Shown here piece after piece: positions 1 through 40,548 of a stretch of 40,548 bases of DNA. A model generated the notes under the pieces. It was not told the DNA's origin, did not search any database, and was given only the letters and a program-made list of their open reading frames with translations. The DNA lies in the NCBI GenBank assembly GCA_003577105.1, contig QEUQ01000034.1, positions 1 to 40,548 of the forward strand, given 5' to 3'. Positions within the stretch are counted from its first letter, which is position 1, and each line of letters opens with the position of its first letter. Source of the stretch: Acidobacteriota bacterium. GTDB lineage: Bacteria > Actinomycetota > Acidimicrobiia > ATN3. The position numbers were made by a program, and so were the translations under genes.

Positions 1-634
1 GCAGTGGGCGACGATGCTGACCGAGCTGAGGAACCGCGGCATCGCCGACGTGCTAGTCGTCTGCTGCGATGGGCTAAAGGGCTTGCCCGATGCGATCAGG
101 GGAACCTGGCCAGAAGCGACGGTCCAGACCTGTGTCGTCCATCTCGTAAGAAACAGCCTCAGATACGCGTCGAAGAAGCACTGGCAACAAATCGTCCGTG
201 AGATGCGGAAGATCTACGAGGCTCCGACGGTCGACGCTGCCACAGCACAGCTCGATTCATTCGCCGAGAACTGGCGTGACATCTATCCAGCGATGATCGC
301 TTCGTGGGAGTCGGCCTGGGACGAGTTCGTCCCGTTCTTGGACTTCCCGTCCGAGCTTAGGAAGATCGTCTACACGACCAATGCCATCGAGAGCCTGAAC
401 GCCAGGTTCCGGCGGGCCGTCAGGCACCGGGGGCACTTCCCCAACGAGCAGGCGGCGATGAAGGTCCTCTATCTCGTCGCCACGCAGAAGAGGAAGAATC
501 GTGAGAACATGACGGGCAAGATCGCAGGGTGGAATACCATCTTGAACGCTCTGACGATTCACTACAGTGATCGGATTGCGAACAACATTTGATGATGAGC
601 ATCACGTCCGTTTACACAGACAATCTGACAGTCC
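1..634 (+). mobile_element. 3' part of an IS256-family insertion sequence
   Basis: The left edge of the window cuts into an IS256 (mutator-type) element. Its transposase ends at 592. About 40 bases of non-coding DNA follow, including a TTTACACA motif at about 610-617 that is typical of IS256-family terminal inverted repeats. The right boundary near 634 is an estimate, because the left end, the partner repeat and the target duplication lie outside the window. Confidence 0.6.
2..592 (+). CDS. IS256-family transposase, C-terminal part (5' truncated by window edge)
   Basis: This is the C-terminal half of a DDE (RNase H-fold) transposase that moves an IS256-like element. The reading frame is open at the left edge, so the true start lies outside the window. 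The visible part contains the CCDGLKGLP block with the second catalytic Asp, the CVVHLVRNSLRY block typical of the family, and TTNAIESLNA with the catalytic Glu, followed by the RRAVRHRGHFPNEQAA tail. About 196 residues are visible out of the usual 400 or so. The C-terminus looks complete and undamaged. Nothing in this half suggests inactivation, but the N-terminal half cannot be judged. Confidence 0.93.
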   Translation, partial: QWATMLTELRNRGIADVLVVCCDGLKGLPDAIRGTWPEATVQTCVVHLVRNSLRYASKKHWQQIVREMRKIYEAPTVDAATAQLDSFAENWRDIYPAMIASWESAWDEFVPFLDFPSELRKIVYTTNAIESLNARFRRAVRHRGHFPNEQAAMKVLYLVATQKRKNRENMTGKIAGWNTILNALTIHYSDRIANNI

Positions 635-670
635 CTGGTCTGGGGTAACCAGCTTCACTATTTCGACTAG

Positions 671-1252
671 TTGTCTGGCACCTGGCTGGGGCTGCGCCAT
701 GGCTGGTATGAGCTGGGTGCCGGGTGGAAGTTCGAGACGCTCATTGAGTCCGAACCAATGCCCGATTTCACAACTACCCCCACGGCGGTCCCCCTTGAGA
801 CGGCAGCTCTGGCCGACCCGAGTGGTGGCCAGAACGTCTTTGTGAGTAGTCGCGAGCCCGGTTGCTCGATTTGTTCGCCGTATTCCCTGAGCTACGGTCG
901 ATACCCGGGTGCCAATGGGAAGTGGGCGTTTTCGGAGGCGCCGCCAGCGTACGCGACATCTTTCGCACAGACTGACGGACGCGGCGCTTCTGTCACGACC
1001 TACGGTAACCACACCGAGGTCTTCGGCTATCGATTCACCCTTTGGGGCCGCTGCGAGTGGATTTATCATGCATTCTCGGACGGCGTGAACTGGCAAACGG
1101 AAGCTCGTGAAGCGCGTTGCCCGGCTCTGTACCCCGAGCCCCGGTATCAGTCCCCGACCGCTGCCGCTTCTTACCCGCCCTTCAACCAGTTGCACGCCTC
1201 CTATGCGCACTCCCCGCCTGCCATCGGCCATTTCTGGTACAACCCGGCATAG
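671..1252 (+). pseudogene. possible 5'-truncated remnant of a secreted or surface protein
   Basis: An open frame of up to 193 codons begins right after an in-frame TAG, about 40 bases past the IS end. It has no convincing ribosome site. The first TTG is at 671 and the first in-frame ATG at about 758. The translation looks protein-like: rich in Tyr, Trp, Pro and Ser with paired Cys (PGCSIC, GRCEW, EARC) and the segment GYRFTLWGRCEWIYHAF. That would suit an extracellular disulfide-bonded protein, but I recognise no family and see no signal peptide. I infer that it is the 3' remainder of a gene cut by the insertion sequence. A chance open frame on either strand is possible. Confidence 0.3.
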
Positions 1253-1688
1253 CAACGCGGTGAGGCTGGGTCGGCCGCAACCCGACCTCGATTTGGAGCC
1301 ACACTTGCCTGACACCGAACAAACTCGGGCCGAAATGAGTCGAAGTTGCTTGGATTGCTGATACCCACGGACTGTCGGAGCCGGAAGATCAGTATAGGTG
1401 GACCCGGGGAAGGCGAAGCCGAGCGAGACGCCTATCTGGACTCAGCTCACGAGGCCTCTGGGGTTCGGCCTCGCTGGCGGAGTGCATTGATCTGAACGGG
1501 GGCTTGACACCGCCGATACTCTCGCTGGTGGAGGAGTCGCGGTCTGAGAGGTGAGTGAGGACTTAGAATGAAGAAAGCATCACCTCCTATCGCGTCTTTC
1601 GCCCGCGAATCATTCCCAGTGCGGTATCTGGCGTAGGCCCCGGCAAATATCTCAATTCGCGCATCTGCGATCTGCATACTTGAAGCCG
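1253..1688. other. 436-base stretch without a supportable gene
   Basis: Only short open frames occur here, such as a 22-codon frame from ATG 1568 with a weak upstream purine tract. A TTGACA hexamer at 1504-1509 has no well-placed -10 partner. A CATACT hexamer at 1675-1680 lies 8 nt before ATG 1689 and could be the -10 box of the next gene with a leaderless transcript. I see no RNA gene or repeat. Confidence 0.4.
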
Positions 1689-2069
1689 ATGCCCAAGAAG
1701 CGCCACCTCCGAACCGGTGATCACATCGAGGACGGCGACACCGTCGTCATCCGTGGTGGCGAGCTGGATCCCGATGTACTGCGACTCGATGCCGAGCGCT
1801 ATCACGCCATCTACGGCGAGTACGGGATCTCGGTTTTCGCGGCTCGCGACGCCACCGTCGACGAACTCGCCCAGGAAGCACCGCTGGTGCGCTTCAAGGT
1901 ACTAAGCCTTGTGCGAGCCAGTGACCTCACCGGGGCCGGGTTCCGGCTCGACCCTACCGGCCGCAATCCGAGGCACTTCACCGTCACCTTTGACGATCTC
2001 GTCCGGGGCGTCGAAGCGCTCGGAGGATGTGAGCACCGCATCTGGTTCAACCCTTATCATGAGGACTGA
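1689..2069 (+). CDS. conserved-looking hypothetical protein, first gene of a pair
   Basis: This is a 126-residue soluble protein without a signal peptide or membrane segment. It starts MPKKRHLRTGDHIEDGD and contains VVIRGGELDPDVLRLDA, RYHAIYGEYGISVFAARDAT and, near the end, DPTGRNPRHFTVTFDDL. The composition and length resemble small hypothetical proteins I have seen in actinobacterial accessory regions, always with a short partner downstream. The function is unknown to me. ATG 1689 is preferred over TTG 1680 because a CATACT -10-like box ends 8 nt before it. The next gene begins 20 bases after the stop, so the two are probably one transcript. Since the surroundings are full of toxin-antitoxin genes, a stress-linked module is possible but unsupported by any motif. 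Confidence 0.75.
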   Translation: MPKKRHLRTGDHIEDGDTVVIRGGELDPDVLRLDAERYHAIYGEYGISVFAARDATVDELAQEAPLVRFKVLSLVRASDLTGAGFRLDPTGRNPRHFTVTFDDLVRGVEALGGCEHRIWFNPYHED

Positions 2070-2089
2070 ACAGATCGGAGGTGTACCCC

Positions 2090-2335
2090 GTGGATGATCT
2101 TGATCTCATCGCAGACCTGAACGCCCAGGACGACGACGGCCTCGGCTGGTCCACCCTTGCCGATGCTGCGGTACCTGAACGGATCCGACCGGGTGCGATG
2201 TTGCTCGCCGGGAACCGCCACGCGCAGGCCGTGGTGCGGGTCGTGGCCATCGACGAGGATGGACAGGTGCATTTTGCGATCCTGCCGGGATCGGTCGCCA
2301 AGAATCGCCACCTGCTCGATCGCTACGTGGCCTGA
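2090..2335 (+). CDS. small hypothetical protein, second gene of the pair
   Basis: This is an 81-residue acidic protein. Recognisable stretches are DLIADLNAQDDDGLGWSTL, PGAMLLAGNRHAQAVVRV and the C-terminal LPGSVAKNRHLLDRYVA. No membrane segment or known domain was recognised. GTG 2090 is chosen because GGAGGTG at 2077-2083 gives good ribosome-site spacing. An earlier in-frame GTG at 2081 would overlap that site. It lies 20 bases after the preceding gene and is probably co-transcribed with it. A stem-loop follows at 2350-2372. Function unknown; the pair should be considered together. Confidence 0.72.
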   Translation: MDDLDLIADLNAQDDDGLGWSTLADAAVPERIRPGAMLLAGNRHAQAVVRVVAIDEDGQVHFAILPGSVAKNRHLLDRYVA

Positions 2336-2349
2336 CGCGCGCCGTGCGG

Positions 2350-2372
2350 GCACCATCATCTCAAGATGGTGC
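2350..2372 (+). terminator. stem-loop after the 1689-2335 gene pair
   Basis: GCACCATC (2350-2357) and GATGGTGC (2365-2372) form a perfect 8-bp stem with a 7-base loop, 14 bases after the stop codon. No T-run follows, so it may act as an mRNA 3' stabiliser or a weak terminator. Confidence 0.4.
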
Positions 2373-2518
2373 GGTCCTGGTACCCGTGCCGGTAGGTGGT
2401 CGATCAGGTCCGCGACCAGCCAGCGCATTCGCCGTCAAGAGACGGATGCTCAGAGACCAGTTTGGTATTGGTCATCCACATGTGAGCGGCTTTAGCATCA
2501 GTTCATACTTTCCTGGGT

Positions 2519-2869
2519 ATGTATGACATGGCATCCAAAGTTGGAACCAAGGGCCAAATCGTGATCGAGAAGCAAATACGCGACCGACTGGGAATCGAAG
2601 AGGGATCGCTGGCAATCCAGACGATCATTGACGATCGCGTCGAGATTCGATTCTTTCCGCCGGAGCACAATGAGTCGCTTCGCGGCGTTCTTCGCCAGTA
2701 CGCAAAGGCCGCACTGACGGACGAGGAACTCGCGGAAGCTGTCGACAGTTCCTGGGCTGAGGCATCCGCCGAGAAGATGGCGAGGCTTGACGAGGCCGAA
2801 CAAGACAAGAAGAGACCAAAGAGCCGAAAACGCGCTCAGAGTCCGGGGGGGCGGCGAGCAAAGGGTTGA
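2519..2869 (+). CDS. AbrB/MazE-type (SpoVT fold) antitoxin
   Basis: This is a 116-residue protein whose first 50 residues are a swapped-hairpin AbrB DNA-binding domain: KVGTKGQIVIEKQIRDRLGIEEGS, then the VEIRFFPPEH strand. The middle contains the helical toxin-binding tail (LRGVLRQYAKAALTDEELAEAV). Antitoxins of this kind neutralise a PIN ribonuclease and repress their own operon. The last 25 residues are Lys/Arg-rich and cross a run of seven G at 2846-2852. This suggests the original end has been altered by the deletion or frameshift that damaged the toxin just downstream. A CATACT box at 2504-2509 could be the -10 element of a near-leaderless transcript. MASKVGTKGQ from ATG 2528 is an alternative start. 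Confidence 0.8.
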   Translation: MYDMASKVGTKGQIVIEKQIRDRLGIEEGSLAIQTIIDDRVEIRFFPPEHNESLRGVLRQYAKAALTDEELAEAVDSSWAEASAEKMARLDEAEQDKKRPKSRKRAQSPGGRRAKG

Positions 2870-2876
2870 AGTCCGT

Positions 2877-3123
2877 CGATGGGCTGCTAGAGCGGTAGGG
2901 GTGCTGACCGCCATCTTGAACCGGCGCAACTTGGTCACCATCGATCTCGACAAGTCGATCGCAATTGACGCAATACAGTTTTGTGCGCCGTCGGGTCGAG
3001 TCTCTTTTGCCGATGCAATGATCTGGGCAACTGCGAGGTCATTCGGCATCCCGATTATCTACACGGTTTGACGAAAAGTTTCCCAATCGCTGGGTGGAGG
3101 TCCTGGGCGAGTTCGCCGACTGA
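2877..3123 (+). pseudogene. eroded PIN-domain (VapC-like) toxin, C-terminal remnant
   Basis: Two frames together encode the C-terminal part of a PIN ribonuclease. One frame, up to 3066, gives VSFADAMIWATARSFGIPIIYT, carrying the conserved third acidic position (FADA). A shift of reading frame at about 3066 then gives FDEKFPNRWVEVLGEFAD, ending at TGA 3121-3123. The N-terminal half with the first catalytic Asp is absent, because only about 30 bases separate the antitoxin stop from the recognisable remnant. It is therefore a toxin inactivated by an internal deletion plus a frameshift, leaving its AbrB-type antitoxin behind. A sequencing error could explain the frameshift but not the missing N-terminus. 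Confidence 0.7.
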
Positions 3124-3249
3124 CTCCCACCGACTATTTGACAAGGGCATCGGGGCATTGCCCTCGTCTTCCGGTGGCTTCACCCTCTAACTTGGATGAG
3201 CTTCCAAGATCCCCGGCACGGTTCAACATCGGGCGATCGGCGGTGACTG

Positions 3250-3426
3250 TTACTGATCGAATTCCTTGCGGATATCAGACCATGAGGTTGTCTGCGCGCT
3301 CGCAAGGTCCCCCTCGGCTTCGAGTCGATCCTCGATAAACGCGGGCGCCTGAGCAAGTACCCAATCTTCGCGCGCATCCTCGTCGATTGGTATCACGAAG
3401 ACTGTCGGCTCGCCCCGCTCATTCAT
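3250..3426 (-). CDS. 58-residue protein coupled to the MNT nucleotidyltransferase
   Basis: This small acidic protein begins at ATG 3426. That start overlaps the stop of the upstream nucleotidyltransferase gene by four bases (ATGA), so translation is probably coupled. The sequence has a strand-like opening (TVFVIPIDED), a central WVLAQAPAFIEDRLEAEGD helix and a C-terminal SWSDIRKEFDQ. The tail resembles the short C-terminal segments of Phd/RelB-type antitoxins, but no full domain is recognisable. It is not the HEPN/DUF86 partner usually found beside such nucleotidyltransferases. It may be the second member of an unusual two-gene defence or stress module. Function unknown. Confidence 0.6.
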   Translation of the reverse strand: MNERGEPTVFVIPIDEDAREDWVLAQAPAFIEDRLEAEGDLASAQTTSWSDIRKEFDQ

Positions 3427-3734
3427 GCCGCTCGACAAAGGGGTATGGCTGAATCGCGAACTTCGTCGCGGAAGTATCGGCTGAGATCCTCGCAGGTGCG
3501 TACATCAATCTCGCGCCCACCAAATAGTGGACTCAGCCGAAGTTCGAGCTCGGCAATCCGTAGGAGCCCTGGAATCCGAGATGGATCGAATTCGACTAGC
3601 AGGTCGATATCGCTCTCTGGACCGAGGTCGCCTCGTATCGCCGAGCCAAACACCGAGATGGATTGGATCCCGTAATCGGCACAGATTTGACCGAGCGCTT
3701 CAAGATCGACTTGAAGCTCGTCTGGAAAGCCCAT
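3423..3734 (-). CDS. MNT-type (minimal) nucleotidyltransferase
   Basis: This 103-residue protein has the minimal nucleotidyltransferase fold of the MloA/MNT group. It carries the active-site signature SVFGSAIRGDLGPESDIDLL: Gly30-Ser31 of the GS motif, and Asp42 and Asp44 of the metal-binding DxD. Family members act with HEPN ribonucleases, in characterised cases as antitoxins that AMPylate the toxin. ATG 3734 is chosen because a GAGG site sits 8 nt upstream; a longer frame to 3908 has no support. The gene overlaps the downstream 58-residue ORF by four bases. No HEPN gene of its own is adjacent, so it may have lost its partner or have a different one. Confidence 0.85.
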   Translation of the reverse strand: MGFPDELQVDLEALGQICADYGIQSISVFGSAIRGDLGPESDIDLLVEFDPSRIPGLLRIAELELRLSPLFGGREIDVRTCEDLSRYFRDEVRDSAIPLCRAA

Positions 3735-3876
3735 GCTCCTGACCTCATTTGCGTGAACTACAGGGCGTGGCGTCCTCGGCCCCTGTCTCGGGATTGGGTG
3801 GTTCGCTGCGCCAAGTGACGATACCCGAAACCACATACGGGCCCGTTGATGTGGCAGTGCCAGTTCGCGCGAGCGA

Positions 3877-3914
3877 TTGACATCTGATGCACGTGATGGT
3901 AGCATCACACATCA
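3877..3914 (+). promoter_or_regulatory. promoter with embedded operator for the first vapBC operon
   Basis: TTGACA (3877-3882) and TAGCAT (3900-3905) are spaced by 17 bases, a near-ideal sigma-70-type promoter. ATG 3914 lies 8 bases past the -10 box, so the transcript is probably leaderless. The spacer holds TGATGCACGTGATG (3885-3898), which recurs with one change in the same place before the second vapBC operon. It is therefore a likely antitoxin operator. Confidence 0.65.
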
Positions 3915-4153
3915 TGTCTAGGACCACGCTCAACATAGATGACGCGGTACTCGACGAGCTCAAGAACCTGAGTAAGGCCGAGGAACGATCGCTCGGTCAG
4001 CTCGCCTCCGAATTGCTGGCCCAGGCAATTTCGGCGCGTCGTAGCGCTTCAGCCAGTAGAACTTCCGACTTTGTATGGAGGGTTAAGTCAATGGGCGCCC
4101 GCGTTGACTTAGAGGACAAGGACGCACTCGCAAGATTGCTCGACGAGTCGTGA
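3914..4153 (+). CDS. vapB: VapB-type ribbon-helix-helix antitoxin
   Basis: This 79-residue antitoxin has an N-terminal ribbon-helix-helix motif: SRTTLNIDDAVLDELKNLSK forms the strand and first helix, and RSLGQLASELLAQAI the second. A toxin-wrapping tail follows (FVWRVKSMGARVDLEDKDALARLLDES). It would bind and neutralise the downstream PIN ribonuclease and repress the operon as a complex. ATG 3914 is preferred over an earlier ATG at 3887, because the earlier one lies upstream of the -10 box, inside the promoter spacer. Its last codons overlap the toxin start (GTGA), the usual arrangement for coupled TA pairs. Confidence 0.88.
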   Translation: MSRTTLNIDDAVLDELKNLSKAEERSLGQLASELLAQAISARRSASASRTSDFVWRVKSMGARVDLEDKDALARLLDES

Positions 4154-4590
4154 GTACTACGGTCGATGCGAATGTGCTCATTTATGCATCGGATGCGGGC
4201 AGTCCCCACCATGACGATTCGCGTCGGCTCCTAGATGCGTTGGCTGCCGGTCCTGAGCTCATTCGCCTTTTTTGGCCTGTTGTCATGGCCTATCTCCGAA
4301 TAACAACGCACGCATCCGTCTTCTCGACGCCGCTGACACCCAGTGAGGCCGAAGCAAACGTCGGCGCGTTGACGGAACTGCCCCATGTGAAAGTCATCGG
4401 CGAGGGCGACGGTTTCTGGAATGTGTACAAAGACGCCAGATCAGGAATTGTGGTGCGCGGGAATCTCGTAACCGATGCGCACATCGTTGCGCTCATGCGC
4501 CAGCACGGAGTGAAGGAGATCTGGACCAAGGACCGGGACTTCGCGAAATTTCCGGGCATCAAGGTGAGAGACCCAGCTACGTTCCGCTGA
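4150..4590 (+). CDS. vapC: VapC-type PIN-domain ribonuclease toxin
   Basis: This 146-residue PIN-domain endoribonuclease would cleave RNA (tRNA or rRNA in characterised VapCs) when not held by its antitoxin. It shows the PIN acidic residues Asp6 (TTVDANVLIYA), Asp109 (LVTDAHIVAL) and Asp128/Asp130 (TKDRDFAKF). The segment AYLRITTHASVF matches the subfamily that lacks the usual Glu at this position. The start is GTG 4150, overlapping the vapB stop by four bases, so synthesis is coupled to the antitoxin. Length is normal and no damage is visible, so the system is probably functional. Confidence 0.9.
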   Translation: MSTTVDANVLIYASDAGSPHHDDSRRLLDALAAGPELIRLFWPVVMAYLRITTHASVFSTPLTPSEAEANVGALTELPHVKVIGEGDGFWNVYKDARSGIVVRGNLVTDAHIVALMRQHGVKEIWTKDRDFAKFPGIKVRDPATFR

Positions 4591-4764
4591 CATCATTTTG
4601 GCGTACCGCGCTTCTGGCGGCACACGCAACGAACAGCCTCGCACGGTGCCGAGTGAGCTGTCGTCTCATTTGACATGAGTGTGCCGCATTTCTCACTCGA
4701 CCCGCGCAAGACGGGGATACACAGGGGGCGGCGCTGATGGATTTCAAGGTGGCAAAGGTACATG

Positions 4765-4795
4765 TGATGCGCGTGATGCGATATACTAAACATCA
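4765..4795 (+). promoter_or_regulatory. promoter with embedded operator for the second vapBC operon
   Basis: A TATACT -10 box (4782-4787) lies 7 bases before ATG 4795, indicating a leaderless mRNA. The -35 region is weak. Directly upstream, TGATGCGCGTGATG (4765-4778) matches the motif in the first vapBC promoter at 13 of 14 positions and at nearly the same distance from the start codon. Confidence 0.6.
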
Positions 4796-5049
4796 TGCGC
4801 ACCACTATCGCAATCGATGACAACTTGTTGAGGCGAGCCAAGGAGCGAGCCCGCAGGCGCGGCATTACGCTTGGGCGCTTGGTCGAGGAAGCCTTGAGAC
4901 GCGAAATTGCAGCTGAGGCCGAGCGGGGGGAGCGCCCTGAGTTGCCGGTGTTCCACGGCACCGGTGTGCGTCCCGGTGTCGATCTTTCTTCTAACCGGGC
5001 GATTGAAGAGCTGCTTGATGACGGGGTGCCACCCGAGAAGCTTCGTTGA
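4795..5049 (+). CDS. vapB: VapB-type ribbon-helix-helix antitoxin
   Basis: This 84-residue antitoxin has the N-terminal signature MRTTIAIDDNLLRRAKERAR, in which a strand and helix of the ribbon-helix-helix fold bind the operator. The second helix is ITLGRLVEEALRREI, followed by an extended C-terminal toxin-binding tail (LPVFHGTGVRPGVDLSSN to PPEKLR). It shares the IDD start of the helix with the upstream VapB at 3914 but is otherwise quite different. The two systems are therefore diverged paralogues or independent arrivals under a common operator type. The stop overlaps the toxin start by four bases. Confidence 0.9.
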   Translation: MRTTIAIDDNLLRRAKERARRRGITLGRLVEEALRREIAAEAERGERPELPVFHGTGVRPGVDLSSNRAIEELLDDGVPPEKLR

Positions 5050-5480
5050 TTCTCTTAGACGTTAATGTGCTTGTCGCCGCCCAGCGTGACGACCACCCCC
5101 ATCATCTGAGAGTCCGTCAATGGCTCGACACTTTTCTGGCGGGCAACGAATCCTTCGGTATCCCCGGCGTTGTGGCCGCCGGATTCATTCGCGTTACCAC
5201 CCACCGCCGCATCTTCAAGGTGCCGACTCCGGTAACCGAGGCCTTCAATTTCTTGCGAGCTCTTCGAGCCCAACCCCTCCATGTCTCAATTAGCCCAGGC
5301 GATCGTCACCTGGAGATCTTCGAAGAGATTTGCCAAGAAGCAGATGTGTCGGGTGACTTGACGCTCGACGCGTACATTGCTGCTATTGCGGTCGAAAGTG
5401 GTTGCTCCTTGGTTTCGCTTGACCGTGACTTCGCCAGATTTGATCGCCTGGATTGGAGACTACCGCTGGTGGCGAAATAA
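5046..5480 (+). CDS. vapC: VapC-type PIN-domain ribonuclease toxin
   Basis: This 144-residue PIN-domain toxin has catalytic acids Asp5 (ILLDVNVLVAA), Asp108 (DLTLDAYIAA) and Asp126/Asp128 (SLDRDFARF). The segment AAGFIRVTTHRRIF marks the same subfamily as the first VapC, here with Gly in place of the middle Glu. The start is TTG 5046, overlapping the antitoxin stop (TTGA); a weak start codon on the toxin helps keep antitoxin in excess. The frame is intact to TAA 5480. The gene ends about 65 bases before the convergent arsC. Confidence 0.9.
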   Translation: MILLDVNVLVAAQRDDHPHHLRVRQWLDTFLAGNESFGIPGVVAAGFIRVTTHRRIFKVPTPVTEAFNFLRALRAQPLHVSISPGDRHLEIFEEICQEADVSGDLTLDAYIAAIAVESGCSLVSLDRDFARFDRLDWRLPLVAK

Positions 5481-5545
5481 CCGGCCCGTCTCGTCATCAA
5501 GGTGAATGCCGGTCTTGGAGATCAGAGCGGCTACTCCCCGCATGG

Positions 5546-5962
5546 TTAAAGCGGTAGGTCGAGCGACTCGAGCAGCTCATCTACTCGCCGGGCAATTTCA
5601 TCTCGAATCGGCCGCACATCTGCAACGCCCTTGCCGGCCGGGTCGTCGAGCTTCCAGACCTCGTAGCGTTTGCCGGGGTAGAAGGGACACTCATCACCAC
5701 ACCCCATGGTGATGACCACATCCGATGCCCTCACTGCGGCGTCTTCCAGCTTCTTGGGCTTCGCACCCGATGCGTGCAAGTCAATCCCGATCTCGGCCAT
5801 CGCCTCGACGACAGCGGGATTAATCTCATCAGCTGGTGCTGTGCCCGCAGATCGCACAACAACGCGGCCATCGCCCTTCTCGGCAAGGAGTGCAGCTGCC
5901 ATCTGCGACCGCCCTGCATTGTGGACGCACACGAAGAGCACTTCAGGTATGTCTTCAGGCAC
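5546..5962 (-). CDS. arsC: arsenate reductase, thioredoxin-coupled low-molecular-weight phosphatase type
   Basis: This 138-residue ArsC reduces arsenate to arsenite through a Cys relay. The phosphatase-like loop CVHNAGRS provides Cys12 and Arg18. Cys88 and Cys92 (TMGCGDECPFYPG) match the second and third Cys of the thioredoxin-coupled family, and KLDDPAG provides the usual Asp-Pro. GTG 5962 is chosen because GGAG lies 7 nt upstream and the start overlaps the aquaporin stop by 8 bases; the longer frame to 6016 would run through the aquaporin end. The partner upstream is a MIP channel rather than ArsB or Acr3, so the arsenite produced is probably released through that channel. Confidence 0.92.
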   Translation of the reverse strand: MPEDIPEVLFVCVHNAGRSQMAAALLAEKGDGRVVVRSAGTAPADEINPAVVEAMAEIGIDLHASGAKPKKLEDAAVRASDVVITMGCGDECPFYPGKRYEVWKLDDPAGKGVADVRPIRDEIARRVDELLESLDLPL

Positions 5963-6713
5963 TGGCCGACTCCGATCTCGGATGTGGGTAGAAGAACTTG
6001 ACGAGTGCGAACGCAATTACGGTGCCGATCACCTGCATTGCGACAAATCCGGGCACAGATGCCGGGGCGATCCCGGAAAATGAGCCGGTCAAGGTCCGGG
6101 CCATAGTCACCGCCGGATTCGCAAAGCTAGTCGAGGCCGTGAACCAGTAGGCGCCACCGATCCACCCGCCGACGGCAAATGGAAGAACGCCAGTCCTATT
6201 GGTGCGCACACAACTCTGGATCAGAAGCAACAAGCCGACAGTGGCAATCACCTCTGCGATCCAGAGTCCGGATGACGAACGGGTCTTGGTGGAGACCTCA
6301 ATTGCGGGGAGTTCGAACATGACGTTGGCAATGACTGTCCCCGCGCATCCCCCTGCAATTTGCACTGCAATATAAAGAGCGGCATCACGCGTCGAAATAG
6401 TGCCGAGCATGCGATCGAGCAGAGTAACTGCAGGGTTGAAGTGCGCTCCGGAGACCTCCCCAAACATGAGGATGAGCCCGGCCAGCGCGACTGCAGTTGC
6501 TGCAGCGTTCTCGAAAAGTTGGAGTCCGGTGTCGGCAGTCGAGAGGCGGCTTGCCATGATTCCCGAGCCGACGGCTGCTATCAAGAGGAATGCAGTTCCG
6601 AGGGCTTCGGCAGCGAGGCGGCGGGCCAGGTCGAGGCGCATGCCACCGGTTCCGGTTTCGATCTCGTGCGCGAGATCGTGTTCTGCGGCGGTGAGCTCAC
6701 CTTCCACGGTCAA
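5955..6713 (-). CDS. MIP-family aquaporin/aquaglyceroporin, probable arsenite exit channel
   Basis: This 252-residue membrane channel has six membrane spans and both NPA half-helices: HFNPAVTLLDR in the first half and SFANPAVTMARTL in the second. It overlaps arsC by 8 bases and is clearly co-transcribed with it. In Sinorhizobium meliloti an aquaglyceroporin (AqpS) replaces the arsenite pump in the ars operon and lets arsenite made by ArsC flow out; the gene order here suggests the same role. TTG 6713 has an AGGA tract upstream, while ATG 6641 (MRLDLARRLAAEAL) is the alternative and would leave a shorter N-terminus. No ArsR gene is adjacent. The 33-bp repeat at 6738-6770 lies just upstream and may carry its control site. 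Confidence 0.88.
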   Translation of the reverse strand: MTVEGELTAAEHDLAHEIETGTGGMRLDLARRLAAEALGTAFLLIAAVGSGIMASRLSTADTGLQLFENAAATAVALAGLILMFGEVSGAHFNPAVTLLDRMLGTISTRDAALYIAVQIAGGCAGTVIANVMFELPAIEVSTKTRSSSGLWIAEVIATVGLLLLIQSCVRTNRTGVLPFAVGGWIGGAYWFTASTSFANPAVTMARTLTGSFSGIAPASVPGFVAMQVIGTVIAFALVKFFYPHPRSESASA

Positions 6714-6737
6714 GTCCTATCTGGGTTCGGCGAGCGA

Positions 6738-6770
6738 GGTGACTCTATCACCAGGTGTCCTAGGGGCCGT
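6738..6770 (+). repeat. 33-bp direct repeat, copy 1
   Basis: This copy is identical over 33 bases to 7812-7844 in the same orientation. The repeat opens with the palindrome GGTGA-N5-TCACC and ends with CCTAGGGGCCGT. Weaker similarity extends about 30 bases to the left. The copy sits upstream of the divergent aquaporin-arsC operon; the two copies bracket the MNT-HEPN module. Confidence 0.9.
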
Positions 6771-6955
6771 TCATGCGAGCTCGCTTGTAGAGTATGTGTT
6801 TGCGGGCAGGAATTTCGACCTGCTATTGGCCGTGGCGCAAGACCGGACGATCCGGCCAGCTCCAAACCAAAACCCCGAAGAAAATCGAGGTCTATGCCGC
6901 CGTTTCCGAGGCATCGGCCGTGGACAGGGCTACTGTTGCGCAAAGCGAGGTGAGT

Positions 6956-7288
6956 ATGGGAGAACAGAGAGGTTCGGGCAGTCGCGGATTGGCGACGGTT
7001 GTCGAGCGGCTCGTCGAGGTCTATTCGCCGTTGCGCGTCTACCTGTTTGGGTCAATGGCAAGGGGCGACCACGGTCCTGACAGCGACTTCGACATTCTCC
7101 TGGTCGTGCGAGACGACGCGGACCCAGAGCACCGTCGCAGCCGTTTGGCGTACCGGGCACTCTGGGAGACCGGAATCGCTGCGGATGTCATCGTAGTCAC
7201 TGAGAGCTATTTCGAATCGCGCCGCCGGGTGGCTACATCGCTCCCTGCCACGGTGTTGCGCGAGGGTAAGCTGCTGCATGCCGCCTGA
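6956..7288 (+). CDS. MNT-type nucleotidyltransferase antitoxin of an MNT-HEPN module
   Basis: This 110-residue minimal nucleotidyltransferase has the signature YLFGSMARGDHGPDSDFDIL: Gly32-Ser33 of the GS motif and Asp44/Asp46 of the metal site. The next gene, overlapping by 11 bases, is a HEPN-domain protein. In characterised MNT-HEPN systems the nucleotidyltransferase adds AMP groups to a tyrosine of the HEPN ribonuclease and so silences it. ATG 6956 is chosen because a GAGG tract sits 7 nt upstream and the family signature begins about 30 residues later; the frame is open back to 6794 but unsupported. It differs clearly from the other MNT at 3423-3734. Confidence 0.88.
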   Translation: MGEQRGSGSRGLATVVERLVEVYSPLRVYLFGSMARGDHGPDSDFDILLVVRDDADPEHRRSRLAYRALWETGIAADVIVVTESYFESRRRVATSLPATVLREGKLLHAA

Positions 7289-7691
7289 CATCGAAGTTGT
7301 TGCCGAGGCGCGCGCCTGGTTTTCCCGTGCAGCGCAAGATCTGCGGGCGGCCGACTTCGAAATGACTGCAGTTCCACCGCTGACCGCGGATGTTGCTTTT
7401 CATGCGCAGCAAGCGGCCGAGAAGGCGATGAAGGGATTGCTGACACTCCACAGTGTCGTTTTCCGCAAGACCCACAGTCTCGTTGAGCTTGGCCAGGCTT
7501 GCGCGAGCGTCGAGCCCGATCTCGAGCCGCTCCTGATCGAGGCCGCGCCGCTAACGGAATATGCCTGGCGCTATCGCTATCCAGGGGAACCGGACGAGCC
7601 GCTCGTAGATGAAGCGATGGCGGCTCTGACGACGGCGCACCGAGTTTACGAGTCTCTGCTTCGAGTCCTTCCCGAAGCTGTCAGGCCATGA
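7278..7691 (+). CDS. HEPN-domain protein, probable ribonuclease toxin
   Basis: This 137-residue all-helical protein is of the COG2250-like HEPN family. Typical blocks are AWFSRAAQDLRAADF at the start, FHAQQAAEKAMKGLL in the middle and VVFRKTHSLVELGQA, which holds the Arg and His expected to form the active site. The C-terminus EYAWRYRYPGE contains tyrosines of the kind modified by MNT partners. It overlaps the MNT gene by 11 bases, so they form one operon. The pair lies between two 33-bp direct repeats. A stem-loop follows at 7762-7781. Confidence 0.88.
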   Translation: MPPDIEVVAEARAWFSRAAQDLRAADFEMTAVPPLTADVAFHAQQAAEKAMKGLLTLHSVVFRKTHSLVELGQACASVEPDLEPLLIEAAPLTEYAWRYRYPGEPDEPLVDEAMAALTTAHRVYESLLRVLPEAVRP

Positions 7692-7761
7692 AGTTACTTC
7701 AATGCTGCGTGGGGCTTAGCGCTTGCGGGCGGCCGACTTCGCGGTTGTAACGCGTCACGGA

Positions 7762-7781
7762 GGTCTCACGCGGATGAGACC
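7762..7781 (+). terminator. stem-loop downstream of the MNT-HEPN operon
   Basis: GGTCTCA (7762-7768) and TGAGACC (7775-7781) form a perfect 7-bp stem with a 6-base loop, 70 bases after the HEPN stop. There is no T-run, so intrinsic termination is uncertain. Confidence 0.4.
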
Positions 7782-7811
7782 GCCCTATCGGGATACCGGT
7801 GAACCGAGCGC

Positions 7812-7844
7812 GGTGACTCTATCACCAGGTGTCCTAGGGGCCGT
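7812..7844 (+). repeat. 33-bp direct repeat, copy 2, in the promoter region of the PLP gene
   Basis: This copy is identical to 6738-6770. Immediately after it, TAGGCT at 7846-7851 lies 7 bases before ATG 7859, which suits a -10 box with a leaderless start. The GGTGA-N5-TCACC palindrome at 7812-7826 is then about where an operator or -35 region would be. Confidence 0.85.
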
Positions 7845-7858
7845 GTAGGCTCCCATCC

Positions 7859-9109
7859 ATGCTTCCAGAACAAGGTATGTCCAAAGATGACGTGATCGCG
7901 GCTCTGTCAGCCATGCGGGTCAATGATGTCCGATGGCAAGACGGAAAGACCTTCGGCATGATCTACGACGCCGGGCCCGAAGTCCACGAGGTCATAGAGG
8001 CGGTCGCGCCGCTTTTCGTCCACGACAACGCGCTAAACACAATGGCATTTCCTTCGCTCGGGCAGATCCAGCGCGAGGTCGTCGCAGCGACTGCTTCTCT
8101 TCTGCACGGTCCACATACCGCGTCGGGTTTCATGACTTCGGGAGGAACCGAGAGCATCTTGATGGCGGTCAAGTCCGCTCGCGAGCGAGGTCGTAGTGAG
8201 CGGGGGATCGGCGCACCGAACCTGGTCCTCGCAGAGAGTGCACATGCCGCGTTTCACAAGGGTGGGCATTACTTCGGCCTCGAGATTCGCAAGGTGCCGG
8301 TACGTGAAGACTTCAAGGCAGATGTTGGCGCAATGGCTAACGCCGTTGATGAGAACACCGTTCTCGTGGTGGGTTCGGCGCCCCAGTACCCTCAAGGCGT
8401 CATTGATCCGATCAACGAGATCGCGGCGCTCGCAGCCGACGTTGGCGCAAACATGCACGTTGACGCTTGCATGGGCGGATTCGTGTTGCCCTTCATGGAA
8501 ATGAACGGCGAAGAGCTACCGCCGTGGGACTTCCGTGTCGAGGGCGTGACATCGATCTCGGCTGACATCCACAAACTCGGCTACGCACCGAAGGGCGCGT
8601 CGGTGATCGTGCATCGCACCAAGGAGCTCCGCAAGTACCAGACTTTCGTCTTCGACGGCTGGCTGGGCGGCTTCTATGCATCCCCGAGCATGCAGGGTAC
8701 GCGGGCCGGGTTGCCGATGGCTCTCGCTTGGGCAGTAATGCACACCCTTGGGATCGAGGGATATCGGCGCCTGGTAGCTGAGACGATCGAAGCGAGGCGA
8801 ACGATGGTTGCCGGGATTCGAGATATCGAAGGGGTCGATGTTCTCGGCAAGCCTGAGGCCCAGATCGTCGCCATTGCTGCGGCACCCGGCTTCGAGGATC
8901 CAGTCGACATCTTCGCCGTCGGCGACGCAATGCGTGAGCGAGGCTGGTTCCATGACAGGCAGGGACCGCCCGACTCATTGCATGCGACGGTGAGTGCGGG
9001 AAACGTGATGGTGATCGGTGATTACCTCCGAGATCTACGCGAATCAGTTGCCAACATGCTTGGCGAGCGAGCATCTGACCGTTCCACCAACTACGCAACA
9101 CTCGAGTAG
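7859..9109 (+). CDS. PLP-dependent lyase/decarboxylase of the sphingosine-1-phosphate lyase type
   Basis: This 416-residue fold-type I PLP enzyme is of the group II decarboxylase superfamily. Landmarks are TSGGTES (residues 93-99, phosphate binding), AESAHAAFHKG (His stacking on PLP), VDACMGGF (Asp202) and SADIHKLGYAPKGAS with the Schiff-base Lys239. The HKxGxxxKG layout and overall pattern match the S1P lyase and archaeal tyrosine/aspartate decarboxylase branch. The substrate could be a phosphorylated long-chain amino alcohol or an amino acid; I cannot decide from sequence. An ACAD10-like phosphotransferase follows after 7 bases, suggesting a kinase-lyase pair. ATG 7859 fits the leaderless promoter; ATG 7877 is an alternative. 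Confidence 0.88.
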   Translation: MLPEQGMSKDDVIAALSAMRVNDVRWQDGKTFGMIYDAGPEVHEVIEAVAPLFVHDNALNTMAFPSLGQIQREVVAATASLLHGPHTASGFMTSGGTESILMAVKSARERGRSERGIGAPNLVLAESAHAAFHKGGHYFGLEIRKVPVREDFKADVGAMANAVDENTVLVVGSAPQYPQGVIDPINEIAALAADVGANMHVDACMGGFVLPFMEMNGEELPPWDFRVEGVTSISADIHKLGYAPKGASVIVHRTKELRKYQTFVFDGWLGGFYASPSMQGTRAGLPMALAWAVMHTLGIEGYRRLVAETIEARRTMVAGIRDIEGVDVLGKPEAQIVAIAAAPGFEDPVDIFAVGDAMRERGWFHDRQGPPDSLHATVSAGNVMVIGDYLRDLRESVANMLGERASDRSTNYATLE

Positions 9110-9116
9110 TCGCGTC

Positions 9117-10151
9117 GTGACCCAGGGGATTGACCTCGACGTACTCGCCGAGTGGATGAACGGCGAAGGGCTTGGATCTGGAGCGCTCACCGACGTCACA
9201 CCTTTAGAAGGCGGAACTCAGAACGTCTTGCTGCGCTTCGAGCGCGACGGTCGGACTTACGTGGTTCGTAGGGGGCCTCCGCACCTTCGCCCGACAAGCA
9301 ATGACCTCATCAGGCGTGAGGCGACGATACTGACGGCGTTGCGAGGCACCGCGGTGCCGCATCCTGAAGTGATCGCCTCCTGCTCCGATGCAGAGGTAAT
9401 GGGCGGAGCTGTCTTCTACCTGATGGAGTACGTCGATGGCTTCAACCCGACCGTAACGCTCCCGGAGCCCCATGCAAGCGACAAATCGATTCGACGACAG
9501 ATGGGCCTCAACGCAGCCGATGCGATAGCCGCCCTGGGGGCAATCGACCATGTGGCGATTGGTCTCGAGTCGTTTGGGCGTCCCGAGGGTTTCATCGATC
9601 GCCAAGTAGGCCGCTGGATGTCAGAGTGTGAGTCCTACTCCCGCTTCGAGGAGTACCCCGGCCCGCAGATACCAGGTCTTGAGGCCGTAGCCGAGTGGCT
9701 GGAAGCTAACAAGCCCGTGAGCTTTGAGCCCGGAATCATGCACGGCGACTATCACATGGCCAATCTGCGCTACTCACTTCAAGGCCCCGAGGTTGCAGCG
9801 ATTGTCGATTGGGAGATGTGCACTATTGGTGATCCTCTAGTAGATCTAGGCTGGATGCTCGCCACTTGGCCCGATGAAAACGGAGCGGGGGTGGGCATGC
9901 CCAATGTCACTGCTCTGAGCGGTGGGTTGCCCTCCGCCGCCGAATTTGTATCTCGTTACGGCGAGCGATCAGAGAGAGATCTCTCAGCGGCTGACTGGTA
10001 CACAGTCCTTGCGTGTTTCAAGCTTGGGATCATTCTCGAGGGAACCCACGCTCGGGCTTTTGCCGGCAAGGCGCCCAAGCCAGTGGGTGACCTGCTGCAC
10101 TCAATTACGCTTGCCCTCTTCGAGCGAGCCGTACGGATCATAAGAAGCTGA
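9117..10151 (+). CDS. APH-fold phosphotransferase, ACAD10/11 N-domain type
   Basis: This 344-residue kinase has the aminoglycoside/choline kinase fold. Visible motifs are LEGGTQNVLLRF (nucleotide-binding loop), MHGDYHMANLRY (catalytic loop with Asp and Asn) and VDWEMCTIGDPLVDLGWML (metal-binding Asp). This pattern matches the domain fused to acyl-CoA dehydrogenases in ACAD10 and ACAD11, where 4-hydroxyacyl-CoAs are phosphorylated. Stand-alone bacterial relatives act on small hydroxylated substrates. The frame is open upstream to 9018 inside the PLP gene, but GTG 9117, 7 bases after that gene's stop, is the natural start. Co-transcription with the S1P-lyase-like gene suggests it phosphorylates that enzyme's substrate. 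Confidence 0.87.
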   Translation: MTQGIDLDVLAEWMNGEGLGSGALTDVTPLEGGTQNVLLRFERDGRTYVVRRGPPHLRPTSNDLIRREATILTALRGTAVPHPEVIASCSDAEVMGGAVFYLMEYVDGFNPTVTLPEPHASDKSIRRQMGLNAADAIAALGAIDHVAIGLESFGRPEGFIDRQVGRWMSECESYSRFEEYPGPQIPGLEAVAEWLEANKPVSFEPGIMHGDYHMANLRYSLQGPEVAAIVDWEMCTIGDPLVDLGWMLATWPDENGAGVGMPNVTALSGGLPSAAEFVSRYGERSERDLSAADWYTVLACFKLGIILEGTHARAFAGKAPKPVGDLLHSITLALFERAVRIIRS

Positions 10152-10279
10152 GAAATGAGTGATGAGCCGAAGGAATTGACGATCCGATGTCGCCGTCACG
10201 ACTGAGCCGATTGCCGCTGACCTATGCGGAGTCGAGGGAGCGTTTCCGGCGCGCCGTGAGCCTTGCCGGTCTGCTCCGC

Positions 10280-11686
10280 CTAGCTGGGCGGCTCCATGAT
10301 TACGAGACGCGCCTCGGTCATTTCGAGTGCAGCGTACTTGGGTCCTTCTCGGGTATTGCCCGAGTCGCGCACCCCTCCGTATGGCATTTGATCCGCCCGC
10401 CAACTTGGCACTTCGTTGATCAAGACTCCCCCAAACTCCAACTTTCGGGCGGCGTCGAGGGCCTTTCCCAAGTCAGATGTGAAGACGGAAGCCTGAAGGC
10501 CGTAGCGAGTTTCGTTTGCCAAGCACAGCGCCTCATCGAAATGCGAGTAGCTCGCCACGCCGACTACAGGCCCGAAGATCTCGGTGGCGCACACATCCAT
10601 TTCAGGGGTGACACCCGTGAGGACTGTCGGAAGCAGCATGTTGCCGTCGGTGAGAGTGCCGCCGCACGCGATCTTCGCTCCTGACTCGACGGCAGCGTCA
10701 ATCGAACGCATTACGCGGTTGGTCTCGCCAGGGTTGATGAGCGCGCTGACGTCAGTTGAGTCGTCAAGTGGATCGCCCACATGCAGTTTCTCAACCCTCG
10801 CGACGAGTTCGCGCACGAATTCGTCCATTACCGACTCATGAACGAAGACGCGCTGAACTGAGATACAGGTCTGCCCTGCGTACGCATAGCCTGCGACGCT
10901 TATCTTCGCAGCAACGCTCTCTATGGCGGCGTCAGGCTCGACAATCACCGGAGCGTTGTTTCCCAGCTCTAACCCGACCCGCTTGCGCGGCGCCTTCGCC
11001 CGAATCGCCCATCCAACATCTGGCGAGCCAGTGAAGGTGATCATTGATACGTCTCTGTGGGTCACGAGGTGCTCGGCGACCGAACCGGGGCAGGCGAGGA
11101 CGCTCAGCATGTCGTCGGGGAGCCCGCAGTTCCCGACCAATAGGTCTCTGAGGGCAAAGGCAGTGAGTGGCGTCGCCGAGGCGGGCTTGAGCACAACTGG
11201 AGAACCCGCTGCTATTGCCGGTGCGACCTTGTGGGCAACCAGATTAAGCGGGAAGTTGAATGGGGTAATTGCGGCTACGACTCCGATAGGAACTCGTAGA
11301 ACGAACCCGAGTTTGCCTGACCCCGCGGCCGCTGAGCTCGCGTCGAGTGGAACGGTTTCGCCAGTGAGAGTCCTAGCTACCGTTGCAGCGAATCGGAAGG
11401 TATCTGCCGCTCGGGCGACCTCTATGCGAGCTGACGTGATTGGTTTCGCAGCCTCGCGAGCAATCGATAATGCGAATCGCTCCGCCGTCGTAGGGTCGAG
11501 GAGCGAGTCAGCCGCCTTGTCGAGAATTCGTGCTCGCTCAAAGGCTTCCGGTGCTCCGGCCCGGTGGCGTCCGAGTGCAGTTGCCACCGCAGCGTCGATG
11601 TCAGATTGGGTAGCAGAGAAGACTTCGCCGACAACCCGGCCGTCATAGGGGGATCGGACGACGATTGTCCTCTCGCCTCCGGTCAT
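10280..11686 (-). CDS. NAD(P)-dependent aldehyde dehydrogenase
   Basis: This 468-residue aldehyde dehydrogenase has the standard blocks: VAAITPFNFPLNLVAHK (cofactor pocket with Asn), VVLKPASATPLT (Lys binding NAD), TFTGSPDVG, the general-base Glu in GLELGNNAPVIVE, and the nucleophile Cys in YAGQTCISVQRV. EIFGPVVGVASY near the end is also canonical. It oxidises an aldehyde to the acid; the substrate is not fixed by these motifs. The ATG at 11686 lies 5 bases after the aminotransferase stop; GTG 11692 overlaps it by one base. The upstream aminotransferase would supply the aldehyde if it acts on an omega-amino compound. Confidence 0.93.
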   Translation of the reverse strand: MTGGERTIVVRSPYDGRVVGEVFSATQSDIDAAVATALGRHRAGAPEAFERARILDKAADSLLDPTTAERFALSIAREAAKPITSARIEVARAADTFRFAATVARTLTGETVPLDASSAAAGSGKLGFVLRVPIGVVAAITPFNFPLNLVAHKVAPAIAAGSPVVLKPASATPLTAFALRDLLVGNCGLPDDMLSVLACPGSVAEHLVTHRDVSMITFTGSPDVGWAIRAKAPRKRVGLELGNNAPVIVEPDAAIESVAAKISVAGYAYAGQTCISVQRVFVHESVMDEFVRELVARVEKLHVGDPLDDSTDVSALINPGETNRVMRSIDAAVESGAKIACGGTLTDGNMLLPTVLTGVTPEMDVCATEIFGPVVGVASYSHFDEALCLANETRYGLQASVFTSDLGKALDAARKLEFGGVLINEVPSWRADQMPYGGVRDSGNTREGPKYAALEMTEARLVIMEPPS

Positions 11687-11691
11687 TGCCA

Positions 11692-12933
11692 CTACACCAG
11701 GGCCTTGATCGACGATTCGAGAGCCGAAGTGATCGCGAGCAGCTCGTCTTCGCTGATCACGAGTGGTGGGCAGAGTGCGATGGTCGTGGCGCCGATCGGT
11801 CTCAAGATCACGCCAGACTCGAGCAGCAGTCGCCGGACGTCGAAGTTCGAAACCTCGTCGATCATCTCGACTGCCCAGATCCCCGCGAGTCCGCGGACCT
11901 CCGATACCAGCCCGTCGTCAAGAAGCTCCGAGAGTCGTTGAGCGAGGAAAGGGCCAATGATGTCGTCTGCCCTGGCCAGGAGGCTCTCGCGCTCAATGAT
12001 CTCCATGTTGGTCAGAGCCGCAATACACGTCACCGGATGCCCTGAATACGTATGCCCGGTGCGCAGCATGAAGCTGTCGTCGGCTTCAAGTAGGTCGAGG
12101 ACCCGTTCGCCAACCAAGACGCCGCCGAGAGGCTGATACCCCGATGTGACTCCCTTGGCGAAGGTGATCAAGTCGGGTCTGACGCCAAAACGATCGGCAC
12201 CCCACCATCGCCCGAGGCGTCCGAAAGCGCAGACGACTTCGTCAAATATCAGCAGCGCGCCATGCTCGTCGCATAGCTCTCGAAGACCTTCGAGATAGCC
12301 GGGTGCGGGAGGGCGCACTCCTCCTGCACCCATGACCGGCTCCGCTATGACTGCTGCCACGGCCTCGCCAAACTTGGAAAAGAGGGCTTCGGCCGAGGCG
12401 AGATCGTCGTGGTCGATCATGTGCTCGCCCCCGGCTCCACCAACCATCGGTCCCCACCCTGTGGCGTTGGGACCGATACCCATTACTGAGAGTCCGCCGT
12501 AGGTGACGCCGTGGTATGCGTTGCGCCGGCCGACAACGAGGTGCCGATCCGCCTCGCCAGCCAGGTCAAAAGCAATGCGGGCAAGCTTGATTGCCGTGTC
12601 AACTGCTTCAGATCCCGAATCGGTCAAGAAGACTCGAGTTCTGCCCAGTGGAGAAAGCTGAGCTAGTTTCGAGCAGAGTTCATCTGCGGGCCCGTTGGTG
12701 AACATCTCAAAGCAGTGAAACGCTTCGAGCACCTCAACTTGGCGCGCAATAGCCTCTGCCATCTCGGCGCGTCCGTGACCGATTGCGCAGTACCAAAGGC
12801 TTGCGAGAGCATCGACGTATCGATTACCGGCATCGTCAAAGACGCACGCGCCCTCGCCCCTGACGATATTGATGAAGTCGCCGACCTCAGCTCCCGGGCG
12901 CGCAAATGGGTGAAGGAAATCCGGCTTGGACAT
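11692..12933 (-). CDS. class III PLP-dependent aminotransferase
   Basis: This 413-residue fold-type I enzyme is of the ornithine/beta-alanine/omega-amino acid aminotransferase family. Diagnostic segments are FLTDSGSEAVDTAIKLA (PLP phosphate), AYHGVTYGGLS, LIFDEVVCAFGRLG (Asp contacting the pyridine nitrogen), LITFAKGVTSGYQPLGG (Schiff-base Lys) and RTGHTYSGHPV. Some family members instead eliminate phosphate from phosphoethanolamine (ETNPPL), which would fit the S1P-lyase-like gene facing it. ATG 12933 is preferred to the longer frame to 12993, because a TATATT -10 box lies 6 nt upstream and gives a leaderless transcript. The aldehyde dehydrogenase follows within the same operon. Confidence 0.92.
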   Translation of the reverse strand: MSKPDFLHPFARPGAEVGDFINIVRGEGACVFDDAGNRYVDALASLWYCAIGHGRAEMAEAIARQVEVLEAFHCFEMFTNGPADELCSKLAQLSPLGRTRVFLTDSGSEAVDTAIKLARIAFDLAGEADRHLVVGRRNAYHGVTYGGLSVMGIGPNATGWGPMVGGAGGEHMIDHDDLASAEALFSKFGEAVAAVIAEPVMGAGGVRPPAPGYLEGLRELCDEHGALLIFDEVVCAFGRLGRWWGADRFGVRPDLITFAKGVTSGYQPLGGVLVGERVLDLLEADDSFMLRTGHTYSGHPVTCIAALTNMEIIERESLLARADDIIGPFLAQRLSELLDDGLVSEVRGLAGIWAVEMIDEVSNFDVRRLLLESGVILRPIGATTIALCPPLVISEDELLAITSALESSIKALV

Positions 12934-12939
12934 TCGACG

Positions 12940-12945
12940 AATATA
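12940..12945 (-). promoter_or_regulatory. -10 box of the aminotransferase-aldehyde dehydrogenase operon
   Basis: On the minus strand TATATT ends 6 bases before ATG 12933, placing the transcription start at or next to the start codon. No good -35 element is seen at 16-18 bases; TTGAAG is 20 bases upstream. Confidence 0.45.
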
Positions 12946-13065
12946 CAGCCGTGTTCGTGAGGCCTCTTCAAGAGCCCATCGCGCAAGTCGCACCCATCGC
13001 TAGTCTGTCGGGGGCTCATCCGGGCCGGATGAACTCACACGGGGGGCGAGTGACAGGCGGATGTT

Positions 13066-14094
13066 ATGAGTGACAAAGAGATCTCGGAATCTAGCGAATG
13101 CGCAAGCTGTGTATCTGCTGAGAGTTGTACTTGCCCTGAGGGGAGTGCTGCCTGCGCGCGATCTGAGTGCGGATGCGACCCCGAGATCTGTCCGTGCAAC
13201 GCGAATGACGCCCGCCGACCAAGAGGCTGCCTGGGCTCTCTTTTTCCAGGGAGCTTGCCGGGTGGAGGTTGGACCGTTGTAGTAGTGGCCGCGGTCATCG
13301 CCATCGGTATTGGCGGTGGTCTCGTTTGCACCCGCCCGTGGGCCAAGTCCAATCAGCCGTCAGCGACCATTGGGCACACTCCCTCGCCCTCAGCGAGTGC
13401 GGTATCGCCATCGCCGTCGGGGTCTGAGGTGAAAGAGGTCGTGGCGGACTTCTCCGAGGAAGGGGTCGCCGAACTCGTCAAGCTTTGTACGCCGGCTTCG
13501 ACGACTCACTACGGATCCGAGTTGGCTGGTTCGCGGATCGAGAAGGCGGCAGTCCTATACGGCAATCTAGATCAGACCGCGACCGCGAGAGCTGCCACGA
13601 GCACAAAGCTCTCAGTCCCGACCGGCGAGTACTTGGTGGTCGTGGTGGTAACCAACGGCAATCCAACGCAGGTCGGGCTCGGCATCACTCTGGCCGGGGC
13701 GCCAGTCAACAAGGGTTCGGCTGACGCCGTCGATCCGATCGGCCAAGGTGGAGTCAGCCTCGCTGCCTTTGGCGAAGCTGACGGCTGGAGCAAGTGGCAG
13801 ATCCTCAATGCCGCGGAAAAGTTCAAGCCGACTGGGCGTGAGATCTCGGGGTATCGCTCCCAGAATCGCTTCGTGGCACTGGTGCCGTGGTCCGAGCTCG
13901 GATCCGACGCCAACTCGGCGTCGATGTTGATTGAGACATTCGTCCGCGACACCCCTGTCGGCTTGAGGCCATCTGATAGCGATCCCAAGGGCGCAAGCAA
14001 GCTCATCATCAGCACCCTTGCTCGCATCTCGCGCTCGCCAGAAAAGCGCGAACTCCTATTGGTTGTCACTCCTCGAGTCGTAAGTGGGGCTTGA
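13066..14094 (+). CDS. membrane-anchored protein with Cys-rich N-terminal segment
   Basis: This 342-residue protein of unknown function has a striking N-terminus. Nine cysteines lie between residues 12 and 44, mostly as CxxC and CxC (C12, C15, C21, C23, C30, C35, C37, C42, C44), with C55 nearby. This looks like a metal-binding or iron-sulfur segment. One membrane span follows (about residues 68-88, VVVVAAVIAIGIGGG), then a Ser/Pro linker (PSPSASAVSPSPSG) and a mixed alpha/beta outer domain. The topology implies a cytoplasmic Cys-rich head and an external domain of about 220 residues. It is followed 50 bases later by an ABC exporter with its own ribosome site. I know no family with this architecture. 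Confidence 0.85.
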   Translation: MSDKEISESSECASCVSAESCTCPEGSAACARSECGCDPEICPCNANDARRPRGCLGSLFPGSLPGGGWTVVVVAAVIAIGIGGGLVCTRPWAKSNQPSATIGHTPSPSASAVSPSPSGSEVKEVVADFSEEGVAELVKLCTPASTTHYGSELAGSRIEKAAVLYGNLDQTATARAATSTKLSVPTGEYLVVVVVTNGNPTQVGLGITLAGAPVNKGSADAVDPIGQGGVSLAAFGEADGWSKWQILNAAEKFKPTGREISGYRSQNRFVALVPWSELGSDANSASMLIETFVRDTPVGLRPSDSDPKGASKLIISTLARISRSPEKRELLLVVTPRVVSGA

Positions 14095-14146
14095 TGTGGG
14101 CTGCCGCAAAGTCTGAGCACGGGCGTGAGGAGCAAAGGAGTAGCTG

Positions 14147-14242
14147 ATGGGGCGCATGATCCAGTTCATCACCACTGATCAGCTGCGGCTTGACTGGCTA
14201 GGGTGCAAGGGCGGGACGGCGGTCGAGGCGCCCGCCTCGTGA
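14147..14242 (+). CDS. 31-residue ORF coupled to the ABC transporter ATPase
   Basis: ATG 14147 sits 6 bases after AAGGAG (14135-14140), one of the strongest ribosome sites in the window. The ORF encodes a 31-residue peptide beginning MGRMIQFITTDQLRLDWLG. Its TGA (14240-14242) overlaps the GTG start of the ATPase gene (14239) as GTGA, so ribosomes finishing the peptide can reinitiate on the transporter gene. It may be a leader peptide that couples or gauges translation. No protein family is recognised. It could also be the original N-terminus of the ATPase separated by a frameshift, but the peptide does not resemble an ABC N-terminus. Confidence 0.5.
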   Translation: MGRMIQFITTDQLRLDWLGCKGGTAVEAPAS

Positions 14243-15129
14243 ATTCGCCGGCAATCGAGACTGAACGTCTCTCAAAGGTCTACCGCAGTGGGCGAGGCAT
14301 TCGCGAACTGAATCTCACCGTTGAGCACGGTGAGGTGTTTGGTTTTCTCGGACCAAACGGAGCGGGAAAGACAACAACGATCCGGACTCTTACCGGCTTT
14401 CTTCATCCAACTGGTGGAACGGCGCGCATCCTTGGGCTGGATATCGAGAGCCAATCACTTGAGATCCGCCGACGAATCGGCAATCTCCCCGACGACTACT
14501 CGTTCGACGAGAAGACGACTGGTTCAGAGACTCTCAAGTTCTTCTCGAAAGTCCGGCGGATCACCGACGACTCCTACGCCAATGAACTTTCTGAACGCTT
14601 CAGCGCCGATCTCGACACGCGCATCAGCCAACTCTCTCGTGGCAACAGGCAGAAGATCGCCTTGATTCTCACCATGTTTCATCAGCCAGAGCTGTTGATA
14701 TTCGACGAGCCCACCGGTGGTCTTGACCCGCTTATGCAAGATGCATTTGCGTCAATCGTCGACGAGTGGCGTGGCGAGGGACGGACGGTATTCATTTCTT
14801 CGCACGATCTGAGCGAAGTCGAGAGGATGTGCGATCGAGTCGGCATCATTCGTGACGGCCAGCTGGTCGCAATCGAGCGAGTCGACGACCTAATACAGCA
14901 CAGTTTGCGCGAGGTATCGATTACGTTTGCCGGCCCTCCTGATGCCGCGCAGTTCACCCGAATCCCAGGGGTTTCGGATTTGACAGCCGACGGGCACACT
15001 CTCTCATTTCGGGTCAGCAAGAGTGTCGACGCTGTGCTCAAGGCGGCGGCGAGCCACGAGGTTGTTGATCTTGAGGTCAAGCACCCCAGCCTCGAGGAGA
15101 TCTTCCTGACCTTTTACGGCGATGACTGA
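14239..15129 (+). CDS. ABC transporter ATP-binding protein (ABC-2 exporter type)
   Basis: This 296-residue ATPase powers the permease encoded next. It has Walker A GPNGAGKTTT, a degenerate signature LSRGNRQK in place of LSGGQ, Walker B LLIFDEPTGGLD and the switch His in FISSHDLSEVERM. About 80 residues follow the nucleotide-binding domain, ending HPSLEEIFLTFYG, as is usual for the DrrA/CcmA-like family of drug and lipid exporters. GTG 14239 is selected because the SPAIETERLSKVYRSG start matches the family and it overlaps the preceding short ORF; GTG 14203 would add 12 unsupported residues. The permease starts 18 bases downstream. Confidence 0.93.
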   Translation: MNSPAIETERLSKVYRSGRGIRELNLTVEHGEVFGFLGPNGAGKTTTIRTLTGFLHPTGGTARILGLDIESQSLEIRRRIGNLPDDYSFDEKTTGSETLKFFSKVRRITDDSYANELSERFSADLDTRISQLSRGNRQKIALILTMFHQPELLIFDEPTGGLDPLMQDAFASIVDEWRGEGRTVFISSHDLSEVERMCDRVGIIRDGQLVAIERVDDLIQHSLREVSITFAGPPDAAQFTRIPGVSDLTADGHTLSFRVSKSVDAVLKAAASHEVVDLEVKHPSLEEIFLTFYGDD

Positions 15130-15147
15130 GAAGGGGCCCGGGGCCTT

Positions 15148-15936
15148 ATGGCATTGACCGCCTACCTCCTGAGACGACAGATCAAGCCCGTACTTATTTG
15201 GGGCGCGAGCATCGGCTTGATGGCGCTCTGGGTAGTCCTCTACTACCCGTCAATCGCGAAGACCGACTTCTTTCAGCAGTACTTGGAGGCAATTCCTGAG
15301 CAGATGCGGGCCTTCCTGAATGTGCTTGGGGGCGATGTCTCGACAATTCAGGGATTCTTGGGTATTGAGCTCTTCTCGCTGGTTCTCCCCGTGTCGATTC
15401 CTTTCTACGCGGTAGTCCTGGGATCGCGGGCGATCGCGGGAGCCGAGCAGCAAGGCCGGCTCGAGATCTTGTTGAGTGCTCCGGTAAGGCGAAGCGAGAT
15501 TGTGGTGGCTACAGTCGTTGAGATGCTTGCGGGTATCGCCGCGATACTCGTCTTGATCGGGCTCTTTACCTGGATCCCCGCTAAGGCTGTTGGAACTGAC
15601 CTGACTATCGGTCAGACGGCCTCGGGTCTAGTCGCGCTTCTCCCATTCAGTTTCTTCTTCGGAGCGCTCGCGCTCCTCATTTCCAGCGCGGCTCGGCGAT
15701 CCGGGATCTCGACATCTATCGTCGGTGGCGCCTTGGTAGCGATGTATTTCATAAACGGGTTTGCCGGATTCGTCGAGTCAATGAGGCCACTTCAGAAGGC
15801 GAGCCTCTTCTATCACTACAGGTCAGCCTTGGTGGGCGGAGTCAACTGGCACGCGTGGTTTGTGATCTTGGTGATTTCGTTTGTCCTTGCTCTTGGCGCG
15901 ATTCCAGTCTTCAACCGCCGCGACATCTACGGCTGA
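15148..15936 (+). CDS. ABC-2 type transporter permease
   Basis: This 262-residue integral membrane protein has about six spans, including IWGASIGLMALWVVLYY, LVLPVSIPFYAVVLGS, AGIAAILVLIGLFTWIP, LPFSFFFGALALLI and VILVISFVLALGAIPVF. The cytoplasmic EQQGRLEILLSAPVRRSEIV stretch before the third helix is the coupling element typical of ABC-2 exporters. Together with the ATPase ending 18 bases upstream it makes a full exporter as a 2+2 complex. The substrate is not evident; relatives export antibiotics, lipids or peptides. The Cys-rich membrane protein upstream could be an accessory factor. Confidence 0.9.
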   Translation: MALTAYLLRRQIKPVLIWGASIGLMALWVVLYYPSIAKTDFFQQYLEAIPEQMRAFLNVLGGDVSTIQGFLGIELFSLVLPVSIPFYAVVLGSRAIAGAEQQGRLEILLSAPVRRSEIVVATVVEMLAGIAAILVLIGLFTWIPAKAVGTDLTIGQTASGLVALLPFSFFFGALALLISSAARRSGISTSIVGGALVAMYFINGFAGFVESMRPLQKASLFYHYRSALVGGVNWHAWFVILVISFVLALGAIPVFNRRDIYG

Positions 15937-15946
15937 GCACCGAAGC

Positions 15947-17068
15947 TCAGGAGGTCGCGACTTGTGGTAAATACGCCCTGGCGCCGGCCTTCTCTATAGC
16001 CACTGTCACTTTAGTGCCCTTTCCCGGGATTGAGCTGACGTTGAAATCGGCTCCAATTCGGTCAGCACGGCGGGGCATGTTGCGCATCCCGAGGCCGGCA
16101 CGCTTCCCAGACGACTCGAAACCGTGCCCGTCGTCGATGATCTCCATCGTCAAGCGATCCTCATCGTTGGTGACCTTCACCGCCACATTCTTAGCTTTGC
16201 CATGCCTGATCGCATTCGAAGTGGCTTCCAGCTGGATTCTCGCTAGATCCTCAGTCCAAGGATGAGCCGGGCCGAGGTCCTCGCCTTGCATATCAACCGT
16301 GATGAATGTGCGCTTTCCGAGCAGCATCGCTGAGCGTCGTATTCTTTGTGCGAGGGACTGTTGCGCGGCGTTCATCGAGAGAACCGAATCGCGCAGCTCG
16401 TCTAAGCCTTCTCTGATGAGTTCGGCCGATATTGAAACGTGCGCTCGAGTGTCTTGCTGACTGTCTTGATCCGCAGCCAGATCAAGCTCAAGCAGAGCGC
16501 CATAAAGCACCTGAATAGCGCCATCGTGAAGCTCGGCCATGAGCCTCTCGCGTTCGACCAAGGCGGCGCGCTCGCTCATGCCGTATGCGGCCGAAGCGAG
16601 GGACGCGAATGATCGCGCCAGCGCCATGTCCTTGTCAGAGAATTGGTTTGGCTTTTGACCAAGGAGCGCAAGAATTCCCTTGGCGCGGAGGGGCACGACG
16701 ATTGCGGAACGCATGTTGAACGCTTGATTGAGAACCTTTGACAGCGCCGGAGTGCGCGGCGACTGGAAATCGCCGATCAACAGCGGCTCGTGGTCGGCAA
16801 ATGCCCGGCCAAGCAGCGTCCCCTCAATCGGGACATCAAGTCTCAAGATATCCGGCGAGATCTCTCCCGCAGTGACAATGGCGTTCAGGGTCGTGGCCCC
16901 GGGCTCTCGCCGCGAAGGTAGCCAAACCACGATCGCGGTGGCGTCAAAGCAGCGGAGCGCTTCGTCGGCGATGGCTTGGTACACCTCGATTGGATCGCGC
17001 TCGGCTTCCCCGACCATCGACGCGAGTGTCGCGACTGCGTATTCCACTGGCTCGACCGTGGCAACCAT
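15947..17068 (-). CDS. GAF-domain sensor histidine kinase (NarL/HisKA_3 type)
   Basis: This 373-residue cytosolic sensor kinase has an N-terminal GAF domain (about residues 25-165; AIVVWLPSRREPGATTLNAIVTAGE and SAIVVPLRAKGILALLG). A dimerisation helix carries the phospho-acceptor His in ERLMAELHDGAIQVLYGAL. The ATPase domain has an N-box (QLEATSNAIRHGKAKNV) and a DDGHGF nucleotide loop. It belongs to the family that pairs with NarL-type response regulators, but no regulator gene is nearby, so the partner is encoded elsewhere. No membrane span is present, so it senses a cytoplasmic or diffusible signal. ATG 17068 is chosen because GGAGAGG lies 6 bases upstream, rather than TTG 17083. Confidence 0.92.
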   Translation of the reverse strand: MVATVEPVEYAVATLASMVGEAERDPIEVYQAIADEALRCFDATAIVVWLPSRREPGATTLNAIVTAGEISPDILRLDVPIEGTLLGRAFADHEPLLIGDFQSPRTPALSKVLNQAFNMRSAIVVPLRAKGILALLGQKPNQFSDKDMALARSFASLASAAYGMSERAALVERERLMAELHDGAIQVLYGALLELDLAADQDSQQDTRAHVSISAELIREGLDELRDSVLSMNAAQQSLAQRIRRSAMLLGKRTFITVDMQGEDLGPAHPWTEDLARIQLEATSNAIRHGKAKNVAVKVTNDEDRLTMEIIDDGHGFESSGKRAGLGMRNMPRRADRIGADFNVSSIPGKGTKVTVAIEKAGARAYLPQVATS

Positions 17069-17222
17069 GCGGTGCCTCTCCAATTGAAGTGCCCAGGTGG
17101 CGATTAGGCGCTGTTCACGAGTTTGCCGCGTAGTAGTTAGCGGCAGGTACGCTCAAGAGTTAAGTCGTCGTGTTCTCGTGCCTGCTTAAGCGACAATTTG
17201 TCTCTTCCGGGCGTCAAATGAC

Positions 17223-18806
17223 CTAGCCCATGACTGAGCCGGCAATCTCCTCCATCTGCTCGCCGTACTTCCCCTTGAAGTAGGTGAAGACTTCGGTCAC
17301 CTCGGAGAGCAGGTTTATGTGGGGCGCAAGCACCTGAGTGGCCTCATTGAGGTAAATCAGGTTCTTCAAGAACATGACCATGTCCTTGGGCACATATGCG
17401 CCGTGCGATCCAATGATCCGAATGGTCTCGGCAAAGCCGTCGAGGAACTCGTCCATCGTGAGCTCATCGAGGCGCTGCTCTGCCCGCGCTTCGGCATGAC
17501 GGGCAAGGTCATCTAGGAGCGCCTCCCGGTCAAAGCCATAAGGGAATGCATCGAACTCGGCGAATGAGTCGATCATGCCTTCCATGTTGTCGGTCGCTAG
17601 CGAAACGAGGAATCGGATGAGCGAGTCCCGTCTTGTCCGATTCATGCGGGCAACGATTCCAAAGTCCATGAGACCAAATCGTCCGTCTGGAAGAATCATC
17701 ACGTTGCCCGAGTGGAGATCCCCGTGGAAAATGCCGGCCACTGTAGCGCCCTCGACAACTGCCTTTATCGAGTTCCTTATGAGGTCCTCAGTCTGAATTC
17801 CCGAGCGCTTGATTGATTCGACATCGTTGAACTTGTGTCCCCGCAGCCGCTCCATAACGAGAACCCTGCGTGTGACCATGTCGGGAATCGGATGCGGCGC
17901 GTAGACCGACTCAATTCCGAGCAGTTCCAGGCCAACAGCAACTTCACACATGTTGTCGGCCTCGAGACGGAAATCGAGTTCTTCGTTGACCGTCTCGGCG
18001 AAGAGGCGAATTACGCCCGGGATGTTCGCTTGGCGGAACTTGTCGGTGGCCAGATTCATGAGCATCACGGCGTCGGAGAGTACTTCGATGTCGCGGCGAA
18101 TCCGCTCAGCGATGTTTGGCCGCTGAACCTTGACGACGACTTCTGTGCCGTCGCGTAGCACCGCGCCGTGAACTTGAGCTATCGACGCGGCCGCGATCGG
18201 CTCTTCGTCGAACTCTGAAAACAGGTCCTCGAGCTTCTCGCCGAGTTCCTCTTCGATTGTCTCGCGGACGATCTCGAAATCAAAGGGTGGGACCTCGTCG
18301 CGGCAGGGGGCAAAGGTCTCGACAATCTCATCGGGCAGCACGCCGCGCGAGGCTGCAATCAGCTGTCCGAACTTCACAAATGTGGGGCCGAGGCGGACAA
18401 ACGCTTCCCTGATCCGCCTGGCTGCCTCTTCCGAGATGTGCGCCTTGCCGGCATCTTCACCCTCGGTCCGGCTGAGGATCACCGTCGGGGCAGTGTCGAC
18501 GAGAATCATCTCGCCGAAGACTCTGACGATCTCTCCGACGATCCGCCCCGCGCGCCCGAGGTGCCCAAATCGCAGGGCCGGACGGGTGAGGCGGCGCGCT
18601 CGATGGTGGAGTCGCTCCCGCTCGGGTTCGGAATATGCGTTCCACTCGACAATTGCCTCCCGCAGGCCGGGGTACTTGTCGGGCCACTGCGCGTACTCGA
18701 GGCGCTCGCTGACTGAGGGGAGGGCCAGGGGCGCCTTGCCATCTGGGGTCAGCCAGCGTCGCCACGGCTGGGATTGGATTTCTTCGGCAGTCGCGAGACT
18801 TTCCAT
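17223..18806 (-). CDS. ABC1/UbiB-family atypical kinase
   Basis: This 527-residue protein is of the ABC1/AarF/UbiB protein-kinase-like family, ATP-using enzymes linked to lipid and isoprenoid metabolism. It shows the family-specific KFGQ motif (TFVKFGQLIAASRG), the Ala-rich loop PIAAASIAQVHGA, the ATP-site Lys in VVVKVQRP, the catalytic loop FHGDLHSGN and the metal-binding GLMDFGIVARM. ATG 18806 has an AGAGGAG ribosome site 7 bases upstream, whereas ATG 18833 lacks one. A good promoter lies at 18850-18877. The PadR regulator gene lies directly upstream on the same strand and probably controls it. Its exact substrate is unknown. Confidence 0.92.
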   Translation of the reverse strand: MESLATAEEIQSQPWRRWLTPDGKAPLALPSVSERLEYAQWPDKYPGLREAIVEWNAYSEPERERLHHRARRLTRPALRFGHLGRAGRIVGEIVRVFGEMILVDTAPTVILSRTEGEDAGKAHISEEAARRIREAFVRLGPTFVKFGQLIAASRGVLPDEIVETFAPCRDEVPPFDFEIVRETIEEELGEKLEDLFSEFDEEPIAAASIAQVHGAVLRDGTEVVVKVQRPNIAERIRRDIEVLSDAVMLMNLATDKFRQANIPGVIRLFAETVNEELDFRLEADNMCEVAVGLELLGIESVYAPHPIPDMVTRRVLVMERLRGHKFNDVESIKRSGIQTEDLIRNSIKAVVEGATVAGIFHGDLHSGNVMILPDGRFGLMDFGIVARMNRTRRDSLIRFLVSLATDNMEGMIDSFAEFDAFPYGFDREALLDDLARHAEARAEQRLDELTMDEFLDGFAETIRIIGSHGAYVPKDMVMFLKNLIYLNEATQVLAPHINLLSEVTEVFTYFKGKYGEQMEEIAGSVMG

Positions 18807-18849
18807 GTCGGCACTCCTCTGATTTGGGTTCATGCGCGTAATGTTCCGT

Positions 18850-18877
18850 AATATATCGACATATTCGACAAAGTCAA
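18850..18877 (-). promoter_or_regulatory. promoter and possible PadR operator for the ubiB-type gene
   Basis: On the minus strand TTGACT (18877-18872) and TATATT (18855-18850) are spaced by 16 bases. The spacer and -10 box hold AATAT-N6-ATATT and the string AATATGTCG, which also occurs upstream of the padR gene at 19638-19646. A PadR-binding site is a reasonable inference. Confidence 0.55.
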
Positions 18878-18899
18878 GTTCTTGCAGCGGGATGAGCGC

Positions 18900-19589
18900 T
18901 CAGGCCTCGTCATCCTTCTCGCCATACTGGATCTCATCAAAGGCGTTGAGAATCTCCGAACGCGCCCGCTCAAGTGCCCTTCGAACTTTGCGCAGTGCTT
19001 CGAGATTGAATTCGACTTGCCTTGCTCTCCGGATAATTGTTCTGCGCAGTTCGTTGAAGTCTTGATCCATTTCAGTCAGCAATGCCCGGTTGGGGCGATG
19101 CCGACCTGCGATCCGCCCGGCCCTCTCCATGACGGCGTCAACTCGCTCCTGCTTCTCGAGCAGAATTTCCATGCCGTCATCGGTGATGTGATAAACCCGA
19201 CGCTCGTCCTCGTCTTCTGCGCTGATGTAGCCGGCTTCTTCGAGGGCGATCAGGCTGGGGTAGAGGCTTCCAGGGCTCGGGCGGTAGCCGCCCTGGGTCT
19301 TGTCTTCGATTTCCTTCAGAAGTTGATAACCGTGCCTAGCACCCTCCGAGAGGAGACGCAGCAACACGTATTTGAGATCGCCTCGCTTTACGACCTTCTC
19401 GTCTTCATCGACGGGCTCAACATATGCAACCACTTCCCCGTCAGCTTGCTCGTCGGAGGATCCCTCCTCTGGAATCTCCTCGGATGTCTCCGACGACTCC
19501 TCTGCGCGCTCTCTACCTGTTGCAGAACCTGCTGAACTTGCAGAACGGCTGCGACTGCTCCGGTGTCCGGATTGCCGTGGTTTGGTCAT
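18900..19589 (-). CDS. PadR-family transcriptional regulator with long acidic N-terminal extension
   Basis: This 229-residue regulator has a winged helix of the PadR type: DLKYVLLRLLSEGARHGYQLLKEIE, then SPGSLYPSLIALEEAGYI and the wing ERRVYHITDDGMEIL. The C-terminal helices (residues 150-225) form the dimerisation arm. The first 70 residues are unusual: Ser/Arg-rich, then strongly acidic (EESSETSEEIPEEGSSDEQ), likely disordered. ATG 19589 has GGAG 6 bases upstream; the frame to 19643 has none. The shared AATATGTCG motif upstream of this gene and of the ubiB-type gene suggests it represses both. The inducing signal is unknown. Confidence 0.9.
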   Translation of the reverse strand: MTKPRQSGHRSSRSRSASSAGSATGRERAEESSETSEEIPEEGSSDEQADGEVVAYVEPVDEDEKVVKRGDLKYVLLRLLSEGARHGYQLLKEIEDKTQGGYRPSPGSLYPSLIALEEAGYISAEDEDERRVYHITDDGMEILLEKQERVDAVMERAGRIAGRHRPNRALLTEMDQDFNELRRTIIRRARQVEFNLEALRKVRRALERARSEILNAFDEIQYGEKDDEA

Positions 19590-19732
19590 GGGAATCTCCA
19601 GTTGGGCAACTGCTGGAATTGGGTCGCCGATACTTGCCGACATATTACGTCAGACTCTGAGATTCGAGAAGCGCATGGCGGCGAAGCGCGATATCCGCCC
19701 CGGATACTGCAAGTTTGATTAGGGTCCTTATC

Positions 19733-21427
19733 GTGAACTCACCCAGCCGCTCCAAGCTCCTAGTCGCGGCTGCGCTGCTCCTGGCTCTAGCAGTTGGCGC
19801 GGTCTCGATTCTCCTTACTGCGTATCACAACTACGAGGCTTCGCCATCACCGTATTCGGTACCTTTGCCCGAGGTCGCGCCAACGGCTCCGATTTCGCAG
19901 CGCGTTGTTGTGGTGGTGTCTGACGGTCTGAGATCTGATCTTGCCGTTGAAATGAAGAACATCGGATCGCTTTCGAGGCGACCGGACGCGTCGTACCACA
20001 CAGCAGTCACAGCGGTTCCATCGCTTTCGTTGCCTGGTTGGACAGCGATCATGACTGGTGCCGGTCCACTGGTATCAGGGGTCAGAACTAATGCTTTCGA
20101 AGGCAGCCCCGCGCCCGTTGAATCTCTGTTCGAGACTGCCCGGCGAGCTGGGAAACGCACTGCGATTGCCGGGGCAGCAACAGAGTGGGACCAGCTATTT
20201 CGCGGGCAGTCAGATGAGGTCTATGTTGCGCCATTTCCGTCTGGCCGCGGTAGCGACGGCGAGAAGGACAGCGATCCTCTTGTCGCCCGAGCGCTAGCCG
20301 GCCCCGCAGAGCTGATGCTTCTGTACTTCCCAGCCGTTGACGACGCATCGCATTACTACGGCCCGTTTAGCGATGACGGTGTCAACGCAATGCTCGGCTT
20401 TGATCGTCGAGTCGGTGAAATAGCGAGCAGACTTGATTTCACTCGTGACACCTTGATTGTCACGTCCGACCACGGGCACATCGATGCAGGGGGTCACGGG
20501 GGGTACGAGGACCTCGCGCGAGGCGCGACGCTGCTGATGGTCGGGAGAGGAATATCTAAGTCGGGACCTCAGGCCGTTTCGCAAACGGACATCGCCCCCA
20601 CAATTGCTGTACTTCTCGGAGTGGGACGCCCTCGTGATGCAGAGGGCATGCCTCTTTTCGGGTCGATCTCAGCCGACAGCGCGGCCGAAGCCGAGGCCGC
20701 GCAGATTCACGAAGCGGCGCTACGCCGCCGTATTGCAGCCAACTATGAGGTCATCAGCAGGGAGCAGGCGCCTGATGCGTCGGTCGAGGTACTGAGAGAG
20801 GAAATCCGTGCCGCATCTTGGCGGAGGGCCATTTCCGAATCGATGGGGCGCATCCCAATCGGTGTTCTCCTGGTTGCATTGTTCGCAATGATCATTCGAT
20901 TGACCGGCGGTTTGAAGGCAAGGTCAGTTGGCGCCGCACTGGTTTGCATGGGACTTGCCGCACTAGCTGTCTGGAGCTCCGGATTCACCTGGTCAATGAG
21001 TTATTTCAATGTCTCTGGTGATGAGAGTGGCCTGTTGCTTGCCGCACTTGGCGCCACAGTGCTGGGCATGGCCATGGCCGGACTGATTGTTGGCAATCGG
21101 ACAACCTCGGGAGCATGGCAGCAGGCCATGTCGGTCTCAGCCGTGATCGTCTTCATCTGCGGGCTCAGCGCGTCGCTGCTGATGATCTATTACGGTCCGA
21201 ACACAGGGTGGCGAATGCCCGATCTCAGATTCTCTTGGGCGATGTTCATCGTCCCGACGCTCGTTGGCGTAGCCTCGGTTGTAGGAATACCGCTTGCGGC
21301 TGCGACGGCCGCTCTCGCGCACAAGGTCAGCGCCAAGTCGTCAGAGGTCCAGCCGCCAGACAAGGTTCCGGGGCCCGATTCGGAACCCGATCCCGATGTC
21401 GACGAAGGGCCTGATTCCGACTCTTGA
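19733..21427 (+). CDS. membrane-bound phosphodiesterase/phosphatase of the alkaline phosphatase superfamily
   Basis: This protein of about 564 residues has an N-terminal membrane anchor (LLVAAALLLALAVGAVSILL), an extracytoplasmic catalytic domain (about 45-330) and four or five C-terminal membrane spans (from GRIPIGVLLVALFAMII), then an acidic tail (PDSEPDPDVDEGPDSDS). Metal-site residues are visible in VVSDGLRSD, LSLPGWTAIMTG (nucleophile region), VDDASHYYGP and TSDHGHIDAGGHGG. The overall layout recalls GPI-ethanolamine-phosphate transferases and nucleotide pyrophosphatases, suggesting action on a phosphodiester of a lipid or cell-wall polymer. GTG 19733 is taken as the start; TTG 19715 would add six residues. 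It is divergent from padR. Confidence 0.85.
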   Translation: MNSPSRSKLLVAAALLLALAVGAVSILLTAYHNYEASPSPYSVPLPEVAPTAPISQRVVVVVSDGLRSDLAVEMKNIGSLSRRPDASYHTAVTAVPSLSLPGWTAIMTGAGPLVSGVRTNAFEGSPAPVESLFETARRAGKRTAIAGAATEWDQLFRGQSDEVYVAPFPSGRGSDGEKDSDPLVARALAGPAELMLLYFPAVDDASHYYGPFSDDGVNAMLGFDRRVGEIASRLDFTRDTLIVTSDHGHIDAGGHGGYEDLARGATLLMVGRGISKSGPQAVSQTDIAPTIAVLLGVGRPRDAEGMPLFGSISADSAAEAEAAQIHEAALRRRIAANYEVISREQAPDASVEVLREEIRAASWRRAISESMGRIPIGVLLVALFAMIIRLTGGLKARSVGAALVCMGLAALAVWSSGFTWSMSYFNVSGDESGLLLAALGATVLGMAMAGLIVGNRTTSGAWQQAMSVSAVIVFICGLSASLLMIYYGPNTGWRMPDLRFSWAMFIVPTLVGVASVVGIPLAAATAALAHKVSAKSSEVQPPDKVPGPDSEPDPDVDEGPDSDS

Positions 21428-21508
21428 CACGTGTCGTATGGTTCTGGGTGTAGTAGCACCAAGCGGGTCAATAGCGGGTCAATACGGACACCGGGCAAGA
21501 GGGGGATA

Positions 21509-21910
21509 ATGACTGTCACCGAGCCGAGAAGGCGACGTCTGCATATGTCGCTGGCATCCGAACTTGGCGAGGCCGAGGCAGACACAATCATGGAGCTACT
21601 TCCCACAGTTGAGTGGAGCGAGATCGCTACGAAGCACGATCTCGAGTTGGTCCGCGTCGACGTGAAGTCGGAGCTGATCGCTTTTCGTGTCGAGACGGGT
21701 GACAGATTCAGCCGTATCGAGTCCCGCATGGCCGGCTTCGAGTCCCGCATGGCCGGCTTCGAGGAGCGCATGGCCGGCTTCGAAGCTCGCATGGCGGCCT
21801 TCGAGGAGCGCCTCAATTCGCTCATTCCAAAGCTCATCATCACCACGATCAGCGTATCGACAGCCATGGCTGGACTGATCTTCGCGGCGGTCAAGCTCGG
21901 CGGAGCTTGA
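21509..21910 (+). CDS. coiled-coil protein with C-terminal membrane anchor
   Basis: This 133-residue protein has a basic start (MTVTEPRRRRLHM), an EWSEIATKHDLELVRVD segment typical of small coiled-coil membrane proteins of the DUF1640 kind, four heptad-like repeats (RMAGFES, RMAGFEE, RMAGFEA, RMAAFEE) and a C-terminal hydrophobic helix (LIITTISVSTAMAGLIFAAV). It probably forms an oligomeric rod anchored by its tail. Function unknown. ATG 21509 follows AGAGGGGG at 21498-21505, a convincing ribosome site. The repeats are encoded by a 21-bp tandem repeat at 21722-21805, so the rod length may vary between strains. Confidence 0.8.
   Translation: MTVTEPRRRRLHMSLASELGEAEADTIMELLPTVEWSEIATKHDLELVRVDVKSELIAFRVETGDRFSRIESRMAGFESRMAGFEERMAGFEARMAAFEERLNSLIPKLIITTISVSTAMAGLIFAAVKLGGA
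21722..21805 (+). repeat. four tandem 21-bp repeats inside the coiled-coil gene
   Basis: The unit CGCATGGCCGGCTTCGAG plus one variable codon occurs four times in a row (units starting 21722, 21743, 21764, 21785). The first two are identical; the last has diverged. The 21-base period keeps the reading frame and adds one heptad per unit. Confidence 0.9.
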
Positions 21911-21947
21911 ATCCCTTTCGGTCACCTCTCAGCCCGCTGGAAAGTGA

Positions 21948-21976
21948 TTGTCATCACATCTCTTATCTGCGATGCT
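21948..21976 (+). promoter_or_regulatory. possible promoter of the cyclase leader RNA
   Basis: TTGTCA (21948-21953) and GATGCT (21971-21976) are spaced by 17 bases. A start about 7 bases downstream falls at 21983, next to the beginning of the first predicted stem (21981). The match is moderate, but its position agrees with the structured region. Confidence 0.4.
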
Positions 21977-22004
21977 TGGACTACCGGAGAAGGGAGGTGG
22001 TCCA

Positions 22005-22052
22005 GTGCAAGACGGTAGTAGTTCTGGGACCCCGGAGGTGCCTGACCGCTAG
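22005..22052 (+). CDS. 15-residue leader peptide in the structured leader
   Basis: GTG 22005 lies 7 bases after GGGAGG (21992-21997) and opens a 15-codon frame, MQDGSSSGTPEVPDR, ending at TAG 22050-22052. The ribosome site and start lie between the two arms of a potential stem (21981-21986 with 22013-22018). The last codons overlap the segment 22031-22038 that can pair into the terminator. Ribosome position on this ORF could therefore choose between folds. The peptide contains no run of one amino acid that would point to classical amino-acid attenuation. Confidence 0.4.
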   Translation: MQDGSSSGTPEVPDR

Positions 22053-22162
22053 GCGCACCAGTGGGTTGCTCGGTCCTTTCCGGACCACCGGGAGGGTGAA
22101 GCGAGGTTACTAGCTCGCCGAGTCCGCCAAACCGGCCGAGCGGAATCCAATCAGAGACACCG

Positions 22163-22235
22163 AACCCAGGAGCTTCTCGGATGTGGTCCCTCCGGGACGG
22201 CGATTTCGCCGAAGCAGCTCCTGGGTTTCTATTTC
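22163..22235 (+). terminator. compound intrinsic terminator just ahead of the cyclase gene
   Basis: AACCCAGGAGCT (22163-22174) pairs perfectly with AGCTCCTGGGTT (22216-22227), followed by the T-rich TTTCTATTTCTT. Inside the outer stem are two perfect 5-bp hairpins, GTCCC/GGGAC (22186-22198) and GGCGA/TCGCC (22199-22210). It ends only 16 bases before ATG 22251, leaving little room for another promoter. It therefore probably attenuates transcription into the cyclase gene. Confidence 0.7.
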
Positions 22236-22265
22236 TTCGCTCTGAGATCTATGGGGATATTTGGG

Positions 22266-23255
22266 ATGAGCAATGCACCATCAGGCGGGAAGCTCCCGAC
22301 ATATCGCGAACTGGAGCGGGTCGACGGGACTCCTTGCGCTTGGAGCGTTTGGGGTAACGGAGACGTACTCGGCGCACTCAATCTCCTTACTCCTGAACGT
22401 GCCGCCGCCGCCGCGTCAATAGTCCGCACCGGTGAAGTCTTTGCCCTCAATTGGAGCGTCGCGCAACCCGATCCGCCCCTATTTCACCGGGAGCGGTTCG
22501 AAAACGAAATCTCTTCGAACATCATCTCTTCAGATGATCACATCAAGGCTTTCAACACGCAGGGCTCGAGCCAGTGGGATGGCTTCAGGCACATTCGCCA
22601 CCCGATTCACGGACACTTCAGCGGTGAGTCAGCCGAGGGGACTCTTGGTGTAGACCACTGGGCAAAGCGTGGCATCGTCGGCCGCGGGATTCTCGCCGAC
22701 GTCGGCGCCCACCGAGAGAGCGCCGGGCGACCGTTCGACATGACGGTTTGCGAGCCCGTGGCCTTTTCGGAGGTGCTTGAGACTCTCGACTCCCAAGGGA
22801 CGCAAATTGAAACAGGAGACATCCTGCTGATCCGAATCGGTTGGTTGGGGTGGTATGAAGGCCTCGCCGAGGCGGCCCGCAACGAGATTGCGGACATGAC
22901 GAAGCTCTCGTATCCAGGGCTTAGTCCGGGGGAGTCAACTGTCGCTGGCCTTTGGGACGCTCACGTGGCAGCTGTTGCATGTGACAACCCTTCACTTGAG
23001 GCGTGGCCCCCAGGATCACAGCTCGGCGGAAATTCCCGTGACGAGTGGTTCAAGGATCCCGCAACAATCGAGGAGTCCTTTGCGCACACGATGCTCTTGC
23101 CGATGCTTGGCATCCCAATCGGCGAGATGTTCGTCCTTGATGCGCTCGCCCAAGCATGTGCCGCCGATGGCAGCTACGAGTTCATGTTTACTTCTGCCCC
23201 TTTGAACATTCCCAGAGGTGTCGCGTCACCGCCCAATGCCCTGGCGATCAAGTAG
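22266..23255 (+). CDS. cyclase-family metal-dependent hydrolase (kynurenine formamidase-like)
   Basis: This 329-residue protein is of the cyclase family (PF04199), which includes kynurenine formamidase and related metal-dependent amide or lactone hydrolases. The family block appears as NTQGSSQWDGFRHIRHPIHGHF, the larger-subgroup version in which SSQWDGxRH replaces the short HxGTHxDxP motif. Further landmarks are KRGIVGRGILADV, TGDILLIRIGWL and a late SFAHTMLLPMLGIPIGEMF. ATG 22266 (MSNAPSGGKLP) is taken; ATG 22251 is five codons upstream. Both have weak ribosome sites, as expected if expression depends on the structured leader before it. It may act with the downstream thiolase and amidohydrolase in breakdown of a ring compound. 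Confidence 0.87.
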   Translation: MSNAPSGGKLPTYRELERVDGTPCAWSVWGNGDVLGALNLLTPERAAAAASIVRTGEVFALNWSVAQPDPPLFHRERFENEISSNIISSDDHIKAFNTQGSSQWDGFRHIRHPIHGHFSGESAEGTLGVDHWAKRGIVGRGILADVGAHRESAGRPFDMTVCEPVAFSEVLETLDSQGTQIETGDILLIRIGWLGWYEGLAEAARNEIADMTKLSYPGLSPGESTVAGLWDAHVAAVACDNPSLEAWPPGSQLGGNSRDEWFKDPATIEESFAHTMLLPMLGIPIGEMFVLDALAQACAADGSYEFMFTSAPLNIPRGVASPPNALAIK

Positions 23256-23294
23256 GGTTCGCACGCACACAATTGGCTCTCTCGGGAGGTTCTA

Positions 23295-24461
23295 GTGCGT
23301 GAGGTAGTCATTGTCGAGGCAGTGCGGACTCCGCTAGGTCGACGTAACGGAAAGCTCAAGGACGTTCACGCGATTGCACTCGGAGCAGCTGCTCTCACAG
23401 AAGTCGTCAAGAGGCCCGGAATCGATCCCGCTGAAGTTGAGGACGTAGTCATGGGATGCGTGATGCAGGTCGGTGAGCAATCACTCAACATTGGCCGCAC
23501 GGCATGGCTTCATGCGGGATTTCCGATCGAGACTCCCGCAACCACCGTTGACCGCCAGTGTGGTTCATCGCAACAGGCACTTCACTTCGCCGCGAATCTA
23601 ATTCAAGCGGGGACTTGCGACGTGACGATTGCTGCGGGTGTCGAATCGATGACTCGGGTGCCAATGGGCTCGACGGCGAGCGTGGAAGGCGTCGGGCGCC
23701 CGGCGACTCGCGAGATTCGGAATCGCTTTGAGCTTGTCTCCCAGGGAATCTCGGCCGAGATGATCGCCGAGAAGTGGGGGATTACCCGGGAGGAGTGCGA
23801 CGAGTTCTCAGTGGAGTCACATCGCAGAGCGGCCCGCGCCACCGACGAAGGGCGTTTCGAAAGCCAGATCATCCCAGTGGAGATCACGACAGATGACGGC
23901 GAGACCGAAGTCTTTAGCCGCGATGAGGGGATTAGGCCGGACTCCAACGTTGAGACGCTTGCCAAGCTCAAGCCCTCATTTCGTGAAGACGGGTTGATCA
24001 CGGCCGGCAACTCTAGCCAGATCACTGATGGCGCGGCCGCCGTGCTCCTGATGACTCCAGAGAAAGCGGCCGAGTTAGGGGTAAGGCCACGGGCGAGAAT
24101 CGTCGCTCAGGCGGTCGTCGGTGTAGATCCGGTGTTCATGCTCACCGGTCCAATTCCCGGTACCGAGAAGGTATTGAGGAAGGCCGGCCTGACCTTTGCC
24201 GACATAGATCTTGTTGAGATCAACGAGGCATTCGCGCCCGTGGTTCTCGCCTGGAAGAAGGAATTCAACCCCGACATGGAGAAGGTCAACGTCAACGGTG
24301 GCGCGATCGCAATTGGTCACCCGCTAGGGGCCACCGGCGCGCGGCTGGCCACAACCTTGCTAAACGAGCTCGAGCGGACTGGCGGGCGGTACGGCCTAGA
24401 GACCATGTGTTGCGGAGGCGGACTCGGTACCGCGACGATCATCGAAAGACTAGACGGGTAG
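23295..24461 (+). CDS. thiolase (acetyl-CoA C-acetyltransferase family)
   Basis: This 388-residue thiolase has a complete active site: the nucleophilic Cys89 in TVDRQCGSSQQAL, His342 in AIGHPLGATGARL and the second Cys at 372 in MCCGGGLGTA. VEINEAFAPV is also present. It cleaves beta-ketoacyl-CoA or condenses acyl-CoA units, as in the last step of fatty-acid or aromatic degradation. The start is GTG 23295, with GGGAGG about 8 bases upstream. It follows the cyclase gene by 39 bases and precedes a 73-residue unknown and an amidohydrolase, probably in one transcript. Confidence 0.94.
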   Translation: MREVVIVEAVRTPLGRRNGKLKDVHAIALGAAALTEVVKRPGIDPAEVEDVVMGCVMQVGEQSLNIGRTAWLHAGFPIETPATTVDRQCGSSQQALHFAANLIQAGTCDVTIAAGVESMTRVPMGSTASVEGVGRPATREIRNRFELVSQGISAEMIAEKWGITREECDEFSVESHRRAARATDEGRFESQIIPVEITTDDGETEVFSRDEGIRPDSNVETLAKLKPSFREDGLITAGNSSQITDGAAAVLLMTPEKAAELGVRPRARIVAQAVVGVDPVFMLTGPIPGTEKVLRKAGLTFADIDLVEINEAFAPVVLAWKKEFNPDMEKVNVNGGAIAIGHPLGATGARLATTLLNELERTGGRYGLETMCCGGGLGTATIIERLDG

Positions 24462-24467
24462 GTGACG

Positions 24468-24689
24468 ATGTCAAACAGGCCCTTTGAAGAGCACAACATC
24501 ATCGGCGACAAGCGGTCGTTCGTATTTCACGATCTCAGTCGCGAATCAGAGGAATGTGCGATCGATGAAATCGTCGAGGCTGAAGCGATTCAGCTCTTCG
24601 GCCCAGATGAGCCAAGCGAGGCTCGAAATCGCGGTTACAAGGCGCACGGGGCCTGTAGCTCGGGGGCTCAAGAGGCCGGAGCGGCCTGA
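24468..24689 (+). CDS. 73-residue hypothetical protein between thiolase and amidohydrolase
   Basis: This small acidic protein begins MSNRPFEEHNIIGDKRSFVF and contains CAIDEIVEAEAIQLFGPDEP; its tail is Ala/Gly/Ser-rich. No domain or membrane span is recognised. It sits 6 bases after the thiolase stop and 6 bases before the amidohydrolase start, spacing typical of a real operon member. GTG 24462 is an alternative start. Function unknown; a chance open frame cannot be excluded, but the packing argues for a gene. Confidence 0.6.
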   Translation: MSNRPFEEHNIIGDKRSFVFHDLSRESEECAIDEIVEAEAIQLFGPDEPSEARNRGYKAHGACSSGAQEAGAA

Positions 24690-24695
24690 CCTTCG

Positions 24696-25547
24696 ATGCC
24701 TGAAGCAATTGATGTTCACGTTCACCCCTCAACTGAGGAATACCTGAAGCCCGCGCTCGGTCCGTTCACCGAGGCGACGGAGAAGTACTTTCGAACCTCA
24801 ATTCCCATAATCACAATTGATGAAATGGCAGCCGAGTTTGAGGCTGACGATGTCTTAGCAGTTCTCTTCGCCTGGGATGCCGAGACTGCCACCGGCCTGC
24901 CCCCTGTCACCAACGACTACATCGCCGACGCCGTGAGGGCGCACCCAGATCGCTTTCGCGGATTTGCCTCGGTTGATCCACATAAGGGCGATGCTGCCAT
25001 TGCGGAGCTGGATCGGGCGGTGAGCGAGCTCGGTTTGATAGGGCTCAAGACACAGGCCGGCGCGCAGGACTTCCGGCCAGATGATCGTCAGTTCTATCCG
25101 CTTTGGGAAAAGGCGGCAGAGTTGGGGATCCCGGTGCTTTTTCATGTCGGCACCACAGGTCTTGGTGCGGGAACGCCAGGCGGCATGGGCGTCAAACTCG
25201 ACAACATGCGGCCCATCTACGTCGACACGGTGGCAGCGAATTTTCCGGACCTCAAGATCATCGCCGCGCATCCCGCTTGGCCATGGCAAGACGAGATGAT
25301 CGCGATTGCCCTGCACAAGGCCAACGTTTGGATCGACCTTTCGGGATGGTCTCCAAAGTACTTTTCCGAGCCCCTCGTCCGCGAGATCAAGACGAGATTG
25401 CAGGACCGGGTGATGTTTGGCACCGACTACCCGTTCATCACTTACCACAAGTGGATCACAGCCTTTGACGAACTGGGAATTCCCGAGGATGTGCGGACCA
25501 AGGTCATAAAGACCAACGCCGCGACACTCCTCGGCATTGAAATCTGA
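24696..25547 (+). CDS. amidohydrolase family protein (ACMSD-like, PF04909)
   Basis: This 283-residue TIM-barrel metal enzyme is related to aminocarboxymuconate-semialdehyde decarboxylase and gamma-resorcylate decarboxylase. Metal ligands are visible: His8 and His10 (IDVHVHP), the His in VLFHVGTT, the His in IIAAHPAWPWQDE, and the Asp in VMFGTDYPF. GFASVDPHKGDAA and GLIGLKTQAGAQ are typical family stretches. It would catalyse non-oxidative decarboxylation or hydrolysis of a ring or ring-derived acid. It is the last gene of the cyclase-thiolase cluster and ends 5 bases before a convergent gene. Confidence 0.9.
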   Translation: MPEAIDVHVHPSTEEYLKPALGPFTEATEKYFRTSIPIITIDEMAAEFEADDVLAVLFAWDAETATGLPPVTNDYIADAVRAHPDRFRGFASVDPHKGDAAIAELDRAVSELGLIGLKTQAGAQDFRPDDRQFYPLWEKAAELGIPVLFHVGTTGLGAGTPGGMGVKLDNMRPIYVDTVAANFPDLKIIAAHPAWPWQDEMIAIALHKANVWIDLSGWSPKYFSEPLVREIKTRLQDRVMFGTDYPFITYHKWITAFDELGIPEDVRTKVIKTNAATLLGIEI

Positions 25548-25551
25548 CGAG

Positions 25552-26169
25552 CTAGAGAATCCCCGCTGTCTTCGCCTCAAACGCGCCGTCGCTCAGAACC
25601 GCTTCGCCCTTGAAGTCGAGACTCGCCTCAATCTCGATCCATGACTTGCAGCCGCCGTACTCATCCAAGATCGGAATCTCAACTGTTTGGGGTAGAAGGT
25701 GAGCCCGGAGCACGAGAACCCAAAGGGGATCACGTGCCTTCCACCTCAGTCGTTCGGTGACGTAGTCCGCGGTCCAGATGTGCTTCGAATCCAGCTCGGC
25801 TAGGGCATCGGGCTCGGTGAGCTTCTTGACTCCCGTGACGTCGCACCAGCCCTCAATCTCGACAATCCCATCGGAGGTGCGTCCCCGGAGACGCTCAAGG
25901 TTGTGTCGATAGGCGGGCTTGAGCAGTTCACCTGACTGGTGTTCATAGGTCGGGAACAGCAGGAACCGATCGTAGGGAACGCTGAAGTGCCGCCCGTCTT
26001 CCTTGATGCCGCCCTTACGGATCGTTACGACCTGCTCACCTTCGAGGATCGCGTTGCAGACAGTGGCCCACTCCTTCAACGCCGGCACGCAGGTTCGCTG
26101 AGGGCTGCTGCTGGGATCCGATTGTGTTGCGCTGGCCTCGCTTGCCTCGGACTGATCTGCGGAGTTCAT
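25552..26169 (-). CDS. DUF1802 family protein
   Basis: This 205-residue protein matches DUF1802. The hallmark ALKEWATVCNAILEGEQVVTIRKGGIKEDGRHF near the N-terminus is followed by DRFLLFPTYEHQSGELLKPAYR, a central WCDVTGVKKL segment and RLRWKARDPLWVLVLRAHLLP. The biochemical role of the family is not established. A Ser/Glu-rich start of 30 residues precedes the domain and is probably disordered. ATG 26169 is chosen over GTG 26181. The gene is convergent with the amidohydrolase and divergent from the alpha/beta hydrolase. Confidence 0.85.
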   Translation of the reverse strand: MNSADQSEASEASATQSDPSSSPQRTCVPALKEWATVCNAILEGEQVVTIRKGGIKEDGRHFSVPYDRFLLFPTYEHQSGELLKPAYRHNLERLRGRTSDGIVEIEGWCDVTGVKKLTEPDALAELDSKHIWTADYVTERLRWKARDPLWVLVLRAHLLPQTVEIPILDEYGGCKSWIEIEASLDFKGEAVLSDGAFEAKTAGIL

Positions 26170-26280
26170 GAGAGATTGCACGAGGACCGTATGCTAGAAG
26201 CTCCGATAAGCCACTTCCAAACGGGGCTGACGAGGCCGTGCGTCACGCGCGATTCTGATGTCCACAAGTTCACGTATTCA

Positions 26281-27063
26281 ATGACCACCTTGGGGCAGAT
26301 GGAGCAGACTCAGTACCCGATTGACGTCGGCGAGGTATTCCTTGCCGGTGTCATGCTGCGGCCTCATGCCGACATCGGAGAGATCCACACTCCTGCCATC
26401 GCGCTTTGCCATTGGCTCCCCGAGGGGCGCTGGACCGATGACGAACAGGACGCGTTCGAGGACTTGGGGAAGCAGATTGCGCTGGGAACGGGCGCGTCAG
26501 TTCTTTGCTTCAACTTCAGAGGTATCGGCGACTCCGACGGTGACTTCGGTATTAACGGTTGGTGCCGCGATCTCGTCAGCGTCGTGGATGCGCTCTCCGA
26601 CGATCCTGACATGGGGGACATCTGGGCGGTGGGAGCCGGAATCGGCGGATCGGTCGCCCTGAATGTCGCCGCTGGAGATCCCCGGATCGCCGGCGTAGTT
26701 GCCCTCGGCGCGCCAGCTGAGTTTGCGGCGCTCGATCTCGGGTCAGATGACTTCTTTGTGAGGGCGAGGAATTCGGGAATCATTCGTGACCCCGATTACC
26801 CGCCGGATCTTCATGCCTGGCGAAGGGAGCTGATTGCGTACTCGCCGATTCACCATGTCCGCCGCATTGCGCCGCGCCCGATCTTGGTGGTTCACGGGGC
26901 GCGAGACGAGCTTGTTCCGATTGGCACCGCCGAGCGCCTAGTAGAGGCTGCCGGGCCGAGCACAGAGAAGGTCGTCGTCCCCGCCGATCATGACGTCTAC
27001 GCCGATGAGTCCTCCGTCGAGATAGCCTGCACCTGGCTAAGAGACCAGTTCAAAGTCGGCTAG
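26281..27063 (+). CDS. alpha/beta hydrolase-fold protein with altered nucleophile elbow
   Basis: This protein of about 260 residues has an alpha/beta hydrolase fold: oxyanion region LCHWLPEGRW, strand FNFRGIGDSDGDF, then nucleophile elbow WAVGAGIGGSVALN, acid strand PILVVHGARDELVP and terminal VVPADHDVYADE. The acid Asp and His are present, but the elbow reads Gly-Ala-Gly120-Ile-Gly where Ser (or Cys/Asp) is expected. Esterase activity by the usual mechanism is therefore doubtful. Related dienelactone-hydrolase-like proteins have G-x-S-x-G here. The frame is open upstream, with ATGs at 26191 and 26299; ATG 26281 is a compromise that leaves room for a promoter in the divergent region. Confidence 0.78.
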   Translation: MTTLGQMEQTQYPIDVGEVFLAGVMLRPHADIGEIHTPAIALCHWLPEGRWTDDEQDAFEDLGKQIALGTGASVLCFNFRGIGDSDGDFGINGWCRDLVSVVDALSDDPDMGDIWAVGAGIGGSVALNVAAGDPRIAGVVALGAPAEFAALDLGSDDFFVRARNSGIIRDPDYPPDLHAWRRELIAYSPIHHVRRIAPRPILVVHGARDELVPIGTAERLVEAAGPSTEKVVVPADHDVYADESSVEIACTWLRDQFKVG

Positions 27064-27103
27064 TACCTCGGGCGCCACGCACGCCGTCCATTACGTCTGC
27101 TAG

Positions 27104-27967
27104 CTAGAGGGTGACGAATGTGAAGCCCTTGTTCCGGAGATCGTCGATGATCCCGGGGAGCGCCGCCGTCGTCTGACCTCTGTCGCCTCCCCCGTCGTGG
27201 AGCAGGATCATGTCCCCCCCGCCGAGACCTTGGGTGACTCGCGCATAGATCCCTTCGGCGGTGTTGCCTGCCCAGTCCTGGGGGTCGACATTCCACATTG
27301 CAAGCTTCATGCCCAACTGGCCTGATGCTGCTTCTACGTCCGCGCTGAGTCCTCCTCCGGGTGGCCGAAAGAACGTCGGCCGCTTGCCGGTAATCGTCTC
27401 GATCTCGGCTGACGTGCCGTTCATTTCGTCGAATACGACTTCGAACGGGAGCAACCCGAAAGCCGGAGGGTGATTCCACGAGTGGTTCTGGATCGAGTGC
27501 CCATCGGCAGCCGCCCGCCGGATGAGGTCGGGATAGGCCTGCGCGCGTCCACCGAGCACAAAAAAGGTCGCCTTGACGCCCTTCTCCTTCAGGATGTCCA
27601 AGACGACCGGGGTCCAGGTTGGATCGGGCCCGTCATCGAAGGTAAGTGCTGCTGTTGCTTCATCGGCGAGCGAGCGAGCCGGCACAGGGGCTGACACTAC
27701 GACTGGAGCGCTGCGCTTGCCGCTGATTGAGCCGACGGCGACACTCGCTGATCCGGGCGCGCCTTCGGCCCACAGGCGAGACCAAATGTGCGGCGAACTG
27801 TCAAATGGCAACGCCGAGACTTCAGTAGAAGTCGTCTCGCTGACTTGCGCGGGGGCGACCACGACAATTCGCGAATATGGGGCCGTTGGGGTATCAAGGC
27901 TTGCCGAGCTTCCGTTGACCCAAATCGACGGGGTGACTTGGACTTTGTCGAGAAGATTGCCTTCCAC
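27104..27967 (-). CDS. polysaccharide deacetylase (NodB/CE4) with disrupted 5' end
   Basis: This is a CE4 metal-dependent deacetylase of N-acetylated polysaccharides such as peptidoglycan or chitin. All catalytic motifs are present: ALTFDDGPDPT (base and metal Asp), QNHSWNHP (metal His pair), FRPPGGGL, WNVDPQDW and MILLHDGGG. The first conventional start is GTG 27967. However, homology-like sequence continues upstream in frame to about 28069 and includes SVNGKARDVSAYATVGDAL, the first strands of a beta-grasp domain that GTG 27967 would cut. No ATG, GTG or TTG exists in that extension; AGGAGG (28076-28081) stands 6 bases before an ATC at 28069. No signal peptide or membrane anchor is found in any version. 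The 5' end therefore seems rearranged, or uses a rare start. Confidence 0.85.
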   Translation of the reverse strand: MEGNLLDKVQVTPSIWVNGSSASLDTPTAPYSRIVVVAPAQVSETTSTEVSALPFDSSPHIWSRLWAEGAPGSASVAVGSISGKRSAPVVVSAPVPARSLADEATAALTFDDGPDPTWTPVVLDILKEKGVKATFFVLGGRAQAYPDLIRRAAADGHSIQNHSWNHPPAFGLLPFEVVFDEMNGTSAEIETITGKRPTFFRPPGGGLSADVEAASGQLGMKLAMWNVDPQDWAGNTAEGIYARVTQGLGGGDMILLHDGGGDRGQTTAALPGIIDDLRNKGFTFVTL

Positions 27968-28059
27968 ATCGACGCGATCTGATGGCGGCCAATCCTCTGG
28001 ACTCCCACGGAGTGCGTCGCCAACAGTCGCGTAGGCCGATACATCACGTGCTTTGCCGT

Positions 28060-28128
28060 TTACCGAGATCTTCTGCCTCCTGTCGCTCCGGGCACTCGGT
28101 CCCGAGGATTGTGGTTGTTATCGGTCAT
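28060..28128 (-). CDS. 22-codon ORF overlapping the second znuA stop, possible detached N-terminus of the deacetylase
   Basis: ATG 28128 overlaps the upstream substrate-binding protein stop by four bases (ATGA), a typical operon junction. The frame MTDNNHNPRDRVPGATGGRR looks like the cytoplasmic N-terminus of an anchored protein, but it stops at TAA 28060-28062. The deacetylase continues in another frame across that point. I infer that a deletion or indel removed a membrane segment and separated the two parts. Confidence 0.4.
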   Translation of the reverse strand: MTDNNHNPRDRVPGATGGRRSR

Positions 28129-29111
28129 GTCGTCACGACGTCATTTGGGCGCACGTCATCGAGTGGACTGGTGCTCCCCCCGAGGTGCCCTGCCAAATTG
28201 CGTGCGTTGTCAATCAGCATTCCGAAGTAGGTATAGCCGAGACTCCCTGGTGGGCCAGGAAGCGCTTCGTAGCGGAGAAGGCCGATGCTACGAACCCCGG
28301 CGATCTTGGCAATTTCAGTGATCTCGGCAGTGATCCTTGCTTGGGTGGCGAAGACTGAGGGTGCGCCGGAGTCCTTCACCATTTGTCCAAGCTCAGACAC
28401 GGATTGACTCGATCTTGAGAGTCCATTTGGATCTTGCCCGGTGAAGACCTCGACAGAGCCCGCGGTGCTCATCCGATATCGGCGCATCAAGTAGTCGAAG
28501 GCATTGACCTCGGCGAAGACTGATCGCGCTGATGTCGGAATCGTTGAGATGGTCTCCGATATCGCCGAATCGAGGCGGTCCAGCGCAGCCACAACCTTTT
28601 CGTAGTTCTGCTCGTAGTCTTTCGCTCCGGCCGGATCAACTCGCGTCAGCTCCGAGCGAATCTTTTCTGCGTAGGAACGGCCGAAGATGGGGTCGGTCCA
28701 GGTGAAGGGATTGATGACGTCAGTGCTGTCGTCTGGTGCGCGGTAGCTGATGAGAGCTTCGGGCGTTATCGACTCGGAACCGAGAAAGACGATCGGGACA
28801 TCGCCTCTCACGACCTTCCTCAACTCGGCTGCGAGGGCGTTGTCGTATCCGAGTCCCGAGAAGAAGCCGACAGACGCGAACTTGGCTAGGTTCCGGTCGC
28901 CCTCTCCGATACTTCGGGCAACGTGAGGGTGACCGTAGGGAGTGAGAGTCTCAACTTGAGCCCTAGTGCCCGCAATATTGCGAATCAGGCTCCCGAGGGG
29001 CCAGATCGACGTGATCACCAGCGGGCGTTCGGGTTCGCCTTCTTCACGCTTGTCGCACGCGGTAACGATTAGGCCGATAGAGAGCAGGAGCGCAAGAGCC
29101 AGAATTGGCAA
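28125..29111 (-). CDS. ZnuA-like metal ABC transporter substrate-binding lipoprotein with degenerate metal site
   Basis: This 328-residue cluster A-I (ZnuA/TroA) solute-binding protein has a lipobox (GLIVTAC) anchoring it outside the cell. The fold-specific pattern is recognisable (ITSIWPLGSLIRNIAG, DPAGAKDYEQNYEKVVAAL, YFGMLIDN), but the ligand positions have changed. The usual NPHxWxDP is NPFTWTDP, the usual HDAFxYF is VNAFDYL, and the Glu of the last site is not seen; only a HPH remains in the first loop. It may bind another ion or assist the intact ZnuA. The TTG start lacks a ribosome site and leaves no positive charge in the signal peptide; in frame 8 codons upstream, an ATC at 29135 preceded by GAGGTGAGG would add AHRSKFR. 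Confidence 0.85.
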   Translation of the reverse strand: MPILALALLLSIGLIVTACDKREEGEPERPLVITSIWPLGSLIRNIAGTRAQVETLTPYGHPHVARSIGEGDRNLAKFASVGFFSGLGYDNALAAELRKVVRGDVPIVFLGSESITPEALISYRAPDDSTDVINPFTWTDPIFGRSYAEKIRSELTRVDPAGAKDYEQNYEKVVAALDRLDSAISETISTIPTSARSVFAEVNAFDYLMRRYRMSTAGSVEVFTGQDPNGLSRSSQSVSELGQMVKDSGAPSVFATQARITAEITEIAKIAGVRSIGLLRYEALPGPPGSLGYTYFGMLIDNARNLAGHLGGSTSPLDDVRPNDVVTT

Positions 29112-29216
29112 GCGGAATTTCGATCTGTGCGCGATGACGGCCTCACCTCACATGGGGAAAAGCAATACCGGCTCAATTCCGACTCGGCTTTCGGCGGCGA
29201 TCGGAGGCTACCGAGT

Positions 29217-30095
29217 CTATTGGAATACCGGTTCCCGACCTGATGAACTTCGATCTGCTCCTCGGCCGCGCCCCGGCCTGTCGCGCCACTTTCGCATCGA
29301 CGAATACGCATAGACGAGTCCGAACACCGAGGCAGCCGTGAGCACAATTGTCGGCCCTGAGGCGATATTCAGGAAGTACGACGCGTACATGCCGACGAAT
29401 CCGCAAAGCGCGCCGATTGCCACCGACAAGAGCAATACGTTCTTGAATGAATCCGACAACATTCGGGCAACGACCGGTGGTATCACGAGTGCTGCCGCGA
29501 TCAGTGTGACTCCGAGCACCTGCATAGTTGTGATGATGGTGGCCGCCAGAACCAACGTGAATACTCCGTCAACCAGGCCAGAGCGAACCCCGTAGACGGG
29601 GGCAACTTCGGGGTCGAAGGTCATGAACATGAGTTGCCGGTACAGGGCGAGGATCGCAAGGCACGAAATGCCAGCGGTGCCTGCGAGTACGAGGACTTGG
29701 GCAGGATTCACAGCCAAGACATTTCCGAAAAGGACGGCCTCGAAGTTCTGGTTGAAGCGATTCCCACGCGAAATGAGTGCTACTCCTATGGCAAAGCTAG
29801 CCGTGGTCACAATTCCAATCGCGGCGTCGGCCCCGATTTGTCGCCGCCGGGCAACTCTGCCAATTAGGAGTGCAGACGCAACCCCCCACAGTCCGGCCCC
29901 GAGGTAGTAGTTGACTCCGCTCACATAGCTGACGACTGCGCCGCCGAAGATCGCATGACTGAGTCCGTGGCCGATGTAGCTCATGTGCCTCAGCACTACA
30001 TAGACACCGACAAGAGCGCAAAGAGCCCCGGCTAGAGTTGCTGCCGCAATGCCATTTCGGAAGAACTCGTATTGCCAGGGTTCACCGAAGCTCAC
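29217..30095 (-). CDS. znuB: zinc/manganese-type ABC transporter permease
   Basis: This 292-residue permease is of the ZnuB/TroC family with about eight membrane spans (FFRNGIAAATLAGALCALVG, AIGIVTTASFAIGVALI, VLVLAGTAGISCLAILALY, VLAATIITTMQVLGVTLIAAALVIPP and others). The segment GLSHAIFGGAVVSY is the usual first cytoplasmic motif of the family. It forms the membrane channel for the ZnuC-like ATPase, whose stop overlaps this gene's GTG start by four bases. A GAGG site lies 7 bases upstream of that GTG. The tail after the last helix is rich in Arg. Confidence 0.93.
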   Translation of the reverse strand: MSFGEPWQYEFFRNGIAAATLAGALCALVGVYVVLRHMSYIGHGLSHAIFGGAVVSYVSGVNYYLGAGLWGVASALLIGRVARRRQIGADAAIGIVTTASFAIGVALISRGNRFNQNFEAVLFGNVLAVNPAQVLVLAGTAGISCLAILALYRQLMFMTFDPEVAPVYGVRSGLVDGVFTLVLAATIITTMQVLGVTLIAAALVIPPVVARMLSDSFKNVLLLSVAIGALCGFVGMYASYFLNIASGPTIVLTAASVFGLVYAYSSMRKWRDRPGRGRGADRSSSGREPVFQ

Positions 30096-30928
30096 GCGCT
30101 CACCTCACCGCTGTGGTCGTCGTGAATGTGGAGATGATGACCACCGCCGATCTCGTCGGGAAGTTCCGCGGCCATCGGAATGCCGTGGTGATCGATGACG
30201 AGCATTGGGCAGGAGAAGGTCTCGGTCAGGATCTCGTCGGTGAAGATCTCGTCGGGCGTGCCGAGCGCAAGCAGTCTTCCATTGATACAGGCGAGGCGAG
30301 GCAGCTTGGCGGCGACCGAGTTCAGGTCATGCGTGGTCATCACTATCGTCGTGCCCGCGCGATTGAGCTCGAAGAGGAGGGCGAGGAGTTCGCTGCGGGC
30401 GGCCACGTCGATTCCCACGGTCGCCTCGTCAAGTAAGAGCACACTTGGCTCCGCTAGCAGCGCCCGGGCCAAGAAGACTCGCTGCCGCTGGCCGCCGGAA
30501 AGGTCCCGAATATGCCTCGCCTCAAGGTCGCCAATGCCGATCCTCTCGAAGACGTCGCGCATCTTCTGCCTCTGGGATGTGTGGACCCAGGGCGTGTAGC
30601 TGCTGTGTCCGGCGACACCCATTAGCGCGATCTCTCCGGCAGTCGCGGGAAACGACCAGTCCACGGTCTCGAGCTGGGGCACATAACCCACCCGGCCTGC
30701 CCTTCTCATAGTGGACCGGCGAGCTTGCTGACCGTAGACCGAGACATTTCCGGACGATGGGCGGTGAATTCCGAGGATCAGATTGAGCAGCGTCGTCTTG
30801 CCTGCGCCCGAAGGGCCGACAACTCCGAGGAATTCCCCCTCAGCTATGGACAGCGATACCTCGGCGAGGACCGCGTTGGTGCCAAACGAAGCTGAGACAT
30901 TCTCGAATCGCACGACCTCGGTGGGCAT
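30092..30928 (-). CDS. znuC: zinc/manganese-type ABC transporter ATP-binding protein
   Basis: This 278-residue ATPase is of the ZnuC/TroB family. It has Walker A GPSGAGKTTLL, a Q-loop (YVPQLETVDWSFP, with the WxFP typical of metal ABC ATPases), signature LSGGQRQRVFLARAL, Walker B LLLDEATVGID and the switch His in TTHDLNSV. The C-terminus is His-rich (GGGHHLHIHDDHSG), suggesting metal sensing or buffering at the ATPase. The gene starts 14 bases after ZnuA and overlaps ZnuB. Confidence 0.94.
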   Translation of the reverse strand: MPTEVVRFENVSASFGTNAVLAEVSLSIAEGEFLGVVGPSGAGKTTLLNLILGIHRPSSGNVSVYGQQARRSTMRRAGRVGYVPQLETVDWSFPATAGEIALMGVAGHSSYTPWVHTSQRQKMRDVFERIGIGDLEARHIRDLSGGQRQRVFLARALLAEPSVLLLDEATVGIDVAARSELLALLFELNRAGTTIVMTTHDLNSVAAKLPRLACINGRLLALGTPDEIFTDEILTETFSCPMLVIDHHGIPMAAELPDEIGGGHHLHIHDDHSGEVSA

Positions 30929-30942
30929 GACAGCTCTTGGTC

Positions 30943-31926
30943 TCAGGTCGGAACGGACTGTAGAGCTTCGCCACTCCCGCCCAGGGCAACGGTCATGGTC
31001 TCGACGTTTTCGACCATCATGCCGATGTAGCTATGTCGCTTGTCACCCGGTTCTCCGGGCAACTCGTCGTCACTTAGCTTGTCTATGTATTGGGCGCCGG
31101 TTTCCCTAGCAACTTGCTCGAGTACTCGCGAAGGAAAGACCTCAGACCCAAAGATCGCTCGCACACCAGAGGATCTAACCTGTTCAATCAGCGCCGCAAT
31201 CTCTGCAGCCGATGGCTCCTGGAAATTGGAGAGTTCGGCGGCGCCAATCACGGTCATCCCGTATCGCGGGGCGAAATAGGCAAAGCTGTCGTGATAGGTG
31301 AGCAGCTTGCGCTGATCCATGGGGATTGTGCTTGTAGCCGCAAAGATCGCTTGGTCGAGGCCGGCAATCTGCGTTGCGAACCTGTCGTAGTTGGCCTTGA
31401 AGGCCGATGCGCTCTCGGGGTAGCGCTTCGAGAGGGTGTCTGAGACGATCTTTGCGTACTTCAAGGTCAGGATCGGGTTCATCCAAAGGTGGGGATTCGG
31501 CTTCCCTTCGGACCTAGGGAAGCTGAAGTCATAGACGTACGCGTCAGGCGTAATGGTCTCCTCGCCGAGCATCACCGTTGTCGAACCGCTGACCATGTTC
31601 TTGCGAGCCATCTGTATTGTCGGCTCTTCGAGGCCAAGCCCATTGAAGAACGCCACGTCGGCGTTGGCTAGGGTGCGGGCGGTCTCTGGCGAGGGCTCGA
31701 AGGTATGGCTGTCGACCCCAGGCGGCACGAGCGCGACGACCTTGACTTCGCCGCCTGCGACCTTCTCAACGACGTCTGCGATTGGGGCTACGGACGCGGC
31801 AACTGTCTTGCTAGATCCAGTTGGCTGATCGGGCTTACCTGAGTTGCTGCACCCGCTGGCGGCCAGCGCGATCGCCAGCGCGCCACACAGCGAGAGAGCT
31901 GTCCGGCGCCATCTTGAAATGCCCAT
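30943..31926 (-). CDS. znuA: zinc-type ABC transporter substrate-binding lipoprotein
   Basis: This 327-residue ZnuA-type binding protein has a clear lipoprotein signal: MGISRWRRTALSLCGALAIA and lipobox AASGC. All canonical ligands are seen: His in PPGVDSHTFEPSP, His in KPNPHLWMNP, His in LTYHDSFAYF and Glu in IFGSEVFPSRV. The usual His-rich loop of high-affinity ZnuA is absent, so manganese is not excluded. ATG 31926 has GAGGAG 6-7 bases upstream. It is the first gene of the transporter operon, controlled by a palindrome inside its promoter at 31959-31987. Confidence 0.94.
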   Translation of the reverse strand: MGISRWRRTALSLCGALAIALAASGCSNSGKPDQPTGSSKTVAASVAPIADVVEKVAGGEVKVVALVPPGVDSHTFEPSPETARTLANADVAFFNGLGLEEPTIQMARKNMVSGSTTVMLGEETITPDAYVYDFSFPRSEGKPNPHLWMNPILTLKYAKIVSDTLSKRYPESASAFKANYDRFATQIAGLDQAIFAATSTIPMDQRKLLTYHDSFAYFAPRYGMTVIGAAELSNFQEPSAAEIAALIEQVRSSGVRAIFGSEVFPSRVLEQVARETGAQYIDKLSDDELPGEPGDKRHSYIGMMVENVETMTVALGGSGEALQSVPT

Positions 31927-31958
31927 GACAGCTCCTCGGAGAGTGGTGCTGCTTCAGT

Positions 31959-31987
31959 TAGCTATTGCGAGCAGGTCGCAATAGTAA
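31959..31987 (-). promoter_or_regulatory. promoter with embedded Fur-family (Zur-like) operator
   Basis: A perfect inverted repeat CTATTGCGA-N5-TCGCAATAG spans 31962-31984, with GTTA/TAAC extending it imperfectly. On the minus strand TTACTA (31987-31982) and TAGCTA (31964-31959) are spaced by 17 bases, so the repeat fills the promoter spacer. Lying between a Fur-family gene and znuA, it is almost certainly the metal-responsive operator. Confidence 0.75.
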
Positions 31988-31994
31988 CAGCTCA

Positions 31995-32426
31995 TTAGCG
32001 CTTGGCGCGCCGGCAACGCTCGCATGTCCCGACGATCGCGAAGTGGCGCGTGTTGAGAGCGAACTTGTGGTCGTTCTCCAGTTGGACTTCGAGTGGGCGC
32101 AGTTCTTCGATAGGAATCTCGGTAACCGCCGCGCAAGATTCGCAGACGAGATGCTGGTGGCCGCGGTCAGCGAGGTGGTACACAGCCCGGCCGTGCCCCA
32201 GGTGAACGTGGTCGACGATCCCAGCCTCTTCCAAGAATCCAAGAGTTCGGTAGACCGTCGAGCGGTTGATCGTAGGAAATCGGCGGCGAACCTCAGTGAC
32301 AAGTTCATCGGCAGTCATGTGCTCAGCCGAGTCGATCATCGTCTCGGCTATCGCAAGTCGGGTTGCAGTCACCCGGCCACCAGCCGATCGGATCAGTCCC
32401 TTTATCGCATCGAGCCGAGTCTCCAT
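31995..32426 (-). CDS. Fur-family metalloregulator (Zur-like)
   Basis: This 143-residue Fur-family repressor has a DNA-binding domain (residues 1-80) that contains RLAIAETMIDSAEHMTADELV and the recognition segment INRSTVYRTLGFLEEAGIV. HLADRGHQHLVCESCAAVTEI carries the first structural CxxC and the His ligands, and CERCRR near the C-terminus is the second CxxC. Its place directly upstream of znuA, with a palindrome between, points to zinc (Zur), although manganese or iron sensing cannot be excluded by sequence. It ends 68 bases before ATG of znuA and starts 20 bases after the thiamine gene, on the same strand. Confidence 0.92.
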   Translation of the reverse strand: METRLDAIKGLIRSAGGRVTATRLAIAETMIDSAEHMTADELVTEVRRRFPTINRSTVYRTLGFLEEAGIVDHVHLGHGRAVYHLADRGHQHLVCESCAAVTEIPIEELRPLEVQLENDHKFALNTRHFAIVGTCERCRRAKR

Positions 32427-32446
32427 TCGCCGAATCGTCGTGTGCT

Positions 32447-33787
32447 TCAGCGAGTGGCGAACTTGTCAGGCCTGAGGGCCGCAACCAAGGCGGATGCCGC
32501 AGCACCGGGGTCGGGCGCCGATTCAATGGCCCTGACGACAGCGATCCTCGTAGCGCCCGCTTCAGCCACAAAGGCAGCAAGTTCGACATCGATGCCTCCG
32601 ATCGCGAAGAAGGGCAAGCTCGAAATCTGCGCCGCGTAGCTAACAAGAGAAAGCCCGGTACCGGGCCGCCCCTTCTTGGTGGGTGTTGCGTAGACCGGAC
32701 CAACTCCGATGTAGTCGGCACCGGAATCCTGAGCAGCTTCGATCTCATGTTCGGAGTGCGTGGAAAGGCCGATGAGCAATTCGGATCCGACTAGATCCCG
32801 CACGACTCTTGGGGCAAGGTCATCTTGGCCCACGTGCACGCCGTCGGCACTTGCGGCCAGGGCTATGTCGGGGCGGTCATTGACCAGGAAGAGTGCACCT
32901 GCTTCAGCTGTCAGATCGCGCAGGCGCTTTGCCGCTTCGAGGATGCGCCTGTCAGAAGCTTCGTGCTCGCGCAACTGCACGATTGATGCTCCGCCCGCTA
33001 TCGCCTGACTTGCGGTGGCGCAGATGTCGGAGTCCGGTTCTTGCGCGGAGCAGATGAAATACAGACTTGCCTTCTCAAGTGCCTCTCGCCTTGTCATCTC
33101 TGCCGCGCATCCGCCCGCAACTGCTCTGACGATTTCGAGGCTGTCGCCCTCATTGAGAGTCGTCGAGGCCAGCTCTGCCCTGGTCAACGCAACTCCGTTC
33201 AGCTCCGCGATGCATGATTCGACTGGCAGCGATCGTGACTCGATGAAGCTGGCAACTGTCAGCCCAGGATCGATTGAATAGGCCGAGCCATTAGCGGTGA
33301 TCTCGATCTTCTCACCGCGTTCGAAGTCCCCGGATCTGTCATCGTTTGAGGTCGGAGACTCTGCGAGATCGTCGCGGATCTCTTGCCACGCTCGTTCTGC
33401 TTCGCCCCACTCTCGAGCAGCTTGGAGTGCGAGGTTCCCCGTGAATTCGGCGATCTCGCGTGCTTCTGCCGAGCGGAGCGCGGCAGTGTGCGCTTGTTGT
33501 TCGAGGCGCCGCCGCGTCTCTCTGGGTAGAGCTGACGCGACTGTCGCTTCAGCCATCGACACCGCGTCTTCGGGGTCGTCGGTCAGATTTGCCTTGGCCT
33601 GGATTGCATCGGCCTCCTCGGCGATTCGCCACGCTTCCGCAGCTTCGCGAGCTTGGTCGGCTGCCTTGATGAGCGCTTCCCATGAGGCTTTGGCTGCGCC
33701 GGCCGCATAAGCAGATGCCTCTCTGGCCTTGGCAGTGCAATTCATAGCTTCGGTCGGTCCGCAGCCCGGATCCTCGGTATCAGGCAC
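32447..33787 (-). CDS. three-domain thiamine protein: helical domain + ThiS + ThiE
   Basis: This 446-residue protein is continuous in one frame. Residues 12-145 form an Ala/Glu-rich helical domain of unknown role (SWEALIKAADQAREAAEAWR, LALQAAREWGEAERAWQEI). Residues 159-226 are ThiS, the ubiquitin-like sulfur carrier (IEITANGSAYSIDPGLTVASF, VALTRAELASTTLNEGDSLEIV), ending in Gly-Gly at 225-226. Residues 231-446 are ThiE, thiamine-phosphate synthase (SIVQLREHEAS, FLVNDRPDIALAASADGVHVG, GVGPVYATPT, FFAIGGI). ThiS normally needs a free Gly-Gly end for thiocarboxylation; here Cys227 follows, so processing would be required. In ThiE the usual pyrophosphate Lys of QxRxK is His. GTG 33787 is used; TTG 33796 is an alternative. 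It follows thiH by about 12 bases. Confidence 0.9.
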   Translation of the reverse strand: MPDTEDPGCGPTEAMNCTAKAREASAYAAGAAKASWEALIKAADQAREAAEAWRIAEEADAIQAKANLTDDPEDAVSMAEATVASALPRETRRRLEQQAHTAALRSAEAREIAEFTGNLALQAAREWGEAERAWQEIRDDLAESPTSNDDRSGDFERGEKIEITANGSAYSIDPGLTVASFIESRSLPVESCIAELNGVALTRAELASTTLNEGDSLEIVRAVAGGCAAEMTRREALEKASLYFICSAQEPDSDICATASQAIAGGASIVQLREHEASDRRILEAAKRLRDLTAEAGALFLVNDRPDIALAASADGVHVGQDDLAPRVVRDLVGSELLIGLSTHSEHEIEAAQDSGADYIGVGPVYATPTKKGRPGTGLSLVSYAAQISSLPFFAIGGIDVELAAFVAEAGATRIAVVRAIESAPDPGAAASALVAALRPDKFATR

Positions 33788-33799
33788 GCTACTCAAACC

Positions 33800-34918
33800 T
33801 CAAACGCGAGCCCAGTCCTTCCAGACGGGGTCATATCCGTTTTCCGCGATCGCATTCGCCACTTCGGATACCGGTCGCCGGTCGTCAACGTCGAACTGCG
33901 GATCTGCCCCTAGGTGTCCAAGGGTGTATCCGCCCGGCTCGGTATGGCTTCCGGCGCTCATGTGCGTCACCCCCACCTGCATCAGCCCGTCGCGGAGTCG
34001 AGCCGGCTCCCTGGTGGTCAAGACGATTGCGGCATCTGGAAGTAGCAAGCGCAGCGCGCAGATTGCCTGCAGGTAATCGCGATCTCCTACTGGCGACACC
34101 TCGGCCTCACTGCCGATGCAGGGTCGCAGCCTTGGCAGCGCAACCGAGATCTCACATCGCCAGTGCTTTCTGGTGAGCCAGAGAGCGTGCTCAGCTAGGG
34201 AGATCACGTCGGCTCTCCAATCAGGCAGGAGGCCCAGCAGGGCTCCAGCACCGAGCCTACGGGCCCCCGCACTTGCGGCATGGTCTAGCGCATCAAGGCG
34301 TGCGTCGTAGTCGCGCTTACGCCCGCGCAGATGTACTTCGGAGTAACGCTGCCGGTCATATGTCTCTTGATACACGACGATCCCGTCGGCTCCGGCCGCT
34401 ACGAAACGTTCGTACTCGGTTGCACTCCACGTCTGGACCTCAAGGGAAATCTGAGGTACCGAGGGAGCAAGCGCGTCAATCACTTCGCAAAGGTAATCAG
34501 GGCTGACTATGCGGGCGTGCTCACCGGAGACCAGGAGAATGTGCCGGAACCCTTGATCTAGGAGGTACCCAGCTTCGACGCGAACTTCGTCTGGCTCGAG
34601 GGTTGTTCGGGCGATCTCGTTGGATTTCGAGAATCCACAGTAAGTGCAAGTGCTGACGCAAGCATTTGACACATACAGCGGCGCGAACAGATGAATCGTC
34701 TTTCCGAAGCGCTGCCGGGTCAGCTCCCGAGACCTCTCGGCTATTGACTCCAAATACTCTGCGCCTGCAACAGGTGAAAGCAGCGCGGCGAGATCCCATA
34801 TGTCGCGGCTATCGCGCCCTAGCGCCGTTTCGACATCTCGCGCTGACGCGTGGGCCGAAAGATGAGCGGCATCCTTGACTGCCGACTCGTCGATTGCCGC
34901 CGAGTATCCCCCGGGCAT
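33800..34918 (-). CDS. thiH: 2-iminoacetate synthase (tyrosine lyase), radical SAM
   Basis: This 372-residue radical SAM enzyme cleaves tyrosine to dehydroglycine (2-iminoacetate) for thiazole formation. The cluster motif is in YVSNACVSTCTYCGFSKSNEI (CxxxCxxC with preceding Ala). HILLVSGEHARIVSPDYL, VVYQETYDRQRYSEVHLRG and SAGSHTEPGGYTLG are typical of ThiH rather than the related HydG or CofH. The ATG shares one base with the thiG stop (TGATG), so translation is coupled. Its use instead of ThiO (glycine oxidase) hints at a lifestyle with low oxygen or enzyme protection. Confidence 0.94.
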   Translation of the reverse strand: MPGGYSAAIDESAVKDAAHLSAHASARDVETALGRDSRDIWDLAALLSPVAGAEYLESIAERSRELTRQRFGKTIHLFAPLYVSNACVSTCTYCGFSKSNEIARTTLEPDEVRVEAGYLLDQGFRHILLVSGEHARIVSPDYLCEVIDALAPSVPQISLEVQTWSATEYERFVAAGADGIVVYQETYDRQRYSEVHLRGRKRDYDARLDALDHAASAGARRLGAGALLGLLPDWRADVISLAEHALWLTRKHWRCEISVALPRLRPCIGSEAEVSPVGDRDYLQAICALRLLLPDAAIVLTTREPARLRDGLMQVGVTHMSAGSHTEPGGYTLGHLGADPQFDVDDRRPVSEVANAIAENGYDPVWKDWARV

Positions 34919-35712
34919 CAGACGGTGCCGGCGGGCGCGATTGGATCGATGAATCCGGTCAGGGGGCTAGAAGCGATCGCGGTCTCATGAGTCATAGCCC
35001 GTCCAGCGAGATGAGCGCGCCGCCCTGCCCGGACTCCTTCGGCAAAAGCCATGGCCATTTGGGCCGGACTGCCGGCGGTAGCAATGGCCGTTGCCACGAG
35101 CACGGCGTCTGCGCCTGCCTCCATTGCCTCTGCCGCATGGCTTGGCGCGCCGAGACCGGCGTCGACGACGACAGGAACGCCCGCCTGCTCAATGATGATG
35201 CCAATTGCCTCGCGGGACTTGATCCCCTTGTTGGACCCGATCCATGAGCCGAGTGGCATGACTGTCGCGCATCCTGCTTCTTCTAGGTGGCGCGCGAGGA
35301 TCGGATCGGCATTCATGTACGGCAATACGGTGAATCCCTCGGCCACGAGGCGTTCAGCAGCTCGCAGTGTCCCGACCGGATCCGGTATCAAGTATCGAGG
35401 ATCTGGCGTAACCTCAAGCTTGACCCAGTCGGAAAGACCCGCGGCGCGTGCGAGGCGCGCGAGGCGGACGGCTTCATCGGCATCCAATGCACCCGAGGTG
35501 TTCGGGAGTAGGAGATATCTCTCGCGGTCGATGAAGTCGAGGATGTCCCGCCCTGGTCCATCGAGATCCACGCGTCTGAGCGCCACCGTCACAACTTCAG
35601 AGCCAGAGGCGTCAAGAGCTTCCTCCATTACCTCGTGCGACGGGTACTTCCCGGTTCCAACGAATAGGCGGCTTTCGAAGGTGCGGTCGCTGATTATCAG
35701 TGGGTCATGCAT
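34918..35712 (-). CDS. thiG: thiazole synthase
   Basis: This 264-residue TIM-barrel enzyme makes the thiazole phosphate ring of thiamine from deoxyxylulose phosphate, 2-iminoacetate and ThiS thiocarboxylate. The active-site Lys is in [17 protein letters not shown]. Other family stretches are [51 protein letters not shown] and [31 protein letters not shown]. It is the first gene of the thiG-thiH-thiSE operon on the minus strand. I see no TPP riboswitch upstream, which is unusual for thiamine genes. No ThiF-like adenylyltransferase is in the window. Confidence 0.96.
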
Positions 35713-35761
35713 GAAGCCGGGTCTGCCTGGTCGAGATAATGCCCATCGAGCAATTCTAGTG

Positions 35762-35787
35762 CTCCGGTCCGGACTCTCCTACCGGAG
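35762..35787 (-). terminator. stem-loop overlapping the end of the 30-residue membrane ORF
   Basis: CTCCGGT (35762-35768) and ACCGGAG (35781-35787) form a perfect 7-bp stem with a 12-base loop. It spans the stop of the small ORF at 35779-35781. No T-run is present, so termination is only a possibility. Confidence 0.3.
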
Positions 35788-35871
35788 AAGGGTCCAGGCG
35801 AAGTATGCGCCGGCGATCAAGATGACTAGAGCAGTCAGGAGCGCGGCGAGGACGAGCTTTCGGGTTTGCAT
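35779..35871 (-). CDS. 30-residue single-span membrane protein
   Basis: ATG 35871 opens a 30-residue frame with the layout of a small membrane protein: a basic start MQTRK, one hydrophobic helix (LVLAALLTALVILIAGAYF) and a short WTLLR tail with Arg inside. A CACAAT hexamer lies 6 bases before the ATG, so it could be leaderless like other genes here. It lies alone between the divergent lpd and thiG genes. Function unknown. The high hydrophobicity and clean charge pattern argue for a true gene, but chance is possible at this length. Confidence 0.5.
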   Translation of the reverse strand: MQTRKLVLAALLTALVILIAGAYFAWTLLR

Positions 35872-35915
35872 CGCCGTATTGTGACCGAGAGGCGGCCTTT
35901 ACGCGAAGGAGCGAC

Positions 35916-37325
35916 GTGGGTACTCGACATGACTTGGTGATCATCGGCGGCGGCCCAGCCGGTTATGCGGCGGCGCTATCGGCTGCGTCCTCAGGTCTCG
36001 GCGTCTGCATCGTCGAGAAGGGACGAATAGGGGGAGTGTGCCTGCACAGAGGCTGCATACCGACTAAGCAGCTTCTTGAGACGGCGTCGATATTGCAGAA
36101 GCTCAAGAGGGCCCCGGAGTTTGGGGTGGTTCCTGCGGGGGGTGGCGACCCATCGGTTGACTTCGGTGCAGCCATGGCCCGAAAGGTCTCCACCATTGAG
36201 TCACTTCACAAGGGTGTCGTCTCACTGCTAAACAAGCACGGGGTCGAGCTTGTCGACGGAATCGGCCGTTTGGCGGCCGGCGGTGTCGAAGTCTTGGTTG
36301 ATAACCGCGTCGAGCAAGTCCTCGAGGCCGGCTCGATTCTTCTCGCTACTGGTTCCCGCCCGAAGTCGATTCCCGGGTTTGAGACTGATGGTGAGCGCCT
36401 GATCACCTCAAACGAAGCTCTGGAGCTGTCCGAAATTCCGGGACAGATCGCGATCATTGGAGCCGGCGCAATCGGGGTCGAGTTCGCCAGCCTCTTCGCG
36501 GGGTTGGGTTCCAAGGTGAGCTTGATCGAGGCGATGCCCTCGATTCTTCCCGGCGCGGACCCCGAAATCTCGACCTATCTGAATCGCATGCTCAAACGTT
36601 CCGGCGTTTCGATCTACACGGCGGTTTCGGGTCTTGCTACCGAACCGTCAGGGGCGGGTTCTTTGGTCACATTTGATGATTCAAGAGGTGAGGCGCTCCG
36701 GATCGAAGTGGATCGTGTGCTCGTTGCAACGGGGCGCAAGCCCTCGGGAGATGAGCTGGCAAGCGGCGGAAGCGGGCTAGGTGTTGACGCGCGCGGATAC
36801 GTTGAGGTCGACCCGAGGACCCTCGCCACCAACTTGGATGATGTGTACGCCGCCGGCGATGTCATTGACACCCCAGCTCTCGCCCATGTCGCGTTTGCCG
36901 AGGGCGCAAGGCTGGCCGGACTTCTAACCGGGGAGTCGCCACAGCCGATCGACTACGCCAAGGTCCCTTGGTGCATTTACTCGCATCCCGAAGTTGCGTT
37001 TGCGGGCATGACCGAGGATTCCGCTCGTGAGGCCTTTGGCGACGATTTGATTGTTGCCCGTCACCGGTTTGGCGGGCTGGGCCGGGCACTGATTCTCGGC
37101 GACCCCGAGGGCATGGTCAAAGTCCTGTCGGTCAGGGGCGGACCGATTGTCGGAGTTCACATTGTCGGCGCCTGGGCCTCGGAGTTGCTCAGCCCCGGAT
37201 ATCTCGCCACCAACCTTGGTCTGAGTCCCGAAGCTATTGCTCCGCTTATGCAACCGCATCCATCTCTTTCGGAGGCTTTCGGCGAGGCGGTGAGATCACT
37301 CGCCGGAATTCCGCTTCACGGTTAG
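35916..37325 (+). CDS. lpd: dihydrolipoamide dehydrogenase (E3)
   Basis: This 469-residue flavoenzyme reoxidises dihydrolipoyl groups with NAD. The N-terminal FAD site is VIIGGGPAGYAAALSA; the redox disulfide is Cys42/Cys47 in GGVCLHRGCIPTK. The NAD site is IAIIGAGAIGVEFASLFAGLG, the second FAD motif is DDVYAAGDVID, and the base pair His448/Glu453 lies in QPHPSLSEAFGEA. GTG 35916 is preceded by AAGGAG with 5-base spacing. It is the first gene of a lipoate-centred cluster with an E2-like protein and the LipB-LipA fusion, and the only plainly intact 2-oxoacid dehydrogenase component here; no E1 gene is seen. Confidence 0.95.
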   Translation: MGTRHDLVIIGGGPAGYAAALSAASSGLGVCIVEKGRIGGVCLHRGCIPTKQLLETASILQKLKRAPEFGVVPAGGGDPSVDFGAAMARKVSTIESLHKGVVSLLNKHGVELVDGIGRLAAGGVEVLVDNRVEQVLEAGSILLATGSRPKSIPGFETDGERLITSNEALELSEIPGQIAIIGAGAIGVEFASLFAGLGSKVSLIEAMPSILPGADPEISTYLNRMLKRSGVSIYTAVSGLATEPSGAGSLVTFDDSRGEALRIEVDRVLVATGRKPSGDELASGGSGLGVDARGYVEVDPRTLATNLDDVYAAGDVIDTPALAHVAFAEGARLAGLLTGESPQPIDYAKVPWCIYSHPEVAFAGMTEDSAREAFGDDLIVARHRFGGLGRALILGDPEGMVKVLSVRGGPIVGVHIVGAWASELLSPGYLATNLGLSPEAIAPLMQPHPSLSEAFGEAVRSLAGIPLHG

Positions 37326-37407
37326 ATTTCATCTCCATGAACGTCGCTGTATCGAGCCGGGGTAGTCTCGCAGCTGTCGCGGACTCGAAATCTTTCAAGG
37401 AGCGCAC

Positions 37408-38712
37408 TTGACAACGACAGTGACAATGCCCGTGTTGGGCGAGGGTATACCCGAAGGAAGGGTCCTCCGCTGGCGCGTCAGCGAGGGAGAGCGGGTTCAA
37501 GCGGGCGACGTCTTGTGTGATGTGACTGACGGGGAGCGAATCTCGGAGGTCGTCTCTCCCGGCGACGGCTGGCTTGAGTTGCGCATGGTCGTCGAGGACC
37601 AGGTTGTGCCGATTGCAGCGGCACTCTGCCGTATTGGGGATGTGCAACCCGACTCGTTCGCCGCCGCCGTGACCTCTGCAGTTGGCCCGGTTGATAGCTT
37701 AGAAACACCTCGGGCGACTTTCCGCATGCAACCGCCCGCCGGTGCCGAAGGGCGATCAGAGCCTCTTCACGCGCAAGTTTCAGCCGTGTCAAACGTACCT
37801 CCGCCAATGGAGAGCCGGCGCCTTGAGGCGCACGCATCGGAGGCCGTTGCCCCCCCGCCGACACCAGCGCCCGCAATTCACGCGCATGTTTCAGAGGGAG
37901 CAGATGAAGCGGAGCTAGCACCTCACCCACCTGACAAGCCGCGCGCTCGGGTGACCGCGGCGGGGGAGGAGCGCCTTGCGGGGTCTGGCGGTCTTGACGA
38001 GCTGCGCCCTGATGGCAATCGCAGGGGAGTTCTCTCTCCAGTGGTTCAGGGACTTGCCGCCGAATACGGCGTGAGCCTTGAGAAGATCATCGATGCCGCC
38101 GACGACGCGCACGGTCTTCCTGGCTTCGCCGCAGTGGAAGTCGGTTGCGACAAGATTCTTGACGCACTTGGTGTGCATCGAGCCGACTTTCTCGCCAGTA
38201 CCGGCTACGAGCTCTCACTCACCTCCTTCTTAGCACTGGCCGTCTGCAATTCGCTTCTCGAGTTTCCTTCGCTCAATGCCGGACTTGATCCGGCTAGTGG
38301 AAAGCTCACAGCTATGTCGCAGGTTGCGCTGAGAGTGGTGCGATATGGGGGAGGGCGCGCCTTGGATTCACAGGTGATCGAAGGCGCGGAGCGTCTGACC
38401 CTGAGGGCACTGGAGCGACATTGCCACGAGGGTGGCGGCGAGGCCGCGGCAAGCTTTGTGCTCGAAGACTACGGGCCGGCTGGAATCTCGATTGCGGTTC
38501 CACCCTTCGACGCCTCGACCGCTGCCGTTCTTGCAGTGGGTGCTCCGCATCCTCAGGTCGAACTGGACAACGGTTCGCCCGCGCAAGCTCTGAAGGTTAC
38601 GGCCGCGCTTACCTGGTACGCCGGTCTCGTGCCTACCGCCGATGCCGCCGGGTTCCTTGGGGGGCTGAAGGAGCGAATCGAAGGCTGGGACTGGGTCACG
38701 CTGGCCGGCTGA
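37408..38712 (+). CDS. E2-like protein (dihydrolipoamide acyltransferase fold) lacking lipoyl lysine and catalytic residues
   Basis: This 434-residue protein has the domain order of a 2-oxoacid dehydrogenase E2. The lipoyl domain (1-77; TVTMPVLGEGIPEGRVLRW, EGERVQAGDVLCDVTDGE) has Gly42 where the lipoyl Lys of the TDK motif should be. A Pro-rich linker follows. A peripheral subunit-binding-like segment (about 215-255; LSPVVQGLAAEYGVSLEKI) lacks the GTGxxGR core. The acyltransferase domain (about 260-434; SLTSFLALAVCNSLLEFPSLNAGLD) ends with WYAGLVPTADAAGFL in place of DHRxxDGAxAAxFL, so the catalytic His and Asp are Ala405 and Pro409. It is probably a structural or regulatory pseudo-enzyme. 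TTG 37408 follows AAGGAG by 5 bases. The frame is intact, so it is not an ordinary pseudogene. Confidence 0.85.
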   Translation: MTTTVTMPVLGEGIPEGRVLRWRVSEGERVQAGDVLCDVTDGERISEVVSPGDGWLELRMVVEDQVVPIAAALCRIGDVQPDSFAAAVTSAVGPVDSLETPRATFRMQPPAGAEGRSEPLHAQVSAVSNVPPPMESRRLEAHASEAVAPPPTPAPAIHAHVSEGADEAELAPHPPDKPRARVTAAGEERLAGSGGLDELRPDGNRRGVLSPVVQGLAAEYGVSLEKIIDAADDAHGLPGFAAVEVGCDKILDALGVHRADFLASTGYELSLTSFLALAVCNSLLEFPSLNAGLDPASGKLTAMSQVALRVVRYGGGRALDSQVIEGAERLTLRALERHCHEGGGEAAASFVLEDYGPAGISIAVPPFDASTAAVLAVGAPHPQVELDNGSPAQALKVTAALTWYAGLVPTADAAGFLGGLKERIEGWDWVTLAG

Positions 38713-38714
38713 AA

Positions 38715-40388
38715 GTGCTTGCGCCCACCGGAGTCGAATTCAAACCAGACTTCCTGCACATCCGTTGGATGGGGCGGGTCGCCTACCAAGAGGCGCTGGA
38801 TCTCCAGCGAGCGCTCGCCGATTCAGTGAGAGCTGGCAGGTCCCCTGGACATCTGCTCCTTCTCGAGCACGACCCTGTGTACACATATGGAGCACATGCG
38901 GTCGCCGAAAATTTTCTTGTTGACCCAAAGCTGCTGATCGAGGGGGGTGCTCTCGTCATCGAGGCCGATCGGGGCGGTGACGTGACTTTTCACGGTCCCG
39001 GGCAGCTGGTCGCATATCCGATCCTGGCGGTCGAGCGATTCAGCTCGCGCAGATGGGTCTCGGTTCTTGAGGCCTCCGTACGAAGGACTCTCAATGAATT
39101 CGGAATTGATGGCGTCACAGAACCCGAGTATCCGGGTGTCTGGGTGGGCGGGAAGAAGATCTGCGCAATTGGCGTAAGGATCAGCGGTGGAGTATCAACT
39201 CACGGTCTCGCTCTGAACGTGACAACTGACCTTTCGCGTTTCGACGCGATTGTTCCTTGCGGTATCGAGGGCAGGGGTGTTACCTCGATCAAGTCGGAAC
39301 TGGGCGAGCGGATCTCCATGGAGCGAATCGCTCGCTCATTGGCCGCTAGCTTCGCAGCCGAGATCGGTGGTGTCGGGTCAAGCTTTGAGGCCGCGCCATG
39401 GCCTCGATCCGATGGCAACGACACCGACGAGCCTGGCGAGGCAGATCGCCAAGAGATCACAAACTGGCCCGATCGAAGGCCGCGTGCTGCCGATGGAACA
39501 CTTCGCCCCGACTATGTGCGGGCGGCTGCCCGGTTCGACAAGGGCTATCGCTCCGTGATGTCAGTGGTGAGGGCAGGGGAGCTAAACACCGTTTGCGAAG
39601 AGGCGAAGTGCCCGAACATTTACGAGTGTTGGGCCGACGGAACGGCGACTTTCATGATTCTCGGAGACCAATGCACGAGGGCGTGTGGCTTCTGCAACGT
39701 CTCGACATCGCGACCTGGAGCTGTTGATTGGGATGAGCCTGATCGGGTTGCTCGTGCAGCCGCAGCCCTCGGACTCAGTCATGTGGTCGTCACCTCGGTC
39801 GCACGCGACGATCTCAGTGATGGGGGAGCAGCGGCATTCGCGGCAACGATTCGTGCGGTCAAGAAGTCCCTTGCCGGCGGGTCGGTTGAGGTGCTCATCC
39901 CAGATTTCAAAGGTGACAAGAAGTCGCTCGAGACCGTTCTCGCTGAACGCCCAGATGTCTTGAATCACAACGTCGAAACGGTGCCGCGCCTTCAGCGCTT
40001 GGTTCGCCCATCTGCCTCCTATGCCCGGTCGCTTGCAGTATTGGCGCGAGCGACCGGATCCGGTCATGGGATTGAGACCAAGTCCGGAATCATGCTCGGC
40101 CTCGGCGAGGACGAGTCTGAGGTGTCCTCGGTAATAAGTGACTTGGCAGCGGTTGGTGTCTCAATCCTCACAATTGGTCAGTACCTGCAGCCGACGGCGG
40201 CGCATCTGCCTGTTCAACGTTGGTGGCGACCCGATGAATTCGATGAGCTGGCTGACTTCGCGCGGCGAGCCGGAATCCGTGCCGTCGAGTCTTCGCCGCT
40301 GGTGCGGTCCAGCTATCGCGCCCACACTTCGCATCAAAGACTTGAGAGAATGAACCATCCGGTCGAGCTGCAGATCCAGGCGAGGTAA
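38715..40388 (+). CDS. LipB-LipA fusion: octanoyltransferase plus lipoyl synthase
   Basis: This 557-residue single chain joins both enzymes of lipoate assembly. Residues about 1-225 are LipB, which moves octanoate from acyl carrier protein to the target domain: DRGGDVTFHGPGQLVAYP, catalytic Lys in GGKKICAIGVR (147-148) and the nucleophile Cys182 in AIVPCGIEG. Residues about 250-557 are LipA, which inserts two sulfurs. The auxiliary cluster Cys are 294, 299 and 305 (CEEAKCPNIYECW), the radical SAM Cys are 320, 324 and 327 (CTRACGFCN), and the C-terminal RSSY is at 531-534. The linker (226-250) is Asp/Glu-rich, with no stop codon and no good internal start. GTG 38715 begins 2 bases after the E2-like stop. 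Confidence 0.93.
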   Translation: MLAPTGVEFKPDFLHIRWMGRVAYQEALDLQRALADSVRAGRSPGHLLLLEHDPVYTYGAHAVAENFLVDPKLLIEGGALVIEADRGGDVTFHGPGQLVAYPILAVERFSSRRWVSVLEASVRRTLNEFGIDGVTEPEYPGVWVGGKKICAIGVRISGGVSTHGLALNVTTDLSRFDAIVPCGIEGRGVTSIKSELGERISMERIARSLAASFAAEIGGVGSSFEAAPWPRSDGNDTDEPGEADRQEITNWPDRRPRAADGTLRPDYVRAAARFDKGYRSVMSVVRAGELNTVCEEAKCPNIYECWADGTATFMILGDQCTRACGFCNVSTSRPGAVDWDEPDRVARAAAALGLSHVVVTSVARDDLSDGGAAAFAATIRAVKKSLAGGSVEVLIPDFKGDKKSLETVLAERPDVLNHNVETVPRLQRLVRPSASYARSLAVLARATGSGHGIETKSGIMLGLGEDESEVSSVISDLAAVGVSILTIGQYLQPTAAHLPVQRWWRPDEFDELADFARRAGIRAVESSPLVRSSYRAHTSHQRLERMNHPVELQIQAR

Positions 40389-40393
40389 TTGAG

Positions 40394-40548
40394 ATGTCCG
40401 ATCAGCCACCTCCCGGCGCGTCACCGCTGCCACCCGAGAGCCAGGTGCCTGACCCATGGGCCGCGGCGCAGCAGTCCGACTTCCTTTATCGGCCTCAGCA
40501 GCCAGGCGAGACCCCGCAGGGTGCGCCATATCAGGGAGCGCAGGCATG
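40394..40548 (+). CDS. Pro/Gln-rich N-terminus of a protein cut by the window edge
   Basis: ATG 40394 has GAGG 8 bases upstream and opens a frame to the right edge. The 51 visible residues are low-complexity (MSDQPPPGASPLPPESQVP, QQSDFLYRPQQPGETPQG), as in the cytoplasmic tails that precede membrane domains of actinobacterial RDD, DUF4190 or similar proteins. The identity cannot be settled from this part. It starts 5 bases after the LipB-LipA stop and so probably belongs to the same transcript. Confidence 0.7.
   Translation, partial: MSDQPPPGASPLPPESQVPDPWAAAQQSDFLYRPQQPGETPQGAPYQGAQA

Follow-up and report, generated by a model that had tools for sequence, protein, structure and literature searches.

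The gene that lies between lpd and lipBA in the genome studied here is related to the dihydrolipoamide acyltransferase (E2) of 2-oxoacid dehydrogenase complexes; it still codes for a protein and is under constraint as one, although this constraint is no longer that of an E2. Judged by its sequence, it is a real, lineage-specific and catalytically empty E2. In the reading that we favour, to which we give a probability of roughly 0.57, this E2 was freed from catalysis after the loss of E1 and would persist, still translated, as what is left of a dehydrogenase complex that was dismantled, within an operon that is still needed.

The window, that is the whole stretch of DNA analysed, is one entire 40.5-kb contig of a 2.87-Mb genome that is about 95% complete and assembled in 104 contigs. 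The locus contains the following features (window positions):

35916-37325, + strand: lpd, dihydrolipoyl dehydrogenase (E3), 469 aa (TIGR01350, 422.9 bits against a cut-off of 408.8)
37397-37402, + strand: Shine-Dalgarno sequence AAGGAG, 5 nt ahead of the E2-like TTG start (sequence)
37408-38712, + strand: E2-like gene without catalytic residues, 434 aa (Pfam, alignment)
37408-37638, + strand: lipoyl-domain fold, residues 1-77, Lys replaced by Glu43 (codon 37534-37536) (PF00364, alignment, model pLDDT 93-98)
37639-38031, + strand: linker, predicted disordered, with motifs LHAQVS, RLEAHAS and KPRARVT in common with the E2 of the sister genome G001 (alignment, low pLDDT)
38032-38091, + strand: first helix only of the subunit-binding domain (PSBD; LSPVVQ..EYGVSLEKI), second half deleted, conserved Arg replaced by Gln214 (E3_binding below cut-off, alignment)
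38122-38709, + strand: acyltransferase remnant, N-terminal segment deleted, DHRAFDG replaced by YAGLVPT (Ala405 codon 38620-38622, Pro409 codon 38632-38634) (PF00198, alignment, Foldseek)
38710-38717, + strand: E2-like TGA (38710-38712) and lipBA GTG (38715-38717), separated by 2 nt (sequence)
38715-40388, + strand: lipBA, octanoyltransferase LipB fused to lipoyl synthase LipA, 557 aa (TIGR00214, 161 bits; TIGR00510, 324 bits; both above cut-off)

The E2-like gene is a single uninterrupted frame of 434 codons (37408-38709) homologous to E2, from a TTG start to a TGA stop, and is thus complete, as an earlier note on this DNA had described. That note also held that the lipoyl, subunit-binding and acyltransferase regions were all kept, which proved true of the first but only partly of the others. 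The Pfam profile Biotin_lipoyl (PF00364) matched residues 4-74 above its curated cut-off (E=2.3e-7) and 2-oxoacid_dh (PF00198) matched residues 244-427 (E=1.3e-5, 25.2 bits against a cut-off of 23); E3_binding covered just 19 residues (209-227) below its cut-off (E=0.11, 13.2 bits against 23.7). Alignment showed that in-frame deletions have removed the second half of the PSBD (GTG..GRIT..DV), which a functional E2 carries, together with the first 25 or so residues (R..A..M motif) of the acyltransferase domain. In the ungapped alignment with the G001 orthologue and intact relatives, the column of the lipoyl Lys, which functional E2s carry in the DK turn, is occupied by Glu43; Gly42, to which this column had been assigned before, stands in the column of the preceding Asp. 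The assignment of Ala405 and Pro409 to the catalytic His and Asp was right: DHRAFDG of the orthologue aligns without gaps to Y404-A405-G406-L407-V408-P409-T410, so that the HxxxDG motif of functional E2s is lost. A set of 28 intact relatives shares 88 conserved columns, of which the E2-like protein keeps 33, has altered 46 and has lost 9 by deletion. The protein has the sequence homology and the 2-oxoacid_dh fold of an E2 acyltransferase (PF00198; Foldseek), and it retains the C-terminal WDW found in E2s of the lpd-E2-lipBA clusters of Acidimicrobiia.

Such an accumulation of losses could reflect an assembly or sequencing artefact, in the form of frameshifts or a chimeric contig, as the genome is in 104 contigs and this stretch is without independent confirmation. 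However, a single frame holds all the homology: in a six-frame comparison with 30 E2s, no significant match (none below E=0.1) was found in any other frame and hence no sign of a frameshift error. Moreover, the gene differs from intact E2s by substitutions and in-frame deletions scattered along its length, and the lpd and lipBA neighbours are the expected syntenic genes. We consider an artefact very improbable.

The only other genome of the order that was compared (G001) has a complete and normal cluster, lpd-E1a-E1b-E2-lipBA, whose E2 carries the lipoyl site STDKVE and DHRAFDG. The E2-like protein aligns with this E2 over nearly the full length (35% protein identity), including linker motifs that lie outside any domain (LHAQ.S, RL.AH.S and KP.ARVT), which indicates that the two genes are orthologues and not distant paralogues. 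Since the one sister genome has a normal orthologue, the E2-like gene arose by loss from a functional E2. At this level of protein identity, saturation of the silent sites between the two genes is to be expected. No close relative with the dead form was found in an exact-peptide scan of 84,980 genomes, the order's only other genome having a normal E2. The plasmid collection gave four partial matches, each over less than 45% of the query, and a literature search for E2s without a lipoyl site, or for LipB-LipA fusions, returned nothing on this case.

For comparison, 80 LipBA loci were fetched; the named organisms among the best LipBA relatives suggest that the source genome probably belongs to the class Acidimicrobiia. 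In Acidimicrobiia the usual order is lpd-E2-lipBA, with E1 genes present or not, and nearly all E2s are intact. In five loci (L057, L059, L065, L067 and L075) the E2 is gone and lpd abuts lipBA, and the genomes concerned have no E1 gene; in two others (L062 and L070) the E2 is gone from between lpd and lipBA and the gap is filled by other genes. In L062 this gap (5557-7940) holds a minus-strand pair that we read as a 586-aa membrane protein with a Gly-rich C-terminal tail and a 207-aa LemA-like protein. Two further Acidimicrobiia MAGs, L088 (6858-8036) and L094 (6840-8036), have cluster E2s with the motifs DHRVCDS and DHRVCEP, respectively; these E2s keep the lipoyl Lys, the subunit-binding domain and the catalytic His, both genomes have E1 genes, and the L094 branch is accelerated in the tree. 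They possibly represent an earlier stage of the same loss. As a separate observation, a record titled Bifidobacterium breve (L054) has an Acidimicrobiia-type lpd-E2-lipBA cluster, and its name looks wrong.

In these clusters, an intact E2 goes with an E1 in the genome. In a comparison of 22 related genomes, several of them close relatives and hence non-independent, and covering cluster E2s rather than E2s elsewhere in the genomes, E1_dh genes occurred in each of the 14 genomes that have their cluster E2 intact, and a true E1 was absent in seven of the eight genomes in which the cluster E2 is absent or dead, the source genome included (six of the seven whose cluster has no E2). In the source genome, the search with E1_dh (PF00676) matched only a transketolase, leaving the E2-like protein without the E1 partner of a functional E2, although an E1 could be missing from an assembly that is about 95% complete. 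Searches of the same genome for a second E2 returned, with PF00198, just the E2-like gene and a 275-aa lone acyltransferase-like protein and, with PF00364, a biotin carboxylase and weak or efflux-like matches besides the E2-like gene. Since the searches of the genome yielded neither an E1 nor a further E2 with a lipoyl domain, the proposal of the earlier note that the protein is a scaffold or regulator of another lipoyl complex is not supported. Its alternative proposal, a partner of E3, fares no better, the E3/E1-binding domain being half deleted.

Two proteins met in these searches deserve separate mention. The 275-aa protein (L013:7071-7898, minus strand, contig C68; 56 bits with PF00198) has SYDERVEDG in place of DHRxxDG, and is thus a further E2-like protein in which the catalytic His is missing; its gene adjoins an amidase-like gene. 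A 782-aa AceE-like protein (L138:347-2695, minus strand, contig C34) was considered as an AceE-type E1 and rejected: its match begins at about AceE residue 76-93 and scores 198.8 bits against a cut-off of 859.9, as a distant paralogue and not an equivalog. This thiamine-diphosphate enzyme is encoded beside genes of amino-acid and aldehyde metabolism.

The source genome encodes a NifJ-type pyruvate:ferredoxin oxidoreductase (PFOR; 1195 aa, 1764 bits), and among 24 genomes searched it alone reached the cut-off of this family, one other having a partial gene. A 2-oxoacid:ferredoxin oxidoreductase pair is also present. Glycine cleavage is intact, with GcvH retaining its lipoyl Lys (LEASKSHEEIY), GcvT and both parts of GcvP (GcvPA and GcvPB); Lpd and LipBA thus have a clear substrate without the E2.

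Both neighbours of the E2-like gene are intact. Lpd, whose gene has an AAGGAG ribosome site ahead of its GTG start, keeps the redox Cys pair (CLHRGC) and the C-terminal HPHPSLSE motif and shares 46% identity with its syntenic counterpart in G001; LipBA is 51% identical to the fused LipBA of that genome. The match to the LipB-LipA fusion spans both halves in many loci of Acidimicrobiia and other Actinomycetota, so the fusion is a class-wide trait; the closest NCBIfam fusion model, LplA-LipA, scores below its cut-off.

Trees built for each gene of the operon on one set of 15 taxa showed how fast it had evolved. In them, the E2-like branch measured 1.7-1.8 against 0.43 for the G001 E2, about four times its sister's, lpd showed no acceleration (0.69 against 0.68), and lipBA gave 0.89 against 0.52. 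From the branch ratios, we estimate the excess divergence of the E2-like gene at about 1.1-1.4 replacements per site. The earlier note had reasoned that normal orthologues in sister species would refute its inference by showing a recent decay. This holds in part: the only sister genome does have a normal orthologue, but recent decay finds no support, since the branch is long.

An ordinary young pseudogene, its frame still open by chance, would fit the loss of all reactive residues and the accelerated branch, as well as the clean loss of E2 that this cluster has undergone in other members of the class. However, neutral simulations to 1.1 replacements per codon, run with the G001 gene as a proxy for the ancestor, gave a mean of 6.5-12.6 stops, and at most 1 run in 200 was free of them. 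The gene shows neither a disrupted frame nor an eroded coding signal: its codon statistics match those of its neighbours, and the codon-position pattern and the ribosome site are intact. A young pseudogene is therefore improbable.

Keeping the frame open is not by itself sufficient to account for the protein. Simulations that selected for the open frame only, again with a proxy for the ancestor, were run until conserved columns were kept as rarely as observed, a calibration that assumes neutral loss of those columns; GC1-GC2 was then about 0.11+-0.03 against 0.217 observed. With three G+C settings tried and 300 runs for each, none attained the observed value, and the hydrophobic fraction was about 0.37-0.38 against 0.429 observed. 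Since composition and hydrophobic content both exceed what frame-only drift yields, some selection acted on the protein. Conserved hydrophobic, Gly and Pro positions were kept more often than polar ones (26/48 against 7/31, Fisher P=0.0096), a bias that comes partly from codon effects. In contrast, E2-conserved columns were kept at 43% against 33% for other columns, showing that E2-specific constraint is nearly gone. The earlier argument for selection on structure thus stands insofar as simple neutral drift is contradicted by the simulations, but not in its premise that every domain was retained, given the in-frame deletions.

These data raise the possibility of a true pseudoenzyme, in which lipoyl-like and acyltransferase-like folds would have taken on a new structural job, for example by forming a trimeric scaffold for Lpd, GcvH or LipBA or by serving one of them as a chaperone, and the fold would be under selection. 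The open frame with its retained coding composition and hydrophobic content, the better conservation of structural positions and the gene's own ribosome site all agree with this idea, as do the folds predicted with confidence for the lipoyl and acyltransferase regions. In an AlphaFold2 model built on an alignment of 22 cluster E2s, pLDDT was 93-98 in the lipoyl fold, the linker was disordered, and block-mean pLDDT of the acyltransferase remnant was about 67-96, mostly above 80; Foldseek matched the model to E2 cores with a target-normalised TM of 0.7-0.8. However, the input alignment consisted mostly of normal E2s, so the model indicates fold compatibility and is not an independent proof. Also to be set against a pseudoenzyme are the slight excess of kept E2-conserved columns, the half-deleted interaction domain, the failure to find a second E2 or an E1 that it could serve in the genome, and the failure to find a near relative with the same dead form. 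Overall we regard a pseudoenzyme as possible but rather unlikely. Its more specific version is more tentative still: a bacterial E2-derived protein without lipoyl Lys, E1/E3 tether or catalytic residues may act as a structural or assembly partner of stand-alone Lpd, GcvH or LipBA in organisms where PFOR replaced pyruvate dehydrogenase. Tethering of E3 or E1 by the E2-like protein is unlikely.

The junction with lipBA offers another reason for the frame to stay open. The lipBA gene has no Shine-Dalgarno sequence and its GTG lies 2 nt downstream of the E2-like TGA; in relatives, E2 and lipBA commonly overlap by 4 nt. Gene pairs spaced -8 to +10 nt have been treated as translationally coupled or predictive of coupling, a range that includes the +2 nt observed here, and gaps of about 20 nt nearly abolish coupling (PMC10666635). 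From this arrangement, lipBA is probably translationally coupled to the E2-like gene, in which case a stop inside the latter would starve lipBA of translation.

The relic that we favour would have arisen as follows. The gene would descend directly from the E2 of a pyruvate or 2-oxoacid dehydrogenase in an lpd-E2-lipBA operon. The lineage would have lost E1 and oxidised pyruvate with the NifJ-type enzyme, so that selection on the chemistry of the E2 ceased; the lipoyl Lys, half of the PSBD and the catalytic His and Asp would then have gone. The lpd and lipBA genes would be kept because the glycine cleavage system needs them, and the E2-like frame would remain open and protein-like because it has its own ribosome site, its product must stay soluble, and ribosomes probably restart 2 nt further on at lipBA. 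We infer the order of these events, the reality of the coupling at this locus and the absence of a partner-binding role. Coupling requires only an open frame, yet composition and hydrophobic content surpass frame-only drift; coupling thus fits the open frame but does not alone explain the retained composition, and selection for a soluble fold, or some other use, is possibly at work as well. A clean deletion could also keep the coupling, as where lpd abuts lipBA, and an E1 may be missed in a genome of this completeness.

Elsewhere in the window, ThiS and ThiE form one frame (32447-33796, minus strand; PF02597, PF02581). ThiS normally requires a free C-terminal Gly-Gly; here the Gly-Gly, at about 33116-33111, ends AVAGG, which runs without a stop into CAAEMTRREAL of ThiE. 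Candidate explanations for the activation of the fused ThiS would be processing or an internal start, or else a sequence error.

All together, the locus would show a 2-oxoacid dehydrogenase complex caught in the middle of its dismantling, in which E1 has disappeared, E3 and lipoate synthesis are retained to serve glycine cleavage, and the E2 is emptied but open. The E2-like gene would be the intermediate between a working and a deleted gene, and the path of the loss can be followed because relatives show both its start, the intact cluster, and its end, the deleted E2. Should the dead protein be selected instead, it would be an E2-derived pseudoenzyme of an unusual kind, with none of the known E2 interaction sites.

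Among known systems, the E3-binding protein (E3BP, or protein X) of eukaryotic pyruvate dehydrogenase invites comparison. E3BP is defined by a complete, E3-specific subunit-binding domain and resides in a living E2 core. The E2-like protein might be a non-catalytic subunit of this kind, having the same ancestry and domain order, a dead acyltransferase domain and an adjoining E3 gene; E3BP is likewise a catalytically inactive E2 paralogue (PMC10156792), and both proteins are E2-derived with an inactive acyltransferase-like core domain. The PSBD is full in E3BP, whereas here its second half is deleted, the conserved Arg is Gln214 and the E3-specific domain is thus not present; moreover, no E2 core that the protein could join was found in the genome. 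An E3BP-like role is accordingly highly unlikely. The E2s of the Acidimicrobiia lpd-E2-lipBA clusters are closer: they agree with it in syntenic position, in domain order, in linker motifs and fold, in the WDW and in homology that runs in one frame over nearly the whole protein; in contrast to them, the E2-like gene lacks the lipoyl Lys, half of the PSBD, the N-terminal acyltransferase segment and the catalytic His and Asp, and no E1 was found beside it in the genome. The L088 and L094 E2s share the position between lpd and lipBA and a damaged catalytic motif, but have the Lys, the PSBD, the catalytic His and a genomic E1. Finally, the L057, L059, L065, L067 and L075 clusters resemble the locus in having kept lpd and lipBA in genomes devoid of E1, and differ in that the E2 is cleanly absent there, whereas its frame persists here.
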